Shown here: in pieces, positions 1 to 64,000 of the stretch | Layout: each line of letters opens with the position of its first letter | Position numbering within the stretch: the first letter of the stretch is position 1 | Assembly: GCF_903893715.1 (NCBI RefSeq) | Contig: NZ_CAITNG010000038.1 | Coordinates: 1-64,000 of the forward strand | Origin: an uncultured Mucilaginibacter sp. | GTDB taxonomy: Bacteria > Bacteroidota > Bacteroidia > Sphingobacteriales > Sphingobacteriaceae | Length of the DNA: 64,000 nucleotides | Direction of reading: 5' to 3' | Made by a program: the position numbers and the translations under genes | Notes under the pieces: model-generated | Database searches by the model: none | What the model saw: only the letters and a program-made list of their open reading frames with translations | Told to the model about the DNA's origin: nothing

Positions 1-1381
1 CGATATCGTTATCGATGGCGATGTGAAGGCACAGCAGGGCATCCGTTTCAATATTTTCCAGCTCAGCCAAACCTATACCGGCAGCGATGCCCGCCTCAAC
101 ATAGGCCCCAAAGGTTTTACCGGCGAAAAATACGGGGGCTCAACCTATTGGGATACCGAAGCCTATTGCGTGCCCTTTTATTTGGGTACCGCCCCGCAGG
201 AAGTGCCCAAAAACCTGTTGATCTATCGTTGGAAACAACTCGACAAAGCCATTGAAAATGCCGTTAAATTGGGCTTTGACAAAGGCGCCGCCTTGTACCC
301 CATGGTAACCATGAACGGTGAGGAATGCCATAACGAATGGGAAATTACTTTCGAAGAGATACACCGTAACGGCGCCATTGCTTACGCGATATTTAACTAT
401 ATCCGCTTTACGGGCGATAGCGATTACCTGAACGATTATGGTTTAGAGGTGCTCATTGGTATTGCCCGTTTTTGGAAACAGCGTGTAAACTGGAGCGCCG
501 ACAAAGGCAAATATGTGATGCTGGGCGTAACCGGGCCAAACGAGTACGAAAACAACGTGAACAACAACTGGTACACCAGTATGCTGGCCTGCTGGTGTAT
601 GGATTACGCTGCCGAATGCGCCGCTTATGTAAAAACCACCGCGCCCGATAAATACAAGGCGCTGGTTGCCAAAACCAATTTCAACGAAGCCGAAGAAACT
701 GCCGATTGGAGAAAAATAACCGGCAATATGTATCTGGGCGAGGATAAAGCCAAAGGCATTTTTTTACAACAGGACGGCTTTTTGGATAAAGAACTCATCC
801 CCGTACATGATCTGCCCGCTGCCGACCGCCCCTTAAACCAAAAATGGAGCTGGGACAGGATACTGCGCTCCTGCTATATCAAGCAGGCAGACGTGCTACA
901 GGGCTTGTACTTTTTCAGCGATAAATTTGATATGGATACCCTGCGCCGAAATTATGAGTTTTACGAGCCGCTTACCGTGCACGAAAGCTCGTTATCACCT
1001 TGTATACATGCCATTTTAGCTTCCAAACTTGGGTTAGAGCAGGATGCCTATAACTTTTACCTGCGCACATCACGCCTCGACCTGGACGATTATAACAACG
1101 ATACCGAAGACGGCTGCCACATCACCTCGATGGCCGGTACCTGGATGAGCGTAGTGGAAGGTTTTGCAGGCATGCACGTAAAAGACGGGAAATTGTTTTT
1201 TAACCCCTTCTTGCCAGCGCAATGGAAAGGGTATTCGTTTAAGATATTGTTCCGAGGGGCCTTGATCAATATTAAGGTTGATGCTGAAGGTTCGCACTTG
1301 CAAGCAGATAAAGCTTGTGAAGTTTTTGTATCAGGTAAAGCATATCAGCTGGCACCCGGAAAAAGTGTTTTGGCAAAGTAA
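1..1381 (+). CDS. Maltose phosphorylase, GH65 family (5' end outside window)
   Basis: Phosphorolyses maltose, or a related alpha-glucobiose, to glucose and glucose 1-phosphate in the cytoplasm. The reading frame is open to base 2, so the N-terminal beta-sandwich and linker (roughly 300 residues of a family of about 750) lie outside the window. The visible part holds the C-terminal half of the (alpha/alpha)6 barrel with WDTEAY just inside and [15 protein letters not shown], the GH65 segment that carries the general-acid glutamate, about 180 residues in. It ends with the small C-terminal beta-sandwich. Specificity within GH65 (maltose, kojibiose, trehalose) cannot be fixed from this part; the motif spelling fits maltose phosphorylases best. 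A DUF1543 gene follows after 3 bases. Confidence 0.88.
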
Positions 1382-1384
1382 ATA

Positions 1385-1939
1385 ATGCCCCAACCCAAAC
1401 TCTACATGCTGCTCTTAGGTTGCCGCCCGCCTGGCAGGCATGTGGAGCAGCATGATTTTTTCTTTGGGATAGCGCCATCACTAAAAGAACTGATACCCGA
1501 TATTAAAAGTTTTTGGCCGGAAACCAAAGGCAATATGCACATTGATGCCTGGCGCGAGGTGACCGCTGTGGATGGGTACCGGGTAGAGGTTACAACAGAA
1601 TTGCCAATCCAAAACCAAACCTTGTTCTTTATTAATTTGGGAGGTTATCTGCCACAAAAATTTGAAGAACAGCATTACACGCTGCTCACAGTTCAGCCCG
1701 ACCTGCCCTCGGCGTCAAGATATGCAAAGGAAACCGCGTTCTATCAGCAAAATCAATTTGGAAAAGCGGTGAGTCATATTGATGATAAGTACGGAATAGA
1801 TGTAGATGATGTTTTTAAGATACAGGATATTTTGCCTGCATTTCAAAAAGCGATGTATCATCTAAAATTAACACCTTTAGAAGTTTTAACAGAAGACGTG
1901 ATACATTTGGGGTATCTGCCGCTATCCAAAATAGGATAG
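1385..1939 (+). CDS. DUF1543 domain protein
   Basis: A 184-residue protein of unknown function. The stretch LGCRPPGRHVEQHDFFFG near residues 11-28, followed by IDAWREV, is the signature of DUF1543, a small family found widely in Gram-negative bacteria. No signal peptide or membrane segment is visible, so it is probably cytoplasmic. It starts three bases after the maltose phosphorylase stop codon and could be translated from the same mRNA; the pairing does not by itself reveal a role. No catalytic motif is recognisable. Confidence 0.8.
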   Translation: MPQPKLYMLLLGCRPPGRHVEQHDFFFGIAPSLKELIPDIKSFWPETKGNMHIDAWREVTAVDGYRVEVTTELPIQNQTLFFINLGGYLPQKFEEQHYTLLTVQPDLPSASRYAKETAFYQQNQFGKAVSHIDDKYGIDVDDVFKIQDILPAFQKAMYHLKLTPLEVLTEDVIHLGYLPLSKIG

Positions 1940-1958
1940 ACTGTTGATTTAAAAGTAT

Positions 1959-2115
1959 GCCCCGTAGGGGCTACCTGTTTGTAGAAATATGGGAGGATAT
2001 ATTTTTGCCACGTCAGTGGCTACCCTTGGCAAAAAATCCATTTGGGATGGGTAGCACCTACGGCGCAAGTTTATTTTAATGTTTTTTGCTACAAATAGGT
2101 AGCCCCGATGGGGGC
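1959..2115. repeat. Nested inverted repeat (REP/MITE-like)
   Basis: Outer arms 1959-1984 and 2089-2115 are reverse complements with few mismatches (core GGGGCTACCTGTTTGTAG against CTACAAATAGGTAGCCCC). Inner arms 2006-2025 and 2049-2067 (TGGCTACCC against GGGTAGCAC) form a second, nested pair. The whole can fold into one long cruciform or RNA hairpin. There is no ORF inside. It lies between convergent genes. Confidence 0.75.
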
Positions 2116-2149
2116 AGCTAACAAAAGATTAGCAATCCTGACATAGGTT

Positions 2150-2205
2150 CACGCAAAGACGCTAAGTCGCAAAAGTTTTCCTTACCGTCTTCGCGGCTTT
2201 GCGTG
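2150..2205. repeat. Inverted CGCAAAG-type repeat, possible terminator
   Basis: CACGCAAAG at 2150-2158 is the reverse complement of CTTTGCGTG at 2197-2205. The left part continues as GACGCTAAGTCGCAAAAG and resembles 62383-62408 at about 21 of 26 positions, so it belongs to a dispersed family. It sits directly downstream of the stop codon of the zinc dehydrogenase gene and may end the fucose operon transcript. Confidence 0.55.
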
Positions 2206-2207
2206 CT

Positions 2208-3221
2208 TTATATCGATACCATCGCCTTGATCACCCCATTCGCCGGGTCGAGCCAGCCGGCAAATTCATCTTTTACCTCGCTAAAAGCTACGCGGTGGGT
2301 GATGTAATTTGTCGGGTCTACGAGGCCTTTTTTCATACAGGCTATCACATGCTCAAAATCGGCACGGGTGGCGTTACGGCTGCTCATCAGGGTAGCTTCG
2401 CGTTTGTGAAACTCGGGGTGGCTAAAACTGATGTCGCCTTTTTGTAAACCAACCAGCACATACCTTGCCCCATGCGCCATGTATGGGAAAGCATTGGTGA
2501 TGGCGCGCAGGCTGCCAGTAGCATCTATCACCACTGTAGGATAATCGCCATTGGTGATGGCTTTCAGCGCCTCGTTTACATCTTCGGTAGCGGCGTTTAT
2601 GGTATAATGTACTTTTAGTTTTTCTTTACAAAAGTTAAGGCGGTTCTCGTTAATGTCCATCGCGATAACCTTGGCTCCGGCAATGCGCGCAAATTCCATA
2701 ATGCCTAAGCCAATCGGCCCCGCGCCTACCACCAATACAAACTCGCCGGGTTGTACATCAGCCCGGGCAACGCCATGCGCACCAATGGCTAATGGCTCAA
2801 CCAATGCCAGTTCATCCTCGCTTAGGCCTTCGCCATGTACTAAAGAATAACTTGGCACGGAAACATATTCGGTCATGCCGCCATCAATATGCACACCAAA
2901 AACTTTGATATCGGTACAGCAATTAGCCTTTCCGTTTCGGCAGGCAATGCAGGTTCCGCAATTAAAGTAAGGTATAAAAGTTACTGTTTCGCCTTTGGTA
3001 AAACCTGGGGCATCGTCAAAATCAATCAACTCGCCTGCCAACTCATGGCCCAAAATGCGCGGGTACGAAAAAAAAGGCTGAGTTCCTTCAAAGGCGTGTA
3101 AGTCGGTACCGCAAATGCCGATACGTTTTATTTTGATGATGGCATTACCGGGGGTTAGTTCGGGCTTTGTACCGGTTCTGTATTCAAATTGCCCCGGTGT
3201 GGTACATACTAATGTTTTCAT
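2208..3221 (-). CDS. Zinc-dependent medium-chain dehydrogenase (RspB/LgoD-like)
   Basis: NAD-dependent alcohol dehydrogenase of the MDR family, 337 residues. Catalytic zinc ligands are visible at Cys37 (GICGTD), His59-Glu60 (GHE) and Glu142; a structural zinc site is formed by Cys88, Cys91, Cys94 and Cys101 or Cys102. The Rossmann motif GAGPIG spans 166-171. The spelling (FGVHIDGG, SSRNAT) is closest to sugar-acid dehydrogenases such as RspB and L-galactonate dehydrogenase. It is the last gene of the L-fucose operon, so a sugar, aldonate or lactaldehyde substrate is likely, but the exact one is not fixed by sequence. It is separated from the upstream SDR gene by 168 bases containing two repeat elements. 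Confidence 0.8.
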   Translation of the reverse strand: MKTLVCTTPGQFEYRTGTKPELTPGNAIIKIKRIGICGTDLHAFEGTQPFFSYPRILGHELAGELIDFDDAPGFTKGETVTFIPYFNCGTCIACRNGKANCCTDIKVFGVHIDGGMTEYVSVPSYSLVHGEGLSEDELALVEPLAIGAHGVARADVQPGEFVLVVGAGPIGLGIMEFARIAGAKVIAMDINENRLNFCKEKLKVHYTINAATEDVNEALKAITNGDYPTVVIDATGSLRAITNAFPYMAHGARYVLVGLQKGDISFSHPEFHKREATLMSSRNATRADFEHVIACMKKGLVDPTNYITHRVAFSEVKDEFAGWLDPANGVIKAMVSI

Positions 3222-3242
3222 TGTGTGTTATTATCGGCATCG

Positions 3243-3265
3243 TGTTTCGACAAGCTCAACATGAC
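3243..3265. repeat. Dispersed repeat, family B (GTCATGCTGAACTTGTTTC type)
   Basis: The reverse complement begins GTCATGTTGAGCTTGTCGAA and matches copies at 16801-16902 and 44302-44324. It is a short repeat of a type scattered in Bacteroidota genomes. Confidence 0.5.
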
Positions 3266-3342
3266 GCCTTGGATAGTTCTCGTCAAAGAGACCAACTATT
3301 TTTGGTTTAACTCTACTGACGCATCCTGTAGTTTCGGTAATG

Positions 3343-3383
3343 TTCACCATAGCGATGGTTTTGAAACCCATCGCTATGGTGAA
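3343..3383. repeat. Palindrome, family A (AGCGATGGGTTT type)
   Basis: Perfect arms of 16 bases (TTCACCATAGCGATGG and its complement) around a short pairing loop. The core recurs at 16761-16795 and 51412-51448. Here it lies between two genes of the fucose operon, so it would be transcribed as a strong hairpin and could reduce expression of the last gene. Confidence 0.7.
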
Positions 3384-3389
3384 TCGAAT

Positions 3390-4178
3390 TTACGCGTTGG
3401 CCAACGCCCTGTCTAAATGTACGTAGCCGCCGTCCACATGGATAATTTGCCCGGTGGTGTGGCTTGAGCGCTCCGATAATAAGAACGCTGCGGCATTACC
3501 TAACTCTTCGGCGGTGGTCATGCGGTTTTCAAAAGGTATTTTAGCGGTTATTTCTTTTAACTTTTCTTCAGGATTAGGCAATCCGTTTATCCAGGTATCA
3601 TAAGCAGGAGTCCAACACTCAGCAACTACAATGGCGTTTACACGGATGCCGTATTTCAATAATTCTACTGCCCATTCGCGTGTCAGTGCATTACGGCCGC
3701 CGTTAGCTGCAGCGTAGGCCGAGGTGTTACCCTGACCCGTTTCGCCGGTTTTTGAAGTGATATTCAATATCGCCCCTTTCGATTTGATGAGCTCGGGCAA
3801 AGCATGATGCGCCATCAAATAATAATGTACCACGTTTTTGTGCAACGATGCCATAAAGCCTTCGTAGCTGCCATGTTCCAAACCTACACCATCATTCACG
3901 CCGGCATTGTTCACCAGGCCATCAATACGGCCGAATTGAGCCACAACGGCATCAACAGCAGTTTTGCACTCTTCGGGATTTGATAACTCGGCAGCAACCT
4001 GGAAAGCCAGTCCGCCCGCATCGATAATGTTATCTACCACCTTTTGGTTATCGGCAGCTTTGCGGCCAACCACCACCGGGATGGCACCTTCGCCTGCCAA
4101 AACCTTGCAAATGCCTTCGCCAATGCCTTTTGCACCGCCGGTTACAATGATTACTTTATTTTTTAATTGTAAGTCCAT
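3390..4178 (-). CDS. L-fucose dehydrogenase-like SDR
   Basis: Short-chain dehydrogenase, 262 residues, that would oxidise L-fucose to L-fuconolactone as the first oxidative step of the pathway. TGGAKGIG (13-20) binds the nucleotide, NNAG is at 90-93 and the catalytic Ser is at about 142. NNAGVNDGVGL, NTSAY, ALTREWAVEL, RSSHTTG and VDGGYVHLDRAL resemble characterised-type bacterial L-fucose dehydrogenases as I remember them. Oddity: the YxxxK motif reads Tyr155-AAA-Asn159, so the usual lysine is an asparagine (codon AAC, bases 3702-3704). Either the subfamily uses another residue or activity has changed. The gene lies 12 bases after the fuconolactonase gene in the same operon. Confidence 0.82.
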   Translation of the reverse strand: MDLQLKNKVIIVTGGAKGIGEGICKVLAGEGAIPVVVGRKAADNQKVVDNIIDAGGLAFQVAAELSNPEECKTAVDAVVAQFGRIDGLVNNAGVNDGVGLEHGSYEGFMASLHKNVVHYYLMAHHALPELIKSKGAILNITSKTGETGQGNTSAYAAANGGRNALTREWAVELLKYGIRVNAIVVAECWTPAYDTWINGLPNPEEKLKEITAKIPFENRMTTAEELGNAAAFLLSERSSHTTGQIIHVDGGYVHLDRALANA

Positions 4179-4190
4179 ATCCTTCTCCTT

Positions 4191-5021
4191 TTATAGGTTG
4201 TAAAATTTAACGGCATTATCCCCCCAAAATTTTGCTTGTTCGGCGGCAGATAAAGCGATGGTATATTGCTCAACAATACTTTTCATTTCGGTGTAGCTTG
4301 CTGCCACCTGGCAAACCGGCCAGTCGGACCCGAACATCACCCTGTCGGCCCCAAAGGCTTCAAAAACAACATCCATGTATGGGATGAAATCTGCCGGTTT
4401 GTGTTTTTTCCAGTCGGCTTCGGTTACCATGCCCGATATTTTGCAATACAGGTTTTCGTGTTTCGCTACGTTTTTCATATCAGCGGCCCAATCATCGATT
4501 TTTTTGTCTTTGATATTTGGCTTGGCGATATGGTCTATCACAAATTTTTGGTCGGGAAACGCCGCCACAAATTCGCTTACGTATTGTAACTGGTCAGGGA
4601 ATATCAAAATATCGTACGTAAAGCTATGTTTTTGCAATTTGCCAATGCCGTTCATAAAGGCAGGGTTCAGCATCAGGGCACGGTCCGTTTCGCCTTGCAA
4701 CACATGCCGAAAGCCTTTCATTTTGCTAAAAACGCTGTAATACTCCAGTCGTTGTTCGATATTGTCAGCCCGCAAATCTACCCAACCGACAATGCCTTTG
4801 ATGAAGCCATTGTATTCGGCCAGTTCCAACAAAAAATCGTTCTGCTCTTCCGATTGGTCGGCTTGTACGGCCACGCAGCCATCTATACCATTGGCTTGCA
4901 AAATGGGCTCCAGGTCGCCGGGCAAAAAATCCCGTTGGATTACCGACATGTCATCGTTTATCCAACTGTCCCTTACCGGGTCGAATATCCAAAAATGCTG
5001 GTGAGCATCAATGCGAGCCAT
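4191..5021 (-). CDS. L-fuconolactonase, amidohydrolase family
   Basis: Hydrolyses L-fuconolactone to L-fuconate in the cytoplasm. The 276-residue TIM-barrel protein shows the amidohydrolase-2 metal motif HQHFW (His7, His9), a later His164 in IDHIAKP and Asp233 in FGSDWPV. The length is normal for the family. Its start overlaps the end of the 2,4-diketo hydrolase gene by 14 bases, so the two are translationally coupled. Position between a diketo-acid hydrolase and a fucose dehydrogenase-like SDR makes fuconolactone the natural substrate, although rhamnonolactone cannot be excluded. Confidence 0.87.
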   Translation of the reverse strand: MARIDAHQHFWIFDPVRDSWINDDMSVIQRDFLPGDLEPILQANGIDGCVAVQADQSEEQNDFLLELAEYNGFIKGIVGWVDLRADNIEQRLEYYSVFSKMKGFRHVLQGETDRALMLNPAFMNGIGKLQKHSFTYDILIFPDQLQYVSEFVAAFPDQKFVIDHIAKPNIKDKKIDDWAADMKNVAKHENLYCKISGMVTEADWKKHKPADFIPYMDVVFEAFGADRVMFGSDWPVCQVAASYTEMKSIVEQYTIALSAAEQAKFWGDNAVKFYNL

Positions 5022-5868
5022 AAGCTTTTAAGGTTTGTTTCGAACTGCCCAAGCCATCAATGCCCAACTCAACCACATCGCCGGGTTTCAGATAGACGGG
5101 CGGTTTAAAGCCCAGGCCAACGCCGGCGGGTGTACCGGTTGATATCACATCGCCGGGTAGCAAAGTCATAAATTGGCTCAGGTACGAGATGATGAAAGGA
5201 ATCTTAAAAATAAAATTGGATGTATTGCCGTCCTGCATTTTTTTACCATTCACCTTTAGCCAAAGACGCAGATCGTCCACATCTTCAATTTCGTCGGGCG
5301 TAGCCATAAAGGGGCCCATCGGTGCAAAGGTATCGCAGCCTTTACCTTTGTCCCAGGTGCCACCGCGTTCTATCTGGAACTCACGTTCCGATACATCGTT
5401 GTGCAGTACGTAGCCAGCAATGTATTTTGGCGCTGTATATTCGTCAACATACGATGCTTTTTTGCCTATTACTACGGCTATCTCTACTTCCCAATCCGTT
5501 TTCACCGAATTTTTTGGGATAATGATATCATCAAACGGGCCAACCAAAGCGGTGGTGCTTTTCATAAACACTACAGGCTCGGGTGGTATAGCAGCGCCGG
5601 TTTCGCGGGCGTGGTCGGCGTAGTTAAGGCCGATGCACACAATTTTTGATGGCCGTGCGATGGGGCTGCCCAGGCGTGAGCCGGCCGGTATTTGGGTAAG
5701 GCGGGCCCGGTGTTCCTCGAGGTATATCTTTAACCGCCTCAGCCCATCGCTCTCAAAAAAGCCTTCGTTATAATCTTTGCAAAATGCCGAAGTATCGTAG
5801 CATTTATCGTCTTCCAGCATAACGCCGGTTTTCTCTTTGTTCAGTTCTCCGTATCGTATCAGTTTCAT
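5008..5868 (-). CDS. 2,4-diketo-3-deoxy-L-fuconate hydrolase (FAH family)
   Basis: Last step of oxidative L-fucose (or L-rhamnose) breakdown: splits 2,4-diketo-3-deoxy-L-fuconate into pyruvate and L-lactate. The 286-residue protein has the fumarylacetoacetate hydrolase core: IGLNYADHA (79-87), the acidic metal ligands in DWEVEI (125-130), HNDVSERE with Asp158, and GDVISTGTPAGVG near the C-terminus. The start codon lies two bases after a GC-rich repeat element whose transcript reads as a purine-rich stretch and may act as ribosome binding site. The 3' end overlaps the lactonase gene. Confidence 0.88.
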   Translation of the reverse strand: MKLIRYGELNKEKTGVMLEDDKCYDTSAFCKDYNEGFFESDGLRRLKIYLEEHRARLTQIPAGSRLGSPIARPSKIVCIGLNYADHARETGAAIPPEPVVFMKSTTALVGPFDDIIIPKNSVKTDWEVEIAVVIGKKASYVDEYTAPKYIAGYVLHNDVSEREFQIERGGTWDKGKGCDTFAPMGPFMATPDEIEDVDDLRLWLKVNGKKMQDGNTSNFIFKIPFIISYLSQFMTLLPGDVISTGTPAGVGLGFKPPVYLKPGDVVELGIDGLGSSKQTLKAYGSH

Positions 5869-5870
5869 AT

Positions 5871-5976
5871 AGGCCCCCTCTAAATCTCCCCCGGTAGGGG
5901 AGACTTTTAATATTTACTTTTTTTGTTTGCCCCTTGTCAAAAAGCCCTCCCTTCCGGGGAGGGTTTGGGTGGGGCT
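5871..5976. repeat. GC-rich inverted repeat between operon genes
   Basis: The left half (5871-5910, GGCCCCCTCTAAATCTCCCC and on) and right half (5944-5976, CCCTCCCTTCCGGGGAGGG then TTTGGGTGGGGC) are approximately complementary, and each contains its own small hairpin. The left half is repeated at 6742-6780. It separates the SDR gene from the diketo hydrolase gene. Confidence 0.7.
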
Positions 5977-5977
5977 A

Positions 5978-6742
5978 TTAATTATTTAATTTTATAAAAC
6001 CCCCGTCAATATGGTAATCGCAACCGGTAATAAACGACGCTTCGTCCGAGCATAGGTACAATATCAGGTTGGCTACTTCCTGTGGTGTGCCCATACGGCC
6101 GATTGGCTGCGATTTTGATAGCTTTTCGAACATCTCTTCTTCCTTGCCGGGATAGTTTTTGCTGATAAAGCCATCCACAAACGGAGTATGCACCCTTGCC
6201 GGGCAAACCGAGTTGCAACGGATGCCATCGGCCATATAATCGCGGGCGACAGATAAAGTCATGCCGTGTATGGCGCCTTTGCTCATGGAGTAAGCGAACC
6301 TGTCGGCAATGCCTACAATAGCCGCTATCGACGATAGGTTTAATATAGCCCCGCCGCCTTTGGCCTGCATAACGGGCAATACGGCGTGCAGGCAGTTATA
6401 TGCGCCCTTCACATTGATGTTGTAAACCCGATCGAAATCCTGCTCGGTAGTGGTGGCCGCTTTGCCAACGTGTGCTACCCCCGCGTTGTTTACCAACAAG
6501 GTTGCAGCAGGTATTTTGCCGAACACCTCATCAACCTGCTGTTGGTTGCTTACATCGCAGGCATGGGCAAAAGCCTGGCCACCCGCGGCCACAATTTCGT
6601 TAACGGTTTGTTGGCCGCCTTCCAAACTCAGGTCGACCACATGCACAACGGCACCCTGGCGGGCAAAAGTGGTTGCCACGGCCTTGCCTATGCCGCTGCC
6701 GCCACCTGTAACGATCGCTGTTTTTCCTTTTAAACTTAGCAT
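5978..6742 (-). CDS. 2-keto-3-deoxy-L-fuconate dehydrogenase (SDR)
   Basis: NAD-dependent short-chain dehydrogenase, 254 residues, expected to oxidise 2-keto-3-deoxy-L-fuconate to the 2,4-diketo acid. TGGGSGIG (12-19) is the nucleotide loop, Asp37 ends the second strand and favours NAD over NADP, NNAG is at 85-88, and the triad residues are Ser138, Tyr151 and Lys155 (YSMSK, intact). The C-terminal part CPARVHTPFVDGFI resembles UcpA/BDH2-like enzymes used in this step. Neighbours on both sides belong to the same pathway. An L-fucose or other polyol dehydrogenase role is the alternative. Confidence 0.8.
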   Translation of the reverse strand: MLSLKGKTAIVTGGGSGIGKAVATTFARQGAVVHVVDLSLEGGQQTVNEIVAAGGQAFAHACDVSNQQQVDEVFGKIPAATLLVNNAGVAHVGKAATTTEQDFDRVYNINVKGAYNCLHAVLPVMQAKGGGAILNLSSIAAIVGIADRFAYSMSKGAIHGMTLSVARDYMADGIRCNSVCPARVHTPFVDGFISKNYPGKEEEMFEKLSKSQPIGRMGTPQEVANLILYLCSDEASFITGCDYHIDGGFIKLNN

Positions 6743-6780
6743 AAGCCCCCTCTAAATCTCCCCTGGTAAGGAAGACTTTA
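6743..6780. repeat. Second copy of the GC-rich operon repeat (left half)
   Basis: AAGCCCCCTCTAAATCTCCC and following bases match 5871-5910 with a few changes. Like the first copy it lies one to two bases before a start codon, that of the SDR gene. On the transcript it reads AGAGGGGGC and may serve as ribosome binding site. Confidence 0.65.
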
Positions 6781-6788
6781 TTTTAATT

Positions 6789-7124
6789 TTATAATTGAAA
6801 TATTTTGTTCATCAATACCCACTTTTCGCCGGGTTTTGAGCCGGGCACGCCTTGCTGGAATTTCCACATCAACTGTTCCCATTCCTGTACTTTGGGGTTA
6901 GCGGCATCCATGGCCGCTTTGCGCTCAAAATCGAAGGTGTCATCCGTTTCCATGATCATGAACATGCGGTTGCCAAAGCGGTAAATTTCCATATTGGTAA
7001 TACCCGAGCCGGTAATGCTGTCCATTATTTCGGGCCATTTATTTTCGTGCAGGTGGTAACGTTCGTACTCGGCTATCAGTTCGGGGTCGTTAACCAGGTC
7101 GCAGGTGAGGCAGTATTTTTTCAT
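6789..7124 (-). CDS. L-fucose/L-rhamnose mutarotase (DUF718, RhaM family)
   Basis: Small 111-residue cytoplasmic enzyme that interconverts the anomers of a 6-deoxy-hexose so that the dehydrogenase receives the right one. It matches the RhaM family in size and in conserved parts: YHLHENKWPEI with His24 and His26, METDDTFDFE, and WEQLMW. In oxidative fucose clusters of Xanthomonas type a DUF718 protein acts as L-fucose mutarotase, and this context (permease 6 bases upstream, SDR downstream) points the same way. Confidence 0.85.
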   Translation of the reverse strand: MKKYCLTCDLVNDPELIAEYERYHLHENKWPEIMDSITGSGITNMEIYRFGNRMFMIMETDDTFDFERKAAMDAANPKVQEWEQLMWKFQQGVPGSKPGEKWVLMNKIFQL

Positions 7125-7130
7125 GGTTTT

Positions 7131-8444
7131 CTATCCTAAATTCCCAGGGTCAAAACTTGTTTCGACATCTTTACTTTTTACAATTTTATAACCCGACAGG
7201 CCAAATATCGCGATGACAATAAAACAAACCAGCGGTACTATGTAGCCGTTTTGAATGTTACCTGTAGCATCGCTTATGATGCCGAAAAACCTCGGTACAA
7301 TGGCGCCTCCTACAATCGACATGATAATCAAACTACTCCCAAACTCAGTATCGCCACCCAATCCTTTTATTCCCAACGCAAAGATGGTAGGGAACATAAT
7401 CGACATAAAAAAACAAATCCCGATCACGATATAAACGGTAATCATACCACTTAAAAATATAGCCAGCGTGCACAGCAGGATATTTACCGCCGCATAAATT
7501 GCAAGGAGTGTTTGAGGCGGAACAAAACGCATGATAATAGTACCTAAAAACCTGCCGACCAAAAATGCAAGCCCGCAACCGCCTAAGTAATAAGCCGCGG
7601 TAGTTTCGGTAAGGTTTGCCGATTTTTCGGCATATAAAATAAATAAACTAAATACCGAAACTTGAGCGCCCACATAAAAAAATTGCGCGGCTACACCCCA
7701 CGATAAATGTTTATGTTTAAACGCATGAAAAATGCTTTCGCTGGTGGGATGCTCTTCGGTGTTTTGGATTTTGGGCAATTTGGTAAAGGCAAAAGCTATG
7801 GCGATAACAATTAATACACAACCCAAAACCATATAAGGTAGTTTTACCGAAGATGCCTCGGCGGCTAACGCAAATTGCCTTGCCGTAGCTGTCATGGCGT
7901 GCAACTCCTTATCGGTATAGCCTTTGGTAAATATGACGTGCGCGCCAACTATTGGTGCCAAAAAAGCCGCCAGGCCGTTAAACGATTGAGAGAAATTGAG
8001 CCTGAATGTGCCTGTTTCCGGGTCGCCCAGTGCTGTTGCGTATGGATTTGCAGCCGTTTCAAGGGTCGCCAGTCCGCAAGCGATAATGAATAATGCGATG
8101 AGAAAGAATGTGTACGACTGGGTATTGGCGGCGGGAACAAACAAAAACGAGCCGAAGGCGAAGGTTAACAAACCGATAATGATACCGGCTTTGTACCCGT
8201 ACTTTTTCATGATAAAACCTGCTGGAATGGCCATGATAAAATAAGCGGCGAAAACGGCTGAATCGACCAAGGTTGCCTGGACAGTTGATAGAGTAAACGA
8301 CTTTTTTAAATGCGGTATCAAAATGGGGTCGAGGTTATGGGCAAATCCCCATAGGAAAAATAAAGAGGTAATGAGCGCGAAAGCAAATACCTGATTGTTT
8401 TTCCCCCCGCTTTGCGTTACCGGCTTTGAAGTGGTTGGCTGCAT
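7131..8444 (-). CDS. fucP: L-fucose:H+ symporter (FucP, MFS)
   Basis: Twelve-helix inner-membrane permease of the FHS family, 437 residues from the chosen start, importing L-fucose with protons. The hallmark SLFFLWGFAHNLDPILIPHL lies in helix 1, and ETAANPYA and the many glycine-rich helices fit FucP. An in-frame start 19 codons upstream (base 8501) would add a cysteine-rich unrelated leader, so ATG at 8442-8444 is preferred. It is the first gene of the catabolic operon and diverges from an AraC regulator. No TonB-dependent receptor is nearby. Confidence 0.87.
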   Translation of the reverse strand: MQPTTSKPVTQSGGKNNQVFAFALITSLFFLWGFAHNLDPILIPHLKKSFTLSTVQATLVDSAVFAAYFIMAIPAGFIMKKYGYKAGIIIGLLTFAFGSFLFVPAANTQSYTFFLIALFIIACGLATLETAANPYATALGDPETGTFRLNFSQSFNGLAAFLAPIVGAHVIFTKGYTDKELHAMTATARQFALAAEASSVKLPYMVLGCVLIVIAIAFAFTKLPKIQNTEEHPTSESIFHAFKHKHLSWGVAAQFFYVGAQVSVFSLFILYAEKSANLTETTAAYYLGGCGLAFLVGRFLGTIIMRFVPPQTLLAIYAAVNILLCTLAIFLSGMITVYIVIGICFFMSIMFPTIFALGIKGLGGDTEFGSSLIIMSIVGGAIVPRFFGIISDATGNIQNGYIVPLVCFIVIAIFGLSGYKIVKSKDVETSFDPGNLG

Positions 8445-8516
8445 AATTTTTACAGTGAAATAATTGGTTATACAAAGAAAGAATGTTTTACCGCAATTCA
8501 ATTTGTTTGCGCTATC

Positions 8517-8562
8517 TAAATAATAAACTATCTTGGCATATAAATAACAAGTTTATTCATTA
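8517..8562. promoter_or_regulatory. Candidate operator between fucP and the AraC gene
   Basis: AATAAACT at 8522-8529 is the reverse complement of AGTTTATT at 8550-8557; flanking bases extend the match to about 10 of 13. The arms are spaced by about 20 bases in the divergent promoter region of the fucose operon and its regulator. The sequence is AT-rich, so chance is possible. Confidence 0.3.
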
Positions 8563-8581
8563 TTAACGAATTTTTAGTTTA

Positions 8582-9448
8582 ATGAAGCCTCAGCTGCTTA
8601 AAGTAACCAACGAGCCTACGTATTCGTTCAGTGTACGGCAGGATCTGCATCCATATATCAACAACCTGTGGCATTATCACCCGGAAGTGGAGTTGATACA
8701 CATCCGCAAGGGCAGCGGCACGCAGTTTATCGGCGATAACATCAAGCGTTTTAACACGGGCGATGTGGTGTTAGTAGGCGCTCATTTGCCCCATTACTGG
8801 CGATATGACGATGGTTATTTTGAACCTGACACCGATTTAAGCGCCGATGCCGCCGTGATACATTTTGCCGAGACTTTTTGGGGCGAACATTTTTTAAACC
8901 TGCCCGAAAACAAGCCCATAAAAACCTTGTTGGAGAAAGCTAAGCGCGGTATTTATGTTTCGGGTGCCACAGCGAAAACCGTTGCCGCTTTGATAAAAAA
9001 AATGGTGGAGGCGGAAGGTTTGCAGCGCATCATCATTTTAATGGAAGTATTATCAACCATAGCCGGGTGCAATAAACTCACCTTTTTATCGTCCATCGGG
9101 TTCAGGCACGATTTTAACGATGTGGAGAACGAACGCATTAATGCCATTTACGAGTATTCGCTGGCCAATTTTAGGAGGAAGATTCAGTTGAGCGAGATAG
9201 CAGATGTGGCCCGCATAAGCGAGAACTCGTTTTGCCGTTATTTTAAATCGCGCACACGCAAAACCTACTCGCAGTTTTTAATTGAGATACGCGTTGGCGA
9301 TGCCTGCAAATTGCTGATAGAAAACCGGCTGAGCATTAAACAAATATGCTTTGAATGTGGTTTTAACAACCTGGTAGGCTTCCATAAATATTTTAAACTG
9401 ATAACCGGAAAAAGCCCGTTGAGTTATCAGCGGGAGTATGTGATGTGA
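8582..9448 (+). CDS. AraC-family transcriptional regulator
   Basis: 288 residues with an N-terminal cupin sensor domain (WHYHPEVELIHI, GDVVLVGAHLPHYW at about residues 30-80) and a C-terminal double helix-turn-helix at about 185-286 (IQLSEIADVARISENSFCRY, then IKQICFECGFNNLVGFHKYF and SPLSYQREY). It is transcribed away from the L-fucose operon and very likely controls it, with fucose or a downstream intermediate bound in the cupin pocket. That link is inference from position. The promoter interval contains an inverted repeat at 8517-8562. Confidence 0.88.
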   Translation: MKPQLLKVTNEPTYSFSVRQDLHPYINNLWHYHPEVELIHIRKGSGTQFIGDNIKRFNTGDVVLVGAHLPHYWRYDDGYFEPDTDLSADAAVIHFAETFWGEHFLNLPENKPIKTLLEKAKRGIYVSGATAKTVAALIKKMVEAEGLQRIIILMEVLSTIAGCNKLTFLSSIGFRHDFNDVENERINAIYEYSLANFRRKIQLSEIADVARISENSFCRYFKSRTRKTYSQFLIEIRVGDACKLLIENRLSIKQICFECGFNNLVGFHKYFKLITGKSPLSYQREYVM

Positions 9449-9480
9449 TTTCGAATTTCGGATGTTCAATTTCGGATTTA
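9448..9480. repeat. Dispersed repeat, family C (one arm)
   Basis: The 33-base unit around TTTCGGATGTTC matches the left arm at 52985-53017 with two differences; a shorter piece occurs near 24012. It lies at the 3' end of the AraC gene. Confidence 0.6.
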
Positions 9481-9548
9481 TTGATGGTGTGTAATCTTAA
9501 TTCTTGATGCTAAACTCTTGGTTCCAAATTGTGTATTTTTGATATTCA

Positions 9549-11579
9549 ATGGAATTTAAATTAACATCGCACTATAAACCCGATGGCGACCAGCCCGAGG
9601 CTATAAAACAATTGGTTGCAGGCATAAACCAAGGCGATAATTACCAAACGCTGTTGGGGGTTACCGGCTCGGGTAAAACCTTTAGCATTGCTAACGTTAT
9701 ACAGCAAACGCAAAAGCCTACCCTTATATTAAGCCATAATAAAACCCTGGCCGCGCAGCTATATGGCGAGTTCAAACAGTTTTTCCCGGAGAACGCGGTG
9801 AACTATTTTGTATCGTACTACGATTACTATCAGCCCGAAGCATTTATACCCTCATCGAACACCTATATTGAAAAGGACCTGCAGATAAACGATGAGATAG
9901 AAAAACTGCGTTTGCGCACCACTTCGGCTTTGATGTCGGGTCGGAGGGATGTTATCGTAGTATCGTCTATCTCCTGCATTTATGGTATGGGCAACCCGGA
10001 AGATTTTGCCAATTCGGTGTTCCGTTTTTCGGTGGGTACGCGCATTAGCCGCAATGCCTTTTTGCACCGTTTGGTGGAGATATTGTACGCCCGCACCACG
10101 GCCGATTTCCGTCGCGGTAATTTTAGGGTGAAGGGCGATATCGTAGATATTTTCCCGGCCAATATGGATGTTGCTTACCGTATCTCGTTTTTTGGCGATG
10201 ATATTGAAGAACTGACCACCTTTGACCCGCAGACCGGGAAAACGGTAGAAAAAATGAAAGATATGGTGGTTTATCCTGCCAATCTGTACGTAGCCCCGAG
10301 AGAGCGTTTTCAGCAATCGGTTTGGGAGATACAGGAAGAACTGGAAAGCCGAAAAAAACAGTTCATTCATGATGGCCGCTTTTTGGAAGCCAAGCGTTTG
10401 GAAGAACGGGTAAACTATGATTTGGAAATGATACGCGAATTGGGCTATTGCTCGGGCATTGAGAATTACTCCCGCTTTTTTGACGGGCGCAAGCCGGGGG
10501 CAAGGCCATTTTGTTTGCTCGATTATTTCCCGGATGATTATTTGATGGTGATTGATGAGAGCCACGTTACCGTACCCCAGATACGGGCGATGTATGGAGG
10601 CGACAGGTCGCGCAAAATATCATTGGTGGATTATGGTTTCCGTTTGCCGGCAGCGTTGGATAACCGCCCGCTCAATTTTGATGAATTTGAACGTTTGGCA
10701 CCCCAAACCATCTACGTAAGTGCAACCCCGGGTGATTTTGAACTGGAAAAATGCGATGGCGTGGTAGTGGAACAGGTGATACGGCCGACAGGTTTGTTAG
10801 ACCCGGTTATAGAAGTTCGCCCGGTAATTAACCAGGTGGATGATTTGTTGGACGAGGTGGACAAAACCATTAAGCTTGGTGATCGTGTACTGGTAACCAC
10901 GCTCACTAAACGCATGGCCGAAGAACTGGCCAAATACATGGACAGGCTCGGCATTAAATGCCGCTATATCCACAGCGAAGTAAAAACATTGGAGCGTGTG
11001 GAAATATTGCGTGGCTTACGCCTGGGTGAGTTTGATGTACTCATCGGCATCAACTTATTGCGCGAGGGTTTGGATTTGCCCGAAGTATCATTGGTGGCTA
11101 TCCTGGATGCAGACAAGGAGGGCTTTTTACGCTCGGGCCGTTCGCTGATACAGACCATTGGTCGCGCCGCCCGTAACGACAGGGGCCGGGTAATTATGTA
11201 TGGCGATAAAATAACCGATTCGATGCGGGTAACCATCGAGGAAACCAACCGCCGCCGCGATAAGCAGATAGCTTATAATACGCTGCACGGCATTACACCA
11301 AAAACAGTTGGCAAATCGAAAGAGGGCATTATTGAGCAGACATCGGTAGTTGATTTTAAAGGAGGCGTACAACGCGAATATATTGAAAGCAATGCCGCAG
11401 CCACCATTGCCGCCGACCCGATAGTACAGTACATGACCAAGGCCGAGCTGAAAAAATCGATAGAAAACACCAAGAAAAATATGCTCGAAGCGGCAAAGGA
11501 TATGGACTTTTTATTGGCCGCCAAACTGCGCGACGAGATGTTTGTGTTGGAAAAAATGATGGAGGAAAAGTTTTCGTAA
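9549..11579 (+). CDS. uvrB: Excinuclease ABC subunit B
   Basis: DNA damage verification helicase of nucleotide excision repair; takes DNA from UvrA and recruits UvrC. The 676-residue length is normal. Walker A is GVTGSGKT (37-44), the damage-probing beta-hairpin is at YYDYYQPEAF (about 90-99), a DEAD-type motif reads VIDESHV, and QTIGRAARN is helicase motif VI. The UVR coiled-coil motif that binds UvrC occupies about residues 634-670. A TATTTTTG promoter element ends 7 bases before ATG. It is a standalone gene. Confidence 0.97.
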   Translation: MEFKLTSHYKPDGDQPEAIKQLVAGINQGDNYQTLLGVTGSGKTFSIANVIQQTQKPTLILSHNKTLAAQLYGEFKQFFPENAVNYFVSYYDYYQPEAFIPSSNTYIEKDLQINDEIEKLRLRTTSALMSGRRDVIVVSSISCIYGMGNPEDFANSVFRFSVGTRISRNAFLHRLVEILYARTTADFRRGNFRVKGDIVDIFPANMDVAYRISFFGDDIEELTTFDPQTGKTVEKMKDMVVYPANLYVAPRERFQQSVWEIQEELESRKKQFIHDGRFLEAKRLEERVNYDLEMIRELGYCSGIENYSRFFDGRKPGARPFCLLDYFPDDYLMVIDESHVTVPQIRAMYGGDRSRKISLVDYGFRLPAALDNRPLNFDEFERLAPQTIYVSATPGDFELEKCDGVVVEQVIRPTGLLDPVIEVRPVINQVDDLLDEVDKTIKLGDRVLVTTLTKRMAEELAKYMDRLGIKCRYIHSEVKTLERVEILRGLRLGEFDVLIGINLLREGLDLPEVSLVAILDADKEGFLRSGRSLIQTIGRAARNDRGRVIMYGDKITDSMRVTIEETNRRRDKQIAYNTLHGITPKTVGKSKEGIIEQTSVVDFKGGVQREYIESNAAATIAADPIVQYMTKAELKKSIENTKKNMLEAAKDMDFLLAAKLRDEMFVLEKMMEEKFS

Positions 11580-11690
11580 ATACCTAAGCGTAACAATGTT
11601 GTTATAGTGTAGCAGGCGATAAAAGTTCATGCGATTTTCATTTTAATGGGGGAAGTTTGTGCTATGTCTGAAGCCTTAAACCTGCGAAAA

Positions 11691-12563
11691 ATGAACGCCT
11701 ATTTCAAATACTTCATCACTTCATCGGTAATTATACTGCTGATCGTCGCTTTTATATTACTCACTATGATGGATACCCGCGCGCAGGACAACAAGCCGTT
11801 GATGCGGCGTGCGCCCTCGTCGGCGAGTGTAGATGGTTCGATAAAAGAATGGGGCGATTCGCTGGCCCTGTACGACTCCAAAACCAAACTTAGCTATACT
11901 GTTGCCAATGATGATACGGCTTTGTATGTGGTGGTTTTCGCGTCGGATAAGGATGTTAAACGCAAAATTATGGCAGGGGGCATTACCATATCGGTAAACC
12001 CGGATGGTAAAAAGAACAAGAAATATAGCGTTACTTATCCTTTGCCTGATAAGAACATGATTTTTGCCCGCAAAACAGATGATGACAATGCCTACCAGGC
12101 GCAAAAACCATCACTATTGCAATCCACCAGTATCAAGATAGAGGGCTTTAAAGATGTAGAAAGCGATGTCATCACCACATCAAATACCTATGGTTTTAAA
12201 GCGGCTGTAAAATTCGACGACAAGCATAACCTTTGCTACGAAATAGCCCTGCCTATTAAAATGTTGAATTTAAAAGAGAGCAAAAATAAAGAACTGGCCA
12301 TCAATATATCGGTAAATGGCATACAACGGCCATCGCAACGTGAGGGCGGTGCGGGGGAAGGTATAGGCGGCAGCGGCATGGGTGGCGGTGGAGGAATGGG
12401 CGGCGGTGGAGGAATGGGCGGCGGCGGTGGCCGAATGGGTGGTGGAGGCGGCGGTCGCGGCGGAGGCCGTGGCGGTCGCGGTGGTAGCCAGAGCCCCTCA
12501 GACCAATCCGGTATGGGTCAGGAAGAAGATTTTTGGGTTAAAATGGCATTGGCGACGCCATAA
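11691..12563 (+). CDS. Exported CBM9-like protein with glycine-rich tail (copy 1)
   Basis: No characterised homologue recognised. From the ATG at 11691 the protein has 290 residues: a hydrophobic N-terminal segment ending near TRAQ that looks like a signal peptide, a beta-rich domain starting VDGSIKEWGDS and continuing LSYTVANDDTALYVVV, as in CBM9/DOMON-like folds, then a run of Gly-rich MGGGGG-type repeats, and a C-terminal EDFWVKMALATP. In-frame ATGs at 11646 and 11664 would add unconvincing residues before the signal. It is paralogous to the next gene. Probably periplasmic or surface-associated; ligand unknown. Confidence 0.75.
   Translation: MNAYFKYFITSSVIILLIVAFILLTMMDTRAQDNKPLMRRAPSSASVDGSIKEWGDSLALYDSKTKLSYTVANDDTALYVVVFASDKDVKRKIMAGGITISVNPDGKKNKKYSVTYPLPDKNMIFARKTDDDNAYQAQKPSLLQSTSIKIEGFKDVESDVITTSNTYGFKAAVKFDDKHNLCYEIALPIKMLNLKESKNKELAINISVNGIQRPSQREGGAGEGIGGSGMGGGGGMGGGGGMGGGGGRMGGGGGGRGGGRGGRGGSQSPSDQSGMGQEEDFWVKMALATP
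12376..12490 (+). repeat. Tandem glycine-rich coding repeat
   Basis: About six imperfect copies of an 18-base unit (GGCGGTGGAGGAATGGGC and variants) coding Gly-rich MGGGGG and RGGRGG segments inside the preceding gene. Such tracts are prone to copy-number change by slippage. Confidence 0.75.
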
Positions 12564-12651
12564 TCCATCCACACTAATAATTAGCTTAAAATGTATTGAA
12601 AAGTGCTTTTAATTTTTATAACTTGCAGGTACACAACTGACCTTGTACGTT

Positions 12652-13464
12652 ATGAAATTAAGACACACCATTGCCATACCGGTAATTATTGCCGGTGTGC
12701 TTGCGATTTTAGCCAAAGCCCATGCGCAAACCCCGGCCATGAAGCGGGCACCTGCCGGAGTAACCATCGACGGAAATACAAGTAAATGGGGCGGAACCCT
12801 GCCCATGTACGACAGCGCGACCAAATTAAGTTACGAGGTAGCAAACGATGACAGTACATTATACATCGTAGCCTACACGGTTGACCGGAGGTCGAAAATG
12901 AAAATAATGGGTGCCGGCCTAACGGTGAGCATCAATACCGAAGGAAAAAAGAAAAAAACTTATAGCGTTACTTACCCCTTGCCGGGCAGCCGTGGGGGAT
13001 TCAGACGCGGTGGCGGCGATGATAATGGACAACCTACACCACCCCCACCCGTAAATCTCAAAATTTCGGGCTTTAAAGGTTTGCCCGAAGATATAACAGC
13101 TTCGGCAGCTAACGGTTTTAAAGCAGCTGCAAAGTTTGACGATAGCCGTAACCTGGGTTATGAAATAGCCATCCCACTTAAACTCCTGGCATTAAAACCC
13201 GGGGCAGACCTCAATATCAATATCTCGGTAAACGGAATTGACCGTAGCGACTCGAGGCCGGTAAGTTCTGCCGCAAACAGCAACTTCGGTGCGGTAAGCG
13301 GCGGGCGCGGTGGAGGTGGCCGTGGTGGTAGCGGAGGTGGCGGCGGCGCCGGGGGCGCAGGCGCAGGCAGCGGCAGCAGCGGCGGTGGACAAGGTGGCGG
13401 AGACGACTCGGACATGTCGGAATCGCAGGATTTTTGGGTGAAACTGGTATTGGCGGGACATTAA
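12652..13464 (+). CDS. Exported CBM9-like protein with glycine-rich tail (copy 2)
   Basis: Paralogue of the gene 88 bases upstream, 270 residues from the ATG at 12652; a TTG three codons earlier is possible but not needed. It has a signal peptide ending AKAHAQ, the same beta-rich module (TIDGNTSKWGGTLPMYDS, LSYEVANDDSTLYIVAY, TYSVTYPLPG), a Gly/Ser-rich tail of about 60 residues, and the matching C-terminus QDFWVKLVLAGH. The conserved ends on both sides of a variable glycine tract suggest a structural spacer. Function unknown; carbohydrate binding is a guess from the fold resemblance. Confidence 0.75.
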   Translation: MKLRHTIAIPVIIAGVLAILAKAHAQTPAMKRAPAGVTIDGNTSKWGGTLPMYDSATKLSYEVANDDSTLYIVAYTVDRRSKMKIMGAGLTVSINTEGKKKKTYSVTYPLPGSRGGFRRGGGDDNGQPTPPPPVNLKISGFKGLPEDITASAANGFKAAAKFDDSRNLGYEIAIPLKLLALKPGADLNINISVNGIDRSDSRPVSSAANSNFGAVSGGRGGGGRGGSGGGGGAGGAGAGSGSSGGGQGGGDDSDMSESQDFWVKLVLAGH

Positions 13465-13577
13465 TTGTCCTGCTTCAACGGTTACTGTTTAAGAAATAGA
13501 AATAGTCATCAATATATCATAAATCATAAACAACCTTTTCCATCGTTGTTTGTTTGTAACATACGCGGAGTGGTTTA

Positions 13578-13619
13578 GTCTCTTTATAAGAGACCCTTTC
13601 ATGGATTTTTTCCGTGAAA
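13578..13619 (+). promoter_or_regulatory. Two consecutive hairpins upstream of the DUF4834 gene
   Basis: GTCTC/GAGAC at 13578-13582 and 13590-13594, followed by TTTCATGG/CCGTGAAA at 13597-13604 and 13612-13619 with a T-rich loop. They could be the terminator of the CBM9-like pair or a leader structure. Confidence 0.4.
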
Positions 13620-13656
13620 TTTATTTATGTAATTTTGAAGATTATATTTTTGACAA

Positions 13657-13902
13657 ATGGAATTTATTGAATTTTTAGTAACTGCCGCTTTTGTACTGTA
13701 CTTTATCAGGATGCTTATCCGCCTGTTATTACCCATGCTGTTTCAGCGGGTGGTAAACAAAGCACAGCAACATGGCGGGCAGCAGCAATATCGCCAAACA
13801 AGCCGACCAGATAATAAAGTACACGTAGATTATGCGCCAAAGAAAAAAGGTTCGATACCCGATTCGGAAGGCGACTTTATTGATTACGAGGAAATAAAAT
13901 AA
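13657..13902 (+). CDS. DUF4834 family small membrane protein
   Basis: An 81-residue protein with one hydrophobic N-terminal helix (about 5-33), a central Gln-rich stretch (QQHGGQQQYRQ) and a conserved acidic end GDFIDYEEIK, the pattern of DUF4834 proteins of Bacteroidota. Function unknown. A TATTTTTG element ends only 4 bases before the ATG. The next gene starts 2 bases after the stop, so the two are cotranscribed. Confidence 0.7.
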   Translation: MEFIEFLVTAAFVLYFIRMLIRLLLPMLFQRVVNKAQQHGGQQQYRQTSRPDNKVHVDYAPKKKGSIPDSEGDFIDYEEIK

Positions 13903-13904
13903 AC

Positions 13905-14195
13905 ATGCTTCCCGAAGAAGTATACAAACGAAGGCATTGGGGTACGCCCGAGTCCTTTTTTTTGATTACGGCCAATTATGTAACCGTTGCCATCGCGACC
14001 GACTTCTTCGCCATGTGCAACCCCATCAGCATCTATTTTTGGATAACGTTGGCTGTTTTGGCCTTTTATAACTTTTACCAGCTGCGCCGCGAACGCGAGA
14101 TGTATGACAAAGCCCGCACTATTGGCTACTGCATCAGCCTGGTGGGATTGGTTTTGATGTTTTTCCTGTTCAGGGCAGGTGCACACAACTGTTAG
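13905..14195 (+). CDS. Small membrane protein of unknown function
   Basis: 96 residues with two clear hydrophobic helices (about 41-58 and 75-92) separated by a charged turn LRREREMYDKAR. I recognise no family. It follows the DUF4834 gene by 2 bases and precedes the yfhO-like gene, which has its own promoter. Confidence 0.65.
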   Translation: MLPEEVYKRRHWGTPESFFLITANYVTVAIATDFFAMCNPISIYFWITLAVLAFYNFYQLRREREMYDKARTIGYCISLVGLVLMFFLFRAGAHNC

Positions 14196-14215
14196 CCATT
14201 AAAACTAATTTAAAG

Positions 14216-14245
14216 TTTGTATTCCCGTTCAAATTCCTATTTTTG
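14216..14245 (+). promoter_or_regulatory. Bacteroidota-type promoter for the YfhO gene
   Basis: TTTG at 14216-14219 and TATTTTTG at 14238-14245, spaced by 18 bases, match the TTTG / TAnnTTTG consensus. The start codon follows 19 bases later. Confidence 0.55.
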
Positions 14246-14264
14246 AAACTCATAACACAACTTA

Positions 14265-16739
14265 ATGAACAATTGGTTTAAACAAAATGGCATCCATTTG
14301 GCCATTATCGGTCTCTTTTTCGCCATCTGTCTGGTTTATTTTGCGCCTGCTTTTCAGGGAAAAGTATTGGGCCAAAGCGACGTTTTACAAGCCGAAGGCA
14401 CGCAAAAAGAAATAAATGATTATAAGGCTAAAGACACCACCATCTTGTGGACCAACCAAATGTTTGGTGGTATGCCCACCTTCCAGATTTGGGTTCCCTA
14501 TCCGCATAACGTAACCGGCTATGTGGTGAAGGCTATAAAAGCCGTCTTCCCGGTGCCGGTTGATACCGCTTTGTTGTACCTGCTGGGTGCCTACCTGTTG
14601 TTTTGTGTATTAAGAATAAACCCATGGCTCTCGGCTGCAGGTGCCATAGCCTTCGCGTTCTCATCTTACAATATTATTTTGCTGGCGGCGGGGCATGCCA
14701 ACCAAGCCTTTGCCATCGCGTTTTTTGCGCCGGTTTTGGCGGGTATCATCCTCACTTTAAGGGGGCGATATGTTTTAGGCGGGGCATTAACGGCCTTTTT
14801 CCTGTCGATGGAAATTTATGCCAACCACATCCAAATGACCTACTACTTAATGTTTGCCATCTTGATATTGGTGTGCATTGAACTTTATCATGCCATAAAA
14901 GGCAAAGCGTTAAAAGGCTTCGGTACGGCTATAGCTTATCTGGCAGTGGCTACCTTATTGGCTGTTTCGGTAAACGCCTCCAAACTTTGGACAACCTTTG
15001 AATACGGGCAGGAGACTAACCGCGGGCAATCGAACCTGACACAACATACCGACGAGCCCAGCACCGGTTTAGGTAAAGATTACGCATACATGTGGAGCCA
15101 GGGCGTTGGCGAATGTTTAACCTTTTTAGTACCCAACCTGTATGGCGGCGGTGGCAGTGTAACTTTAGATCAGGACTCGAGGGTGGTACAATTGTTAACC
15201 AGCAAAAATGTTGATTCGACCCAAGCCATCAACTTTGCACAGAACCTGCCGTTTTACTGGGGCGAAAAACCATTTACCAGCGGTCCGTTTTATTTTAGCG
15301 CCATTATTTGTTTCTTGTTTGTATTCGGTTTAATTATCGTTAAAAACAGAGTAAAGTGGTGGATATTGGGCACGGTGGTTTTAACGATGCTCTTGTCATT
15401 CGGCAAGAACTGGCCTTTTGTATCCGACTTTTTCTTTAACCATTTCCCGCTGTACAATAAGTTCAGGTCGGTGGAGTCAATTTTGGCTGTGGCCGAATTG
15501 TGTTTCCCCATACTGGCGTTTTTTGCAGTAAGCGAGGTTATCGCCGCCAAAGATAAAGCACCGATATTGAAAAAATTGTTGCTGGCATTTTATATTACGG
15601 GCGGCCTCACATTGGTATTAGCTATTATGCCGGAGTTGTTTTTCTCATTTAAGGGGAGCAGTCAGGATGGGCTTGTTTCACAGCTGACACAAACACTTAA
15701 AGGCGATAGCGCGACTGCCACCGCCATTGGCAACGCGCTGATACAAGACAGGGAGTCGCTGGCGAAAGCCGATGCATGGCGCTCGTTTATTTTAATCGCA
15801 TTGGCATTTGGTGCATTGTTTGCCTTTATCAAACAAAAAGTAAACGTTACCATTGTTTCGGTAGCCTTGCTGGCATTGGTGTTGGTTGACCTTTGGACCA
15901 TTGATAAACGTTACCTGCGCGAAGACAGTTTTGGTGCCAAAGAAGATATGCAGCAACCAAAACCGCGCGAAGTGGACAGTTTTATCTTATTGGACAAAGA
16001 CCCCGACTTCAAGGTTTTTGACATGAGTTTGAACAATCCGTTCCAGGATGCAAGTTACCTGTTCTACTATAAATCGGTGGGTGGTTACCATGCGGCCAAG
16101 CTGAAACGTTTTGACGAGTTGCAGACCAGCCAGTTCAGCAAAAGTATCAATCTGGATGTGCTGGATATGCTGAACACCAAGTATATCATCACTGTTGACC
16201 AAAAAAGCCAGGGCTTAACTGTTCACCGAAATGAGACAGCCTGCGGCCATGCCTGGTTTGTTAAAAGCGTAAAATTTGCCGAAAACGCCGATGCCGAAAT
16301 GCAGGCTATCAGCAGTTTTGATCCAAAAAACGAAGCTATTGTTGACAAGCAATACACCAGCCTGTTAAACGATAAACAAAGTTCGCTCGACACAACGGCC
16401 AGTATTAAATTGGTGAGCTATAATCCCGACCATATGGTTTACAGCAGTGGTTCGACAACACCGCAGGTTGCAGTATTCTCGGAGATATACTATAACAAGG
16501 GTTGGAAAATGTATATAGACGGTGCCGAAAGCCCATACTTCAGGGCCGATTACCTGTTGCGTGCCGCGCAGATACCTGTTGGCAACCATAAAATAGAATT
16601 TATCTTCCATCCAAAATCATACTACATGGGCGAAAGTATTTCGCTGGTAGGTTCGATACTCCTGGTGTTGGCGTTACTGGGAGCGTTGTATATGGAGATT
16701 AAAAAGAAGCCCGTGAAGGAAGTTAAAAGCCAAAAGTAA
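14265..16739 (+). CDS. YfhO family polytopic membrane protein
   Basis: 824 residues. The N-terminal 600 residues form a GT-C-like multi-helix membrane region (about twelve helices starting at residue 10); a periplasmic domain follows (YFYKSVGGYHAAK-like part, NTKYII, GWKMYIDG), and a last helix lies near 795-815 before a Lys-rich tail. This is the layout of YfhO proteins, which in Bacillus help glycosylate lipoteichoic acid and in Bacteroidota probably act in transfer of a lipid-linked sugar. Substrate unknown here. It is monocistronic with its own promoter, and a family A palindrome follows as probable terminator. Confidence 0.85.
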   Translation: MNNWFKQNGIHLAIIGLFFAICLVYFAPAFQGKVLGQSDVLQAEGTQKEINDYKAKDTTILWTNQMFGGMPTFQIWVPYPHNVTGYVVKAIKAVFPVPVDTALLYLLGAYLLFCVLRINPWLSAAGAIAFAFSSYNIILLAAGHANQAFAIAFFAPVLAGIILTLRGRYVLGGALTAFFLSMEIYANHIQMTYYLMFAILILVCIELYHAIKGKALKGFGTAIAYLAVATLLAVSVNASKLWTTFEYGQETNRGQSNLTQHTDEPSTGLGKDYAYMWSQGVGECLTFLVPNLYGGGGSVTLDQDSRVVQLLTSKNVDSTQAINFAQNLPFYWGEKPFTSGPFYFSAIICFLFVFGLIIVKNRVKWWILGTVVLTMLLSFGKNWPFVSDFFFNHFPLYNKFRSVESILAVAELCFPILAFFAVSEVIAAKDKAPILKKLLLAFYITGGLTLVLAIMPELFFSFKGSSQDGLVSQLTQTLKGDSATATAIGNALIQDRESLAKADAWRSFILIALAFGALFAFIKQKVNVTIVSVALLALVLVDLWTIDKRYLREDSFGAKEDMQQPKPREVDSFILLDKDPDFKVFDMSLNNPFQDASYLFYYKSVGGYHAAKLKRFDELQTSQFSKSINLDVLDMLNTKYIITVDQKSQGLTVHRNETACGHAWFVKSVKFAENADAEMQAISSFDPKNEAIVDKQYTSLLNDKQSSLDTTASIKLVSYNPDHMVYSSGSTTPQVAVFSEIYYNKGWKMYIDGAESPYFRADYLLRAAQIPVGNHKIEFIFHPKSYYMGESISLVGSILLVLALLGALYMEIKKKPVKEVKSQK

Positions 16740-16760
16740 AAAGTTAGAATACTTCATATT

Positions 16761-16795
16761 AAATAGCGATGGGTTCGAAACTCATCGCTATTTTT
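16761..16795 (+). terminator. Family A palindrome acting as terminator
   Basis: AAATAGCGATG / CATCGCTATTT arms around GGTTCGAAACT, followed by TTTT. It lies 21 bases after the YfhO stop codon. Same family as 3343-3383 and 51412-51448. Confidence 0.65.
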
Positions 16796-16800
16796 ATGTG

Positions 16801-16902
16801 AGGTCATGCCGAGCTTGTTTCGGCATCCCATGAGAAAGATACTCTGCGACATGTAATTCGCCACTTAGCGTGTGAGGTGCCGAAATAAATTCGGCATGAC
16901 CT
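16801..16902. repeat. Family B inverted repeat, full element
   Basis: Arms 16801-16825 and 16878-16902 are 25-base reverse complements with three mismatches (core TCATGCCGAGCTTGTTTC). It sits between convergent genes, directly after the family A palindrome. Confidence 0.7.
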
Positions 16903-16920
16903 GTGGTATGATGGCTTCTT

Positions 16921-18747
16921 TTAATTAATCAACTTCCCGGTAATATCAACGGCACGCGCAAAGGGGTTGATGTATTGGTTGGCCAATATGGCAAACTCGC
17001 GGCGGGTGATGGGTTTATCTACGCTAAAGTCGGACGTGAATTTGTATTTGCCCTTCCATAGTTTTTGCATATCAAGTTGCAGGGTTTTAGGGTCGGCAAG
17101 GGTCATTTCGCTGATAAAGGAAAGCAGGTTGCCTACGGTAAATACCGCGCCCGGTTTGGTTTTGTTGAACCAGATGAATGAGCGCGCGTAGATCTTGAGC
17201 ATTACAGGTTTTATCTCGGCCGTCATCACAACGGAATCGGGTAAAAAATAAACCGCGGCGGATTTGCCCGTGGCTTTTTGTACGCCTTTAAGCATCCCGG
17301 TAACGCCTATCTGCTGTATGGCCCTGAAGTATCTGTCGCTTTGGGTAACATCCACAAAAGGCATTAAATAGCCTTTAAAAGTCAGCAGTTCATCCTGCAC
17401 TTTACGTACGTCCAGCTTTTTTGTGGTGGTTTTAAAAAACGCGCAATAAGCGGCGAGGGTACCTACACCTTGCCCTAACGTCATTTGTACAGATGGGTAA
17501 AAGGTACTCGCATTTACGATATGCGTTGTTGACAAAGCTTTTTCGGTAACCAGCAAGTTATCGATATTTCGTAAAACTACTGTGCCCAAGGGAATGCTGT
17601 ATCCCGGGAAGGGCGGGTAATCTATAGGTACAGCTTTGCTGCCTTTTTCGTAATGCTGGCCGGGCATGGCATCGCCAACGCCGATGGAAGTTCGGTACAG
17701 CTTCGAAGCACGGTCGTAAGGGGTAAAAATATCGTCGCCTACCATCCTGATGAGGCCATCGGCGCGTTTGTCTTCGCGGATGTAGGGGATAAAGGGTAAA
17801 TGGTCGGGCGTATCAAATTCGGCATAGTCGAGGCTAAGGTTTTTGTAGCCCAATTCTGTTTGGAGGTAATAAACCAAACCCAAGGTATGCAGGCGGCCTT
17901 TTTTGTAAAAATCTTCCCGGTTTTCGGGTTCCAGGTCATCACTGGTGGTTGGCGATGAACACTCCGGCCATTTTATCATGTACTTTTCGTTGGGCAGCTT
18001 GGCATCGGCCAACATTTTTTTAATATCCTTGCCTTTTAAGCTGGTATACAATGTAGCGTCGTAGCCTTCGGGCTTATCAATGGTCCGGTCGGCAGCGCGG
18101 CCATAGTCTTTTAAAACCGCTATCCATGTAACTTCCTGTATCTGGTCGATGGCATTATCGGGCGCGAGTTTTTCGCCTGTTTTTTTCGTCGCATCGAATC
18201 CGGTATCAAACTCTGCCCCGGCTTTGGCGGCTACGTCGCCTGTTTCGGTACCATCTATCACCACCTGCGCGCGGATGAGCACATTTTCGTTCTTCTCGCG
18301 AATGGTGACTATCCAACCATCGCCATCTTTTTTGATATTGGTCCAGGGCGTGTTCAGTTTTACGGTAAGGCGCTTAACGGTATCGGTTATTTTTTTGAGG
18401 ATGGCCGCGCCGGTATAGGGTTCGAAGCGTAACGCCGCATTATACGTGGTATCGTAACCCGGTTCATTTTTGTAAAAATCGCGCACCCGCTTCCTAAATT
18501 CTCCCCATATGCCCGATGGTAAATTGCGGTTGGCATCAACAATGCAATTGCCGCCGGCCGTCATACTGCCGCCCAGCCAGGGCCCCGGTTCTACTATGAT
18601 TGCTTTTACGTTACTGCGTGCCGCTTGTATGCCCGCCGCCACACCGGCCGCGCCGCCGCCTATAACAAGTACATCGGTTTTTATGTTTTGTGCCGCCGTG
18701 AGTAATGGCAATGTAATAAAAACAGTAAAAAATATTTTCTTTATCAT
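16921..18747 (-). CDS. Exported FAD-dependent oxidoreductase
   Basis: 608 residues from ATG at 18747 (a start eight codons earlier is possible). A signal peptide (ITLPLLTAAQ) is followed at once by a dinucleotide fold, VLVIGGGAAGVAAGIQAARS, and the later TGDVAAKAGAEFDTG and PYTGAA parts of the FAD_oxidored family often annotated xanthan-lyase-like. The last 60 residues (ITRREFAILANQYINP) look like an S-layer homology motif. Substrate unknown; the family oxidises sugars or other alcohols outside the cytoplasm. Monocistronic, convergent to YfhO and divergent from the amidase. Confidence 0.78.
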   Translation of the reverse strand: MIKKIFFTVFITLPLLTAAQNIKTDVLVIGGGAAGVAAGIQAARSNVKAIIVEPGPWLGGSMTAGGNCIVDANRNLPSGIWGEFRKRVRDFYKNEPGYDTTYNAALRFEPYTGAAILKKITDTVKRLTVKLNTPWTNIKKDGDGWIVTIREKNENVLIRAQVVIDGTETGDVAAKAGAEFDTGFDATKKTGEKLAPDNAIDQIQEVTWIAVLKDYGRAADRTIDKPEGYDATLYTSLKGKDIKKMLADAKLPNEKYMIKWPECSSPTTSDDLEPENREDFYKKGRLHTLGLVYYLQTELGYKNLSLDYAEFDTPDHLPFIPYIREDKRADGLIRMVGDDIFTPYDRASKLYRTSIGVGDAMPGQHYEKGSKAVPIDYPPFPGYSIPLGTVVLRNIDNLLVTEKALSTTHIVNASTFYPSVQMTLGQGVGTLAAYCAFFKTTTKKLDVRKVQDELLTFKGYLMPFVDVTQSDRYFRAIQQIGVTGMLKGVQKATGKSAAVYFLPDSVVMTAEIKPVMLKIYARSFIWFNKTKPGAVFTVGNLLSFISEMTLADPKTLQLDMQKLWKGKYKFTSDFSVDKPITRREFAILANQYINPFARAVDITGKLIN

Positions 18748-18873
18748 TCTGTATAAGGGTGATATGCTCAAAATGCTAAATTAGGGCAAAGCTTTGACCT
18801 ATTTAACTATACCAGGTGTTAGAAACATAAAAAAACAAAATATATTACGCTCAACCCCATTAAATCACAAAAA

Positions 18874-20553
18874 ATGAATAAAATTTTTACCCGTAAACGG
18901 TTTGGCCTTATGGCCATTTGCAGCTTAAGCTTTGTATTTGGTGCTTTTGTTTGGCACCAGGTGGATAACAGCCCCATCACAGCCGATGTGGTAAAAGAAG
19001 CGCAAAAGATAATAGGCCTGGAGTTTACCCAGCCGCAAACCGACTCGATGCTGACCAACCTGAACAATAACGTTAACATTTACCAAGCCTTGCGCAAGCT
19101 TAACCTGCCTAACAGCACGGTGCCGGCTTTGAACTTTAACCCGGTTCCTGTCGGATTTACAAATCCCGACAAAACCAGCGGGTTTAAGCTATCGAAAATT
19201 GAAGCGGTAAAAATGCCTGCCGATAAAAACGACCTGGCTTTTTATACCGTTAGGCAATTGAGCGAACTGATAAGGACAAAACAGATAACCTCTGTAGAAT
19301 TGACTCAATTTTTTATAGATAGGCTGAAGAAATATAATGATAAGCTGTTGTTTGTGGTGAATTTTACCGAAGAGCACGCCCTGAAACAAGCGGCGCAGGC
19401 TGATGCCGAAATAGCGGCGGGTAAATACAAAGGGGTGCTGCACGGTATACCGTTTGGGGTAAAGGATTTACTCTCATCGGCTGACTCAAAGACCACTTAT
19501 GGCGCGGCACCTTATAAGGACCAAAGTTTAGGCATTGATGCTACGGTAGTAAAACGGTTAGAAGATGCAGGTGCCGTACTGATAGCCAAACTAACCTTAG
19601 GCGAATTGGCCCAAGGCGATGTATGGTTTGGTGGGCGCACACGCAACCCATGGGATATTACACGTGGCTCGAGCGGCTCATCGGCAGGGCCGGCATCGGC
19701 GGTGAGTGCCGGTTGTTTGCCTTTCGCAATAGGTTCGGAAACTCTGGGTTCCATCGTATCGCCATCGACGGAGTGCGGCGATACCGGTCTGAGGCCGTCA
19801 TTTGGTCGCGTAAGTAAATACGGCGCAATGGCATTGAGTTGGAGCATGGATAAGCTTGGCCCTATTTGCCGCAGCGTTGAGGATGATGCGATTGTATTCA
19901 ACTGCATACAAGGCACCGACCCGAACGACCTGAGTACCATTGCCGCGCCGTTTAAGTATGATGGTACTATAAAAGACCTGAAGGGTTGGAAAATTGGTTA
20001 CCTGAAGGTGGCTTTTGATAACCGCCGCACGCAAAACCACCTGAACGACTCGTTGACTTTGGTGAAGTTGAAGGCATTAGGTGCTGAATTGGTACCTATT
20101 GATTTACCAAAACTACCTTTTGGCCCGCTCACTATGATATTGAATGCCGAGGCCGGGGCCGCTTTCCAGGAATTGGTGTTGAACCACAAAGACGATATGC
20201 TTGCCCAACAAAGAAAAGGCGCATGGCCAAACACTTTCCGCTCTGCGCAGTTTATACCTGCAGTGGAGTATATACAAGCCAACCGTGCGCGCACCGTGCT
20301 GATACAACAATGGTACGAGCAATTGAAAGGGTTAGACCTGTATATAGCGCCATCGTTCAGCCAGAATTTATCGCTGACCAATTTAACAGGCAACCCTTGT
20401 GTGGTATTACCCAATGGTTTAAACCAAAGGGGCTTGCCTGCCAGTATTACCTTTATGGGCCAGCTGTTTGGCGAAGGCAAAACTTTAGAAGCAGCAAAAA
20501 TTTACCAGGATGCTACGGATTTTAACAAAAAACATCCTACCTTAAACTTTTAA
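18874..20553 (+). CDS. Exported amidase (amidase signature family)
   Basis: 559 residues with an N-terminal signal-like helix (about 10-27). Ser-cisSer-Lys triad elements are visible: Lys197 in GIPFGVKD, the serine-rich loop GSSGSSAG (265-272) and the nucleophile Ser293 in GSETLGSIVSPS, followed by GLRPSFGRVS. It hydrolyses an amide bond, substrate unknown, probably in the periplasm. About 110 residues precede the amidase core, longer than in GatA. A DinB gene follows after 17 bases and may be cotranscribed. Confidence 0.85.
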   Translation: MNKIFTRKRFGLMAICSLSFVFGAFVWHQVDNSPITADVVKEAQKIIGLEFTQPQTDSMLTNLNNNVNIYQALRKLNLPNSTVPALNFNPVPVGFTNPDKTSGFKLSKIEAVKMPADKNDLAFYTVRQLSELIRTKQITSVELTQFFIDRLKKYNDKLLFVVNFTEEHALKQAAQADAEIAAGKYKGVLHGIPFGVKDLLSSADSKTTYGAAPYKDQSLGIDATVVKRLEDAGAVLIAKLTLGELAQGDVWFGGRTRNPWDITRGSSGSSAGPASAVSAGCLPFAIGSETLGSIVSPSTECGDTGLRPSFGRVSKYGAMALSWSMDKLGPICRSVEDDAIVFNCIQGTDPNDLSTIAAPFKYDGTIKDLKGWKIGYLKVAFDNRRTQNHLNDSLTLVKLKALGAELVPIDLPKLPFGPLTMILNAEAGAAFQELVLNHKDDMLAQQRKGAWPNTFRSAQFIPAVEYIQANRARTVLIQQWYEQLKGLDLYIAPSFSQNLSLTNLTGNPCVVLPNGLNQRGLPASITFMGQLFGEGKTLEAAKIYQDATDFNKKHPTLNF

Positions 20554-20570
20554 TACCAATTGTTACCATT

Positions 20571-21098
20571 ATGAGCACAACAGCAACCGAAGAAGCCAAA
20601 TATCCTATCGGAAAATTTAAGGCACCGGCATCATACACCCAGCACGAGATGCAGGAATGGATTGATGACATTAAGGCATTGCCCGGCAAATTGCGCATGG
20701 CCGTGATGACACTTAACGAAAAACAGCTGGATACCCCATACCGCACCGGCGGCTGGACCATACGCCAAACAGTGCACCATATTGCCGACAGCCATATGAA
20801 CGCTTTGATACGTTTTAAGCTGGCTTTAACTGAGGATAAACCGACGATTAAAGCATATGAAGAGGCCGATTGGGCGTTGCTGCCCGACTCGCGGCTACCT
20901 ATCGAACCATCGTTACGTTTGCTGGAAGGATTGCACATGCGATGGGTGGCATTGATGGACGGCATGACCGAAGAGCAATGGGACCGTAGTTTTATACATC
21001 CCGAAACAGGCGCCACAGTGCCACTACGCCGAAATTTGGGACTTTACGCCTGGCATGGCAAGCACCATTTGGCGCATATTGCCGGCGTCAAGTTTTAA
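20571..21098 (+). CDS. DinB/YfiT-like metal-dependent protein
   Basis: 175 residues of the DinB four-helix bundle superfamily. Metal-binding histidines are visible in TVHHIADSH (about 65-73) and HGKHHLAHI (about 164-172). The spelling GGWTIRQTVHHIADSHMNA matches the YfiT/BstA subgroup, some members of which transfer bacillithiol to electrophiles. In Bacteroidota, bacillithiol use is plausible but not shown here. A terminator follows at 21124-21158. Confidence 0.82.
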   Translation: MSTTATEEAKYPIGKFKAPASYTQHEMQEWIDDIKALPGKLRMAVMTLNEKQLDTPYRTGGWTIRQTVHHIADSHMNALIRFKLALTEDKPTIKAYEEADWALLPDSRLPIEPSLRLLEGLHMRWVALMDGMTEEQWDRSFIHPETGATVPLRRNLGLYAWHGKHHLAHIAGVKF

Positions 21099-21123
21099 AA
21101 AATACACCCCGTAAACCTGCCCT

Positions 21124-21158
21124 ACCCCGATGCTTGACCCATCCCGGCGGGGTTTTTT
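21124..21158 (+). terminator. Rho-independent terminator after the DinB gene
   Basis: ACCCCG (21124-21129) pairs with CGGGGT (21148-21153), followed by a T run. The loop is 18 bases, so the structure is moderate. Confidence 0.5.
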
Positions 21159-21292
21159 GTTTAAAGCGGGATAGTGACAATGATTTTGCAAATCGGGTAA
21201 ACTTAAGCTTATCTTTGTACCCTGTCTTTTAATTTTTTAAAGCTAAAAGGCGGGTATCATTTATAAAAAATGAACAATCATCCCCTGATATA

Positions 21293-21487
21293 ATGAACAG
21301 CAGCCGGACAAGGTTATGGGCGCTGTTTTTTTTAGGCAGCTTTGTGGTGTCGCTATTGGCGATGGCTTTGATTAGTGTGCTTTTATACCATAATGGTATT
21401 TTTGACGCCATTCAGGAAAGTTTTATACCCAGTTCAGGGGCCGCATTTATTTTTTCGTTGGTTGTTTTTATCAGGCCACAGAATTAA
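21293..21487 (+). CDS. Putative small two-helix membrane protein
   Basis: 64 residues with two hydrophobic helices (about 8-32 and 47-60) and a charged N-terminus. No family recognised. It ends 3 bases before the stop codon of the convergent HbpS-like gene. Coding support is limited to length and hydrophobic pattern. Confidence 0.4.
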   Translation: MNSSRTRLWALFFLGSFVVSLLAMALISVLLYHNGIFDAIQESFIPSSGAAFIFSLVVFIRPQN

Positions 21488-21490
21488 CGA

Positions 21491-21946
21491 TTACCCTTCA
21501 ATTGCTGCCAATGCTTGTCGCATAATTTCAATATCGGTGGTACCACGAAAACCACTGAAACCTACGTACAATTTTTCGCCCGATTGGAGCTGCAAAACCT
21601 GTCCGCCAAACCAGCCAATAAAGTCGGGCGCTTTAATACCGAAGCTGTCGGTATTGTCTGGGTCGTTAAAGTACATTTTTTCGAACTCACCGGTATTTGT
21701 GCCGGTAATATAGGCCTGGCTTGCTTTAGTCCAGGCAATGCGGTACAGCTCGCGGGCACGTATCTTGTCGGCGCCTAAAAATTTGCCGTGCACGTTGCCC
21801 TCTTCATCAATAATGCAAAACGCGGTGTTCCCGTTCGATTTTTCTTCATCAAGCGGGTTTTGCATATAAACAGGTATCAATTTTTCAACAGCTTCTATGA
21901 GCGATGTGATGATATTTTCGGTAGGTAGCGCTTGCATATCCATCAT
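21491..21946 (-). CDS. GlcG/HbpS-like protein
   Basis: 151 residues. The segment CIIDEEGNVHGKFLGADKIRA, then a helix with ELYRIAWTKASQAYITG and a loop ending GGQVLQLQSGEKLYVGFSGF, follows the pattern of the GlcG/HbpS family (sometimes called heme-degrading domain), small proteins implicated in binding heme or other small molecules. No signal peptide is seen. ATG codons at residues 1, 2 and 4 are all possible starts. Function is uncertain. Confidence 0.6.
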   Translation of the reverse strand: MMDMQALPTENIITSLIEAVEKLIPVYMQNPLDEEKSNGNTAFCIIDEEGNVHGKFLGADKIRARELYRIAWTKASQAYITGTNTGEFEKMYFNDPDNTDSFGIKAPDFIGWFGGQVLQLQSGEKLYVGFSGFRGTTDIEIMRQALAAIEG

Positions 21947-22051
21947 TTATTTTTTTATTGAGACAAACATGTATACGCAACAACGATTAAAATGACTTTG
22001 TTTTTTACTTTTTTGTTAAAAAACCGTTTACAAATTTATCAGCATTGCTAA

Positions 22052-23701
22052 CTACAAATGCGGCTTTGGCGGTTTTATGGGCGTATCAAAATCGTTCATT
22101 CCTTTTACTTTTAATTTGCGACGGTAAATTTTATCGCCGCAGCTTACAAATAAAATATCGGCATTGGGGCCGCCAAAACATAGGCGGGTTGGCTGCCCTG
22201 AGTCAAACGGTAATGGCAATATGCAATTTACGCGGCCTATTTGATCCATCACCTGGATACCCAGGTTGGTGGCTACGTACACATGCCCCTCGCGATCTAC
22301 TTTAATTTCACGCGGACGCGCGTTTTCGGCTGTATCGGGCACGTGCAGCCAACCGTAGCGCTGTTTGTTGGTCAATGAGCCATCGCGGTTAACATTGTAA
22401 ATCCACACCCAATGGGTGTTCGATTCGGTAACGTATAACTGTGTCCTATCGGGAGTAAACACCATGCCGTAAGGATTATTAAGGCCCTGGTCGAGCAGGT
22501 ACTTGCCGCCTTTTTTGCCGGATAGGTAAATTTTGCGGGCATCGGGCGTGCCGTCGGCACCGGTATAATAATAGCTGTAATTGTTGGCAGATGTATCGGT
22601 AAATAACACGGAATTACATTTAACATTGGATAATTTGAATTGAGCCTTCGAAAGCTCTTTGCCGTTTTCATCCAATTGATAAACCAAATTTTTACTGACC
22701 GCCAAAACACCTTTGGGCGTTGGCGATAAACTGCTGATTTCTCCTTTGCCTTCGCTGACCAATTTCCAACCCTCGCTTGGTATCAAAATATCGTTTAAAA
22801 AAGGATTTTTAGTTGGCGTGCCTTTAACCGGTTCGGGATAACCTTTCCATAGCCAGCGCATGGCCTCGGGGAAAATGGCATTGGATTGGTTGCTGTTATG
22901 GGCACCTTCGCCCCAAACGTGGTTTACTTCGTAGCCTGCAAATTCGAGTGCGCGGGCCATCATCTGGTTGGCGTAAAACCAATCGCCGCCATAGGCATTC
23001 TGGTCGTGCGAGCCATCCTGCAAAAATACCCGGATAGGTTTTGGCTCGTATTTGCGGATGAGGGATGGATAGCGGTCGCCGCCACGCAGGCTAACATAAG
23101 TGCCTATGCCGCTAAATACGCGGGTAAAGGCATCGGGGCGTTCCCAGGCGGCAGTAAAGGCACAAATAGCCCCGCTGCTGGTGCCGCCAATGGCGCGATC
23201 GTTACCGTTTTTGCTGAGCACGATGGGGCGCCCATCGCCGGTTTTATGTTTCTCTACATCGGGCAATAATTCTTCCAATAAAAAGCGGGCATAGGCATCG
23301 CCGAGGGCATCGTATTCATAACTGCGGTTAAAGCGGTCGAGCATGGTGGTGTCGGCAGCCACAACACGGCCGGGGGTGATGAATACGCCTATGGTAACCG
23401 GCATTTCTTTGCTGTTGATAAGGTTATCAAAAACGGTTGGTGCTTTAAACTGCACGCCATCCTGGTCAACAAAAACGCAGGCAGGTTTTGCGGGGTCGTA
23501 CTGAGCCGGGATATAAACCGAGTACTCGCGATAAGTACCGGGGTATATTTTTGAACCTGTGAACTTGAATTTAAGCACTTCGCCTTTGGGTACGCCGGGG
23601 TGAACCACGGACGCTGAATCGACCGGGTAGTGCTCGGTGGGTTGTTGGGCGAGGACGATGGTCGGGCATATGAAAAGTAGAATATAAATAAGCGTTTTCA
23701 T
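22052..23701 (-). CDS. Exported esterase fused to SMP-30/gluconolactonase propeller
   Basis: 549 residues with signal peptide (cleavage near VLAQ). Residues about 40-300 form an esterase D-type alpha/beta hydrolase: nucleophile Ser175 in GTSSG, QDGSHDQN with likely acid residue, and GAHNSNQ with the catalytic His. Residues about 320-540 form an SMP-30-like beta-propeller (NNPYGMVFTPDRTQLYVTES, REIKVDREGHVYVATNLGIQV, RLCFGG). The pairing suggests combined ester and lactone hydrolysis on sugar acids or acetylated glycans in the periplasm, which is inference. Monocistronic. Confidence 0.83.
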   Translation of the reverse strand: MKTLIYILLFICPTIVLAQQPTEHYPVDSASVVHPGVPKGEVLKFKFTGSKIYPGTYREYSVYIPAQYDPAKPACVFVDQDGVQFKAPTVFDNLINSKEMPVTIGVFITPGRVVAADTTMLDRFNRSYEYDALGDAYARFLLEELLPDVEKHKTGDGRPIVLSKNGNDRAIGGTSSGAICAFTAAWERPDAFTRVFSGIGTYVSLRGGDRYPSLIRKYEPKPIRVFLQDGSHDQNAYGGDWFYANQMMARALEFAGYEVNHVWGEGAHNSNQSNAIFPEAMRWLWKGYPEPVKGTPTKNPFLNDILIPSEGWKLVSEGKGEISSLSPTPKGVLAVSKNLVYQLDENGKELSKAQFKLSNVKCNSVLFTDTSANNYSYYYTGADGTPDARKIYLSGKKGGKYLLDQGLNNPYGMVFTPDRTQLYVTESNTHWVWIYNVNRDGSLTNKQRYGWLHVPDTAENARPREIKVDREGHVYVATNLGIQVMDQIGRVNCILPLPFDSGQPTRLCFGGPNADILFVSCGDKIYRRKLKVKGMNDFDTPIKPPKPHL

Positions 23702-23865
23702 TGGGTTTAGAATTGGTTAGTAAATCTAAATAAAATATTGGATAGTGGCCCTTTAGGCCATGAGCGGCGAAATATTTTATGATGCCGAAATTTATGCGTA
23801 TATTGTAGGGTTTAGCAAAGCGTATGGAGCATAGCGTAAAGTACCGGAAAAAAGTTCTTTAAAAT

Positions 23866-24120
23866 ACCCATATTTACCCATGTGTTTCGCAAGCGCATCG
23901 GGCAAAGTGTAAGAAAGGTAAAGGCATTTGCATATTTTGTGAATACCCATAAATGCCCATATATTATGATGGAAGATGTAAGACGGAAGATGTAAAATGT
24001 ATCAGGAATTTTAAATCCGAAATTTGACATACCCATATTTACCCATATCTTGCTTTTCGGTGAAATCATCCGACATCTGTGAAATCAATAAATAATAAAA
24101 AAACACCCATATTTACCCAT
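23866..24120. repeat. Four ACCCATATTTACCCAT sites upstream of the ABC transporter
   Basis: Exact copies at 23866-23881, 24031-24046 and 24105-24120, and a variant at 23945-23960 (ACCCATAAATGCCCAT). Starts are 79, 86 and 74 bases apart. Each site is two ACCCAT hexamers 10 bases apart, one helical turn. The last copy contains the first two bases of the ABC ATPase start codon. The rest of the 417-base gap holds only the family C and D fragments. Confidence 0.75.
23968..24000. repeat. Family D repeat fragment (GATGGAAGATGTAAGA type)
   Basis: GATGGAAGATGTAAGACGGA and following bases resemble both arms of 55281-55346. Confidence 0.5.
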
Positions 24121-24892
24121 GAGTACTACACCACTGATACAAATCAGCAACCTGCGGAAATCGTATGGTTCGAAACAGGTTTTGAAAGGCTTGACGCTGG
24201 ATATTTACCCGGGGCAGGTGATTGGTTATATTGGTCCGAACGGGGCGGGTAAATCGACCACGGTAAAAATACTGACCGGACTGATACCCGATTTTGAAGG
24301 CGAAGTAATTGTGGATGGGTATAGCCTGGCGCAAAACCCGCTCGAAATAAAACGCCTGATGGGATATGTGCCCGAAAATGCGGAGATATACGAAGTGCTT
24401 ACGCCAATGGAGTATCTGGATTTTATCGGTAAGCTGTATGAATTGGAAGAAGATGTTTTAACCGAGCGCGCGCAGAAGCTATTGACCGCATTTGGCTTAG
24501 GCTCCAACCTGAACGACCGGATGGATACCTTTAGCAAGGGGATGAAACAAAAGGTATTACTCATTTCGGGCATTATACATAACCCGCGCATTATAGTGCT
24601 GGATGAGCCATTGTCGGGTCTGGATGCGAACGCGGTAATTATGGTAAAGGAATTGATGGTACGCCTTTCGGCGGAGGGGAAAACCATATTTTATTGTTCG
24701 CACATGATGGACGTGGTGGAGAAGGTATCCGACAGGATATTGCTTATCAACAAAGGTGAGATTGTGGCTGACGGTACCTTCGAGTCGCTAAAACAAAACA
24801 ACAGCGATACCCTGGAGAACATCTTCGCCAAGCTGACCGGCCGTGATGAGTCGACGAATGAAACAGACGCTATTATGAACGCTTTTGACTAA
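24119..24892 (+). CDS. ABC transporter ATP-binding protein
   Basis: 257 residues. Walker A GPNGAGKST (39-47), Q-loop region GYVPEN, signature FSKGMKQKV, Walker B IIVLDEPLSGLD and the switch His in CSHMM are all present. It powers the permease encoded 6 bases downstream, most likely an exporter of the CcmA/YhaQ type. The ATG lies inside a repeated ACCCATATTTACCCAT site, so binding of a regulator there could block transcription or translation. Substrate unknown. Confidence 0.93.
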   Translation: MSTTPLIQISNLRKSYGSKQVLKGLTLDIYPGQVIGYIGPNGAGKSTTVKILTGLIPDFEGEVIVDGYSLAQNPLEIKRLMGYVPENAEIYEVLTPMEYLDFIGKLYELEEDVLTERAQKLLTAFGLGSNLNDRMDTFSKGMKQKVLLISGIIHNPRIIVLDEPLSGLDANAVIMVKELMVRLSAEGKTIFYCSHMMDVVEKVSDRILLINKGEIVADGTFESLKQNNSDTLENIFAKLTGRDESTNETDAIMNAFD

Positions 24893-24898
24893 CCCGCC

Positions 24899-26614
24899 AT
24901 GATAGACAACTTATTTTTAACTGTGGTGGGCTTTTTTAACCCGTTTTTTGAACGGGTGGGCGTGGATACCTACCAGCTGCACCACATATTGCGGGTAAAA
25001 CTGCTGATAGATAACCGGCGCCCTACGGCCATGTTTGCCCGGCGCAAGGCCGCTATTGCAGCCACCAAAGCGCCAACCACTGTTGGTACATCATGGGGGG
25101 TGTTGATTTTCAGTATGATTATGGGTGCGCTGTATGGTATTTTCCTGTTTGCTTTCCATGATAACCCATTGATGGGGCAGACGCTGTACTTTTTCGTGTT
25201 TATGATGCTGATGTGTTTGACGCTCATTACCGATTTTACCAATGTGCTGATGGATGTGCGCGACCAATACATCATTTTGCCAAGGCCCGTGAGCGACCGC
25301 ACCGCATCCATGGCGCGCATATTGCACATTACCATTTATGTGATGCGGCTGGCGCTGTTGCAGGGCATTCCCGGCATGATAATGATTGGCTTTATCGATG
25401 GCATTGCCGCTGTACCGGTTTTCTTTTTCCAGTTGATGGAAGCTACTTTGCTGAGCATATTTACCGTGAACATTGTGTATCTGACGTTGATGCGCTCGGT
25501 TAGCGCGCAAAGAGTGAAAGATATCGTCAGCTATTTTCAAATTGCTTTTTCCATCATCATCTTTGCGGTGGCACGTGTTCCGCGGATGTTCAGTTTTTTA
25601 AACCTGGGCCACTTTTCTATCATCGAACACCCCTGGTTGTTCCTGCTGCCGCCGATTTGGATATCGTCGCTTAACGAAGTTTTGATACATGCCCACCGGG
25701 CAAATTATATTGAAGCGCTGCTGGCCTTTGCGGGCATTGCCATACCCGTTGCCAGTATTTGGGTGGTGGCCAATGTATTGGCGCCGGGCTTTAACCGTAT
25801 AATGGCCATTATGGCCGCCTCGGATGGGGTATCCTCATCGGTAAAACCAAAAGAAATTAAAAGGGCAGGTTTTATTGATAAAGTGGCCAACTTTTTAGCA
25901 CCCGACCCGGTGGAGAATGCCGGTTTCCGCATTACCTGGAAACTGGCCGCCCGCACCCGTGAGTTTAAAATGAAGGTTTACCCTTCTTTTGCCTATGTGC
26001 CGGTGTATTTTGTGTACATTATGCTAAGCGGCCGCAGCGATGGGGGACTGGCAGGTAACTACGCCGGTTTGCAGGCGGGCAAAAGCTATATCTTTTTGTT
26101 TTACATGTGCGTTTTTGTTTTATCGTTCATCTTACAAAACGTATCGCAAAGCAATAAATTCAAAGCATCGTGGGTGTATTATGCCATGCCCATCAGCGCG
26201 CCGGGCAAAATATTGGGCGGCATGTACAAAGCCATCATCGCTCTGTATTTTGTGCCATATTACCTGGTATTAAGCATTGTTGCATTGGTGGTATGGGGCC
26301 CTGCAGTTATCAACGATATTTTACTGGCATTTTTTGTTAACCAGGTATTGGGTATTATGCTTGCCCTGTTTATGGTAAAAGGCTTTCCGTTTTCAAAACC
26401 CTTGCTCAACAGGCGGGGCAGCGGCCGGGGTTTTATGTCGTTAGCGGTGCTGTTTATTGCAGGTATAGTAGGCTTTGGCCATTATGTACTGGCGCGCTGG
26501 GAAACCGTGATTTGGATATGCGTGGTATTGGCAGCGTTGTTGAACTGGGTGATGTACAATTACTACCGCAAACAGAGTTGGGACAATATTGAGTTGGCGG
26601 ATTTGGAGGGGTAG
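24899..26614 (+). CDS. ABC transporter permease
   Basis: 571 residues with about ten to twelve hydrophobic helices in two clusters split by a cytoplasmic loop (about residues 300-355). The C-terminus reads VMYNYYRKQSWDNIELADLE then Gly and stop. It is the membrane partner of the preceding ATPase. Oddity: the last 61 bases of the gene (26548-26608) recur at 27371-27431 beyond the toxin-antitoxin module, with four differences that are all silent, so the present 3' end may have arrived with the module. Confidence 0.85.
   Translation: MIDNLFLTVVGFFNPFFERVGVDTYQLHHILRVKLLIDNRRPTAMFARRKAAIAATKAPTTVGTSWGVLIFSMIMGALYGIFLFAFHDNPLMGQTLYFFVFMMLMCLTLITDFTNVLMDVRDQYIILPRPVSDRTASMARILHITIYVMRLALLQGIPGMIMIGFIDGIAAVPVFFFQLMEATLLSIFTVNIVYLTLMRSVSAQRVKDIVSYFQIAFSIIIFAVARVPRMFSFLNLGHFSIIEHPWLFLLPPIWISSLNEVLIHAHRANYIEALLAFAGIAIPVASIWVVANVLAPGFNRIMAIMAASDGVSSSVKPKEIKRAGFIDKVANFLAPDPVENAGFRITWKLAARTREFKMKVYPSFAYVPVYFVYIMLSGRSDGGLAGNYAGLQAGKSYIFLFYMCVFVLSFILQNVSQSNKFKASWVYYAMPISAPGKILGGMYKAIIALYFVPYYLVLSIVALVVWGPAVINDILLAFFVNQVLGIMLALFMVKGFPFSKPLLNRRGSGRGFMSLAVLFIAGIVGFGHYVLARWETVIWICVVLAALLNWVMYNYYRKQSWDNIELADLEG
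26548..26608 (+). repeat. Direct repeat, copy 1 (3' end of permease gene)
   Basis: 61 bases coding the permease C-terminus. Matches 27371-27431 without gaps at 57 of 61 positions. The four changes (GTG/GTA, AAA/AAG, GAG/GAA, GCG/GCT) leave the protein unchanged. Copies start 823 bases apart and bracket the toxin-antitoxin module. Confidence 0.9.
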
Positions 26615-26689
26615 GTCTTGTGAAGTTTATATAAAAGATTTGAAAGGGGAATCGTTTCAAAAGTTGTCTGAATAGTTAACTTTAATTAT

Positions 26690-26697
26690 TATTTTTG
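26690..26697 (+). promoter_or_regulatory. TAnnTTTG promoter element of the toxin-antitoxin module
   Basis: TATTTTTG at 26690-26697 with a TTG 23 bases upstream (26664-26666). It ends 4 bases before the GTG start, so the mRNA may be leaderless or nearly so. Confidence 0.4.
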
Positions 26698-26701
26698 TAC
26701 A

Positions 26702-27043
26702 GTGAAACTCATAAGACAGGTAGTTGCTTATAAGAGGTATTTTTTAGATTTCTACACCCAACAGCCACAAAATGTTCAGGCAAAAATAGAATGGACATTG
26801 AACCTGATCCGTGTAACCTATCAAATACCCGAAAAGTATTTTAAGCACATGGAGGGAACTAAAGGTTTGTATGAGATAAGAGTAGAAGTAGGCAGTAACA
26901 TTTACAGGATATTTTCTTTTTTTGATAAAGGCAACCTTGTTGTATTGGGAAACGCATTTCAAAAGAAAACACAAAAAACACCGAAACAGGAAATAGAAAA
27001 AGCCCTGAAGATAATGGAGGAATATTATGATGGAACCAAATAA
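26702..27043 (+). CDS. HigB/RelE-like toxin (Gp49 family)
   Basis: 113 residues starting at GTG. The pattern of a short helix pair followed by [30 protein letters not shown] and [22 protein letters not shown] matches the phage-derived Gp49/HigB group, mRNA interferases that cleave at the ribosome. The gene comes first, toxin before antitoxin, as is typical for HigBA, and overlaps the antitoxin gene by 17 bases. No ATG lies near, so GTG is accepted. Base composition is more AT-rich than the flanking transporter genes. Confidence 0.85.
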
Positions 27044-27338
27044 AAGCAAAGATATTACCAGTTTAGACGAAATATTGGATGGGAAATATGGCAAACGGGG
27101 CGTTGCCAAAAGAGAAAAGTGGGAACAAGAGTTTGAAACCTTTCATTTAGGCGTGCTTTTGGAAGAAGCCAGGCTAAAATTAGGGATGACGCAGGAAGAA
27201 CTGGCTGAAAAGTGCGGAACAAATAAATCTTATATTTCGCGGATTGAGAACAATTCGTCAGACATCCGTTTATCTACCCTGATGAAGATTATACAACAAG
27301 GGTTGGGCGGGCATTTGAAATTAACTTTGGAGCTTTAG
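27027..27338 (+). CDS. HigA-like XRE-family antitoxin
   Basis: 103 residues with a C-terminal helix-turn-helix: [20 protein letters not shown] then [19 protein letters not shown] (about residues 50-93). The N-terminal part is charged and likely wraps the toxin. It overlaps the toxin gene by 17 bases and is expected to neutralise the toxin and repress the shared promoter. The sequence after the stop is a duplicate of the upstream permease gene end. Confidence 0.87.
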
Positions 27339-27370
27339 GTAGTTTGGGTTTGTAGCGATGCTTGCATAAC

Positions 27371-27431
27371 GGTAATGTACAATTACTACCGCAAGCAGAG
27401 TTGGGACAATATTGAATTGGCTGATTTGGAG
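27371..27431 (+). repeat. Direct repeat, copy 2 (permease C-terminus remnant)
   Basis: Encodes VMYNYYRKQSWDNIELADLE followed by TGA, the same residues as the permease end, but is detached from the gene. It lies 9 bases before the lipoprotein start codon and may be the original 3' end of the permease gene. Confidence 0.9.
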
Positions 27432-27440
27432 TGAGAAAGC

Positions 27441-27911
27441 ATGAAAAAGACATTCAATTTTTTTGCCCTTTTATCAATAGCAATACTAACAGGTTGCGGT
27501 AATAAATTGGTGATGAACAATATGCTTCCAGAAGAAGTTGATATCAGACCATTAATGGCAAAGGGGTACTCGCCAGTGTATTGTAACGGTGCGATAACTG
27601 CATTAATTAATAAGAAGCCATATGCTTTTAATGCGAAAGATGAGGTCGTTTTGAAACAGTCGCTATTGAAATGGCTAAATAAAAATAAGCCGGAATGGGC
27701 GCAAATTGAACAGGATTTAGTTGTTACTAAACATACCCAATATCAATATAGCTATATAATCCTTTACGATCCTGTTGATGTTTATAAAACTGAGATTATT
27801 GGCGCGGATGGTAAGATGATCAAATTGTTTATCAGGTACGACGGCACTAAAATAATGACACCGTATGATGTCATTGATTGGTCAACCTGTAGCGATAATT
27901 CCAACAAATAA
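27441..27911 (+). CDS. Putative lipoprotein
   Basis: 156 residues with a lipoprotein signal (ILTGC, Cys19), so anchored in a membrane facing the periplasm or outside. The mature part has no recognised domain. It starts 9 bases after the detached copy of the permease 3' end, so before the module entered it may have followed the permease gene directly. The sequence is AT-rich compared with the transporter genes. Confidence 0.7.
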   Translation: MKKTFNFFALLSIAILTGCGNKLVMNNMLPEEVDIRPLMAKGYSPVYCNGAITALINKKPYAFNAKDEVVLKQSLLKWLNKNKPEWAQIEQDLVVTKHTQYQYSYIILYDPVDVYKTEIIGADGKMIKLFIRYDGTKIMTPYDVIDWSTCSDNSNK

Positions 27912-27939
27912 AAAAAGCCCTCCGATTACTCGAAAGGCT
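27908..27939 (-). terminator. Terminator of the nitroreductase gene
   Basis: On the minus strand AGCCTTTCGA and TCGGAGGGCT form a ten-pair stem (two G-U pairs) with loop GTAA, followed by a run of seven T. It lies 22 bases after the nitroreductase stop. Confidence 0.75.
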
Positions 27940-27961
27940 CTATTACGGAGAATGATGTATC

Positions 27962-28591
27962 TTAAATATGGATGAACAATTCGCTTTTTGGCCTGCGTAC
28001 TTTGGCTAAATGGCTATATGTGTCATCTTCGGCACGGAAACCAACCGGTGCGATAACGGTAGTAGTTAAGCCTAATGCTTTGAGGCCTAATATTTCGTCG
28101 AATTTACCGGCTTGAAAGCCTTCCATCGGGCAGGCATCAATACCTAAATCGGCAGCGGCGGTCAGCAATACGCCAAGGGCGATATAAGCCTGCTTGTTCG
28201 ACCAGGTCATTTTTTGGTCTTCGGCCAAACGGTTAACGGTACCTACCATGGTATCTTCGTAAGCACCCAGGTGCACACGTTCCATGTGGCGTACTTCGGC
28301 AATACGGTCTACGTATTTGTTTACCAAAGCCGAGTCGATAACGGTTTCGGATGCGAAGATGATAACTTGTGAGGCGTCGGTGAGTTGCGATTGGCCATAA
28401 GCAGCGTCGCGCAGTTGGGCACGGATGGCAGGGTCTTCAACAACCAATACCTTGTACGATTGCAAACCGAACGATGAAGGTGCCAGTTGAATGGCGGTCA
28501 ATAAAGTATCTAATTGCTCGGGGCTTAGTTTTTTAGCCGTATCAAATTTTTTGGTGGCATAGCGCCAGTTTAATTTTTCTATGAGTGACAT
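27962..28591 (-). CDS. NAD(P)H-dependent nitroreductase family protein
   Basis: 209-residue FMN-dependent oxidoreductase of the NfsB/YdfN group. N-terminal YATKKFDT and LAPSSFGLQSYKV bind FMN phosphate and ring; ACPMEGFQAGKFDEIL and the final VRRPKSEL are typical of this group. It reduces quinones or nitro compounds with NAD(P)H in the cytoplasm; the natural substrate is unknown. A TATTTTTG element lies 20 bases before the ATG. Monocistronic with its own terminator. Confidence 0.87.
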   Translation of the reverse strand: MSLIEKLNWRYATKKFDTAKKLSPEQLDTLLTAIQLAPSSFGLQSYKVLVVEDPAIRAQLRDAAYGQSQLTDASQVIIFASETVIDSALVNKYVDRIAEVRHMERVHLGAYEDTMVGTVNRLAEDQKMTWSNKQAYIALGVLLTAAADLGIDACPMEGFQAGKFDEILGLKALGLTTTVIAPVGFRAEDDTYSHLAKVRRPKSELFIHI

Positions 28592-28656
28592 GATGTTCTT
28601 TGAATAATGGACAAAAATAGATGTTTAAACATTATTATTTGTCATCTGGCAGCCAT

Positions 28657-30822
28657 CTAAAACAGACCTTTGTCTGACAGGGCCTTTTTAGCCTCATTTT
28701 CTTTCTTGCGCTCGGCCCTGCGCTCTTGCCGCAGTTCTTTTTTTGACCTGGCGGTATCGGTTTTGCGTGCAGCGGCAACGGTGTCTTTTTTGCCCCCGCC
28801 AAAAATACGCTGGAAGAAGTTGGGCTTCTTTTCGGGCACGGCTACGGGGATGATGGCATCGGCGTTGTCATCATTTTCATCGGCTTTCAAGGCGTTACTA
28901 ATGGTAGCCGAATCGGTAAGGGCTAATTTTTGACGTAAAGTTGATTTAAGACGAACACTGTAAAAGCCATAACCACTGCTATCGGGTTCGGCATAGCCTT
29001 TGCCGGCCATCAGGCCGCCAATGAGGTTAAAATAGTTGGCTATATAATCCTTTAAACTGCCGTCGGGCTGGAATGAGTATAAGCCCGCCTTCGGTTTGGG
29101 CACAATGCTGGCCAGGTAAATGCTTTCGCCCAAATTGAGTTCGGCAGGGGTTTTGTCGAAATAATAGCGCGCGGCTTCGCCAATACCATACACGTTGTTT
29201 CCCCACTCAATAATGTTGAAGTAGACTTCGAGCATGCGGCTTTTGGCCATGATGTGTGTGTTCTCAATCATCCATACAATGAGCGTTTCCTCAATTTTGC
29301 GGGTGAGGGTTTTCTCACGGTTCAAAAAGGCGTTCTTTACCAATTGCATGGAGATGGTGCTGCCGCCGCGCTTAAATTTATGCTCCTTAAAGTCGATAGC
29401 GATGGATTTTTTGATGGATTGCGGCACAAAGCCGTGGTGAACAAAAAACGAAGGGTCTTCGGCAGTCATTACGGCATGCTGCAGGTACGGCGAAATATCG
29501 GTCAGCGGGGTATAATCTGGGTTTTGCGGACCGATGGTGCGCGAAGGCATGGGCTTATCCTTTTCGTAAGGCGTGTATACAAATGTACCATTCAGCTTAC
29601 CTAAATCGGTTTTGCCATATTTTACGATGTGGAAATTATCCTGTTTTAAGTTAGAGCTAAAATCGAGCGAATCGGGTTTGCTGCTATCAAGGTACAGGTT
29701 CATGTTATAAGCGAGTTTCCCTGATACTTTTATGCCATCCAGCGCGTCGAACGTGCCTTGCGGGAAGGAGTTGAAAACCGATTGCGCATCGGTCATGGGC
29801 ATAGCGAGCTTGAGCTCGTAAACCTTGGCCGGCTTTAGGGTGTATTTGATGTAGGGGTTAAGTGATACATCTTTGATCCGTATAACCGATGAACTATCCA
29901 ACGACACATATTGCGGGCCAACAAATATGTTGGCATCCATTGAGCCGGACGGGACGACGATATCGTTTGATGCCAGCCGGGGATGGTTGACCACCAAATT
30001 ACTTACCGACCACGTGCTGTATATTTGTGTTTCGCCGTTGTTACGATCAACCTTCTTCAACTCGGTACTCAGGGTATCGAAACTTAACTTTAGATGAAAC
30101 TTTTTTTGGATAAAGGGCAGCTCTACCTTTTTGTGGTTATCGGCATAAAGGTTAACGTTGATAAACTTATCTGAAGGGCGCATCTTACCCATCAGATGCA
30201 GGGTCGACTCGCCATTGTTCACTACGATTGCCGAACTCAGGTCGCTGTTTTTGATGAGGGCGTAGTGGGTGAGCAGACTAACGCTGGTGCTATCGTCATG
30301 ATACTTTATGTTAAAGTTTCTCACGTCCAGGTCATCGGGGATTTTGTACAGCACTTGTTTAACCAGATTATTGGCTACCACCGAAAGGTCGGTACCTGTG
30401 GTTTGCGTGGTATCTTTATTCTTTTTAAACAGGAAGTCGAAGTTTCGTACCCCTTTGATACTGCTGAGGTTAAGCAGCCCGTTTTCGATCTTTACCGATG
30501 AGAGTTTGATTTCGCCAAAAATTAAAGGCAATATCTTAATGCCTACTTCAAAATTGCTGATGTGCAACAGGCTGTCGCGGTTTTCGGGTACAATGGTAAT
30601 CTCCGAAAAGGAAACCGTGCTCAGTCCGCTAAAGTGGGCCGAACCTATTTTTACATCTAAATTATAATCCCTTTTGGCTTTTGCGGTAGCTTTGTCTATC
30701 GCATTATGCAACAGTTGTTCGCGCTTAAACCAGGCGATGATACCGCCCAAAAAGAGGAGTGCAAATAGTACGAGTAAAACTTTTCCGGCAGTGCGGATAT
30801 ATTTTTGAGGAATACGCTGCAT
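28657..30822 (-). CDS. AsmA-like/GT51 peptidoglycan glycosyltransferase
   Basis: 721 residues. After one N-terminal membrane helix (about 15-33) comes a 380-residue beta-rich region of AsmA/DUF748 type, then a GT51 transglycosylase domain (about 430-580) with AEDPSFFVHHG (catalytic Glu about 455), GGSTISMQLVKN, KIEETLIVWMIE and MLEVYFNIIEWG. A Lys/Ala-rich tail ends the protein. There is no transpeptidase domain, so it polymerises glycan strands only. Start: a TTG at 30837 lies within a TAGTTTTG promoter element, so ATG at 30822 is preferred. Divergent from mrp. Confidence 0.85.
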   Translation of the reverse strand: MQRIPQKYIRTAGKVLLVLFALLFLGGIIAWFKREQLLHNAIDKATAKAKRDYNLDVKIGSAHFSGLSTVSFSEITIVPENRDSLLHISNFEVGIKILPLIFGEIKLSSVKIENGLLNLSSIKGVRNFDFLFKKNKDTTQTTGTDLSVVANNLVKQVLYKIPDDLDVRNFNIKYHDDSTSVSLLTHYALIKNSDLSSAIVVNNGESTLHLMGKMRPSDKFINVNLYADNHKKVELPFIQKKFHLKLSFDTLSTELKKVDRNNGETQIYSTWSVSNLVVNHPRLASNDIVVPSGSMDANIFVGPQYVSLDSSSVIRIKDVSLNPYIKYTLKPAKVYELKLAMPMTDAQSVFNSFPQGTFDALDGIKVSGKLAYNMNLYLDSSKPDSLDFSSNLKQDNFHIVKYGKTDLGKLNGTFVYTPYEKDKPMPSRTIGPQNPDYTPLTDISPYLQHAVMTAEDPSFFVHHGFVPQSIKKSIAIDFKEHKFKRGGSTISMQLVKNAFLNREKTLTRKIEETLIVWMIENTHIMAKSRMLEVYFNIIEWGNNVYGIGEAARYYFDKTPAELNLGESIYLASIVPKPKAGLYSFQPDGSLKDYIANYFNLIGGLMAGKGYAEPDSSGYGFYSVRLKSTLRQKLALTDSATISNALKADENDDNADAIIPVAVPEKKPNFFQRIFGGGKKDTVAAARKTDTARSKKELRQERRAERKKENEAKKALSDKGLF

Positions 30823-30834
30823 CTTAAATTTTGA

Positions 30835-30842
30835 CAAAACTA
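30835..30842 (-). promoter_or_regulatory. TAnnTTTG element upstream of the GT51 gene
   Basis: TAGTTTTG on the minus strand, 12 bases before the ATG at 30822. A TTG lies 15 bases upstream, a short spacing. This element supports 30822 as start. Confidence 0.4.
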
Positions 30843-30937
30843 ATAATCTTATCTTTACAACCGTTTAGTGGCCGATAATAATTACCCTAACAAACGTTGA
30901 TGCTGCATGTTTTATATTTATTTGACGATTTAAACTG

Positions 30938-32017
30938 ATGACAATTACCAAAGAACAAATTTTAGCCGCGTTGAGCAATGTTGAAGAGCCGGATTTGAAG
31001 AAAGACCTGGTTACCTTGAACATGATAGAAGACATCAAAATTGATGGACTGAACGTGAGCTTTTCGGTAATACTAACTACACCTGCCTGCCCTTTAAAGG
31101 CCATGATAGAGAATGCCTGTCGCAACGCCATTTTATATTTTGTAGATAAAGAGGCGGTAGTGAGTATCAATATGACATCGAAAGTAACCACGCAGACCAA
31201 CAACAGTATGCCGGGTATCAAAAACATTATCGCGGTATCGTCGGGTAAGGGTGGTGTCGGTAAATCTACCGTTGCCGCAAATCTGGCCGTCGGTTTGGCC
31301 AAAACAGGCGCCAAGGTAGGTTTGATAGACGCAGATATTTACGGCCCTTCGGTACCGATGATGTTTGGTTTGGAAGGTGCAAGGCCGCATAGCACGCAGG
31401 TTGATGGCAAAACCCGTATCGAACCGATGGAGAAATACGGAATCAAATTATTGTCGATAGGCTTTTTTACCGACCCTAATCAACCGGTACCATGGCGCGG
31501 GCCAATGGTGTCGACAGCGGTGAAACAGTTGTTTACCGATGCCGATTGGGGCGAGCTGGATTATATGGTGGTTGATTTGCCGCCGGGTACCGGTGACATC
31601 CACATCACCATTACCCAAAGTTTCCCGATTGCCGGGGCGCTAATTGTTACTACGCCGCAAAATGTGGCTTTGGCCGATACCCGCAAAGGTGTAGGCATGT
31701 TTATGATGAAAGCCATTAACGTACCCGTGCTGGGCATCATCGAAAACATGTCATATTTTACCCCGGCCGAACTACCAGACAACAAATATTATATTTTTGG
31801 TGAAGGTGGTGGTAAGAAACTGGCCGCAGAATTGGATGTGCCTTTTTTAGGGCAAATACCATTGGTAAAAAGCATCTCCGATTCGGGTGATGCGGGTGCA
31901 CCAATGATTATGGATGATAACAACCCGATGGCACATGCCTTTATCGACCTGGCAAAACGGGTGGCGCAGCAGGTAGCCATTGTGAACGCCAACGCCGCGC
32001 AAGCTGCGCTTGTTTAA
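30938..32017 (+). CDS. apbC: Mrp/ApbC-type Fe-S cluster carrier ATPase
   Basis: 359 residues: N-terminal DUF59/MIP18 domain (1-80, with Cys51 in TTPACPLKAM) and a ParA-like P-loop domain with deviant Walker A GKGGVGKST (103-111), DADIYGPSVPMM and VDLPPGTGD. It binds and transfers Fe-S clusters in the cytoplasm. Oddity: the CxxC pair that follows ENMSYF in E. coli Mrp is missing; the segment reads FTPAELPDNKYYIF and the protein has only two cysteines in all. A NifU-like gene with CxxC follows 33 bases later and may supply the cluster site. Confidence 0.92.
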   Translation: MTITKEQILAALSNVEEPDLKKDLVTLNMIEDIKIDGLNVSFSVILTTPACPLKAMIENACRNAILYFVDKEAVVSINMTSKVTTQTNNSMPGIKNIIAVSSGKGGVGKSTVAANLAVGLAKTGAKVGLIDADIYGPSVPMMFGLEGARPHSTQVDGKTRIEPMEKYGIKLLSIGFFTDPNQPVPWRGPMVSTAVKQLFTDADWGELDYMVVDLPPGTGDIHITITQSFPIAGALIVTTPQNVALADTRKGVGMFMMKAINVPVLGIIENMSYFTPAELPDNKYYIFGEGGGKKLAAELDVPFLGQIPLVKSISDSGDAGAPMIMDDNNPMAHAFIDLAKRVAQQVAIVNANAAQAALV

Positions 32018-32050
32018 TAAATTAGTATCTTTGTACAAATATATTTGAAT

Positions 32051-32329
32051 ATGAGTTTGTTAGAAAGGGTTGAAGCAGCATTGGATTCCATTCGCCCCTA
32101 TTTGGAAACGGATGGCGGCAATGTTTCGATAGCCGAAATTACACCCGATAACGTGGTGAAGTTACAGCTGTTGGGCTCGTGTGGCTCGTGCCCGATGAGT
32201 ATTATGACGCTGAAAGCAGGTATTGAGCAAGCCATTAAAAAGGCAGTGCCCGAAATAACCGCTGTTGAAGCTTTGAACCTGACAGATATTGACGACCCGA
32301 ACGCGGTTTTGCCCGCAAACCTGCGCTAA
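32051..32329 (+). CDS. NifU-like C-terminal domain protein
   Basis: 92 residues, a stand-alone NifU C-terminal (Nfu) domain: RPYLETDGGNVSI and CGSCPMSIMTLKAGIE with the CxxC that holds a 4Fe-4S cluster between two subunits. ATG at 32051 is preferred over a TTG two codons earlier. Cotranscription with the Mrp-type ATPase suggests a two-part Fe-S carrier. Confidence 0.92.
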   Translation: MSLLERVEAALDSIRPYLETDGGNVSIAEITPDNVVKLQLLGSCGSCPMSIMTLKAGIEQAIKKAVPEITAVEALNLTDIDDPNAVLPANLR

Positions 32330-32463
32330 GCGTTAAAGAATGTTAAAATGTTGTTACGTGTAACTATTTGATATAAAAATCGTTTATTTTGTATATCCGT
32401 TTAAACAACCAATTTAGTTTTTGGCATAGATATAGCGGGTACATTAATTGCAACCAATTTGTG

Positions 32464-33105
32464 ATGAAGCGTTTACTGTTCATATTAAGTATGTTAGCCG
32501 CCACATCGGTTTTTGCCCAGCAAAAAGCCGAGCGTCCGCTGGTGCAGTTTTCGGGCGTGGTGATCAACGCCGATAGCAGCGGTATTGTACCTTACGTAAC
32601 CATCACTAACCTTTCGTTCAATAAACAGGTAAATTTGGCCAACTACAAAGGCTACTTCTCTTTTGTAGCTCACGAACAGGATACCATCAAATTTACCTCG
32701 ATAGGCTACGCTTCGACTACTATTGTCATCCCCGCTAAGGTGAATGATAAAAGCTATACCATACAGGTAAGGTTAAGTGCCTCGATTACGCATTTGCCGG
32801 CGGTTAGGGTATTCCCCTGGGCCACTACCGATGAGTTTAACAAAGACTTTTTGTCGATGAAGATAGCCGATGACGATTTGGCCATAGCGCGTAAAAACCT
32901 TACCGGGAAATCAATATCGTCCCTCGAGAAAACATTACCGCTTGACGGAGGTGACAGAACAATCCTCAACTACAATGATATGCACACCAATTTGGTGAAC
33001 TCACATTCCATCACCAATCCTTTGCTGAACCCATTTGCTTGGGGTGCACTGATCAAGGAAATTGCCGCGGGTGATAAGAGCAGAGGTGTATCTTCTGATT
33101 ATTAA
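32464..33105 (+). CDS. Exported protein with carboxypeptidase-like regulatory domain
   Basis: 213 residues from ATG at 32464, where a signal peptide (ILSMLAATSVFAQ) begins; an in-frame ATG 25 codons earlier would bury it. Residues about 30-115 form a CarboxypepD_reg-like beta-sandwich (FSGVVINADSSGIVPYVTI, YKGYFSFVAHEQDTIKFTSIGY), as found at the start of TonB-dependent receptors, here alone. The rest is unrecognised. The stop overlaps the convergent def stop by four bases. Confidence 0.75.
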   Translation: MKRLLFILSMLAATSVFAQQKAERPLVQFSGVVINADSSGIVPYVTITNLSFNKQVNLANYKGYFSFVAHEQDTIKFTSIGYASTTIVIPAKVNDKSYTIQVRLSASITHLPAVRVFPWATTDEFNKDFLSMKIADDDLAIARKNLTGKSISSLEKTLPLDGGDRTILNYNDMHTNLVNSHSITNPLLNPFAWGALIKEIAAGDKSRGVSSDY

Positions 33106-33674
33106 CGGCCTTTTTTAGCTGCCGGAAACTTCATTTTATAATCTACCGATATATTCCCTTTGGAGATATCGTTTAGTTTTTTCTCAATCAGCCTCTTGCG
33201 TAGCGGACTCAATTTATCGGTAAATAGTTTACCTTCAATATGGTCGTACTCATGCTGGATGATACGTGCTGCCAATCCGCCAAAGTTTTGCTGGTGGTGT
33301 TTCCAATCCTCATCATAATAAGAAATCACCAAATTGGCCGGGCGGTAAACGTCCTCGCGTATTTCGGGTATGCTCAGGCAACCTTCGTTAAATGGCCACT
33401 CCTCACCGCTTTCTTCTAATATTCGGGCATTGATGAAGGTCTTTTTAAAACCGTCCAGCTCAGGCTCGTCGTCGCTGAAGGGTGTGGCATCAACTACAAA
33501 CAACCGCATCGACAGGCCAACTTGCGGCGCTGCCAAACCAACACCTTTTGCGCCGTACATGGTTTCGAACATATCGGCTATAAGCGTTTTTAAGTTCGGA
33601 TATTCGTGCGGCTCAATATCGGTAGCAACACGTTTCAAAACCGGGTCGCCGTATGCTATGATAGGTAATTTCAT
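33102..33674 (-). CDS. def: Peptide deformylase
   Basis: Removes the formyl group from the N-terminal methionine of new proteins. 190 residues, metal site complete: motif 1 GVGLAAPQVG (44-53), motif 2 EGCLS with Cys99, motif 3 HEYDH with His141, Glu142 and His145. A TATTTTTG element ends 5 bases before the ATG. It is not next to fmt. Confidence 0.95.
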   Translation of the reverse strand: MKLPIIAYGDPVLKRVATDIEPHEYPNLKTLIADMFETMYGAKGVGLAAPQVGLSMRLFVVDATPFSDDEPELDGFKKTFINARILEESGEEWPFNEGCLSIPEIREDVYRPANLVISYYDEDWKHHQQNFGGLAARIIQHEYDHIEGKLFTDKLSPLRKRLIEKKLNDISKGNISVDYKMKFPAAKKGR

Positions 33675-33727
33675 TCCTGCAAAAATACAAGATTTAATTT
33701 TTGATAAAAATTTTAATATTTTTATGA

Positions 33728-33985
33728 ATGTCTTACATAATTTCTAAACATGCACTTGAACAAATCGTATTAAGAGGTATACCGGAAGATGTAGTTATAA
33801 AAATATTAGACAGCCCCGGCCAGATAATTAATTTGAATGATAAAAGGATATATCAATCGATCATTGAAGATGATGGAAAGCAATATTTAATCAGGATATT
33901 TGTTAATCACTTTAAAGAGCCCAACGTAGTTATAACAGCATACAAAACATCAAAAATAAACAAGTACTATGAAGGTAACATATGA
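33728..33985 (+). CDS. DUF4258 domain protein (putative toxin of a pair)
   Basis: 85 residues. The start SKHALEQIVLRGIPEDVVIKIL and the later KQYLIRIFVNHFKEPNVVITAYKTSKINKYY fit DUF4258, small proteins with a RelE/BrnT-like outline that are often paired with DUF2283 proteins. It overlaps the next gene by 17 bases. A toxin role is inferred from this arrangement, not shown. Confidence 0.7.
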   Translation: MSYIISKHALEQIVLRGIPEDVVIKILDSPGQIINLNDKRIYQSIIEDDGKQYLIRIFVNHFKEPNVVITAYKTSKINKYYEGNI

Positions 33986-34166
33986 TAAGGAGACGGATGC
34001 ATTATACATTCAATTCAAAGCCGAAAAAATAAATGAAAGCGATGAAGACAAGAATGGCGTGATGATAATTGACTATGCTGCCGACGGCTCTGTAATAGGT
34101 ATTGAGGTATTAAATGCTTCCGAAAAGCTATCGCTCCCGGTTGAGCTTGACTTTATTGAAACCTAA
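33969..34166 (+). CDS. DUF2283 domain protein (putative partner)
   Basis: 65 residues with the DUF2283 pattern: MKVTYDKETDALYIQF at the start and IIDYAADGSVIGIEVLNAS in the middle. Its start overlaps the DUF4258 gene, and its stop overlaps the convergent M16 peptidase stop by four bases. Probably the antitoxin-like partner of the DUF4258 protein. Confidence 0.75.
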   Translation: MKVTYDKETDALYIQFKAEKINESDEDKNGVMIIDYAADGSVIGIEVLNASEKLSLPVELDFIET

Positions 34167-35392
34167 TCGTTAGGCTCAAATAGCAAGGTAGCCATACGGC
34201 TGTTGTCAAAAATTTCGTTGGCAATATCCATCAACTCATCGGCAGTAACAGCGTTTATCCTGGCGAAAATTTCTTCTAAGCTATCAACCCGTTCAAAATC
34301 GATTAGGCTTTTGGCCATGGCGATAATCAGGCTGATACGGTTCTCTTCGCCCAAAGCGATCTGGCCGATAAATTTTTGTTTTGCCTGCTGCAATTGTAAA
34401 GTACCCAATTTTTGCTCGCGCAGTTTTTTGAGCTCTTTGTGGATGAGCTTGATGGCGCGTTCGGCTTTTTCGGTATCAGTACCAAAATAAATGGAAAAGA
34501 TGCCGCTATCAGAAAACGCCGAATAGTTAGACTCGATGGAGTAAGCGATGCCATATTTTTCGCGAATCTCGAGGTTTAAGCGCGAACTCATGCCCATGCC
34601 TCCCAAAATATTGTTGAGCAATAGTAGCCCATTCTTTTTTTGGTTGTTCAAAGCGTAAGCCTGGCTGCCGATGACGCCATGCGTTTGCGATATAGGTTTC
34701 GAAAAGCGCAGGGTTTCCGTCAAACCAATTTCGGGTTTGATACGATTCTTCAATGAAGCATTTTCGGGAACCGCACCAAAATATTTCTCTGTCAGTTTAA
34801 CCAGTTGCTTAAAATCGTATTCGCCCAAAACGGCAAAAACCATTTGGTGGGTATTGTAGTTTTGAGCGATGAATTGCTGAATATCGTTCCTGTTCAATTG
34901 GTTTACGCTTTCGGCAGTACCCAAAACATTGCGGCCAAGGGGATGGTTTTTAAACAGGATATCCTCAAAATCGTCCTGTATGGCTTCGTCGGGCTGGTCC
35001 AGGTAGGACGCTATTTCGTCCAGTATCACACCCTTTTCTTTCACCAATTCCTCTTCGGGGAAGGTGGAGTGGAAAACAATGTCTTCCGTAAGGTCGATAG
35101 CCCGCTCCAAATGTTGTTTTAAGAACGAAGCATGTATGCAGGTATACTCTTTGGTGGTATAGGCATTCAGGTCGGCACCCACCAATTCCAAATGGTTCAG
35201 TATCTGATTGGTATTGCGGCGCACAGTGGCTTTAAACAGCAGGTGCTCGATGAAGTGCGCCAGGCCGTCTCTACCGTGCGCCTCGTCGCGTGCGCCGGCA
35301 TTTACCACAAAGCAGCAATGCGCTATGGTCGATGCTACGGGCTTGTACAGCAGGCGGATGCCGTTTTGTAAAGTGTGAACCTGGTAATCCAT
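34163..35392 (-). CDS. M16 family zinc metallopeptidase
   Basis: 409 residues from the ATG at 35392; upstream in-frame codons lie in the hpt promoter region and do not look coding. The inverted zinc motif HFIEH occupies 46-50 with the expected downstream acidic residues (EKGVILDEI), and a second non-catalytic half follows (GMGMSSRLNLEIREKYGIAYSI). Processing-peptidase type, cytoplasmic or periplasmic; no clear signal peptide. A TATCTTTG element ends 7 bases before ATG. Divergent from hpt. Confidence 0.9.
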   Translation of the reverse strand: MDYQVHTLQNGIRLLYKPVASTIAHCCFVVNAGARDEAHGRDGLAHFIEHLLFKATVRRNTNQILNHLELVGADLNAYTTKEYTCIHASFLKQHLERAIDLTEDIVFHSTFPEEELVKEKGVILDEIASYLDQPDEAIQDDFEDILFKNHPLGRNVLGTAESVNQLNRNDIQQFIAQNYNTHQMVFAVLGEYDFKQLVKLTEKYFGAVPENASLKNRIKPEIGLTETLRFSKPISQTHGVIGSQAYALNNQKKNGLLLLNNILGGMGMSSRLNLEIREKYGIAYSIESNYSAFSDSGIFSIYFGTDTEKAERAIKLIHKELKKLREQKLGTLQLQQAKQKFIGQIALGEENRISLIIAMAKSLIDFERVDSLEEIFARINAVTADELMDIANEIFDNSRMATLLFEPND

Positions 35393-35467
35393 AAGCGGGC
35401 AAAGATAAGTAAATATCCCAATCCTGATTTTTGAACATTGCTGCCCGATTTTAACTATTTTAGCCTG

Positions 35468-36007
35468 ATGAAAGTTAAAATTCACGACTTGGAGTTCGAG
35501 AAAATGATACCTTTTGAGCATATCGAACAACGGACTGCGGAGCTGGGCCAAACCATCAGCAAAGAATACCAAAATAGCACACCGATATTTGTGGGCGTTC
35601 TAAACGGCTGTTTCATGTTTACGGCCGACCTGCTGAAACAGGTAAACCTGCCCTGCGAGGTTGCTTTTATGAAATTGTCGTCGTACAGGGGTGGCTTGGA
35701 AAGCACACGCAGCATCCGCGAGGACCTTGACCTGAGCGTTGACATACAAGGCCGCCACGTAGTTTTGGTAGAAGATATTGTGGATACCGGCAATACCCTG
35801 CGCTACATGGTTGACAAGTTGAATGCCTTGAACCCGGCATCCATCAAAGTGTGCGCCTTGCTGTATAAACCAGAGGCCATGGAACATGATATACCCGAAC
35901 TGCAATATGTTGGTTTTGAAATTGAGAACAAGTTTGTGGTAGGTTATGGTTTGGATTACAAAGAGCTGGGCCGCAATTTGAAGGATATTTATCAATTGGT
36001 GAAATGA
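35468..36007 (+). CDS. hpt: Hypoxanthine phosphoribosyltransferase
   Basis: Purine salvage: joins hypoxanthine or guanine to PRPP. 179 residues from the ATG at 35468. The PRPP loop VLVEDIVDTGNTL (about 99-111), FVGVLNGCFMFTADL and the late VGYGLDYKELGRNL are typical. Its stop overlaps the start of the next gene (ATGA). Confidence 0.95.
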   Translation: MKVKIHDLEFEKMIPFEHIEQRTAELGQTISKEYQNSTPIFVGVLNGCFMFTADLLKQVNLPCEVAFMKLSSYRGGLESTRSIREDLDLSVDIQGRHVVLVEDIVDTGNTLRYMVDKLNALNPASIKVCALLYKPEAMEHDIPELQYVGFEIENKFVVGYGLDYKELGRNLKDIYQLVK

Positions 36008-36573
36008 TAAAATATGTGTTGGTATGTTTGCTTTTTTTGGGACTGTATTTAAATGCGGATTCGCAAACCGCTACCACAGCGTTTAAACTCGATTCATTAA
36101 TTAGTTCTGAAATTAGAAAGATAAATCTAAGTCATGGGGTAATTGTGTACAAATCAAGTCTCGCAAATTTGAAAAAGGAATTAAAGAGCATTGAAATGTT
36201 AGAAGACATTCATTTCAAAAAAGTCCATTATCATAAAACCCGCAACGACAGCTTAACTTATCAAGTTTGGACGTCCGCGGAAAGCTTAAATGCGACCCCC
36301 AAAATTGAACTTTATGTACAATCCGGAACATTTACAGATAAAATCGACAACGAGAAAAACAGCGCAAGCAATAAACTTAGTGTAGAACACATCAGGATAA
36401 CAAGGTTACATCGGCCATACATAATCGAACTAATTACATGTACAAAAGGCCCATTGACTTTTTTACAGGTTGATAAGAAAAAATGTGAGATAGCCTATGA
36501 GGATGCTTTGATAGGGATAGGGAACGCCTATGCACTTTTAGAAAAAAACGTAAAAGGACAAGCAGTACAATGA
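36004..36573 (+). CDS. Exported protein of unknown function
   Basis: 189 residues with a signal peptide (LVCLLFLGLYLNADSQ). No family recognised. The start overlaps the hpt stop (ATGA) and the end overlaps the GH43 gene start by four bases, so it is translated as part of a three-gene unit. The DNA is AT-richer than both neighbours. A role beside the arabinanase is possible but not supported by sequence. Confidence 0.65.
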   Translation: MIKYVLVCLLFLGLYLNADSQTATTAFKLDSLISSEIRKINLSHGVIVYKSSLANLKKELKSIEMLEDIHFKKVHYHKTRNDSLTYQVWTSAESLNATPKIELYVQSGTFTDKIDNEKNSASNKLSVEHIRITRLHRPYIIELITCTKGPLTFLQVDKKKCEIAYEDALIGIGNAYALLEKNVKGQAVQ

Positions 36574-37559
36574 AAAGATTGATTTGGATTGTTTTACTTC
36601 TGTTATCTAAATTGTCGACGCATGCACAAAACGTAAAACCCCGCATCTCCGTACACGACCCGGTGATGTTCAAACAGGATAGTATGTACTATATTTTTTG
36701 CACCGGCAGGGGTATCGCCGTATGGTCGTCAAAAAATATGACGGATTGGACGCGGGAAAAACCCGTTTTTACCCAAACACCCGATTGGGCGTCAAAGGCC
36801 ATCCCCAAAGCACGCCCAAACGATTTTTGGGCGCCTGATATATCGTACTATAAAGGCACCTACTACCTGTTTTACGCGGTGTCGGTTTTTGGTAAGAACA
36901 CATCCGTTATCGGCTTAGCCACCAACAAAACCCTGCATACCGATTCGCCGGATTTTAAATGGGTGGATCAAGGGTTGGTGATACAATCCTTCCCGGGGCA
37001 GGATATGTTCAACGCCATCGACCCGAATTTGATACGTGATGAAAAAGATGCGCCTTACTTGACTTTCGGCTCCTTTTGGGACGGCATTAAACTGGTAAAG
37101 CTGAGCGCCGACTTGAAACAGCCTATAGAGCCCAAACCCTGGTTAACCATAGCCAGTCGTCCGCGCAAAGCAAACCTGCCCGATAGCGTGGCTGGTAACG
37201 CCGCCATTGAAGGCCCTTTCATTTTTAAAAAGAACGGCTATTACTACCTGTTTACCAGTTGGGATTATTGTTGCCGCGGGCCTCAAAGCACCTATAAAAT
37301 GATGGTTGGCCGCTCCAAAAAACTGACCGGCCCCTATACCGACCGTAACGGCACCGACTTGGCCAAAGGCGGCGGCACCTTGGTTTTAGCCGGCGACAAA
37401 GATTGGTACGGCGTAGGCCATAATGCCGTTTGTAGCTTTGACGGGGTGGATTATATCATCTTTCATGCCTATGATGCGGCGGATAAGGGGCGGTCGAAGT
37501 TGAGGATAGAAAAATTGGGTTGGGATAGTGAGGGTTGGCCGGTTGTGGGGGTGAAGTAG
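36570..37559 (+). CDS. GH43 family glycosidase, arabinan endo-1,5-alpha-L-arabinosidase type
   Basis: 329 residues with signal peptide (LLSKLSTHAQ). Five-bladed propeller with the three acidic residues of GH43: Asp30 in VHDPVMF (general base), Asp in NAIDPNLI (pKa modulator) and Glu in AIEGPFIF (general acid). FWAPDISYYKGTYYLFYAVS and WDYCCRG, GVGHNAV are typical of arabinanases of subfamilies 4-6. Acts on plant arabinan in the periplasm or outside. It is not accompanied by SusCD genes here. Confidence 0.88.
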   Translation: MKRLIWIVLLLLSKLSTHAQNVKPRISVHDPVMFKQDSMYYIFCTGRGIAVWSSKNMTDWTREKPVFTQTPDWASKAIPKARPNDFWAPDISYYKGTYYLFYAVSVFGKNTSVIGLATNKTLHTDSPDFKWVDQGLVIQSFPGQDMFNAIDPNLIRDEKDAPYLTFGSFWDGIKLVKLSADLKQPIEPKPWLTIASRPRKANLPDSVAGNAAIEGPFIFKKNGYYYLFTSWDYCCRGPQSTYKMMVGRSKKLTGPYTDRNGTDLAKGGGTLVLAGDKDWYGVGHNAVCSFDGVDYIIFHAYDAADKGRSKLRIEKLGWDSEGWPVVGVK

Positions 37560-37560
37560 C

Positions 37561-37863
37561 TTATAATTGTGTTAATTTATACGGGTCTTGTCTGTTATCA
37601 AAAAGAGAAACGATTTCAACCAACTCATTGGTTACCCGAAAATAAATAGACGTTTGTGCCGAAAAAACGCATCTCTGAATGGACTTGTCTTTTAAAACCA
37701 TAGGATAGTGTTCGGGATTGTTTTGAATGCGTTCTATAGTTTCGTCGATTTCCGTTGCAATACGAATAGTTATTTCCTTGCCCCATTCCTCCAATAAATA
37801 GTCAACAAGGCTTTCATAGTCATTTAAGGCTCTGTCAGACCATAACAATTTCCTTTCAGCCAT
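37561..37863 (-). CDS. RelE/ParE-type toxin
   Basis: 100 residues: WSDRALNDYESLVDYLLEEW, a helix with IRIATEIDETIERIQNNPEHYPMV, and strands QRCVFSAQTSIYFRVTNELVEIVSLFDNRQDP, the ParE/RelE outline. It overlaps the upstream antitoxin-like gene by 8 bases and ends one base from the convergent GH43 stop. ParE members poison gyrase, RelE members cut mRNA; sequence alone does not decide. Confidence 0.85.
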   Translation of the reverse strand: MAERKLLWSDRALNDYESLVDYLLEEWGKEITIRIATEIDETIERIQNNPEHYPMVLKDKSIQRCVFSAQTSIYFRVTNELVEIVSLFDNRQDPYKLTQL

Positions 37864-38095
37864 TGCTGGAACGGAAGTTTTTTATCTTTTCGCTGATACG
37901 GCTTTTAACTTCGGTCATGGTATGAACCCGACCTGCATCAAGATCAGCCAATCCCATATTGATACCTTTAAGCTCGGCATCCGACAATTTATAATTGTCA
38001 TTCTCAACATGATATTTTAAATCTAACCGATCTAACAGGGCCTGTAAAACCGGGAGGTCTTTCTCTTTGTCTATTTCCACCGTTAATGTTGTCAT
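37856..38095 (-). CDS. Antitoxin-like partner of the RelE/ParE toxin
   Basis: 79 residues from ATG at 38095 (MTTLTVEIDKEKD); a start nine codons earlier is less likely. It has a short beta N-terminus, an acidic middle and a helical Lys/Arg-rich end. It resembles Bacteroidota antitoxins that lack a clear DNA-binding motif. Antitoxin precedes toxin with an 8-base overlap. It sits between mfd and a GH43 gene. Confidence 0.65.
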   Translation of the reverse strand: MTTLTVEIDKEKDLPVLQALLDRLDLKYHVENDNYKLSDAELKGINMGLADLDAGRVHTMTEVKSRISEKIKNFRSSNG

Positions 38096-38127
38096 ATCCA
38101 AATTTACAAAATATTCCCACAAAAATC

Positions 38128-41100
38128 CTACACCCCAACCGGCTCCGCAATCTCGCTCAACAACTCTACAGCCTCATCAATGCCTTGCACGTTTTCAATG
38201 CTCAATCGTAGGGTATTTTTCACCTCTTTTAAATTGCAGCGGCGCGGGTTGGCCTGTAAAAAGGTGAGTACCTGTTTAAACTGGTCGGTTTCGAAATAGG
38301 CGCTTTGCTGGTTAGCGATGAAGTAGCCACGCAACACATTCTTTTTAAGCGATATTTTTTCGAAGCCGATGCTTTTACCCAGCCATTGCAGGCGCATGGT
38401 ATTGAGCAGGTCGTTTACCTGGCGGGGCACAGGGCCAAACCGGTCGTGCAGTTGGTGCGCGAAGGCATCGAGTTGGGTTTCGTTTTCCAGTTTGCTTAGT
38501 TCGGTGTACAGGTTGTAACGTTCCTGTATGCTGGTTACATATTCGTCGGGTATCAGTATCTCCAGGTCGGTATCAATTTGGGTGAAGGAGATGAACGCCC
38601 GTGGTTTTTCGTCGGTAAACAGACCTTTAAACTCGTCTTCTTTTAGTTCCTGTATGGCCTCGTCCAGTATCTTATGGTACATTTCGAAACCTATCTCAGC
38701 AATAAAACCGCTTTGCTCGGCACCCAACAGGTTACCGCTTCCGCGGATGTCGAGATCGCGCATGGCTACGTTGAAGCCGCTGCCCAGGTCGCTAAACTCT
38801 TCGATGGCGCTCAGGCGTTTGCGCGCTTCGGGTGTCAAGGTTGATAGCGGCGGGCTCAACAAATAACAAAAAGCCTTCTTGTTGCTCCGGCCAACGCGGC
38901 CGCGCATCTGGTGCAGGTCGCTCAGGCCAAACATGTGGGCGTGGTTAATGATGATGGTATTGGCGTTGGGTATATCCAAACCGGCCTCGATAATGGTGGT
39001 AGCTACCAGTACATCATATTCGCCGCTCACAAATTTGAGCATTACGTCTTCCAGGTCGTCGCCCTCCAACTGGCCGTGGGCAATACCTACACGGGCTTTG
39101 GGTACCAGTTTGTGTATCATACCGCCTAACTGAGGTAAGTCGGCAACGCGGTTATGAATAAAGAATATCTGCCCGCCGCGCTCAATCTCGTATTCAACGG
39201 CCTCTTTTATCAGCTTATCGTTAAATACATGCAGCTCGGTTACTACGGGCTGGCGGTTAGGCGGTGGTGTGGATATGATGGACAAATCGCGTGCGCCCAT
39301 GAGCGAGAAGTGCAGCGTACGTGGTATAGGCGTAGCGGTAAGCGTGAGTGTATCTACATTTACGCGCATGGCCTTTAATTTTTCTTTGGTGGTTACCCCG
39401 AATTTCTGTTCCTCGTCGATGATCATCAGGCCAAGGTCCTTAAACTTTACGTCCTTGCTTACCAGGCGGTGCGTACCAATGATGATATCGACCTTACCTT
39501 CGGCCAGTTTGCTCAAGGTCTCCTTAATTTGACCGGTTGATTTAAAACGGTTCACATAATCAATATTTGCAGGAAAGCCTTTTAGGCGCTCGGAAAAAGT
39601 TTTATAGTGTTGGGCCGCCAAAATAGTGGTAGGTACCAAAATAGCCACCTGTTTGCTATCGGCAACAGCCTTAAAAGCGGCTCGTATGGCAATTTCTGTT
39701 TTACCAAAACCTACATCGCCGCAAATGAGGCGGTCCATGGGGTGCGGCGATTCCATGTCTTTTTTAAAATCGACGGTGGCCTTTTCCTGGTCGGGGGTGT
39801 CCTCATAAATAAATGAGGCCTCCAGCTCTGTTTGCAGGTAACTATCGGGCGAAAAGGCATTGCCGTTTTGGGCCTTGCGTACAGCGTAAAGCTGTATCAG
39901 GTCGCGGGCTATGTCTTTAACTTTTTTTTTAGTGTTTTTTTTTAGCTTGTCCCAGGCATCTGTTCCAAGTTTGTTCATTTTGGGCATAGTGCCCTCCTTG
40001 CCGCTGTATTTTGAGATGCGGTTGAGCGAGTTGATGTTGACGTACAGCAAGTCGTTATCTGCGTAAAGCAAGCGTATCATCTCCTGCATTTTGCCCGCAA
40101 CCTCCACTTTTTCCAACCCGGCATATTTGCCTATACCATGGTCTATGTGCGTAATGTAATCGCCGGGTTTTAGCTCGCGCAGCTCTTTCAGGGTAATGGC
40201 CTGCGAACGCTGGTAACCCTTTTTGAGCTTGTATTTGTAGTAACGATCGAATATCTGGTGGTCGGTATAGCAAGCGATTTTTTGCTGCAGGTCCACAAAG
40301 CCCTCGCGGATGGAAACGTTTACCGGGGTAAATTTGATTGATTTGTCCAGATCCTCAAAAATAGCGTAGAGGCGCTCCATTTGCCGGGTACTATCGGTAA
40401 AAATGCAGTTCTCTATTTTATCGGCCTCGTTGTTTTTGATGTTATGGATGAGCAGGCTAAAATCCTTATTGAAGGATGGCTGTGGCCTGATATCGAACTG
40501 GACGCTATCCGTAGGGGTGTAGAAGAACTGTTTGCCAAATTCAATAACCGGGAAATCATGGAGCTGGTCGGCGATAAGCTTCTCATCGGTAAAAGCAAAC
40601 TTGGGGTCTATCCAGTCGGGGTTTTGGTTTTTATCCTCTGCCGATAAAGCCTTCCACAATTGCGTGGCCTTTTTATAACCGGTTTGGATGATATCCAGTG
40701 TAAACTGCACATCTTTTATCCATACCTGCGTGGATGGGTCGATATATTCTAACAAGGAGATGTTGTTCTCGGTTAAAAACTTCGACTGTACGTTAGGCAC
40801 GATAGTAATGGTCTTTACCTGCTCGACGGATAGCTGGCTTTCAATTTCGAAGGTGCGGATGGATTCCACCAGGTCGCCAAAAAACTCAACCCTGTAGGGC
40901 AAATCGTGCGAGAAGGAGAAAATATCAACAATACCACCGCGAATGGAAAACTGGCCGGGTTCGTACACAAAATCAACGCGTTCAAAATCGTACTCAATTA
41001 AAAACTCGTTGATAAAATCGAGGCTTAGTTTGTTGTTTATGGCAATTTCGAGGGTATTCTTTTCGAGCGAGGCGCGGTCTATCACCTTTTCGGCGATGGC

Positions 41101-41481
41101 TTCGGGGTAAGTAACGATGAGTTTGCCGTATTCGGATGAATGGTTCAATTCGTTCAGTACTTCGGCGCGGGCCAAAACATGGGTGCTGTCGGGCTGGGTA
41201 AACTCAAAAGGTTTGCGGAAGGAGGAAGGGAATACCAATACTTCTTTGTCGAGCATGTTCTCCAAATCCGCCTGAAAATAGCTGGCCTCTTCCCTGTCGG
41301 GCAGTACGAACAGCATGTGGCTGTGCTTCAAAAAATACAAAGCTACCGCCATGGCCGCATCGCTCGATCCGACAAGCCCCCGTAGGTGTACCCTCGGGTT
41401 TTTAGTAGCATTCAGCGCTTTTGCCAACGTTTGTATGCGTTCGTCGGCTTTGTATCGCTCCAGTATATCTCGAATATTCAA
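38128..41481 (-). CDS. mfd: Transcription-repair coupling factor
   Basis: 1117 residues. Removes stalled RNA polymerase and recruits UvrA. N-terminal UvrB-like domains (FVLPDREEASYFQADLE, YEPGQFSIRGGIVDIF), the CarD-like RNA polymerase interaction domain (LKPGDYITHIDHGIGKYAGL), the RecG-like motor with Walker A GDVGFGKTE and motif II DEEQKFG, the TRG-type segment IRGSGNLLGAEQSG, and the C-terminal domain. The start codon is TTG at 41479-41481; TATATTTG ends 7 bases before it. Its partner uvrB is also in this window, about 30 kb away. Confidence 0.96.
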   Translation of the reverse strand: MNIRDILERYKADERIQTLAKALNATKNPRVHLRGLVGSSDAAMAVALYFLKHSHMLFVLPDREEASYFQADLENMLDKEVLVFPSSFRKPFEFTQPDSTHVLARAEVLNELNHSSEYGKLIVTYPEAIAEKVIDRASLEKNTLEIAINNKLSLDFINEFLIEYDFERVDFVYEPGQFSIRGGIVDIFSFSHDLPYRVEFFGDLVESIRTFEIESQLSVEQVKTITIVPNVQSKFLTENNISLLEYIDPSTQVWIKDVQFTLDIIQTGYKKATQLWKALSAEDKNQNPDWIDPKFAFTDEKLIADQLHDFPVIEFGKQFFYTPTDSVQFDIRPQPSFNKDFSLLIHNIKNNEADKIENCIFTDSTRQMERLYAIFEDLDKSIKFTPVNVSIREGFVDLQQKIACYTDHQIFDRYYKYKLKKGYQRSQAITLKELRELKPGDYITHIDHGIGKYAGLEKVEVAGKMQEMIRLLYADNDLLYVNINSLNRISKYSGKEGTMPKMNKLGTDAWDKLKKNTKKKVKDIARDLIQLYAVRKAQNGNAFSPDSYLQTELEASFIYEDTPDQEKATVDFKKDMESPHPMDRLICGDVGFGKTEIAIRAAFKAVADSKQVAILVPTTILAAQHYKTFSERLKGFPANIDYVNRFKSTGQIKETLSKLAEGKVDIIIGTHRLVSKDVKFKDLGLMIIDEEQKFGVTTKEKLKAMRVNVDTLTLTATPIPRTLHFSLMGARDLSIISTPPPNRQPVVTELHVFNDKLIKEAVEYEIERGGQIFFIHNRVADLPQLGGMIHKLVPKARVGIAHGQLEGDDLEDVMLKFVSGEYDVLVATTIIEAGLDIPNANTIIINHAHMFGLSDLHQMRGRVGRSNKKAFCYLLSPPLSTLTPEARKRLSAIEEFSDLGSGFNVAMRDLDIRGSGNLLGAEQSGFIAEIGFEMYHKILDEAIQELKEDEFKGLFTDEKPRAFISFTQIDTDLEILIPDEYVTSIQERYNLYTELSKLENETQLDAFAHQLHDRFGPVPRQVNDLLNTMRLQWLGKSIGFEKISLKKNVLRGYFIANQQSAYFETDQFKQVLTFLQANPRRCNLKEVKNTLRLSIENVQGIDEAVELLSEIAEPVGV

Positions 41482-41657
41482 ATCGCTGCAAATATACGGA
41501 AAGCGGGCTTAGCGGGCGAAGCTTTTTAGCGCCAAACAAAAAAATGAAAACAAAAGGCAGCATAATTTACTTGTAAATTATAATTGTCAATCAGCTGAAT
41601 AAAGTGTTGATTTTGAACAATTAAATATAAATTTATATTTATAAACCAACCTGAATA

Positions 41658-42065
41658 ATGATGAAAACCACTTTGATTTCCGGCGCCATAATTGGCGTGC
41701 TTAGCGCAGTTTGGATATTTGGAATGTATAGGCTTGGCATTAGCACTAAACCAACGACAGATTTTAGCCCGATAGAACTGACCGCAGGACTGATACCTTT
41801 ATTGGGACTATATTTTGGTGTACGCGCTTACCGCAATGAAGTATTGGGCGGGCAAATGAGTTTTTTGGAAGGCCTGTCCGAAAGTTTTAAGATATTGATT
41901 TTAGGTGGTATGATAGCCGTTGCCTTTGCCATCTTGTTTATTTCCTATGTTTCGGCGATGAGCATTACCGATTTTTCGGGACAAATATTTGGCGCTTTGC
42001 TGTTGGGTTTGCTATTTTCGTTAGCGGTAGCGTTGCTGCTGGCGAACAAGCATAAAAATGTATGA
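41658..42065 (+). CDS. DUF4199 membrane protein
   Basis: 135 residues with four hydrophobic helices, start SGAIIGVLSAVWIFGMYRLG and middle GVRAYRNEVLGGQMSFLEGL, the DUF4199 pattern. Function unknown. ATG codons at 41658 and 41661 are both possible. It overlaps the next gene by 8 bases. First of a run of four short overlapping or adjoining genes. Confidence 0.75.
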   Translation: MMKTTLISGAIIGVLSAVWIFGMYRLGISTKPTTDFSPIELTAGLIPLLGLYFGVRAYRNEVLGGQMSFLEGLSESFKILILGGMIAVAFAILFISYVSAMSITDFSGQIFGALLLGLLFSLAVALLLANKHKNV

Positions 42066-42354
42066 GCTAAAAAAGTTCTTGCGCGATAATTTTGAACTGA
42101 TATTCTGGGTATCGGCCATGGTTGCGCTTGCCTTTAGCGACCCGACCAAGCCGCATTACACTTTATGCCCTTTAAAACTGATGGGGTTTAGCTGGTGCCC
42201 CGGTTGTGGCCTTGGGCATTCCATATCGTACCTTTTTCGCGGCAAATTGCTGCCATCTTTCCGTGCGCATTGGCTGGGTGTGCCGGCTGTTATCATAATA
42301 TTTCACCGCATGTTTGTTTTGTTTTTGCAAACCGCTATCTTTAAAAAAACTTAA
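42058..42354 (+). CDS. DUF2752 membrane protein
   Basis: 98 residues. The stretch CPLKLMGFSWCPGCGLGHSI, with three cysteines near the first membrane segment, followed by a second helix, is the DUF2752 signature. Function unknown; often found near DUF4199 and TM2 proteins in Bacteroidota, as here. Confidence 0.8.
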   Translation: MYELKKFLRDNFELIFWVSAMVALAFSDPTKPHYTLCPLKLMGFSWCPGCGLGHSISYLFRGKLLPSFRAHWLGVPAVIIIFHRMFVLFLQTAIFKKT

Positions 42355-42358
42355 CCTT

Positions 42359-42718
42359 ATGTTCGAAAATCCAAACTTCGCATTTCCGGGCGCTACCTAC
42401 GAAGAGATAGCCTTTTTACGACAGGCTGTCACCGGTTTAACAGAGAGTCAGATGTCCGCTTTTCAATTGTATTATTCGAGTAAACGCAAAAGTGAATCAG
42501 ATATGCTGATGTATTGTATTATCGGCTTTGCTACCTTTCTTCACGGTTTTCAAAGGTTTATGATAGGGCAAATAGGAATGGGCTTATTGTTTTTTTTTAC
42601 ATTGGGGTTTTGCTTTATTGGCTCAATCGTCGACCTTGCTAATCACAAAACACTCGCGTTGGAATATAATAAAGAAAAAGCCTTTGAATGTTATCAGATG
42701 GCTAAGCTGAGAGCTTAA
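42359..42718 (+). CDS. TM2-domain-like small membrane protein
   Basis: 119 residues from ATG at 42359. A soluble N-terminal part (ATYEEIAFLRQAVTGLTESQ) is followed by two helices with a short turn (ATFLHGFQRFMIGQIGMGLL, then LGFCFIGSIVDL), as in TM2 domain proteins. The stop shares a base with the next start. Function unknown. Confidence 0.72.
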   Translation: MFENPNFAFPGATYEEIAFLRQAVTGLTESQMSAFQLYYSSKRKSESDMLMYCIIGFATFLHGFQRFMIGQIGMGLLFFFTLGFCFIGSIVDLANHKTLALEYNKEKAFECYQMAKLRA

Positions 42719-43044
42719 TGACGATAGAAGAAGCCCAGCAACTGGTTGACGACTGGATAAACACCACCGGCATACGTTATTTTAACGAACTAACCAATAC
42801 CGCCATTTTAATGGAGGAGGTTGGCGAGGTTGCGCGGATAATGGCGCGAAAATACGGCGAGCAATCGTTTAAAAAAAGCGACGAGGAAGTAAACCTTGCC
42901 GACGAGATGGCCGATGTGCTTTTTGTGCTGATATGCCTGGCCAACCAAACCGGGATAGACCTGACAGACGCGTTAGTGAAAAATATGGAAAAGAAAAACA
43001 TCAGGGACAAAGACAGGCACCGGGAAAATGAAAAATTGAAATAA
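42718..43044 (+). CDS. MazG-like nucleotide pyrophosphohydrolase
   Basis: 108 residues of the all-alpha NTP pyrophosphatase fold. Metal-binding motifs are LMEEVGEVARIMARKYGEQ (ExxE) and NLADEMADVLFVLICLAN (ExxD). It hydrolyses a nucleoside triphosphate to the monophosphate and pyrophosphate, cleaning damaged nucleotides or dUTP. Cytoplasmic. Its start overlaps the preceding stop by one base. Confidence 0.9.
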   Translation: MTIEEAQQLVDDWINTTGIRYFNELTNTAILMEEVGEVARIMARKYGEQSFKKSDEEVNLADEMADVLFVLICLANQTGIDLTDALVKNMEKKNIRDKDRHRENEKLK

Positions 43045-43122
43045 TTCCTTCAAAAGCATGACCAATCAAGCTTTTATTGTTCATTTTTTATATTTTTAAC
43101 TTATCGTAAAAAGTTTTGAAAG

Positions 43123-43584
43123 ATGAGCGAATTTACCGAAAAACAAACAAATGCCACTGATGACGGCGGCATACGTTTAACCCAAATTGCTGTATTTGAT
43201 TTGGGCAAGGCCGCCAGATGGGCCAGGTTTATAGCTATAATCGGCTTTGTGTTTTCGGCTTTTATAGCCATCGCGGCCTTTTGCGTTGGCGCAAGTTCAT
43301 CGCTAACATCCTTTACCGCTTTAGCCGCGTACACATCGAGTACGGTGGTTATTTTTACAGCCGTTTATATTGCCGCGGCTTTGGTGAGCTTTGTTATCCA
43401 CCTGTTTTTGTACCAGTTTGCCAACCGTGCATTGGCTGCCATTATGGTAAAAGATGCCGAACTGATGGCGCGGGCCGTGCACAAATTACAATCATTTTTC
43501 AAAGCGATTGGTATCGTAATCGTAGTAGACCTGTTGCTTACAGTTTTTGCCCTTGTTTACGTTTTTGTGATTATGGGCCATTAA
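43123..43584 (+). CDS. Membrane protein, DUF5362-like
   Basis: 153 residues with three to four helices (about 31-53, 65-95, 125-150). The charged N-terminus, IRLTQIAVFDLGKAARWARF and the late LMARAVHKLQSFFKAIGI resemble DUF5362-type proteins, but I am not certain of the family. Convergent with comB, overlapping it by four bases at the stop codons. Confidence 0.65.
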   Translation: MSEFTEKQTNATDDGGIRLTQIAVFDLGKAARWARFIAIIGFVFSAFIAIAAFCVGASSSLTSFTALAAYTSSTVVIFTAVYIAAALVSFVIHLFLYQFANRALAAIMVKDAELMARAVHKLQSFFKAIGIVIVVDLLLTVFALVYVFVIMGH

Positions 43585-44306
43585 TGGCGCAGCCTGACTA
43601 ACCTGTTGCCATCCAAAACAGGTATCGCTGTCGCAACGTCCACATTCAGGCAGAAGTCGATATCCGCTTCAATACCCAATTGTTTCAGGCGCTCGCTGTG
43701 CGATGTTTTTTTGAGGTAAGCGTTAAGGTCGTCTTTCGCTAAACTGTACAAATCAGCTGCAGCTATGGCGGCGTCGTCTGCAGTGTGGGTATAGTTTGCT
43801 AAACGTTCAGTTATTGCCCCGGCAAACAGGGTATCTTCGAGGTTAAAGTTGTTTTTCCAACCGGCGCACACCAGTAGTATATTTTGGTTTTGTGCTTTTA
43901 GCCAATTGCATACAGCCGTAAGGTTTAAAAAAGACCCGATAATGATACGTTTAGCTTCGGTTGATAAATGCAGGGCGTGTGTACCATTGGTAGTGGTGAG
44001 CACAATGGTTTTACCATTAACTTTTTGTTTGGTGTACGAAAATGGCGAGTTGCCAAAATCGAAACCATCAACCACTTTGCCGTCGCGCTCGGCAGCCAAT
44101 AAATAACCTAAGCCCATTTCGCGGTAAGCGGCGCACTCTTCCACCTGTGATACAGGGATAATTGCTTCGGCGCCATTTTCTATCCCGTAGCAAATGGATG
44201 AGGTAGCCCTGAATATATCGATGATGACCACAATGCTGTCTTCGATATCGAATAAAGGCAATAAGGCCGGGGTAAGGCAAACTTCTAATCGTTTTTTCTC
44301 TGTCAT
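43581..44306 (-). CDS. comB: 2-phosphosulfolactate phosphatase (ComB family)
   Basis: 241 residues. IDIFRATSSICYGIENGAEAIIPV, GFDFGNSPFSY, LTTTNGTHAL and CAGWKNNFNLEDTLFAGAI are the conserved blocks of ComB, a Mg-dependent phosphatase first known from coenzyme M synthesis. In Bacteroidota the family probably serves sulfonate metabolism such as capnine-type lipids or sulfolactate; that is inference. The start codon lies within a family B repeat (GTCATGCTGA read on the plus strand). Confidence 0.87.
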   Translation of the reverse strand: MTEKKRLEVCLTPALLPLFDIEDSIVVIIDIFRATSSICYGIENGAEAIIPVSQVEECAAYREMGLGYLLAAERDGKVVDGFDFGNSPFSYTKQKVNGKTIVLTTTNGTHALHLSTEAKRIIIGSFLNLTAVCNWLKAQNQNILLVCAGWKNNFNLEDTLFAGAITERLANYTHTADDAAIAAADLYSLAKDDLNAYLKKTSHSERLKQLGIEADIDFCLNVDVATAIPVLDGNRLVRLRH

Positions 44307-44324
44307 GCTGAACTTGTTTCAGCA
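44302..44324. repeat. Family B repeat overlapping the comB start codon
   Basis: The unit beginning GTCATGCTGAACTTGTTTC is self-complementary in its middle (TGCTGAA/TTTCAGCA). It contains the reverse complement of the comB ATG at 44304-44306, so the hairpin would include the start codon of the mRNA. Related copies are at 3243-3265 and 16801-16902. Confidence 0.55.
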
Positions 44325-44395
44325 CCCCACTTTGCATGTAGCGGGATGTATGATGGGATCCCGATCCGTTAGCTAACGGACAGGATGACTCTTTT

Positions 44396-45475
44396 TTATT
44401 TATAAAATGGAGGTTTTGCTACTTTGGCTTTAATTTTAGCATCGCGTATGCTGATGTAAATTTCGGTGCCTTCCTTGGCAAATTCGGTTTTTACATAGCC
44501 CATGCCAATAGCCCTTTGCAGCGATGGCGATTGCGTGCCCGAGGTTACCACACCAATCTCGTTGCCGTCGGCGTCAACTATCGGGTAACCATGGCGGGGG
44601 ATACCGCGGTCGATCATTTCGATGCCCACCAATTTACGGCTAACGCCTTCCTCTTTTTGTTTCTGTAATGCCGGAGAATTTGTAAACTCTTTATTGAATT
44701 TGGTTACCCAGCCCAAGCCGGCCTCTAAAGGCGATGTGGTATCGTCAATATCGTTACCGTACAGGCAAAAACCCATTTCCAAACGGAGGGTATCGCGTGC
44801 GCCAAGGCCTATTGGTTTAATGCCCAAAGGCGCGCCTACTTTAAAAATGGCTTTCCAAATTTCTTCGGCGTATTCGTTATTAAAATAAACCTCGAAACCG
44901 CCTGCGCCGGTATAACCCGTTGCCGATACGATAACATTACCTATCCCGGCAAAAACACCCTTTTGGAAAGTGTAGTACTCCATCGAACCCAAATCGATAT
45001 TAGTGAGGCTTTGTAAAGCTTCGGTGGCTTTGGGACCCTGTATGGCGAGAAGCGATGTTTGATCGGATATGTTTTTCATATCCACGCCAAGGTTGTTATA
45101 TTTTGATATCCAATCCCAATCTTTTTGGATGTTCGAGGCGTTGACCACCAACATGTATGTTTTTTCGTCGATACGGTAAACCAACAGGTCGTCAACTATA
45201 CCGCCATCTTCGTTAGGCAGGCATGAATACTGTACTTTGCCATCATATAGTTTTGAGGCGTCGTTACTGGTAACTCTTTGTATCAGGGCCAGGGCATTAT
45301 CGCCTTTTAAAATAAACTCGCCCATATGGCTCACATCAAATACACCTACCGCGTTACGCACCGTTTGGTGTTCGGCATTGATGCCTTCGTATTGCACAGG
45401 CATGTTATAACCCGCAAACGGCACCATTTTGGCGCCCAGTTGTATGTGTATATCAGTTAAAGCCGTATTCTTCAT
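44396..45475 (-). CDS. gcvT: Aminomethyltransferase (glycine cleavage T protein)
   Basis: 359 residues. Transfers the methylene group of glycine from the H-protein lipoyl arm to tetrahydrofolate. [45 protein letters not shown] with the folate-contact residues, and [20 protein letters not shown] are typical. Full length. gcvH and gcvP are not in the window, as is usual for Bacteroidota where the genes are scattered. Confidence 0.95.
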
Positions 45476-45519
45476 TATGGTTAAATTATGGTGCTAAATT
45501 AGTAAAAATGCGGGTAACG

Positions 45520-46722
45520 TTAAGCCTTGATGAGCTCTTTATAGAATTTGATGAACTGGGCAGTTACCACGTTCATGTCGTGGTCGGTTTCTATCAGCTT
45601 ACGTGCGTTGTCGCCTATTTCTTTGCAAAAGGCTTCATCGGCAATGCAGCGTTTTATGGCATCATGAAATTCGTTGCGGTTATCAGCAATCAGGATATTA
45701 TAACCGTGTTGGTAACGCAAGCCTTCGGCACCGAGTGAGGTGGTGATGATGCATTTTTGCATGGCCATGGCTTCCACGATTTTAACGCGCATGCCCCCAC
45801 CCGATAGCAGCGGAACAATCATAATGGCTTTGCTGTTTACAAATTCCAAAGCGTCGTCAACCTCGCCCTGGATAAATATTTTGCCCAGTACCTGGTAGTC
45901 GTCAAAATCATCAGGAATGTTATGGCCGGCCACATAAAATTTAACGCGCAGGTCGCCTTCCGTCAGCTCGGTCGAAAAATTCTCGAGAAACCATTCCATC
46001 CCTTCGCGGTTAGGCATCCAATCCAGCGCACCCAAAAAGAAAAGGCTGGGAAATTCGGTTTTGTTATAATCGGGTTTATAGCGGCTGATATCGATGCCAA
46101 CCGGCAAAACACGGATGGGTATTTGGGTGCTAAATTTGAGCATTTGCTGCTTGTCCTGCTGGGTAAGCGCGGCAATCGCGTCGAAGCTTTCGAGGTACAT
46201 CAGTTCGAACGTTTTGATACGTTTGGCCAACAGGCTGAGATATGTTTTTTTGAAGGGGTCGTTTTTTTGTTCGGACAGGCGCTGCCAAATGAGATGCTCG
46301 ATATTGTGCGCCCTGTAGATGAGCTTGGCCGTACTGTTTTTACGGATGGCAGCCACATACGACGACATAAACAAACCTTCGAACTGGATGATGTCGTATT
46401 TTTTTTGCTTAAGTTCGGTAATTAGCAGCCGTTCAAACCCTATATCGTAAAAACGGTCGATACTGTACGTTTTCTTTCGAAAGAGGTTGATGAATATGTC
46501 CCAAGCGGAAATACTGATGTCGATGTCATAACTTTGGTAATGTATCCGATTGATGAGCTCATCATTGGTTTGTATATCGGTAAGCTGCTTTTTATTGTTC
46601 AGTGTAAATACAGATACCTCGTGGCCCTCGTTCACCAAGCCCAGTATGGTATTGCGCACCACGATAGGATAGCCACCATTTTGAGGGAAAGGAACGCGGT
46701 TACTCAGTATTAATATCTTCAC
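45520..46722 (-). CDS. Glycosyltransferase family 4 protein
   Basis: 400 residues, GT-B fold. N-terminal ILSNRVPFPQNGGYPIVVRN, then a GT1/GT4-type C-terminal half with PSLFFLGALDWMPNREGMEW, IPDDFDDYQVLGKI, and the nucleotide-sugar site IMIVPLLSGGGMRVKIVEAM. It starts at GTG (46720-46722) behind a good promoter at 46743-46773. Probably builds a surface polysaccharide or glycoprotein glycan; acceptor unknown. Confidence 0.88.
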   Translation of the reverse strand: MKILILSNRVPFPQNGGYPIVVRNTILGLVNEGHEVSVFTLNNKKQLTDIQTNDELINRIHYQSYDIDISISAWDIFINLFRKKTYSIDRFYDIGFERLLITELKQKKYDIIQFEGLFMSSYVAAIRKNSTAKLIYRAHNIEHLIWQRLSEQKNDPFKKTYLSLLAKRIKTFELMYLESFDAIAALTQQDKQQMLKFSTQIPIRVLPVGIDISRYKPDYNKTEFPSLFFLGALDWMPNREGMEWFLENFSTELTEGDLRVKFYVAGHNIPDDFDDYQVLGKIFIQGEVDDALEFVNSKAIMIVPLLSGGGMRVKIVEAMAMQKCIITTSLGAEGLRYQHGYNILIADNRNEFHDAIKRCIADEAFCKEIGDNARKLIETDHDMNVVTAQFIKFYKELIKA

Positions 46723-46742
46723 AAATTAAGATTGCTGTTTTC

Positions 46743-46773
46743 CCAAAAATACCAAGACCCTTTGCTTATTCAA
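46743..46773 (-). promoter_or_regulatory. Bacteroidota-type promoter for the glycosyltransferase gene
   Basis: Minus strand TTG at 46771-46773 (within TTTG) and TATTTTTG at 46743-46750, spaced 20 bases. The GTG start follows about 20 bases downstream. Confidence 0.6.
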
Positions 46774-46782
46774 AGCAATGCA

Positions 46783-47379
46783 TCAAAAAAATGACAGTTG
46801 GGGGTCGGTTATCCTAAAGGTGAGCCTGTGATAAGGTGAATAACCGAGCTTTAAGACAGCCTCGCGGTGCTTTTTGGTGGGATAGCCTTTATTGTTCAAC
46901 CAATCGTATCCCGGGCACTCCTCGGCTATTTTTTTCATGTAATCGTCGCGATAGGTTTTGGCCAGTATGGAAGCTGCCGCTATACTAAAATATTTGGCGT
47001 CGCCTTCAACTATACATTGATGCGGCACCTGTTGGTATTTGTTAAAACGGTTGCCATCGATAATCAAAAAACCAGGGACTGTTTTTAGCTGGTCGATTGC
47101 ACGGTGCATGGCCAAAAAAGAGGCGTTTAAAATGTTGATACGGTCGATTTCGGCATGGTCCACAGATTCTACGGCCCAGGCCACGGCGCATTGTTCAATT
47201 TCGGTGCGTAGTTGATAGCGGGCCGTTTCCGAGAGTTGTTTGGAGTCGTTTAATAGCGGATGTTCAAATTTTTCGGGCAAAATTACAGCTGCGGCAAATA
47301 CCGGGCCGGCCAAACAACCGCGACCGGCTTCGTCGCAACCGCATTCCAAATGGTCATATTGAAACCTGGCCGAAAGCAT
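46783..47379 (-). CDS. rnhB: Ribonuclease HII
   Basis: 198 residues. Cuts RNA in RNA/DNA hybrids and at single ribonucleotides. The catalytic [12 protein letters not shown] starts at Asp16-Glu17, with LIIDGNRF and [10 protein letters not shown] supplying the other acidic residues. Length normal. It follows the PP2C phosphatase gene by 6 bases on the same strand. Confidence 0.95.
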
Positions 47380-47385
47380 GACGCG

Positions 47386-48624
47386 TTAATATATCCTTAG
47401 TGTAAGTATGGTAATATCGTCGATAGGTTTCGACTTCACAAGGATCCCTGCTTCGTTCAATAACTTCTGGTTGAACTTATCTGGGTGCAGGTCGCCGTTT
47501 TGTAACAGGAAGCCCATCAGCACCTCTTCGTTCCACACGTTGGCATCCTCGGGTTCATAATCCAACAGGCCATCGGTATAATTAAATATGAGCGTACCGG
47601 GCTCAATTTTTAATTCGCCTTGTTTTAAAAAGGGCAGTTCGTCAAAAACACCGATCATGGTGGTACCAACGTTCAGCGGTACGGCGGTACCGTTAAGGTA
47701 CAACAGAGACGGGTTGTGCCCGGCGTTGATATAGGTCAACTTTCGCGTTTCCTCGTTGTATTTGGCCAAAAACAGGGTGATGAATTTTTCGCCTTTGGTA
47801 ATGCGTAAAACTATTTGGTTAAGGCGTTCGATAAGCGCCGTCAGGTCGTCTTCAACCGTGGCCCAGGCGCGTAAACTGGCCTGGAAATTGGCCATTAACA
47901 AGGCTGCCGATATCCCTTTTCCCGACACATCGGCAACGCACCATAAGTATTCTTTGTCGTTAAGGCGCATAAAGTCGAAATAGTCGCCGCCGATGTTTTG
48001 ATGGGGCAGGTAGCGGGAGCCGATATCGACGCCTTTTTCCATGTGCAGCCTTTGCGGAATGAGCATGTTTTGCACTTCGACCGCGAGCTCCATTTCGCGC
48101 TGAAAGCGTTCGGCTTCGATGCGCTCGCGGAAGAGTTTCTTGTTTTCGAGCGCCACCACGATTACGTTCATCAGTGTTTTGATGAATGCCAGGTCGTTAT
48201 CCACCATTTCGTCGGTGGTGTTAAAGTCGCCTACCAGGGCAAATGCCAGCAGTTTGCTTTTATGATAGATGGGGATAAAGTAATCGTATTTTGACAGTAA
48301 GGGGTCTTTATGGTCGGATACGAGGGTAGGCAATTTAAACTTGTTTAGTTTCATGCATGCCTTGTACAGTTCGTTATTGGTTTCGAACGTACCGCCGTAT
48401 TTTGAGACACATGCATAGCTACCAAACTTTTCAATCAGGAAACGGAGCGTGCCCACTGCGAGGTAATTTTTCAGAATTACCTCCAACATCTCTATCAATA
48501 CCTGTGTAGAAGTGTTTTTATTGATAGCCCGGGTTACTTCGAGCAATGAGTTTAATTCGGATTGCCGTTTGAGCAGCAGCCTTATCAATTCATCCTCGCT
48601 ATTATTCGGGTTAAAACTTTCCAT
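47386..48624 (-). CDS. PP2C/SpoIIE-type phosphatase with GAF-like sensor
   Basis: 412 residues. An N-terminal coiled helix (residues 8-45) and a GAF-like domain (about 40-165) precede a PP2C/SpoIIE phosphatase domain with metal-binding parts NIGGDYFDFMRL, CVADVSGKGISAALLMA and FNYTDGLLDYE. Such RsbU-like proteins dephosphorylate anti-sigma antagonists, but no such partner is encoded next to it. Cytoplasmic. Cotranscribed with rnhB. Confidence 0.88.
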   Translation of the reverse strand: MESFNPNNSEDELIRLLLKRQSELNSLLEVTRAINKNTSTQVLIEMLEVILKNYLAVGTLRFLIEKFGSYACVSKYGGTFETNNELYKACMKLNKFKLPTLVSDHKDPLLSKYDYFIPIYHKSKLLAFALVGDFNTTDEMVDNDLAFIKTLMNVIVVALENKKLFRERIEAERFQREMELAVEVQNMLIPQRLHMEKGVDIGSRYLPHQNIGGDYFDFMRLNDKEYLWCVADVSGKGISAALLMANFQASLRAWATVEDDLTALIERLNQIVLRITKGEKFITLFLAKYNEETRKLTYINAGHNPSLLYLNGTAVPLNVGTTMIGVFDELPFLKQGELKIEPGTLIFNYTDGLLDYEPEDANVWNEEVLMGFLLQNGDLHPDKFNQKLLNEAGILVKSKPIDDITILTLRIY

Positions 48625-48818
48625 TCAAAGTTTAAACATATATGTCCGAAATTATGCAAAAAAAAGCTTATCGCGGTATTTTTCTATCCGTATATTAAAG
48701 ATAACTTAACCACATGATTGTCAGATAGTTTATAGCGTCAGTTTTAAAATTAACGACCAAAGCTGCAGGAAAACGACCCCGAAACAAAGCATGATTTGAC
48801 CATTATAAAGGACATGTT

Positions 48819-48863
48819 ATGCCAAAATGGGAAGGATTAAAGCAATCCGTTGCATTTTGGCAT
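48819..48863. repeat. Perfect interrupted palindrome between two genes
   Basis: ATGCCAAAATG (48819-48829) and CATTTTGGCAT (48853-48863) pair perfectly; inside, GGATT (48834-48838) and AATCC (48844-48848) pair too. It begins 15 bases after the dienelactone hydrolase stop. There is no T run on either strand, so it is not a standard terminator. The rest of the 254-base gap shows nothing I can name. Confidence 0.7.
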
Positions 48864-48878
48864 CATGTAAAATATGGC

Positions 48879-49724
48879 TTATTTAAACCTTGGTTTTAAA
48901 AACTCAACAGTGTGGGCATAAGCGTCGGTAGTGGCGGCGCTGTTGTAGGCAGGGTTGCTGGGATTAGAAAAACCATGATTGGCATCGTATTGGTAAACGG
49001 TTAGTTTTTTGCCCGCAGCTTTCATGTCTTCTTCAAATTTGCTTACTACCTTGGTGTTTATCCATTGGTCCTGATTAGCAAACAGGCCCAATACGTCGGT
49101 ATTTAAAGTTTTCAGTTTGTTTACATCCTGCTCGGGCATGCCATAGTACATTACACAGCCGATGGCTTGTTTGCCGGCATCCAACGTGCTTTGCAAGCTC
49201 CAGCCGCCGCCAAAACACCAGCCTATAGTGGCAATACGCGCTTTTGGACCGGCATAAGCTATAGCGCCTTTTATGATAGCTTGAGCGCGGTCTTCTTTAA
49301 CTGCTGCCATGTATTTACCGGCATCTTCTCGGGTGGTAGCTACTTTGCCATCGTACAAGTCGAGGGCGATAACGTTTACATTACCAAAGTCGTTATATAG
49401 CTTTTCTGAAATTTGTTTGATATAATCGTTGAGGCCAAAATACTCGTGTACTACTAAAAGGTAATTGTTGGTAGGTGTTTTTGCTTTCAGCTCATAAGCG
49501 TTGGCGGTTTTACCATCGGCTGTGGTATAGGTAATGGCTTTGCCTATACTGCTTTGAAAATGGAAGACCTTTGGGTTGGGGTGCGCCATGATAAATTTCT
49601 TGTCGGAGGCCAGCATGGCAAAACGTTGTGTTGCAGTTGGGTAACAGCAGGCTACTTTGTTGTTTTGGGCGAAAGCAAAAGCGCTGCTCAATACTACGGT
49701 CAATAAAAGGATTGTTTTTTTCAT
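48879..49724 (-). CDS. Exported dienelactone hydrolase family protein
   Basis: 281 residues with signal peptide (LSSAFAFAQ). Alpha/beta hydrolase with Cys nucleophile in GWCFGGGW, then GLFANQDQWI with the acidic residue and DANHGFSNP with the His. The first 60 residues after the signal are an extra segment absent from classical dienelactone hydrolases. Hydrolyses an ester or lactone in the periplasm; substrate unknown. Confidence 0.88.
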   Translation of the reverse strand: MKKTILLLTVVLSSAFAFAQNNKVACCYPTATQRFAMLASDKKFIMAHPNPKVFHFQSSIGKAITYTTADGKTANAYELKAKTPTNNYLLVVHEYFGLNDYIKQISEKLYNDFGNVNVIALDLYDGKVATTREDAGKYMAAVKEDRAQAIIKGAIAYAGPKARIATIGWCFGGGWSLQSTLDAGKQAIGCVMYYGMPEQDVNKLKTLNTDVLGLFANQDQWINTKVVSKFEEDMKAAGKKLTVYQYDANHGFSNPSNPAYNSAATTDAYAHTVEFLKPRFK

Positions 49725-49804
49725 GTGTTTGATTGTTAGTGCCCGCGAAGTTATGCGGTAATGATGTAATTGTCTGTCATGCTTTTATCAAAAACCTGAA
49801 AACA

Positions 49805-49838
49805 AAAACGACCCCGGCATTTTGCCGGGGTCGCTTTT
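49805..49838 (-). terminator. Strong terminator of the OmpA lipoprotein gene
   Basis: CGACCCCGGCA and TGCCGGGGTCG form a perfect stem at 49809-49832 with a 2-4 base loop. On the minus strand it is followed by TTTTTGTTTT. It lies 18 bases after the OmpA gene stop. Confidence 0.88.
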
Positions 49839-49855
49839 GTAGCTTACTAAATGCC

Positions 49856-50539
49856 TTATTGTCCTGAGCTTTGCTTGGCCTGGTTTTTCATCTGGTCGTT
49901 AGCCACGATAACAATTTCGACGCGGCGGTTTTGGGTACGCCCGTCGATGGTTGTATTGTCGCCAATGGGTTCGGTATCGCCTTTGCCCTGAGTGGTTAAA
50001 CGGGCAGCATCTACACCGGCGGCAACCGCGTAAGCTTTTACTGCTTCGGCACGGCGCAGGGACAGGTCCATGTTATGGGCTGCTGTACCGGTATTGTCGG
50101 TGTGGCCAACAATGAGGATATTGGTTTGCGGGTTGTTTTTTAGGGATATCACTAATTGGTCGATATTGGCTTTGGCAGCGGGTTTCATGTCGGCTTTGTC
50201 GATGTCAAACAAAATGCCCGAGCTGAATTTAACAATGATGCCTTCGCCCTCACGCTGCACATCGGCACCGGGAACTGTATTTTTTATTTCTGCGGCCTGC
50301 CTGTCCATATTACGCCCGATAAAGGCCCCGGCGGTGCCGCCCAATGCGCCACCGATGATGGCACCCAAAGCCGTATTGCCTGCTTTTCGGCCAATTAATG
50401 CGCCTATGGTACCGCCTGCACCTGCGCCAATAGCGGTACCTTTTTGTGTTTTAGTTAATGTATCGCAGCTGGTTACCAACATGGCCGAAGTGGCGAGGGC
50501 AATGCTGCAAATAGCGAATTTTAGTTTCAAAGTATTCAT
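49856..50539 (-). CDS. OmpA-family lipoprotein with glycine zipper
   Basis: 227 residues. Lipobox LVTSC puts the lipid on Cys25. A glycine-zipper segment follows (AIGAGAGGTIGALIGRKAGN, residues about 36-80), then an OmpA peptidoglycan-binding domain with GHTDNTGTAAHNMDLSLRRA and NRRVEI at the end. It anchors the outer membrane to the cell wall. Of the YiaD type. Divergent from the epimerase-like gene. Confidence 0.92.
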   Translation of the reverse strand: MNTLKLKFAICSIALATSAMLVTSCDTLTKTQKGTAIGAGAGGTIGALIGRKAGNTALGAIIGGALGGTAGAFIGRNMDRQAAEIKNTVPGADVQREGEGIIVKFSSGILFDIDKADMKPAAKANIDQLVISLKNNPQTNILIVGHTDNTGTAAHNMDLSLRRAEAVKAYAVAAGVDAARLTTQGKGDTEPIGDNTTIDGRTQNRRVEIVIVANDQMKNQAKQSSGQ

Positions 50540-50627
50540 ATATATGTATGTTCTGTTTAGTTGGTAAAGTTACAAAGTAAGCGCCAAATAGTTTTTATGA
50601 TACCTTTGCAATTATATAAAAATAACG

Positions 50628-51419
50628 TTGGATAAAAGCATTTCGGTATTAGGCTGTGGTTGGTTAGGTTTTCCGTTGGCCATTAAACTGCTGGAAGATG
50701 GCTGGCAGGTGAAAGGGTCGACCACAACAGAAACCAAGTTACCGGTGCTTGCCGAACAAGGCATTGAGCCGTATTTGGTGCATCTGGCTAACATAACAGC
50801 TGCGGATAAAAACTTTTTTGAAAGCGAGGTATTGCTCATCAACATACCTCCGGGTTTGCGCAAGCAGAGGGGCACAGATTATTTGGCCCAAATGAAACAA
50901 TTGCGGCAAGTCGTTGCTCTCTCGCCGGTTAAATATGTGGTATTTATCAGCTCGACCTCGGTTTATCCGGAATTGAACAAAGTAATCAGCGATGTGAACG
51001 AAGCTGACCCCGATAATGTGCTGTACCAATCGGAACAGCTTTTTGCAGAATGCCCCCAATTTAAAACGACCATTATCCGCTTTGCGGGATTGATAGGTCC
51101 CGGCAGGCCACCGGCACGTTTTTTCGTGGGCAGGCAAAACATCCCTAACGGGCAAGCACCGGTAAACCTGATTCACCTGGATGATTGCATTGGCATAGTT
51201 GAAGCTGTTTTAAAGCACGAGAAATTTGACGGAGTTTACCACGCAGCCGCGCCAAACCACCCGGCCAAACAGGATTTTTATACCGAAGCGGCGAAACATG
51301 CCGGTTTACCTTTACCGGGATTTGTAGATGAGTTGCGGGAGTGGAAGGTGATAGATAGCGGGAAAATAATAGAAGGGTTGGGATATAATATCAGCCCTGT
51401 TAGCCCTTTGCAAAAATAG
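50628..51419 (+). CDS. YeeZ-like NAD(P)-binding SDR/epimerase family protein
   Basis: 263 residues starting at TTG. N-terminal Rossmann start SVLGCGWLGFPLAIKLLEDGW is of the GxGxxG type seen in YeeZ-like extended SDRs; VVFISSTSVYPE supplies the SDR serine/tyrosine region and IIRFAGLIGPGR the substrate loop. Catalytic lysine is not obvious. A TACCTTTG element lies 19 bases before the start. Substrate unknown. The stop codon lies inside a palindrome shared with gltX. Confidence 0.8.
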   Translation: MDKSISVLGCGWLGFPLAIKLLEDGWQVKGSTTTETKLPVLAEQGIEPYLVHLANITAADKNFFESEVLLINIPPGLRKQRGTDYLAQMKQLRQVVALSPVKYVVFISSTSVYPELNKVISDVNEADPDNVLYQSEQLFAECPQFKTTIIRFAGLIGPGRPPARFFVGRQNIPNGQAPVNLIHLDDCIGIVEAVLKHEKFDGVYHAAAPNHPAKQDFYTEAAKHAGLPLPGFVDELREWKVIDSGKIIEGLGYNISPVSPLQK

Positions 51420-51448
51420 CGATGGGTTTCAAACCCATCGCTATTTTT
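51412..51448. terminator. Perfect family A palindrome, bidirectional terminator
   Basis: AAAAATAGCGATGGGTTT and its exact reverse complement (18-base arms) around a single C. A and T tracts on both ends allow termination of both the epimerase-like gene (stop 51417-51419) and gltX (stop 51447-51449). Same family as 3343-3383 and 16761-16795. Confidence 0.85.
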
Positions 51449-52967
51449 AGGAACCAAATGCTACCAATGCCTTCTCAATCCGCGCGATAGTTTCTTCGCG
51501 GCCAAGCAGTTCGGCAATATCAAAAACGTGGGGGCCAAATTTGCCGCCTACCAGCATAATGCGGAAGGGCAGCATCACGTCGCCTATTTTAAAGCCCGTT
51601 TCTTCGCACAGGTATTTAAAGTCTATCTCCAGTTGCATGGCCTCAAAGCTTGGCACTTCTTTAAACTGGTTAATCAATGAGCCAAAGAAATCGGTTTTGG
51701 TATCGCTCCATTTGGGTTTTACGGCGTTCAGGTCGTACTCCTTTGGTGTTTCAAAAAAGTAGCCGGCTTGTTGGTAAATGTCGGTGAGGAGTATGCAGCG
51801 GTCTTTAACCAGCGTCAACACTTTGAGCAGTTTCTCGTCATCGGCAACTGCTATGCCTTTGGCTTCCAATATGGTCTTAGCTTCGGGCAACAGCCTTTTG
51901 GCATCTACCTTTTTTATCCATTCGGCATTGTACCATTTGGCTTTTTCGTAATCGAATTTTGCCCCCGCCTTGTTGATGCGTTCGACCGAGAACTTTTCAA
52001 CCAGTTCATCCAACGAAAATATTTCCTGGTCGCCGCCGGGGTTCCAGCCCAGCATGGCCAGCAGGTTTAAAAAAGCTTCGGGTAAAAAGCCGAGTTCGCG
52101 GAAGCCGGGTGTCAATTCGCCGGTTTTATTGTCGAGCCAATCCATGGCATATACCGGGAAACCAAAACGTGCGCCGTCGCGCTTGCTTAGTTTGCCATGC
52201 CCGTCGGGTTTTAATATCAATGGTAAATGCGCCCAATGCGGCATATCGGCGGCCCAGCCCAAATACTTCCATAACAGGATGTGTACAGGTGCCGAAGGCA
52301 ACCACTCTTCTCCGCGAAAAGCGTGTGTAATTTTCATCAGGTAATCATCCACCACTACAGCTAAGTGATAAGTGGGCATACCATCAGCCTTAAGCAAAAC
52401 TTTATCATCAACCTGATTGGTTTCGAAAACCACGTTGCCGCGTATTAAATCGTGAAAACGCACCGTTTCATCGGCCGGAACTTTTATGCGTATTACATGT
52501 GGGGTGCCCTGATCAAGCAAGTGCTCCACCTCGGCTGTTTTGAGGGACGTGGAATTACGCATCTCGCTGCGGTAAAACTGTCCGTATTGAAAGTTTGGTA
52601 TTTCTTTGCGTTTGGCATCCAGTTCCTCGGGAGTATCAAAAGCATAATAAGCATGTCCCTGTGCCACCAGTTTTTCGGCGTACTCGCGGTAGATTGATTT
52701 GCGTTCGCTTTGGCGGTATGGCGCGTAATGGCCACCGGTATGCGGGCCTTCATCGGGTGTAATGCCGCACCAGGCAAGGCAGTCCATTATATATTGTTCG
52801 GCGCCTTCAACAAAGCGGGTTTGGTCGGTATCTTCAATACGTAAAACAAAATCGCCATCGTTTTGCTTGGCGAACAGATAATTGAACAGGGCTGTACGCA
52901 CGCCACCCAGGTGCAAACCACCGGTTGGGCTTGGCGCAAAACGTACACGGACTTTAGGACTTGACAT
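51447..52967 (-). CDS. gltX: Glutamate--tRNA ligase
   Basis: 506 residues. Class I synthetase: the HIGH motif reads HLGG (19-22) within APSPTGGLHLGG, and KLSKR is at 259-263 (GHGKLSKRDGARFGFP). The anticodon-binding helical domain makes up the last 180 residues. A TATCTTTG element ends 5 bases before the ATG. Upstream lies a family C repeat. Confidence 0.96.
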   Translation of the reverse strand: MSSPKVRVRFAPSPTGGLHLGGVRTALFNYLFAKQNDGDFVLRIEDTDQTRFVEGAEQYIMDCLAWCGITPDEGPHTGGHYAPYRQSERKSIYREYAEKLVAQGHAYYAFDTPEELDAKRKEIPNFQYGQFYRSEMRNSTSLKTAEVEHLLDQGTPHVIRIKVPADETVRFHDLIRGNVVFETNQVDDKVLLKADGMPTYHLAVVVDDYLMKITHAFRGEEWLPSAPVHILLWKYLGWAADMPHWAHLPLILKPDGHGKLSKRDGARFGFPVYAMDWLDNKTGELTPGFRELGFLPEAFLNLLAMLGWNPGGDQEIFSLDELVEKFSVERINKAGAKFDYEKAKWYNAEWIKKVDAKRLLPEAKTILEAKGIAVADDEKLLKVLTLVKDRCILLTDIYQQAGYFFETPKEYDLNAVKPKWSDTKTDFFGSLINQFKEVPSFEAMQLEIDFKYLCEETGFKIGDVMLPFRIMLVGGKFGPHVFDIAELLGREETIARIEKALVAFGS

Positions 52968-52984
52968 GGGGGCAAAGATATTCG

Positions 52985-53090
52985 ATTTCGGATTTCGGAT
53001 GTTCGATTTCGGATTTATTTTATTTTTAATTGAAATAACAGGTATGTAAGCGTCTTCTAAATCCGAAATTGAAAATCCGACATCCGAAAT
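52985..53090. repeat. Family C inverted repeat
   Basis: Arms 52985-53017 and 53058-53090 are near reverse complements over 33 bases, built of TTTCGGAT/ATCCGAAA words. One arm matches 9448-9480. It lies between the divergent gltX and histidine kinase genes. Confidence 0.75.
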
Positions 53091-53130
53091 GACACCACAT
53101 CCGAAATAAATAAGTAATTTGTGCAGCTAA

Positions 53131-54348
53131 ATGAACCCATACGAACAAAAACGGCGCTGGAAATATTTATTGCTTGCCTTTGCGGTAGTGATTGCTTTGG
53201 GTTCGTTGCTGTACACCCGCTTTTTGGTGAGAGGACTGGAACGGCAGGAACGCAAAAACGCGCAGATTTGGGCGGCGAGTATGCGGCAGTTGTTCTCGAT
53301 GGATGACAACGACTTTTACAACTATGTTACTTCGGTGCGTGATAGCCTGTCGATGCCGGCCATTGTGGTTGATGAAAAGGGCGATTTTGTATTTGCACGT
53401 GAGCTGGATTCGACACGTACCTGGATACAGCCTTCGGCCGAAAACAGGCAGGTTGGCAAAAAGGCACTTAAATATGATCTCCCTTATTTTAAGGCGAAGC
53501 TGGCCTATATGGCAAGCCAGCATGAGCCTATCCGCATCAATTTATTTAGCAGCCAGTACTGGTTGGTGTATTATCAGGATTCGGTTTTGCTGACGGAGCT
53601 GAGGATATTTCCCTATGTACAATTATCGGTTATCAGCGTATTTTTGCTGATGGCTTATATCGCGTTCAATACCTCGCGTAAATCGGAGCAGGACCAGGTT
53701 TGGGTGGGTTTGGCCAAAGAAACGGCGCACCAGTTGGGCACGCCTATCTCATCGCTGATGGCATGGGTGGAGTTGATAAAAAATAAGTTTAGCGCCGAAG
53801 ATGATCCGCTTGTGGCGGAGATGGAGAACGATATTAAGCGCCTGGAGATTGTTGCCGACAGGTTCTCGAAAATAGGCTCGAAACCGAAGCTGGAACTACA
53901 TAATGTTTACAATGTGGTAAAGGACTACGTTGACTATTTCAAAGTCCGCGTAAGCAACAAGATACATTTCGAATTAACAGGCGACCAAGCTGTAGAGGCC
54001 GGGTTGAATGTGCCCTTGTTTGACTGGGTTTTAGAGAATCTGCTAAAAAACGCTGTAAATGCCATTGACGAGAGCGGGAATATCCGCATTGATATATCGG
54101 CACACCCAACAAAGCCGCAGGTATATGTTGACATTAGCGATACGGGCAAGGGCATACCGCGTTCAAAATTTTTGACGGTGTTTGAGCCGGGCTATACTAC
54201 CCGCAAACGGGGATGGGGTTTGGGATTATCGCTCACCAAAAGGATGATAGAAAATTACCATAACGGACATATATTTGTAAAAGACTCCGAATTGGGGATA
54301 GGAACAACATTCCGCATTATATTAGAAAACCAGACCAGCTATGAATAA
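53131..54348 (+). CDS. Membrane-bound sensor histidine kinase (orphan)
   Basis: 405 residues. Membrane helices at about 11-28 and 161-179 enclose a periplasmic sensor of about 130 residues. The phosphoacceptor is His200 in AKETAHQLGTPISSL, a variant H-box, and the ATPase domain has VLENLLKNAVNAID (N box), DISDTGKGI (G1) and RGWGLGLSLTKRM (G2). No response regulator is adjacent. Overlaps the DinB gene by 8 bases. Confidence 0.93.
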   Translation: MNPYEQKRRWKYLLLAFAVVIALGSLLYTRFLVRGLERQERKNAQIWAASMRQLFSMDDNDFYNYVTSVRDSLSMPAIVVDEKGDFVFARELDSTRTWIQPSAENRQVGKKALKYDLPYFKAKLAYMASQHEPIRINLFSSQYWLVYYQDSVLLTELRIFPYVQLSVISVFLLMAYIAFNTSRKSEQDQVWVGLAKETAHQLGTPISSLMAWVELIKNKFSAEDDPLVAEMENDIKRLEIVADRFSKIGSKPKLELHNVYNVVKDYVDYFKVRVSNKIHFELTGDQAVEAGLNVPLFDWVLENLLKNAVNAIDESGNIRIDISAHPTKPQVYVDISDTGKGIPRSKFLTVFEPGYTTRKRGWGLGLSLTKRMIENYHNGHIFVKDSELGIGTTFRIILENQTSYE

Positions 54349-54850
54349 ACCGGGACCTGAAGAGTACGTGCCGTTTTATGCCACCTATGTAAGCAAGGTT
54401 GGCGACGGTGACATTGTCGACATTTTAGAACAACAAATGCACAGCACCCATGCTTTGGCTAAAAGCATACCTGCCGAAAAAGCCGGATATGCCTATGCCC
54501 CCGGCAAATGGACCATTAAAGAAGTTTGGGGCCATATGGCCGATACCGAACGGGTGATGGCCTATCGCGCGCTGCGTTTTGCACGGAACGACAGCAACGA
54601 ACTAAAAGGTTTTGACCAGGACGATTATATGGCCAACTCGCGTTTTAACGAGCGTACGTTGGACGATTTGGCCGATGAGTTTATGCAGTTGCGCAAAGCC
54701 AACCTGTACTTTTTTAAAAACCTGAACGATGAAGAAAAAAAACGCGGGGGCCTGGCCAGCGGAAACCCTGTTACAGTAAACGCGCTGCTGTACATTATTG
54801 CCGGGCATGAGCACCATCACATCGGTATTATAAAAGAACGTTACCTATGA
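54341..54850 (+). CDS. DinB family protein
   Basis: 169 residues, four-helix DinB fold. Likely metal ligands are His in VWGHMADTERVM (about 65) and HEHHHIGI (about 157-164). It overlaps the histidine kinase upstream and the thioesterase downstream (ATGA), so the three are translated together. Second DinB-type gene of the window, only distantly like that at 20571. Function unknown, perhaps thiol transfer. Confidence 0.85.
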   Translation: MNKPGPEEYVPFYATYVSKVGDGDIVDILEQQMHSTHALAKSIPAEKAGYAYAPGKWTIKEVWGHMADTERVMAYRALRFARNDSNELKGFDQDDYMANSRFNERTLDDLADEFMQLRKANLYFFKNLNDEEKKRGGLASGNPVTVNALLYIIAGHEHHHIGIIKERYL

Positions 54851-55275
54851 GCAAAATTTGGTTTGGCGACCCTACTGTTGACGACATTAATGGCCGCCAT
54901 ACCAACCACATTGGCGCCCTCATCGGGCTGCACTTTACTGAAATAGGCGACAACTACATCAAAGCCACTATACCCGTTGATGCCCGTACCCACCAGCCTT
55001 ATGGCATTTTACATGGCGGGGCGTCGGTAGTATTGGCCGAAAGTTTGGGCAGCATAGCATCGAGCCTGATAATTGACCCTGAAAAATATATGGCTGTTGG
55101 ACTGGAAGTAAATGCCAACCATTTGCGACCGGTAAAAACCGGGCAGGTAACCGGGATCTGCACCCCTATCCACATTGGTGGCAAAACCCATGTGTGGGAC
55201 ATTAAGCTATATGATGACCGGGGGAAGATGAATTGCATCAGCAGGCTGACGGTGGCGATACTACCAAAGCAATAG
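54847..55275 (+). CDS. Hotdog-fold thioesterase (PaaI/MenI type)
   Basis: 142 residues. HQPYGILHGGASVVLAESLG is the hotdog active-site segment, with the catalytic acid in AESLGS; VGLEVNANHLRP follows. Cleaves an acyl-CoA, of the DHNA-CoA or phenylacetyl-CoA thioesterase kind; exact substrate unknown. Last gene of the histidine kinase operon, followed by a family D hairpin. Confidence 0.9.
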   Translation: MSKIWFGDPTVDDINGRHTNHIGALIGLHFTEIGDNYIKATIPVDARTHQPYGILHGGASVVLAESLGSIASSLIIDPEKYMAVGLEVNANHLRPVKTGQVTGICTPIHIGGKTHVWDIKLYDDRGKMNCISRLTVAILPKQ

Positions 55276-55280
55276 CTTTG

Positions 55281-55346
55281 GATGGAAGATGGAAAATGTA
55301 AGATGGAAGACGGCTTTTGGCCCATCTTACATCATACATCTTCCAT
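55281..55346. repeat. Family D inverted repeat, probable terminator
   Basis: Arms 55281-55306 and 55321-55346 (GATGGAAGATG... and CCCATCTTACATC...) are reverse complements with few mismatches around 14 bases. It lies between convergent genes. A fragment of the family is at 23968-24000. Confidence 0.7.
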
Positions 55347-55351
55347 TAAAA

Positions 55352-55717
55352 TCACTCTTCTTTTTTATCAACCGTTTCCTTTTTTTCGATAAGGTACGAG
55401 ATAAATAAACCGAGGCCGCCGAATACCGCGATAAGCGAAAAGTAGATTGCCGGGTTGTGTTTTTCGAAATCCTGTACAGGTGGTGCCATTATCGTGCGAT
55501 CGAGAATGTTGGCTAAAAACAGGCCTAATCCGGCGCCCATTAACAAACAGGCCCATTTTAAGTATCTGAAGGGTGCCGGCTGCGACCGATATGACCTTGG
55601 GTCCATCCCCCGTTCAATCATGGCCATTTTTTGTTTGTTGTACAGGTACACAATTCCAAATATCATGGCAAACATACTTGTGCAAATTATTGCACCTACT
55701 AAATCTCCGCTATTCAT
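55352..55717 (-). CDS. DUF6249-like membrane protein
   Basis: 121 residues with three hydrophobic helices (about 6-24, 52-70, 91-110) and a Lys/Glu-rich tail KKETVDKKEE. The segment KMAMIERGMDPRSYRSQPAP after helix 1 is typical of a Bacteroidota family annotated DUF6249. It precedes, on the opposite strand, an ECF sigma gene. Function unknown. Confidence 0.72.
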   Translation of the reverse strand: MNSGDLVGAIICTSMFAMIFGIVYLYNKQKMAMIERGMDPRSYRSQPAPFRYLKWACLLMGAGLGLFLANILDRTIMAPPVQDFEKHNPAIYFSLIAVFGGLGLFISYLIEKKETVDKKEE

Positions 55718-55907
55718 TTTGTCTAAATTAAAGTTAAAAAATCGATTATTACTGTGTGTTATGTAAGCTATGACAACAGCATTTTTAAACAGGTTACACC
55801 CGGGTACAAATTATTTTCCGGAAAATAAATTTAAGGTTGCATGAATAATTTAATGTAATTTTAAATGTAACCTCAAAACGGGTACATGCGTCAGAGTACT
55901 ATATATA

Positions 55908-56489
55908 ATGCAAAGCAAGCTTACAGATATAGAACTGATAGACCAAACACTGGCGGGTAACCAGGGGGCTTATGCCATCCTGATTAAACGGCACCAGCGT
56001 TTTGTGTTTACGCTTGCCCTGCGTTTTGCCAAAGGCCGCGAGGATGCCGAGGAAATTGCGCAGGATTGTTTTGTAAAAGCATACCGTGCATTGGCTACTT
56101 TTAATAAACAGTCGAAATTTAGTACGTGGTTGTATAGCATAGTATATACTACCTCGATGACGTTTTTGCGGAAAAAGCGATTAGATACTTCGTCGATTGA
56201 CGATGAGAACGTGTATATTCAACTGGAAAACCATTCGTCGGGGATGGACAATAATTTGGCCGAGCAAAAGTCGCGGTCGTTTTATGTGAACCGGGCTATT
56301 GAGCAATTGTTGCCCGACGACGCGATGATCATCACCCTGTTTTACAAGGGCGAGCAAAGTTTAGAGGAAATAGCCCAAACCATGGGCATGGAGGCAAATA
56401 CGGTTAAAGTAAAATTATTCAGGGCGAGGCAGCGTTTAAAAGAACGGTTGGAACAAACCCTTAAACACGAAACAAAGGAGTTGGTATGA
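55908..56489 (+). CDS. ECF (RpoE-like) sigma factor
   Basis: 193 residues. Region 2 (LIKRHQRFVFTLALRFAKGR, then EDAEEIAQDCFVKAYRALATF) and region 4 (YKGEQSLEEIAQTMGMEANT, then VKVKLFRARQRLKERL) are both clear, with no region 3, as in group 4 sigma factors. Overlaps the next gene by four bases; that gene looks like its anti-sigma factor. Its regulon is unknown. Confidence 0.94.
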   Translation: MQSKLTDIELIDQTLAGNQGAYAILIKRHQRFVFTLALRFAKGREDAEEIAQDCFVKAYRALATFNKQSKFSTWLYSIVYTTSMTFLRKKRLDTSSIDDENVYIQLENHSSGMDNNLAEQKSRSFYVNRAIEQLLPDDAMIITLFYKGEQSLEEIAQTMGMEANTVKVKLFRARQRLKERLEQTLKHETKELV

Positions 56490-56983
56490 ATGCGATAGAA
56501 GAAAAATTGTGGGACTATATTGACGGGACCTGTTCGGCCGAAGAGCGGGAAAGCATCGGTAAGCTGATAGCGGGCGATGCGGTTTATCAGAAAAAATATC
56601 GTGAACTGCTGGCGCTTAACGCTGAATTTTTGGCCGTGGAACTGGACGAGCCATCGATGGCGTTTACCTATAATGTAATGGAAACCATCCGCACCGAAAA
56701 CGCCATGCAGCCATTAAAGGCCCGGGTAGATAAAAGGATAATCAGGGGGTTAGGGGTATTTTTTGCGCTTACCATCGGGATATTGCTGGTGTATGTGCTG
56801 ACGCAGGTTAACTGGTCGGCAGAGAATACTATCCCCGTGCAATTTGATTTTACCCTGCCAAAAATTCCGGACTACCTGAACGGTAATGTGCTTATGGCCT
56901 TTATTTTTGTGGACATTATTGTTGCGCTTTACCTTTTTGACAGTTACCTGCGCAAAAAACTGACCCATAAAACAGCACACTGA
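56486..56983 (+). CDS. Probable anti-sigma factor, membrane protein
   Basis: 165 residues. The N-terminal EEKLWDYIDGTCSAEERESI is typical of anti-sigma N-termini in Bacteroidota, but the zinc motif HxxxCxxC is absent. Two membrane helices lie at about 88-107 and 130-155 with a 25-residue periplasmic loop. Four-base overlap with the sigma gene supports stoichiometric coupling. Role inferred from position. Confidence 0.75.
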   Translation: MNAIEEKLWDYIDGTCSAEERESIGKLIAGDAVYQKKYRELLALNAEFLAVELDEPSMAFTYNVMETIRTENAMQPLKARVDKRIIRGLGVFFALTIGILLVYVLTQVNWSAENTIPVQFDFTLPKIPDYLNGNVLMAFIFVDIIVALYLFDSYLRKKLTHKTAH

Positions 56984-57120
56984 CTATAAAAGTGTATGGT
57001 TGAACCAACAATTGTTTATAAAACAGTACCGCGTAAAGTACAACGAAGCGCTGCCAAACCTGCTTGCTTGTCATAATGAAATGGCAAAAAAAGCACAAAC
57101 TATCATGCAGATGTAATTTA

Positions 57121-57268
57121 GCAGCGTTTGCACACCCTGGCGCTGCAATAGCGATACATTTTGGTATACTAATTGCGTTATACCACCTGAGTTGGTAAAC
57201 TTACCAGCTTAATTGTGATAAGGTTTAGGTTGAAAGTCCCCCGGAGCAAGTCTGGGGGGCTTTTTTTG
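57121..57268 (+). ncRNA. Candidate structured RNA ending in a terminator
   Basis: In a 361-base gap without a gene there are three successive hairpins: GCAGCG/CGCTGC (57121-57126, 57141-57146), TACCA/TGGTA (57181-57185, 57193-57197) and AGTCCCCC/GGGGGGCT at 57235-57260 followed by TTTTTTT. The last is a good terminator 250 bases after the anti-sigma stop. It could be simply a long 3' UTR. Confidence 0.3.
57235..57268 (+). terminator. Rho-independent terminator
   Basis: GC-rich stem AGTCCCCC / GGGGGGCT with loop around GAGCAAG and a run of seven T. It ends either the sigma/anti-sigma operon or a separate small RNA. Confidence 0.75.
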
Positions 57269-57344
57269 TTTTTAGGGTACAAAAAAACCGGGTATGCGGT
57301 AAAGCAGAACCGGTTTTCAATATGGATGAGTACAGTTTATTGTA

Positions 57345-57533
57345 CTATTTATCTTCGCGACCTTTAACCAGCACGTTTAAAAACAATGCTGCAGTTAATA
57401 AACCTACCACGCCGCCGATAGGCACCCAGATAAAACCTTTTTCGAGGAATGCGCCGGTTAGACAGCCAAAACCCAGGCCGATAACGTAGTATAGATAGTC
57501 GTAATTTTTTTCTTCTGTTTTATGTTGCTCCAT
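57345..57533 (-). CDS. Small two-helix membrane protein
   Basis: 62 residues from the ATG at 57533. Two glycine-rich helices (about 13-29 and 35-55: YVIGLGFGCLTGAFL and PIGGVVGLLTAALFLNVLV). No family recognised; it recalls AtpZ-like two-helix proteins only in outline. A well-spaced promoter at 57552-57581 supports it as a real gene. Confidence 0.6.
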   Translation of the reverse strand: MEQHKTEEKNYDYLYYVIGLGFGCLTGAFLEKGFIWVPIGGVVGLLTAALFLNVLVKGREDK

Positions 57534-57551
57534 AACAATAATGTGATGAGG

Positions 57552-57581
57552 CAAAAATAGTGATTAATTGATGTTTAGCAA
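57552..57581 (-). promoter_or_regulatory. Bacteroidota-type promoter
   Basis: Minus strand TTG (57579-57581), 19 bases, TATTTTTG (57552-57559). The small membrane protein start follows 18 bases later. Confidence 0.6.
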
Positions 57582-57791
57582 TTTATTTTAAAGATAATTG
57601 GTGAATAGCGTCTATAGGGTTAACCAGATGGAAAAAAATGACATTTTGGCTTGCCGCTTATGAAAAAAAACCTACTTTTGCACCAGTTAAAAATGCCCCT
57701 GGACAGGCATCTGAAAATTAAATTTAAAATGGACACAGGCCCCGGTCATAGTTGTAAACATGATATTCAATTTGCCACACTGTTTAACAGT

Positions 57792-57847
57792 AAAAGCAAA
57801 GAAGTGTTTACGCTGCAGCGTTATCTGCTTTGCTTTTCCATCTGCTA
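57792..57847. promoter_or_regulatory. 56-base imperfect palindrome in the mgtA leader region
   Basis: AAAAGCAAAG (57792-57801) pairs with CTTTGCTTTT (57838-57847), and the centre CGCTGCAGCG (57811-57820) is self-complementary. The whole stretch is symmetrical. It lies in a 570-base gap before mgtA. A 62-codon frame from 57660 crosses it (MKKNLLLHQLKMPLDRHLK); it has no recognised family and I do not call it a gene. No M-box consensus was seen. Confidence 0.5.
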
Positions 57848-58022
57848 AACTCCATTTAGCGGGCCGCAACTCCTATACCCATACTTCAACAACGCTTTGT
57901 GCAGATACCTACCTGGTAAAGTATGCCATTTGGACATACCTGCACCATATTAAACTCCATTACTTTTCGCGCCTGATGGAGCCCCCGACGGGTCCGGGCT
58001 AAGTCTCAAAGACCATTAAATT

Positions 58023-58044
58023 AACCTAATGGTAACATTAGGTT
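58023..58044. promoter_or_regulatory. Inverted repeat upstream of mgtA
   Basis: AACCTAAT and ATTAGGTT, perfect 8-base arms around GGTAAC, about 110 bases before the mgtA start. It may be an operator or a leader hairpin. Confidence 0.45.
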
Positions 58045-58151
58045 CAAAAATTTACACTGATGTTTACCTTGCTGTGAACACTAACAAATAACAGAATATA
58101 CGGGTATGCTATAAAATTGGGTATAGCATCAATTTATAAGGGAAAAGTACC

Positions 58152-60866
58152 ATGTCAACTACAGTTAAAGAAAAAAGAAGGCCGCTCCGTTTTATTAAAA
58201 GTAACGGGCATAATGCCGGCGAGTTTGAGTCGCCCGCTTCTTTAAAACTCAAAGAAGTAGCCAAAGGCGATAAAGAGGCCTTTTTGGCATTGTTGGAAAG
58301 TGATGAGAACGGGCTAACGTCCGCGCAAGCAAAGGAACGCCGTAGTGCGGTAGGCATCAACGAAGTTGAGCATGAAAAAGCACCAAGTTGGTACATACAA
58401 TTATTTGAGGCATTTGTAAACCCTTTTATCGGGGTGCTGCTGGTATTGGCCATCGTGTCGTTCATTACGGATGTTTATATGAGCAAAACAGCAGCCGACC
58501 GCGACTATACTACGGTAGTTGTTATCAGCACCATGGTGCTTTTGAGTGCCCTGCTGCGTTTTGTACAGGAGTTTAGGAGCAACCAGGCTGCCGAAAAGCT
58601 GAAGCAGATGGTAACTACAACAGCTACAGTTATCAGGGCCGAAGGGAAAAAGGAGGTGGATATCAAAAGGCTGGTACCCGGCGACATCATTCAGCTATCG
58701 GCGGGTGATATGATACCTGCGGATGTGCGTATTATGCAGTCGAGGGATTTGTTTGTGAGCCAGGCCATGCTTACCGGCGAGGCTTTACCTGTTGAAAAAC
58801 GCGAAGGCGCGATACCTAACGCCGCAAAAATTTCGCCTTTGGAGTTAGATAACATCTGCTTTATGGGCACCAACGTAGTGAGCGGGACTGCTATTGCCGT
58901 GGTGGCCAATACCGGTGGCGAAACTTATTTTGGTTCGCTGTCTAAATCGTTGTTGGGCAAACGTGCCGAAACCAGTTTTGATAAGGGTGTAAACAGCGTG
59001 AGCTGGCTGCTTATCCGCTTTATGCTGGTGATGGTGCCGCTGGTGTTCGTCATCAATGGTTTTACCAAGCATAACTGGTTAGACGCTTTGCTGTTCGGCA
59101 TATCGGTAGCGGTGGGTTTAACGCCCGAAATGCTGCCCATGATTGTAACAGCCAACCTGGCCAAGGGCGCGGTAAATATGTCGAAACGAAAAGTGGTGGT
59201 TAAACGATTAAATGCAATCCAAAATATTGGTGCAATGGATGTTTTGTGTACCGATAAAACAGGCACGCTAACGATGGACAAGATTGTATTGGAGCGCCAC
59301 CTTAACGTATATGGCACCGAGGATACCGAAGTGATGAAGTGGGCCTACCTGAACAGTTATCACCAAACGGGCTTAAAAAATCTGTTGGATGTTGCTGTGC
59401 TGGAGCATGTGGACATCCATGCCTGTTTGCGGGTGGGCGAATCGTACAAAAAGATTGATGAGATACCTTTCGATTTTCAGCGCAGGCGTATGTCGGTAAT
59501 TTTGGAAGAAAACGACCACCGGCATTTGCTTATCTGTAAAGGTGCAGTTGAAGAAGTGTTAGACCTGTGCACCCATGCTTTTAACCCCGGCGAAGACAGC
59601 CAGCTGCAGATAGACAGTGACGACATTATGCCGATAGACGATAACATCAGGCAAACGATACTCAAAACATCAAAAAAACTGAACGAAGAAGGCCTGAGGG
59701 TTTTACTGGTGGCTGTTAAACAATATGAAGAGCGCCCGCTTACTTATTCGATAGCGGATGAGAGCAATATGATTTTAACGGGCTTTATCGGCTTTTTAGA
59801 CCCTGCCAAGCCATCGGCAACATTGGCTATCGACGCGTTGCAGAAACTGGGGGTAAAAATCAAGGTGCTTACCGGCGATAACGAGATCGTAACTAAAAAG
59901 ATATGCAAGGATGTAGGTATCCCGATAACCAATGTGCTGATGGGCCGCGACCTGGAAACGATGAGCGATGAGGAGCTGACCAGTAGGATAGACGACATTA
60001 GTATTTTTGCCAAGTTGAGCCCGCTGCAAAAATCGCGGGTGGTAAAGGTGTTACAGGCAAAAGGGCATACGGTGGGCTTTATGGGCGATGGTATTAACGA
60101 TGCCGCCGCTTTGCGCGACGCAGATGTGGGCATATCGGTTGATACCGCTGTGGATATAGCAAAAGAAAATGCCGACATTATTTTGCTTGAAAAGGACCTG
60201 ATGGTGCTGCGCAAAGGGGTAATTTACGGGCGCCGTACTTTTGGCAACATCATCAAATACATCAAGATGACGGCCAGCAGCAACTTTGGTAATATGTTCA
60301 GTATGCTGGGTGCCAGTGCCTTGCTGCCCTTTTTACCGATGCTGCCGATACAGATATTGATTAACAACTTGTTGTACGATATATCGCAGATATCGATACC
60401 ATGGGATAAGATGGATGAAGACTATATAGAAAAGCCACGTAAATGGGACGCGAGTGGTATCAGTACATTTATGATGATTGTAGGGCCCATCAGTTCGATA
60501 TTTGATTACGCCACCTTCGCGGTGATGTGGTTTGTGTTTAAAGCCAACTCGCCGGCACATCAAAATATGTTCCAAACGGGCTGGTTTATCGAGAGCTTGT
60601 TATCGCAAACGCTTATTGTACACATGATACGCACCAAGAAGATACCTTTTATACAGAGCTGGGCAACGGCGCCTGTAGTGGCTTTAACGTCAACTATTAT
60701 GCTTATCGGTATTATTTTGCCGTTTTCGCCATTCGCGGGGGCATTTAAACTGGAAGCCTTGCCATTTACTTTTTTCCTTTGGTTGCTGGCTATACTGTTT
60801 AGCTATTGCCTGTTGACACAATTGGTTAAAAACTGGTTCATACATAAATTCCATCAATGGCTGTAA
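58152..60866 (+). CDS. mgtA: Magnesium-translocating P-type ATPase
   Basis: 904 residues, P3B ATPase importing Mg2+ across the inner membrane. N-terminal soluble part, TGE of the actuator at 208-210, PEMLP in helix 4 (325-329, the MgtA-type version of the P-type PEGL), phosphorylated Asp368 in DKTGTLT, KGAVEEVLDLC of the nucleotide domain and MGDGINDAAALRDADVGISV. C-terminal helices complete a ten-helix set. The 570-base leader with palindromes suggests leader-mediated control. The next gene is a porin with a metal-regulator-like site. Confidence 0.95.
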   Translation: MSTTVKEKRRPLRFIKSNGHNAGEFESPASLKLKEVAKGDKEAFLALLESDENGLTSAQAKERRSAVGINEVEHEKAPSWYIQLFEAFVNPFIGVLLVLAIVSFITDVYMSKTAADRDYTTVVVISTMVLLSALLRFVQEFRSNQAAEKLKQMVTTTATVIRAEGKKEVDIKRLVPGDIIQLSAGDMIPADVRIMQSRDLFVSQAMLTGEALPVEKREGAIPNAAKISPLELDNICFMGTNVVSGTAIAVVANTGGETYFGSLSKSLLGKRAETSFDKGVNSVSWLLIRFMLVMVPLVFVINGFTKHNWLDALLFGISVAVGLTPEMLPMIVTANLAKGAVNMSKRKVVVKRLNAIQNIGAMDVLCTDKTGTLTMDKIVLERHLNVYGTEDTEVMKWAYLNSYHQTGLKNLLDVAVLEHVDIHACLRVGESYKKIDEIPFDFQRRRMSVILEENDHRHLLICKGAVEEVLDLCTHAFNPGEDSQLQIDSDDIMPIDDNIRQTILKTSKKLNEEGLRVLLVAVKQYEERPLTYSIADESNMILTGFIGFLDPAKPSATLAIDALQKLGVKIKVLTGDNEIVTKKICKDVGIPITNVLMGRDLETMSDEELTSRIDDISIFAKLSPLQKSRVVKVLQAKGHTVGFMGDGINDAAALRDADVGISVDTAVDIAKENADIILLEKDLMVLRKGVIYGRRTFGNIIKYIKMTASSNFGNMFSMLGASALLPFLPMLPIQILINNLLYDISQISIPWDKMDEDYIEKPRKWDASGISTFMMIVGPISSIFDYATFAVMWFVFKANSPAHQNMFQTGWFIESLLSQTLIVHMIRTKKIPFIQSWATAPVVALTSTIMLIGIILPFSPFAGAFKLEALPFTFFLWLLAILFSYCLLTQLVKNWFIHKFHQWL

Positions 60867-60965
60867 GGTAGTTGCCGGTTTATGTTAGGTAAAATCATGT
60901 CGTTTTGAGGTAGTTAACACACCCTTAAACTGCATGATACTTTTTTATTCATAAATATTCAATAA

Positions 60966-60985
60966 TTTTTAGACTAATCTAAAAA
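60966..60985. promoter_or_regulatory. DtxR/MntR-like palindrome before the porin gene
   Basis: TTTTTAGA CTAA TCTAAAAA: perfect 8-base arms with a 4-base centre. The shape resembles binding sites of DtxR/MntR-type metal repressors (TTTAGGTTAACCTAAA class). It lies 37 bases before the porin ATG, where a bound repressor would block transcription. An overlapping TTAGATT at 60991-60997 may be an extra half-site. Confidence 0.5.
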
Positions 60986-61022
60986 AATAATTAGATTTGT
61001 TTAAAATAATTCAAGCCTTAGC

Positions 61023-62366
61023 ATGAAAAAACTTATATACATCACCATATTGAGTGTTTTAGTTAGTGCTTTTGCGCAGGGACAAAACACCACTACCCAT
61101 CCGCCTGATTCAACCCAGCAATGGAACATGCACTTCCAGATGACGGTTATCGACCAAAGCCACCCGGCCTTCAGCGCGGCTTATTCGGGGCTTAACAGTT
61201 TAAACAACAGCGAAGAAGAGGCGCTATCGCTAACCACTACACTGTATATCGGCAAAAAACTCTGGAAAGGTGCATCGTTGTATTTTGACCCAGAAATTGC
61301 CGGTGGTACCGGCGTCAGCGAAGCACGCGGGGTAGCAGGTTATACCAATGGCGAAACTTTCAGGATTGGCAATGCAACGCCGGAGTTGTACCTGGCCAGA
61401 TTGTTTTACAGGCAATACATCGCGTTGGGCGGGCCGGAGCATGATAAACTGACCGATGAGGACATCAATCAGCTAAAAGAATACGTGCCCGAAAAACGGC
61501 TGGTTATAACGGCGGGAAAAATGGCTGTTTCGGATTTTTTTGATGCGAACGCATACAGTCACGACCCGCGTATGCAGTTTATCAACTGGAGTTTGATGAG
61601 CAATGCCGCCTGGGATTATGCGGCCAACACCCGTGGCTATACTGATGGGGTAGTGCTGGAATACATCAGCCCGACATGGGAAGCAAGGGCGGCCATGAAT
61701 TTGGAGCCAACTTACGCCAATGGCCCCGAATTGGACTATCACTTTTTGGACGCGCACAGCCAAACTGTTGAAATATGCAGGCATATTAAATCCAATAACC
61801 GCAATGGTGTGATCAGGCTGATGGCCTTCAGGAACGTAAGTAAAGCCCCCGCTTACCGCGATGTAATTAATGCTTATTTGAACCATACCGACCCATCATT
61901 AGACGTGATATACGGCAAAAGCTATGGGGGTGTTAAATATGGCTTTGGCTTAAACGCGGAACAGGAATTATCGGATAATTTAGGTATGTTTTTGCGCGGA
62001 AGCTGGAACGATGGCAAAACGGCAACCTGGGCCTATACTGAAATTGACCGCACAGCAAGCTTAGGCTTAAACTATAATGGCAAAAAATTTAACAGGCCCG
62101 ATGATAATTTTGGAGTAGCGGGCGTAATAAACGGCATATCGGCCGACCACCGCGACTTTTTGAATGTGGGCGGTTATGGCTTTATTATTGGCGACGGGAA
62201 ACTGACCAATTACAGTGCCGAGAAGATTGTGGAGGCTTACTATAGCGCTAAAATCAATAAAACGCTGTACCTATCGGGCGATTACCAGTTTGTGGACAAC
62301 CCGGCCTACAACGCTGACAGGGGGCCGGTGAGTGTGTTTAGCATCAGGGTGCACGTGGAGTTTTAG
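61023..62366 (+). CDS. Carbohydrate porin, OprB family
   Basis: 447 residues with signal peptide (LSVLVSAFAQG). An outer-membrane beta-barrel of OprB type: AYSGLNSLNNSEEEALSLTT, LYFDPEIAGGTGVSEARGVAG, NWSLMSNAAWDYAANTRGYT, then LSGDYQFVDNPAYNADRGPV and the terminal VFSIRVHVEF with final aromatic residue. Named for sugar uptake, but some OprB-like barrels pass metal ions, and the DtxR/MntR-like site just upstream plus mgtA 156 bases away favour a cation role here. That is inference. Confidence 0.85.
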   Translation: MKKLIYITILSVLVSAFAQGQNTTTHPPDSTQQWNMHFQMTVIDQSHPAFSAAYSGLNSLNNSEEEALSLTTTLYIGKKLWKGASLYFDPEIAGGTGVSEARGVAGYTNGETFRIGNATPELYLARLFYRQYIALGGPEHDKLTDEDINQLKEYVPEKRLVITAGKMAVSDFFDANAYSHDPRMQFINWSLMSNAAWDYAANTRGYTDGVVLEYISPTWEARAAMNLEPTYANGPELDYHFLDAHSQTVEICRHIKSNNRNGVIRLMAFRNVSKAPAYRDVINAYLNHTDPSLDVIYGKSYGGVKYGFGLNAEQELSDNLGMFLRGSWNDGKTATWAYTEIDRTASLGLNYNGKKFNRPDDNFGVAGVINGISADHRDFLNVGGYGFIIGDGKLTNYSAEKIVEAYYSAKINKTLYLSGDYQFVDNPAYNADRGPVSVFSIRVHVEF

Positions 62367-62382
62367 TCTGAAAGAAAAATAT

Positions 62383-62408
62383 CGCGCAAAGGCGCCAAGA
62401 CGCAAAGG
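62383..62408. repeat. CGCAAAG-type repeat fragment
   Basis: CGCGCAAAGGCGCCAAGACG and following bases resemble 2150-2175. It lies between convergent genes. Confidence 0.5.
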
Positions 62409-62422
62409 AAAAAACAGATTGG

Positions 62423-63073
62423 TTATACGTTTTTAACCAGGATGGTTTCGAGCACGTTGGCTACGTCTTCGCACTTATCGGTAGCGGTTTCGAGGTTGGA
62501 TAGCACCTCTTTGTATTTGATGAGTTGGATGGCATCGCGTTCGTATAAAAACAGGTCGGCAACGGCGCGGTCGAATATTTTGTCGGCCTGATTTTCGATA
62601 CTGTTGATACGAACGCAGGAATCGGCGATGCCACGGATATTTTTCATGTCACTCAACTCCCTGATGGCTTTTTCCATATCAGTGGCAGCCTGCAATACCA
62701 ACTCTGCCAGCTTTTTGATGGGCTCGGTAATATGGTCGATATGGTAAAGCACCATGCGGCCTGCGGAGCCGTTGATATAATCGGCTACATCGTCGATAGC
62801 GCTTGCCAGGGCCGCGATATCTTCCCTATCGAAAGGAGTAATGAAGGTTTTGCTTAATTCGAGGTAGATGCGGTGTGTAATCTCGTCGCCGGTGTGTTCC
62901 AGTTTATTGATGCGGGCGTATATATCCTCGCGGGCATGGGGGTTAACCGTATTTACCGCATCCAAAAAATTGCCTGCCATAGCAACCACATTCCCCGCCG
63001 CGTTTTCGAACAAGGGGAAAAACACCTTTTTATCTTTCGGGACAAAATAATGTAAGATGCTGTTTATTGACAT
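62423..63073 (-). CDS. DUF47 (PhoU-like) phosphate transport regulator
   Basis: 216 residues from the ATG at 63073. All-helical PhoU-like protein of the DUF47/YkaA group with the E/DxxxD-type metal-binding repeats in KLEHTGDEITHRI and SIENQADKIFDRAV, and DREDIAALASAIDDVADYIN. Such proteins usually accompany a Pit-type phosphate/metal symporter; here no Pit gene lies on either side within the window. A TACCTTTG element lies 18 bases before the ATG. Next to a PhoR-like kinase on the same strand. Confidence 0.88.
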   Translation of the reverse strand: MSINSILHYFVPKDKKVFFPLFENAAGNVVAMAGNFLDAVNTVNPHAREDIYARINKLEHTGDEITHRIYLELSKTFITPFDREDIAALASAIDDVADYINGSAGRMVLYHIDHITEPIKKLAELVLQAATDMEKAIRELSDMKNIRGIADSCVRINSIENQADKIFDRAVADLFLYERDAIQLIKYKEVLSNLETATDKCEDVANVLETILVKNV

Positions 63074-63121
63074 CTGTGGAAATTTATAATGCAAAGGTAA
63101 AGCTGCATTATTAAATTTATG

Positions 63122-64000
63122 TTAGCTTTTCAATACGGGTAATACAGGAAATGCAGATTGTTTAACTTTTTGCAAGGTAAAACCAAAAGTTGAGCCTATT
63201 CCTTCGGTACTGCGTACGTTGATGGTTTGCTGGTGCGATTCGATGATGTGCTTAACAATGGCCAAGCCGAGGCCTGAGCCACCGATCTGGCGCGAGCGGC
63301 TTGAATCGGTGCGGAAAAAGCGTTCGAACAGGCGGGGCAGGTATTTTTCTTCGATGCCGATGCCATCGTCGGTTACTTCAACTAATACCTGATCGTGCAG
63401 GTCGTAAATCCTTACCGCTGTTGTACCGCCTTCTTTACCGTATTTAAACGAATTATCGATGAGGTTGACCAATACCTGCTGAATTTTTTCCCTGTCGGCG
63501 TTCACCATAGTGGGTTCATCGTACTTTTCTTTGAACACCAGTTTAATTTTGTATTGGTCGGCTTTAAATTCAAGCGACTCGATTACTTCTTTAATCAGTT
63601 CGTTGAGTTTAAATTTTGAATAATTGATAGGTATCTCGCCGGTTTCGAGTTTTGATATTTCGTCGAGGTCTTTTACCAAATAGCTCAAACGGTCCACGTT
63701 TTTTGCCGCTTTATCTAAAAACTGGCGCATCATTACGGGGTCGTCCATATCGTCTTGCAAAGCCTCGATATAACCCTGGATGGCAAAAAGTGGTGTTTTA
63801 AACTCGTGCGAAACGTTTGACAAAAAATCGCGGCGGAACTGCTCCTGTTTTTTGAGGCCTTCAATTTCGCTCTTTTTTTGCCGGGCCCAATCCTGCACGT
63901 CTTTCTCCACGTCGTTTATCGGGTCGGATGATACATGGTCGCCAATGGCGTCTTTCAAATCCTTGCCGAGTTTAAGGTTGTGGATGAGTTTGTAGATGAT
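63122..64000 (-). CDS. PhoR-like sensor histidine kinase (5' end outside window)
   Basis: The frame stays open to base 64000, so the N-terminus with membrane segments is missing. Visible: IYKLIHNLKLGKDLKDAIGD linker, the H-box FLSNVSHEFKTPLFAIQGYI with phosphoacceptor His, N box VLVNLIDNSFKYGKEGG, G1 VTDDGIGIEEKYLPRLFERF, G2 GGSGLGLAIVKHI. The sequence resembles phosphate-type PhoR kinases of Bacteroidota. Position next to a PhoU-like gene fits phosphate control. The response regulator would lie beyond the window. Confidence 0.92.
   Translation of the reverse strand: MIYKLIHNLKLGKDLKDAIGDHVSSDPINDVEKDVQDWARQKKSEIEGLKKQEQFRRDFLSNVSHEFKTPLFAIQGYIEALQDDMDDPVMMRQFLDKAAKNVDRLSYLVKDLDEISKLETGEIPINYSKFKLNELIKEVIESLEFKADQYKIKLVFKEKYDEPTMVNADREKIQQVLVNLIDNSFKYGKEGGTTAVRIYDLHDQVLVEVTDDGIGIEEKYLPRLFERFFRTDSSRSRQIGGSGLGLAIVKHIIESHQQTINVRSTEGIGSTFGFTLQKVKQSAFPVLPVLKS

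Follow-up and report, generated by a model that had tools for sequence, protein, structure and literature searches.

The four 16-bp sites that precede an ABC transporter ATPase gene in an uncultured Mucilaginibacter sp. are, in our judgment and with moderate confidence, best explained as belonging to a family of promoter-led, composite non-coding repeat arrays that is specific to the lineage. That this genus carries a dispersed family of composite non-coding arrays peculiar to its lineage is itself well supported. An array is ordered as a promoter-like box, a spacer of about 55 bp and one to four 16-bp double sites of the form Y-ACCCAT-AWW-T-ACCCAT-R, all on one strand and usually before a gene. 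Because dozens of like non-coding arrays are found across the genome and in a few close relatives, these four do not constitute a transporter switch. Hereafter, "the window" denotes the whole stretch of 64,000 nucleotides analysed, which lies within contig C38 of the source genome (G000; 4.02 Mb, 161 contigs).

Four double sites upstream of the ATPase gene

A sequence-only reading of this region had reported three exact copies and one variant of a 16-mer, with starts 79, 86 and 74 bp apart, and a search of the window recovered them all: ACCCATATTTACCCAT occurs exactly on the + strand at 23866-23881, 24031-24046 and 24105-24120, and a copy with three mismatches, ACCCATAAATGCCCAT, lies on the + strand at 23945-23960. 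With up to three mismatches allowed, the window contains 5 matches to the 16-mer against a mean of 0.94 expected, and none of 100 shuffles contained 5. The description of each site as two ACCCAT hexamers one helical turn apart was correct, the halves being 10 bp apart. The helical phasing that had been proposed holds between the two hexamers within a site but fails between sites, which are 7.52, 8.19 and 7.05 turns apart (79, 86 and 74 bp, each divided by 10.5).

The sites occupy the 417 bp that separate a divergent esterase-like gene from the ATPase gene. As had been stated, no gene is predicted in this interval (23701 to 24119), and no inverted repeat was found when one was looked for at 23700-24200. 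Site 4 does lie over the ATPase start, as claimed; since the closest relatives begin at the same ATGAGTAC, the start codon under this site is the true start. The features of the region are as follows.

22052-23701, - strand: divergent neighbour, an esterase/SMP-30-like secreted protein of 549 aa (Pfam PF00756, PF08450)
23799-23810, + strand: promoter-like -7 element TATATTGTAGGG (putative function), matching TATATTGTATGG at 11 of 12 positions, 67 bp 5' of site 1
23811-23865, + strand: first spacer, with a CAAAGCG-type micro-repeat and the end GTTCTTTAAAAT; it resembles cassettes of other arrays, which have a like end
23811-23865, + strand: predicted transcript start, within the first spacer, from the 4-5 nt rule of Flavobacterium johnsoniae
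23866-23881, + strand: double site 1, ACCCATATTTACCCAT, exact
23882-23944, + strand: spacer cassette 1, 77% identical over its full length to cassette L081_3 of another array
23945-23960, + strand: double site 2, variant ACCCATAAATGCCCAT, three mismatches
23961-24030, + strand: spacer cassette 2, with GGAAGATG and AAATCCGAAATTTG micro-repeats; 23964-24030 is matched, always on the same strand, by 13 cassettes from other arrays
24031-24046, + strand: double site 3, ACCCATATTTACCCAT, exact
24047-24104, + strand: spacer cassette 3, with a GGTGAAATCATC / CTGTGAAATCA micro-repeat
24105-24120, + strand: double site 4, ACCCATATTTACCCAT, exact; its final AT and the next G form the ATPase start codon
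24119-24892, + strand: ABC transporter ATPase gene, 257 aa (Pfam ABC_tran, E 7e-25), with the start kept in the closest relatives

Elsewhere in the window, the last ~61 bp of a permease gene (26548-26608) are duplicated at 27371-27431 (57 of 61 positions identical). A small module lies between the two copies, at 26702-27338, with genes for a Gp49-like (HigB-type) protein and an HTH protein; the arrangement looks like the insertion of a toxin-antitoxin module accompanied by a duplication that restores the end of the permease gene.

Genome-wide copies and the operator reading

Repression of the transporter had been suggested, with a genome search for the 16-base word and the presence of sites before orthologous transporters as checks. 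The word has 54 exact copies in the source genome, and ACCCAT-N4-ACCCAT has 161 exact copies; the reversed-pattern control gave 83, which is not a clean background because its pattern, TACCCA-N4-TACCCA, is contained in the real sites. The 61 array loci that were read adjoin unrelated housekeeping genes and not one related gene set. Downstream of the arrays, 40 co-directional genes whose sequences were read by eye proved functionally unrelated and mostly housekeeping. Among them are genes that we take, from sequence rather than from a database, to be thrS, fabF, dnaK, recA, dxr, lepA and prfA. Upstream of the orthologous ATPase gene, a paired site was sought within 450 bp in 29 relatives and was absent from all 29.

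The double half-sites 10 bp apart and the placement of four sites between a promoter and a start codon do resemble the operator of a dedicated repressor of the transporter, or of a coherent regulon; against this stand the genome-wide copy number, the unrelated downstream genes and the lack of paired sites before the orthologues. We consider an operator very improbable, and this reading is already largely refuted. The alternative that had been offered, a dispersed repeat, is closer to the data, except that the copies are ordered rather than randomly scattered: they share one strand within each array, have a promoter ahead and recur at orthologous positions. The case carries a caution, namely that operator-like sites before one gene, seen in isolation, can be a genome-wide repeat.

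Among 151 genomes of the family, more than three copies of the double hexamer were found only in the source genome and in G121 (79 copies). The form Y-ACCCAT-N3-T-ACCCAT-R is present in 10 of 149 genomes of the genus, with 149 copies in the source genome, 76 in G121 (Mucilaginibacter sp. PPCGB 2223), 66 in G230 (a Mucilaginibacter MAG, JANXTT), 14 in G193 (M. rivuli HMF5004), 6 in G175 and 1 in each of five more; HMF5004 and PPCGB 2223 are strain designations, unlike the MAG JANXTT. The double hexamer is abundant in only 4 of the 149 genomes, and a fifth has 6 copies. When named genomes were scanned for the ACCCATWWWTACCCATGTG pattern, 3 of 57 stretches were outside Mucilaginibacter, each with a single copy. 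If our reading is right, the copy series 149, 76, 66, 14, 6 and 0 is a natural test set for the origin, spread and regulatory effect of the repeat family.

Organization and genomic placement of the arrays

Array counts rest on 61 loci of the source genome, which hold 129 of the 161 exact double-hexamer sites; a match at L102 lies in a gene and is probably due to chance. With one substitution allowed, the 61 loci comprise 10 single sites, 21 pairs, 22 triples and 8 quadruples, and none of them has sites on both strands. Site-to-site spacing at these loci falls for the most part between 62 and 140 bp, the median being close to 94, and shows a weak genome-wide periodicity of 10.5-11 bp (R 0.25-0.32, p about 0.003-0.007). 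Extending the consensus gives R-Y-ACCCAT-A-WW-T-ACCCAT-R, in which the hexamer positions were fixed by the search pattern and the flanking positions were not selected.

In two relatives, none of 84 sites fell within predicted genes. Where the flanking genes are co-oriented, the sites run along rather than against them in 18 vs 5 arrays of the source genome, 14 vs 4 of PPCGB 2223 and 4 vs 4 of the MAG (pooled over tandem gene pairs, 36 vs 13, p 0.0014), with genes called by a simple script that scores hexamers instead of by a standard gene finder. Some arrays are directed at the 3' terminus of the gene that follows. A comparison of 13 array-bearing loci with Rfam families gave no match to an array, the one hit being a tRNA elsewhere in L155. 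In PPCGB 2223, six loci (L031, L032, L037, L039, L045 and L046) carry pairs of sites separated by 106-107 bp whose left end, ATGGGTATACCCAT, is palindromic, possibly an intact form of the element.

A promoter-like box ahead of many arrays

Upstream of the first site, TATATTGTATGG or a close variant, with no fewer than 9 of 12 matching positions, was found on the sense strand of 26 of the 58 arrays and on the antisense strand of none; the motif was picked after seeing the data and its strict form occurs in less than half of the arrays, and a few of the 26 look like chance. The distance from box to first site in the source genome is mostly 55-77 bp, with a mode of 66-67, and both TATATTG-type boxes and perfect TAnnTTTG boxes occur at the same distance from arrays. 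A looser -7 pattern, 35-105 bp upstream, was counted on the sense vs the antisense strand in five genomes (62 vs 9 pooled): 37 vs 4 in the source genome, 19 vs 1 in PPCGB 2223, 3 vs 1 in M. rivuli, 2 vs 3 in the MAG and 1 vs 0 in G175. From these counts, two species show the sense-strand effect, a third shows it weakly and the MAG does not show it. The box is similar to the Bacteroidetes -7 element of F. johnsoniae, TAHHTTTG, which has been defined with a transcription start 4-5 nt downstream and leaders averaging 33 nt (PMC6847099). For the window array, the TATATTGTAGGG box at 23799 implies a predicted ATPase leader of ~310 nt.

The distances from promoter to first site in the source genome appeared helically phased (R 0.73 for 32 distances; 0.57 for 37 with the looser motif). 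This was not replicated in PPCGB 2223 (R 0.35 for 19 distances, with an unrelated mean phase), and such phasing is not claimed. Some arrays of PPCGB 2223 and G175 (L121, L124, L126, L163, L033, L228 and others) are preceded by CTTACAATTTCCCCCC with its C run, not by a TATATTG box; the run is a slippage-prone tract near a possible promoter.

That the motif is simply the native promoter of each gene was considered and is wrong for dxr, where a separate native TACTTTTG-type box, common to five relatives, is kept between the array and the start codon. Because dxr retains this promoter, the array there brings its own. For other genes the native-promoter reading is right or undecidable, as at L093 and its M. 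rivuli counterpart L214, where both species retain the promoter block and a second box was not seen.

Conservation of array positions and change of site letters

Eleven M. rivuli loci were read, and one (L217, a match inside the dxr coding sequence) was dropped. Of the remaining 10 intergenic loci, 8 are next to a gene that has a site locus on that side in the source genome too; the arrays are therefore old. L055/L221, a fabF-like pair and the best aligned, can be matched through promoter, first spacer and site, the start of the aligned block lying 76 and 75 bp from the site, and the site reads ACCCATAAATACCCAT in the source genome and ACCCAAGAATACCCAA in M. rivuli, so that ACCCAT has become ACCCAA in both halves. 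At L093/L214 the spacer cannot be aligned, the promoter block lies 83 and 84 bp from the first site, and the first site in M. rivuli reads ACCTGTTTTTACCTGC. Upstream of dnaK, the source genome and PPCGB 2223 share a 28-bp block containing the site, 129 and 128 bp from the coding alignment. The promoter-to-site distances of L050/L222 (67 and 57) differ by ~10 bp. A search with a variant pattern gives ACCCAAGAATACCCAAG as the commonest M. rivuli form among the matches listed, and further forms in the other genomes. These orthologous pairs indicate that array positions are kept while spacers and site letters change.

Such behaviour is what would be expected of genome-wide binding-site arrays for a host regulator or a chromosome-organising protein, kept for their function and not spread by mobility. 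Orthologous loci persist while spacers are replaced, the promoter-to-site distance is near-fixed in two species, both half-sites change in concert, and the arrays are oriented along the flanking genes. The same reading has to accommodate a copy number that falls from 149 to 0 inside one genus, spacers held in common by different loci, and the finding that only 2 of ~45 PPCGB 2223 loci share a neighbour with the source genome at high identity; we therefore regard it as a tentative possibility.

The persistence of sites where spacers fail to align also speaks against the ACCCAT decamers being neutral debris, that is, one of several functionless, slippage-prone intergenic repeat families. Tandem expansions by 10 bp to 3-5 hexamers, seen in PPCGB 2223 and M. 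rivuli, and the other micro-repeats dispersed in the same genomes would fit debris; the single strand kept throughout each of the 61 arrays and the promoter found only on the sense strand would not, and we think debris unlikely. One such expansion in PPCGB 2223, at L040, reaches five hexamers.

Spacers shared between arrays

The spacers, ~31-124 bp long for most, are drawn from micro-repeat families that recur in different arrays. When 78 spacers were compared, 21 full-length pairs from different arrays were at least 72% identical, against 0 with shuffled spacers, and segment-to-segment matches numbered 944 on the same strand vs 131 on the opposite strand. In 20 of the 21 homologous pairs the base directly before ACCCAT agrees, and the 5' border is fuzzy. 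Micro-repeats of the arrays are found on their own as well, away from ACCCAT sites, both in the window (at 9446, 52981, 53057 and 55281) and in relatives, so the spacer families are not limited to arrays. The central dinucleotide is identical in 39 of 89 neighbouring sites vs 36.3 expected (p 0.31); an origin of neighbouring sites by tandem or target-site duplication was rejected, as the central dinucleotides of neighbours are independent.

Several arrays contain between their sites a composite spacer built of a TCATTGG repeat and a TTTGCACAT repeat (L060_3, L080_2, L088_1, L092_1, L092_2 and others), and one copy of it has a CCCGATAGCTATCGGGA palindrome inserted mid-spacer. A spacer between sites in L079 contains what looks like a fragment of a small protein gene, its translation ending in ...YKGAREMLGIGNK.

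Spacer sharing raises the prospect of site-specific recombination, in which the double hexamer would be the crossover or insertion site and the spacers small non-coding cassettes exchanged by an integron-like logic. The recurrence of the same spacer between sites of different arrays, the agreement of the last base before ACCCAT beside a fuzzy 5' boundary, and adjacent sites that are not mutual copies are all compatible with exchange. Set against them, no recombinase was linked to the arrays in a search for the Y1 transposase family, the sites are non-palindromic, many spacers are present outside arrays too, and no cassette was caught moving between strains, which makes this account quite unlikely.

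A proposed model for the arrays

Under the preferred reading, that of a lineage-specific family of promoter-led composite arrays, the doubled hexamer probably serves as the recognition site of a protein, as suggested by its equal halves one turn apart, the concerted change of the halves and its persistence despite spacer turnover. Each double hexamer would be recognised by one sequence-specific protein, with two identical halves bound one helical turn apart, and selection or homogenisation would maintain the sites while spacers are replaced. The promoter of the array would start a transcript running across the sites, and the bound protein would modulate or terminate it; judged from sequence, an action of the bound protein on this transcript is the most likely mechanism. 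In the window, the array would form the predicted leader of the ATPase gene. Since spacers are shared and copy numbers differ, the units may spread between loci by a mobile or recombinational process. Counting against the model are the strict promoter motif in less than half of the arrays, the promoter-to-site phasing that failed to recur in PPCGB 2223, the micro-repeats present outside arrays and the arrays that face the 3' terminus of a neighbouring gene.

A bolder version is speculative: an undescribed, fast-diversifying Mucilaginibacter DNA-recognition system, in which a protein would bind co-changing doubled hexamers at a near-fixed distance 3' of dedicated promoters and non-coding cassettes would swap via the sites. 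The repeat-array family is apparently undescribed, and in the open-access literature, with publications on Bacteroidetes repeats judged by title, we found none on a Mucilaginibacter ACCCAT element or on the 16-mer. If the model is right, the leaders of many core genes would consist of interchangeable non-coding units arranged about a protein-binding site, and in a few species the site would appear to co-evolve with its protein.

Comparison with known repeat systems

The nearest described system that we found is BrickBuilt of Porphyromonas gingivalis, a MITE that is intergenic and restricted to its species, has a leader, tandem repeats and promoter activity, is present in 19 copies in ATCC 33277 and is composed of contiguous 23-nt repeats with inverted-repeat ends (PMC4596501). 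The arrays are likewise lineage-restricted intergenic composites of the Bacteroidota with a leader and short repeats. BrickBuilt has no spacers between its 23-nt repeats, whereas the ACCCAT arrays have long variable spacers between successive 16-bp double hexamers, and on this ground they are not a BrickBuilt member. Among the ACCCAT arrays, inverted ends were seen only in PPCGB 2223, whose copies show an imperfect CACATGGGTAT end with its complement, not evident in the source genome. By eye, and with no empty site of close identity for comparison, no MITE target-site duplication was recognised.

REP/BIME elements with their RAYT (Y1) transposases are also dispersed short intergenic repeats, and REP hairpins stand beside a Y1 transposase gene in the same genomes. 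The ACCCAT sites differ in being direct, not palindromic, repeats, and at 10 loci of Y1 transposases (PF01797) in four genomes none was flanked by paired sites, one having a pair ~1.4 kb away; a Y1/RAYT transposase was thus rejected as the mobiliser. The window carries three REP-like TAGCGATGGGTTT-AAACCCATCGCTA hairpins (3350-3376, 16764-16790 and 51417-51443); this hairpin also stands on the flanks of the Y1 (IS200-like/RAYT) transposase gene at L195, elsewhere in the source genome (G000:C48). This is a different repeat, which contains ACCCAT by chance.

BOX elements of Streptococcus pneumoniae are modular dispersed intergenic repeats with different subunits, located near promoters and in 5' leaders; compared by description, the ACCCAT modules are distinguished by borders that form a strict 16-bp direct repeat and by many spacer families. 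Integron cassette arrays consist of variable units in the same orientation with a recurrent short site between them, the palindromic attC. The ACCCAT arrays likewise have variable units of the same orientation that are shared between arrays, but as a rule these carry no ORFs, the sites are direct repeats rather than a palindromic attC, and there are dozens of arrays. CRISPR loci begin with a leader/promoter followed by repeats and spacers, as do the arrays described here; CRISPR spacers are unique and near-constant in length, whereas those of the ACCCAT arrays vary in length and recur in different arrays.
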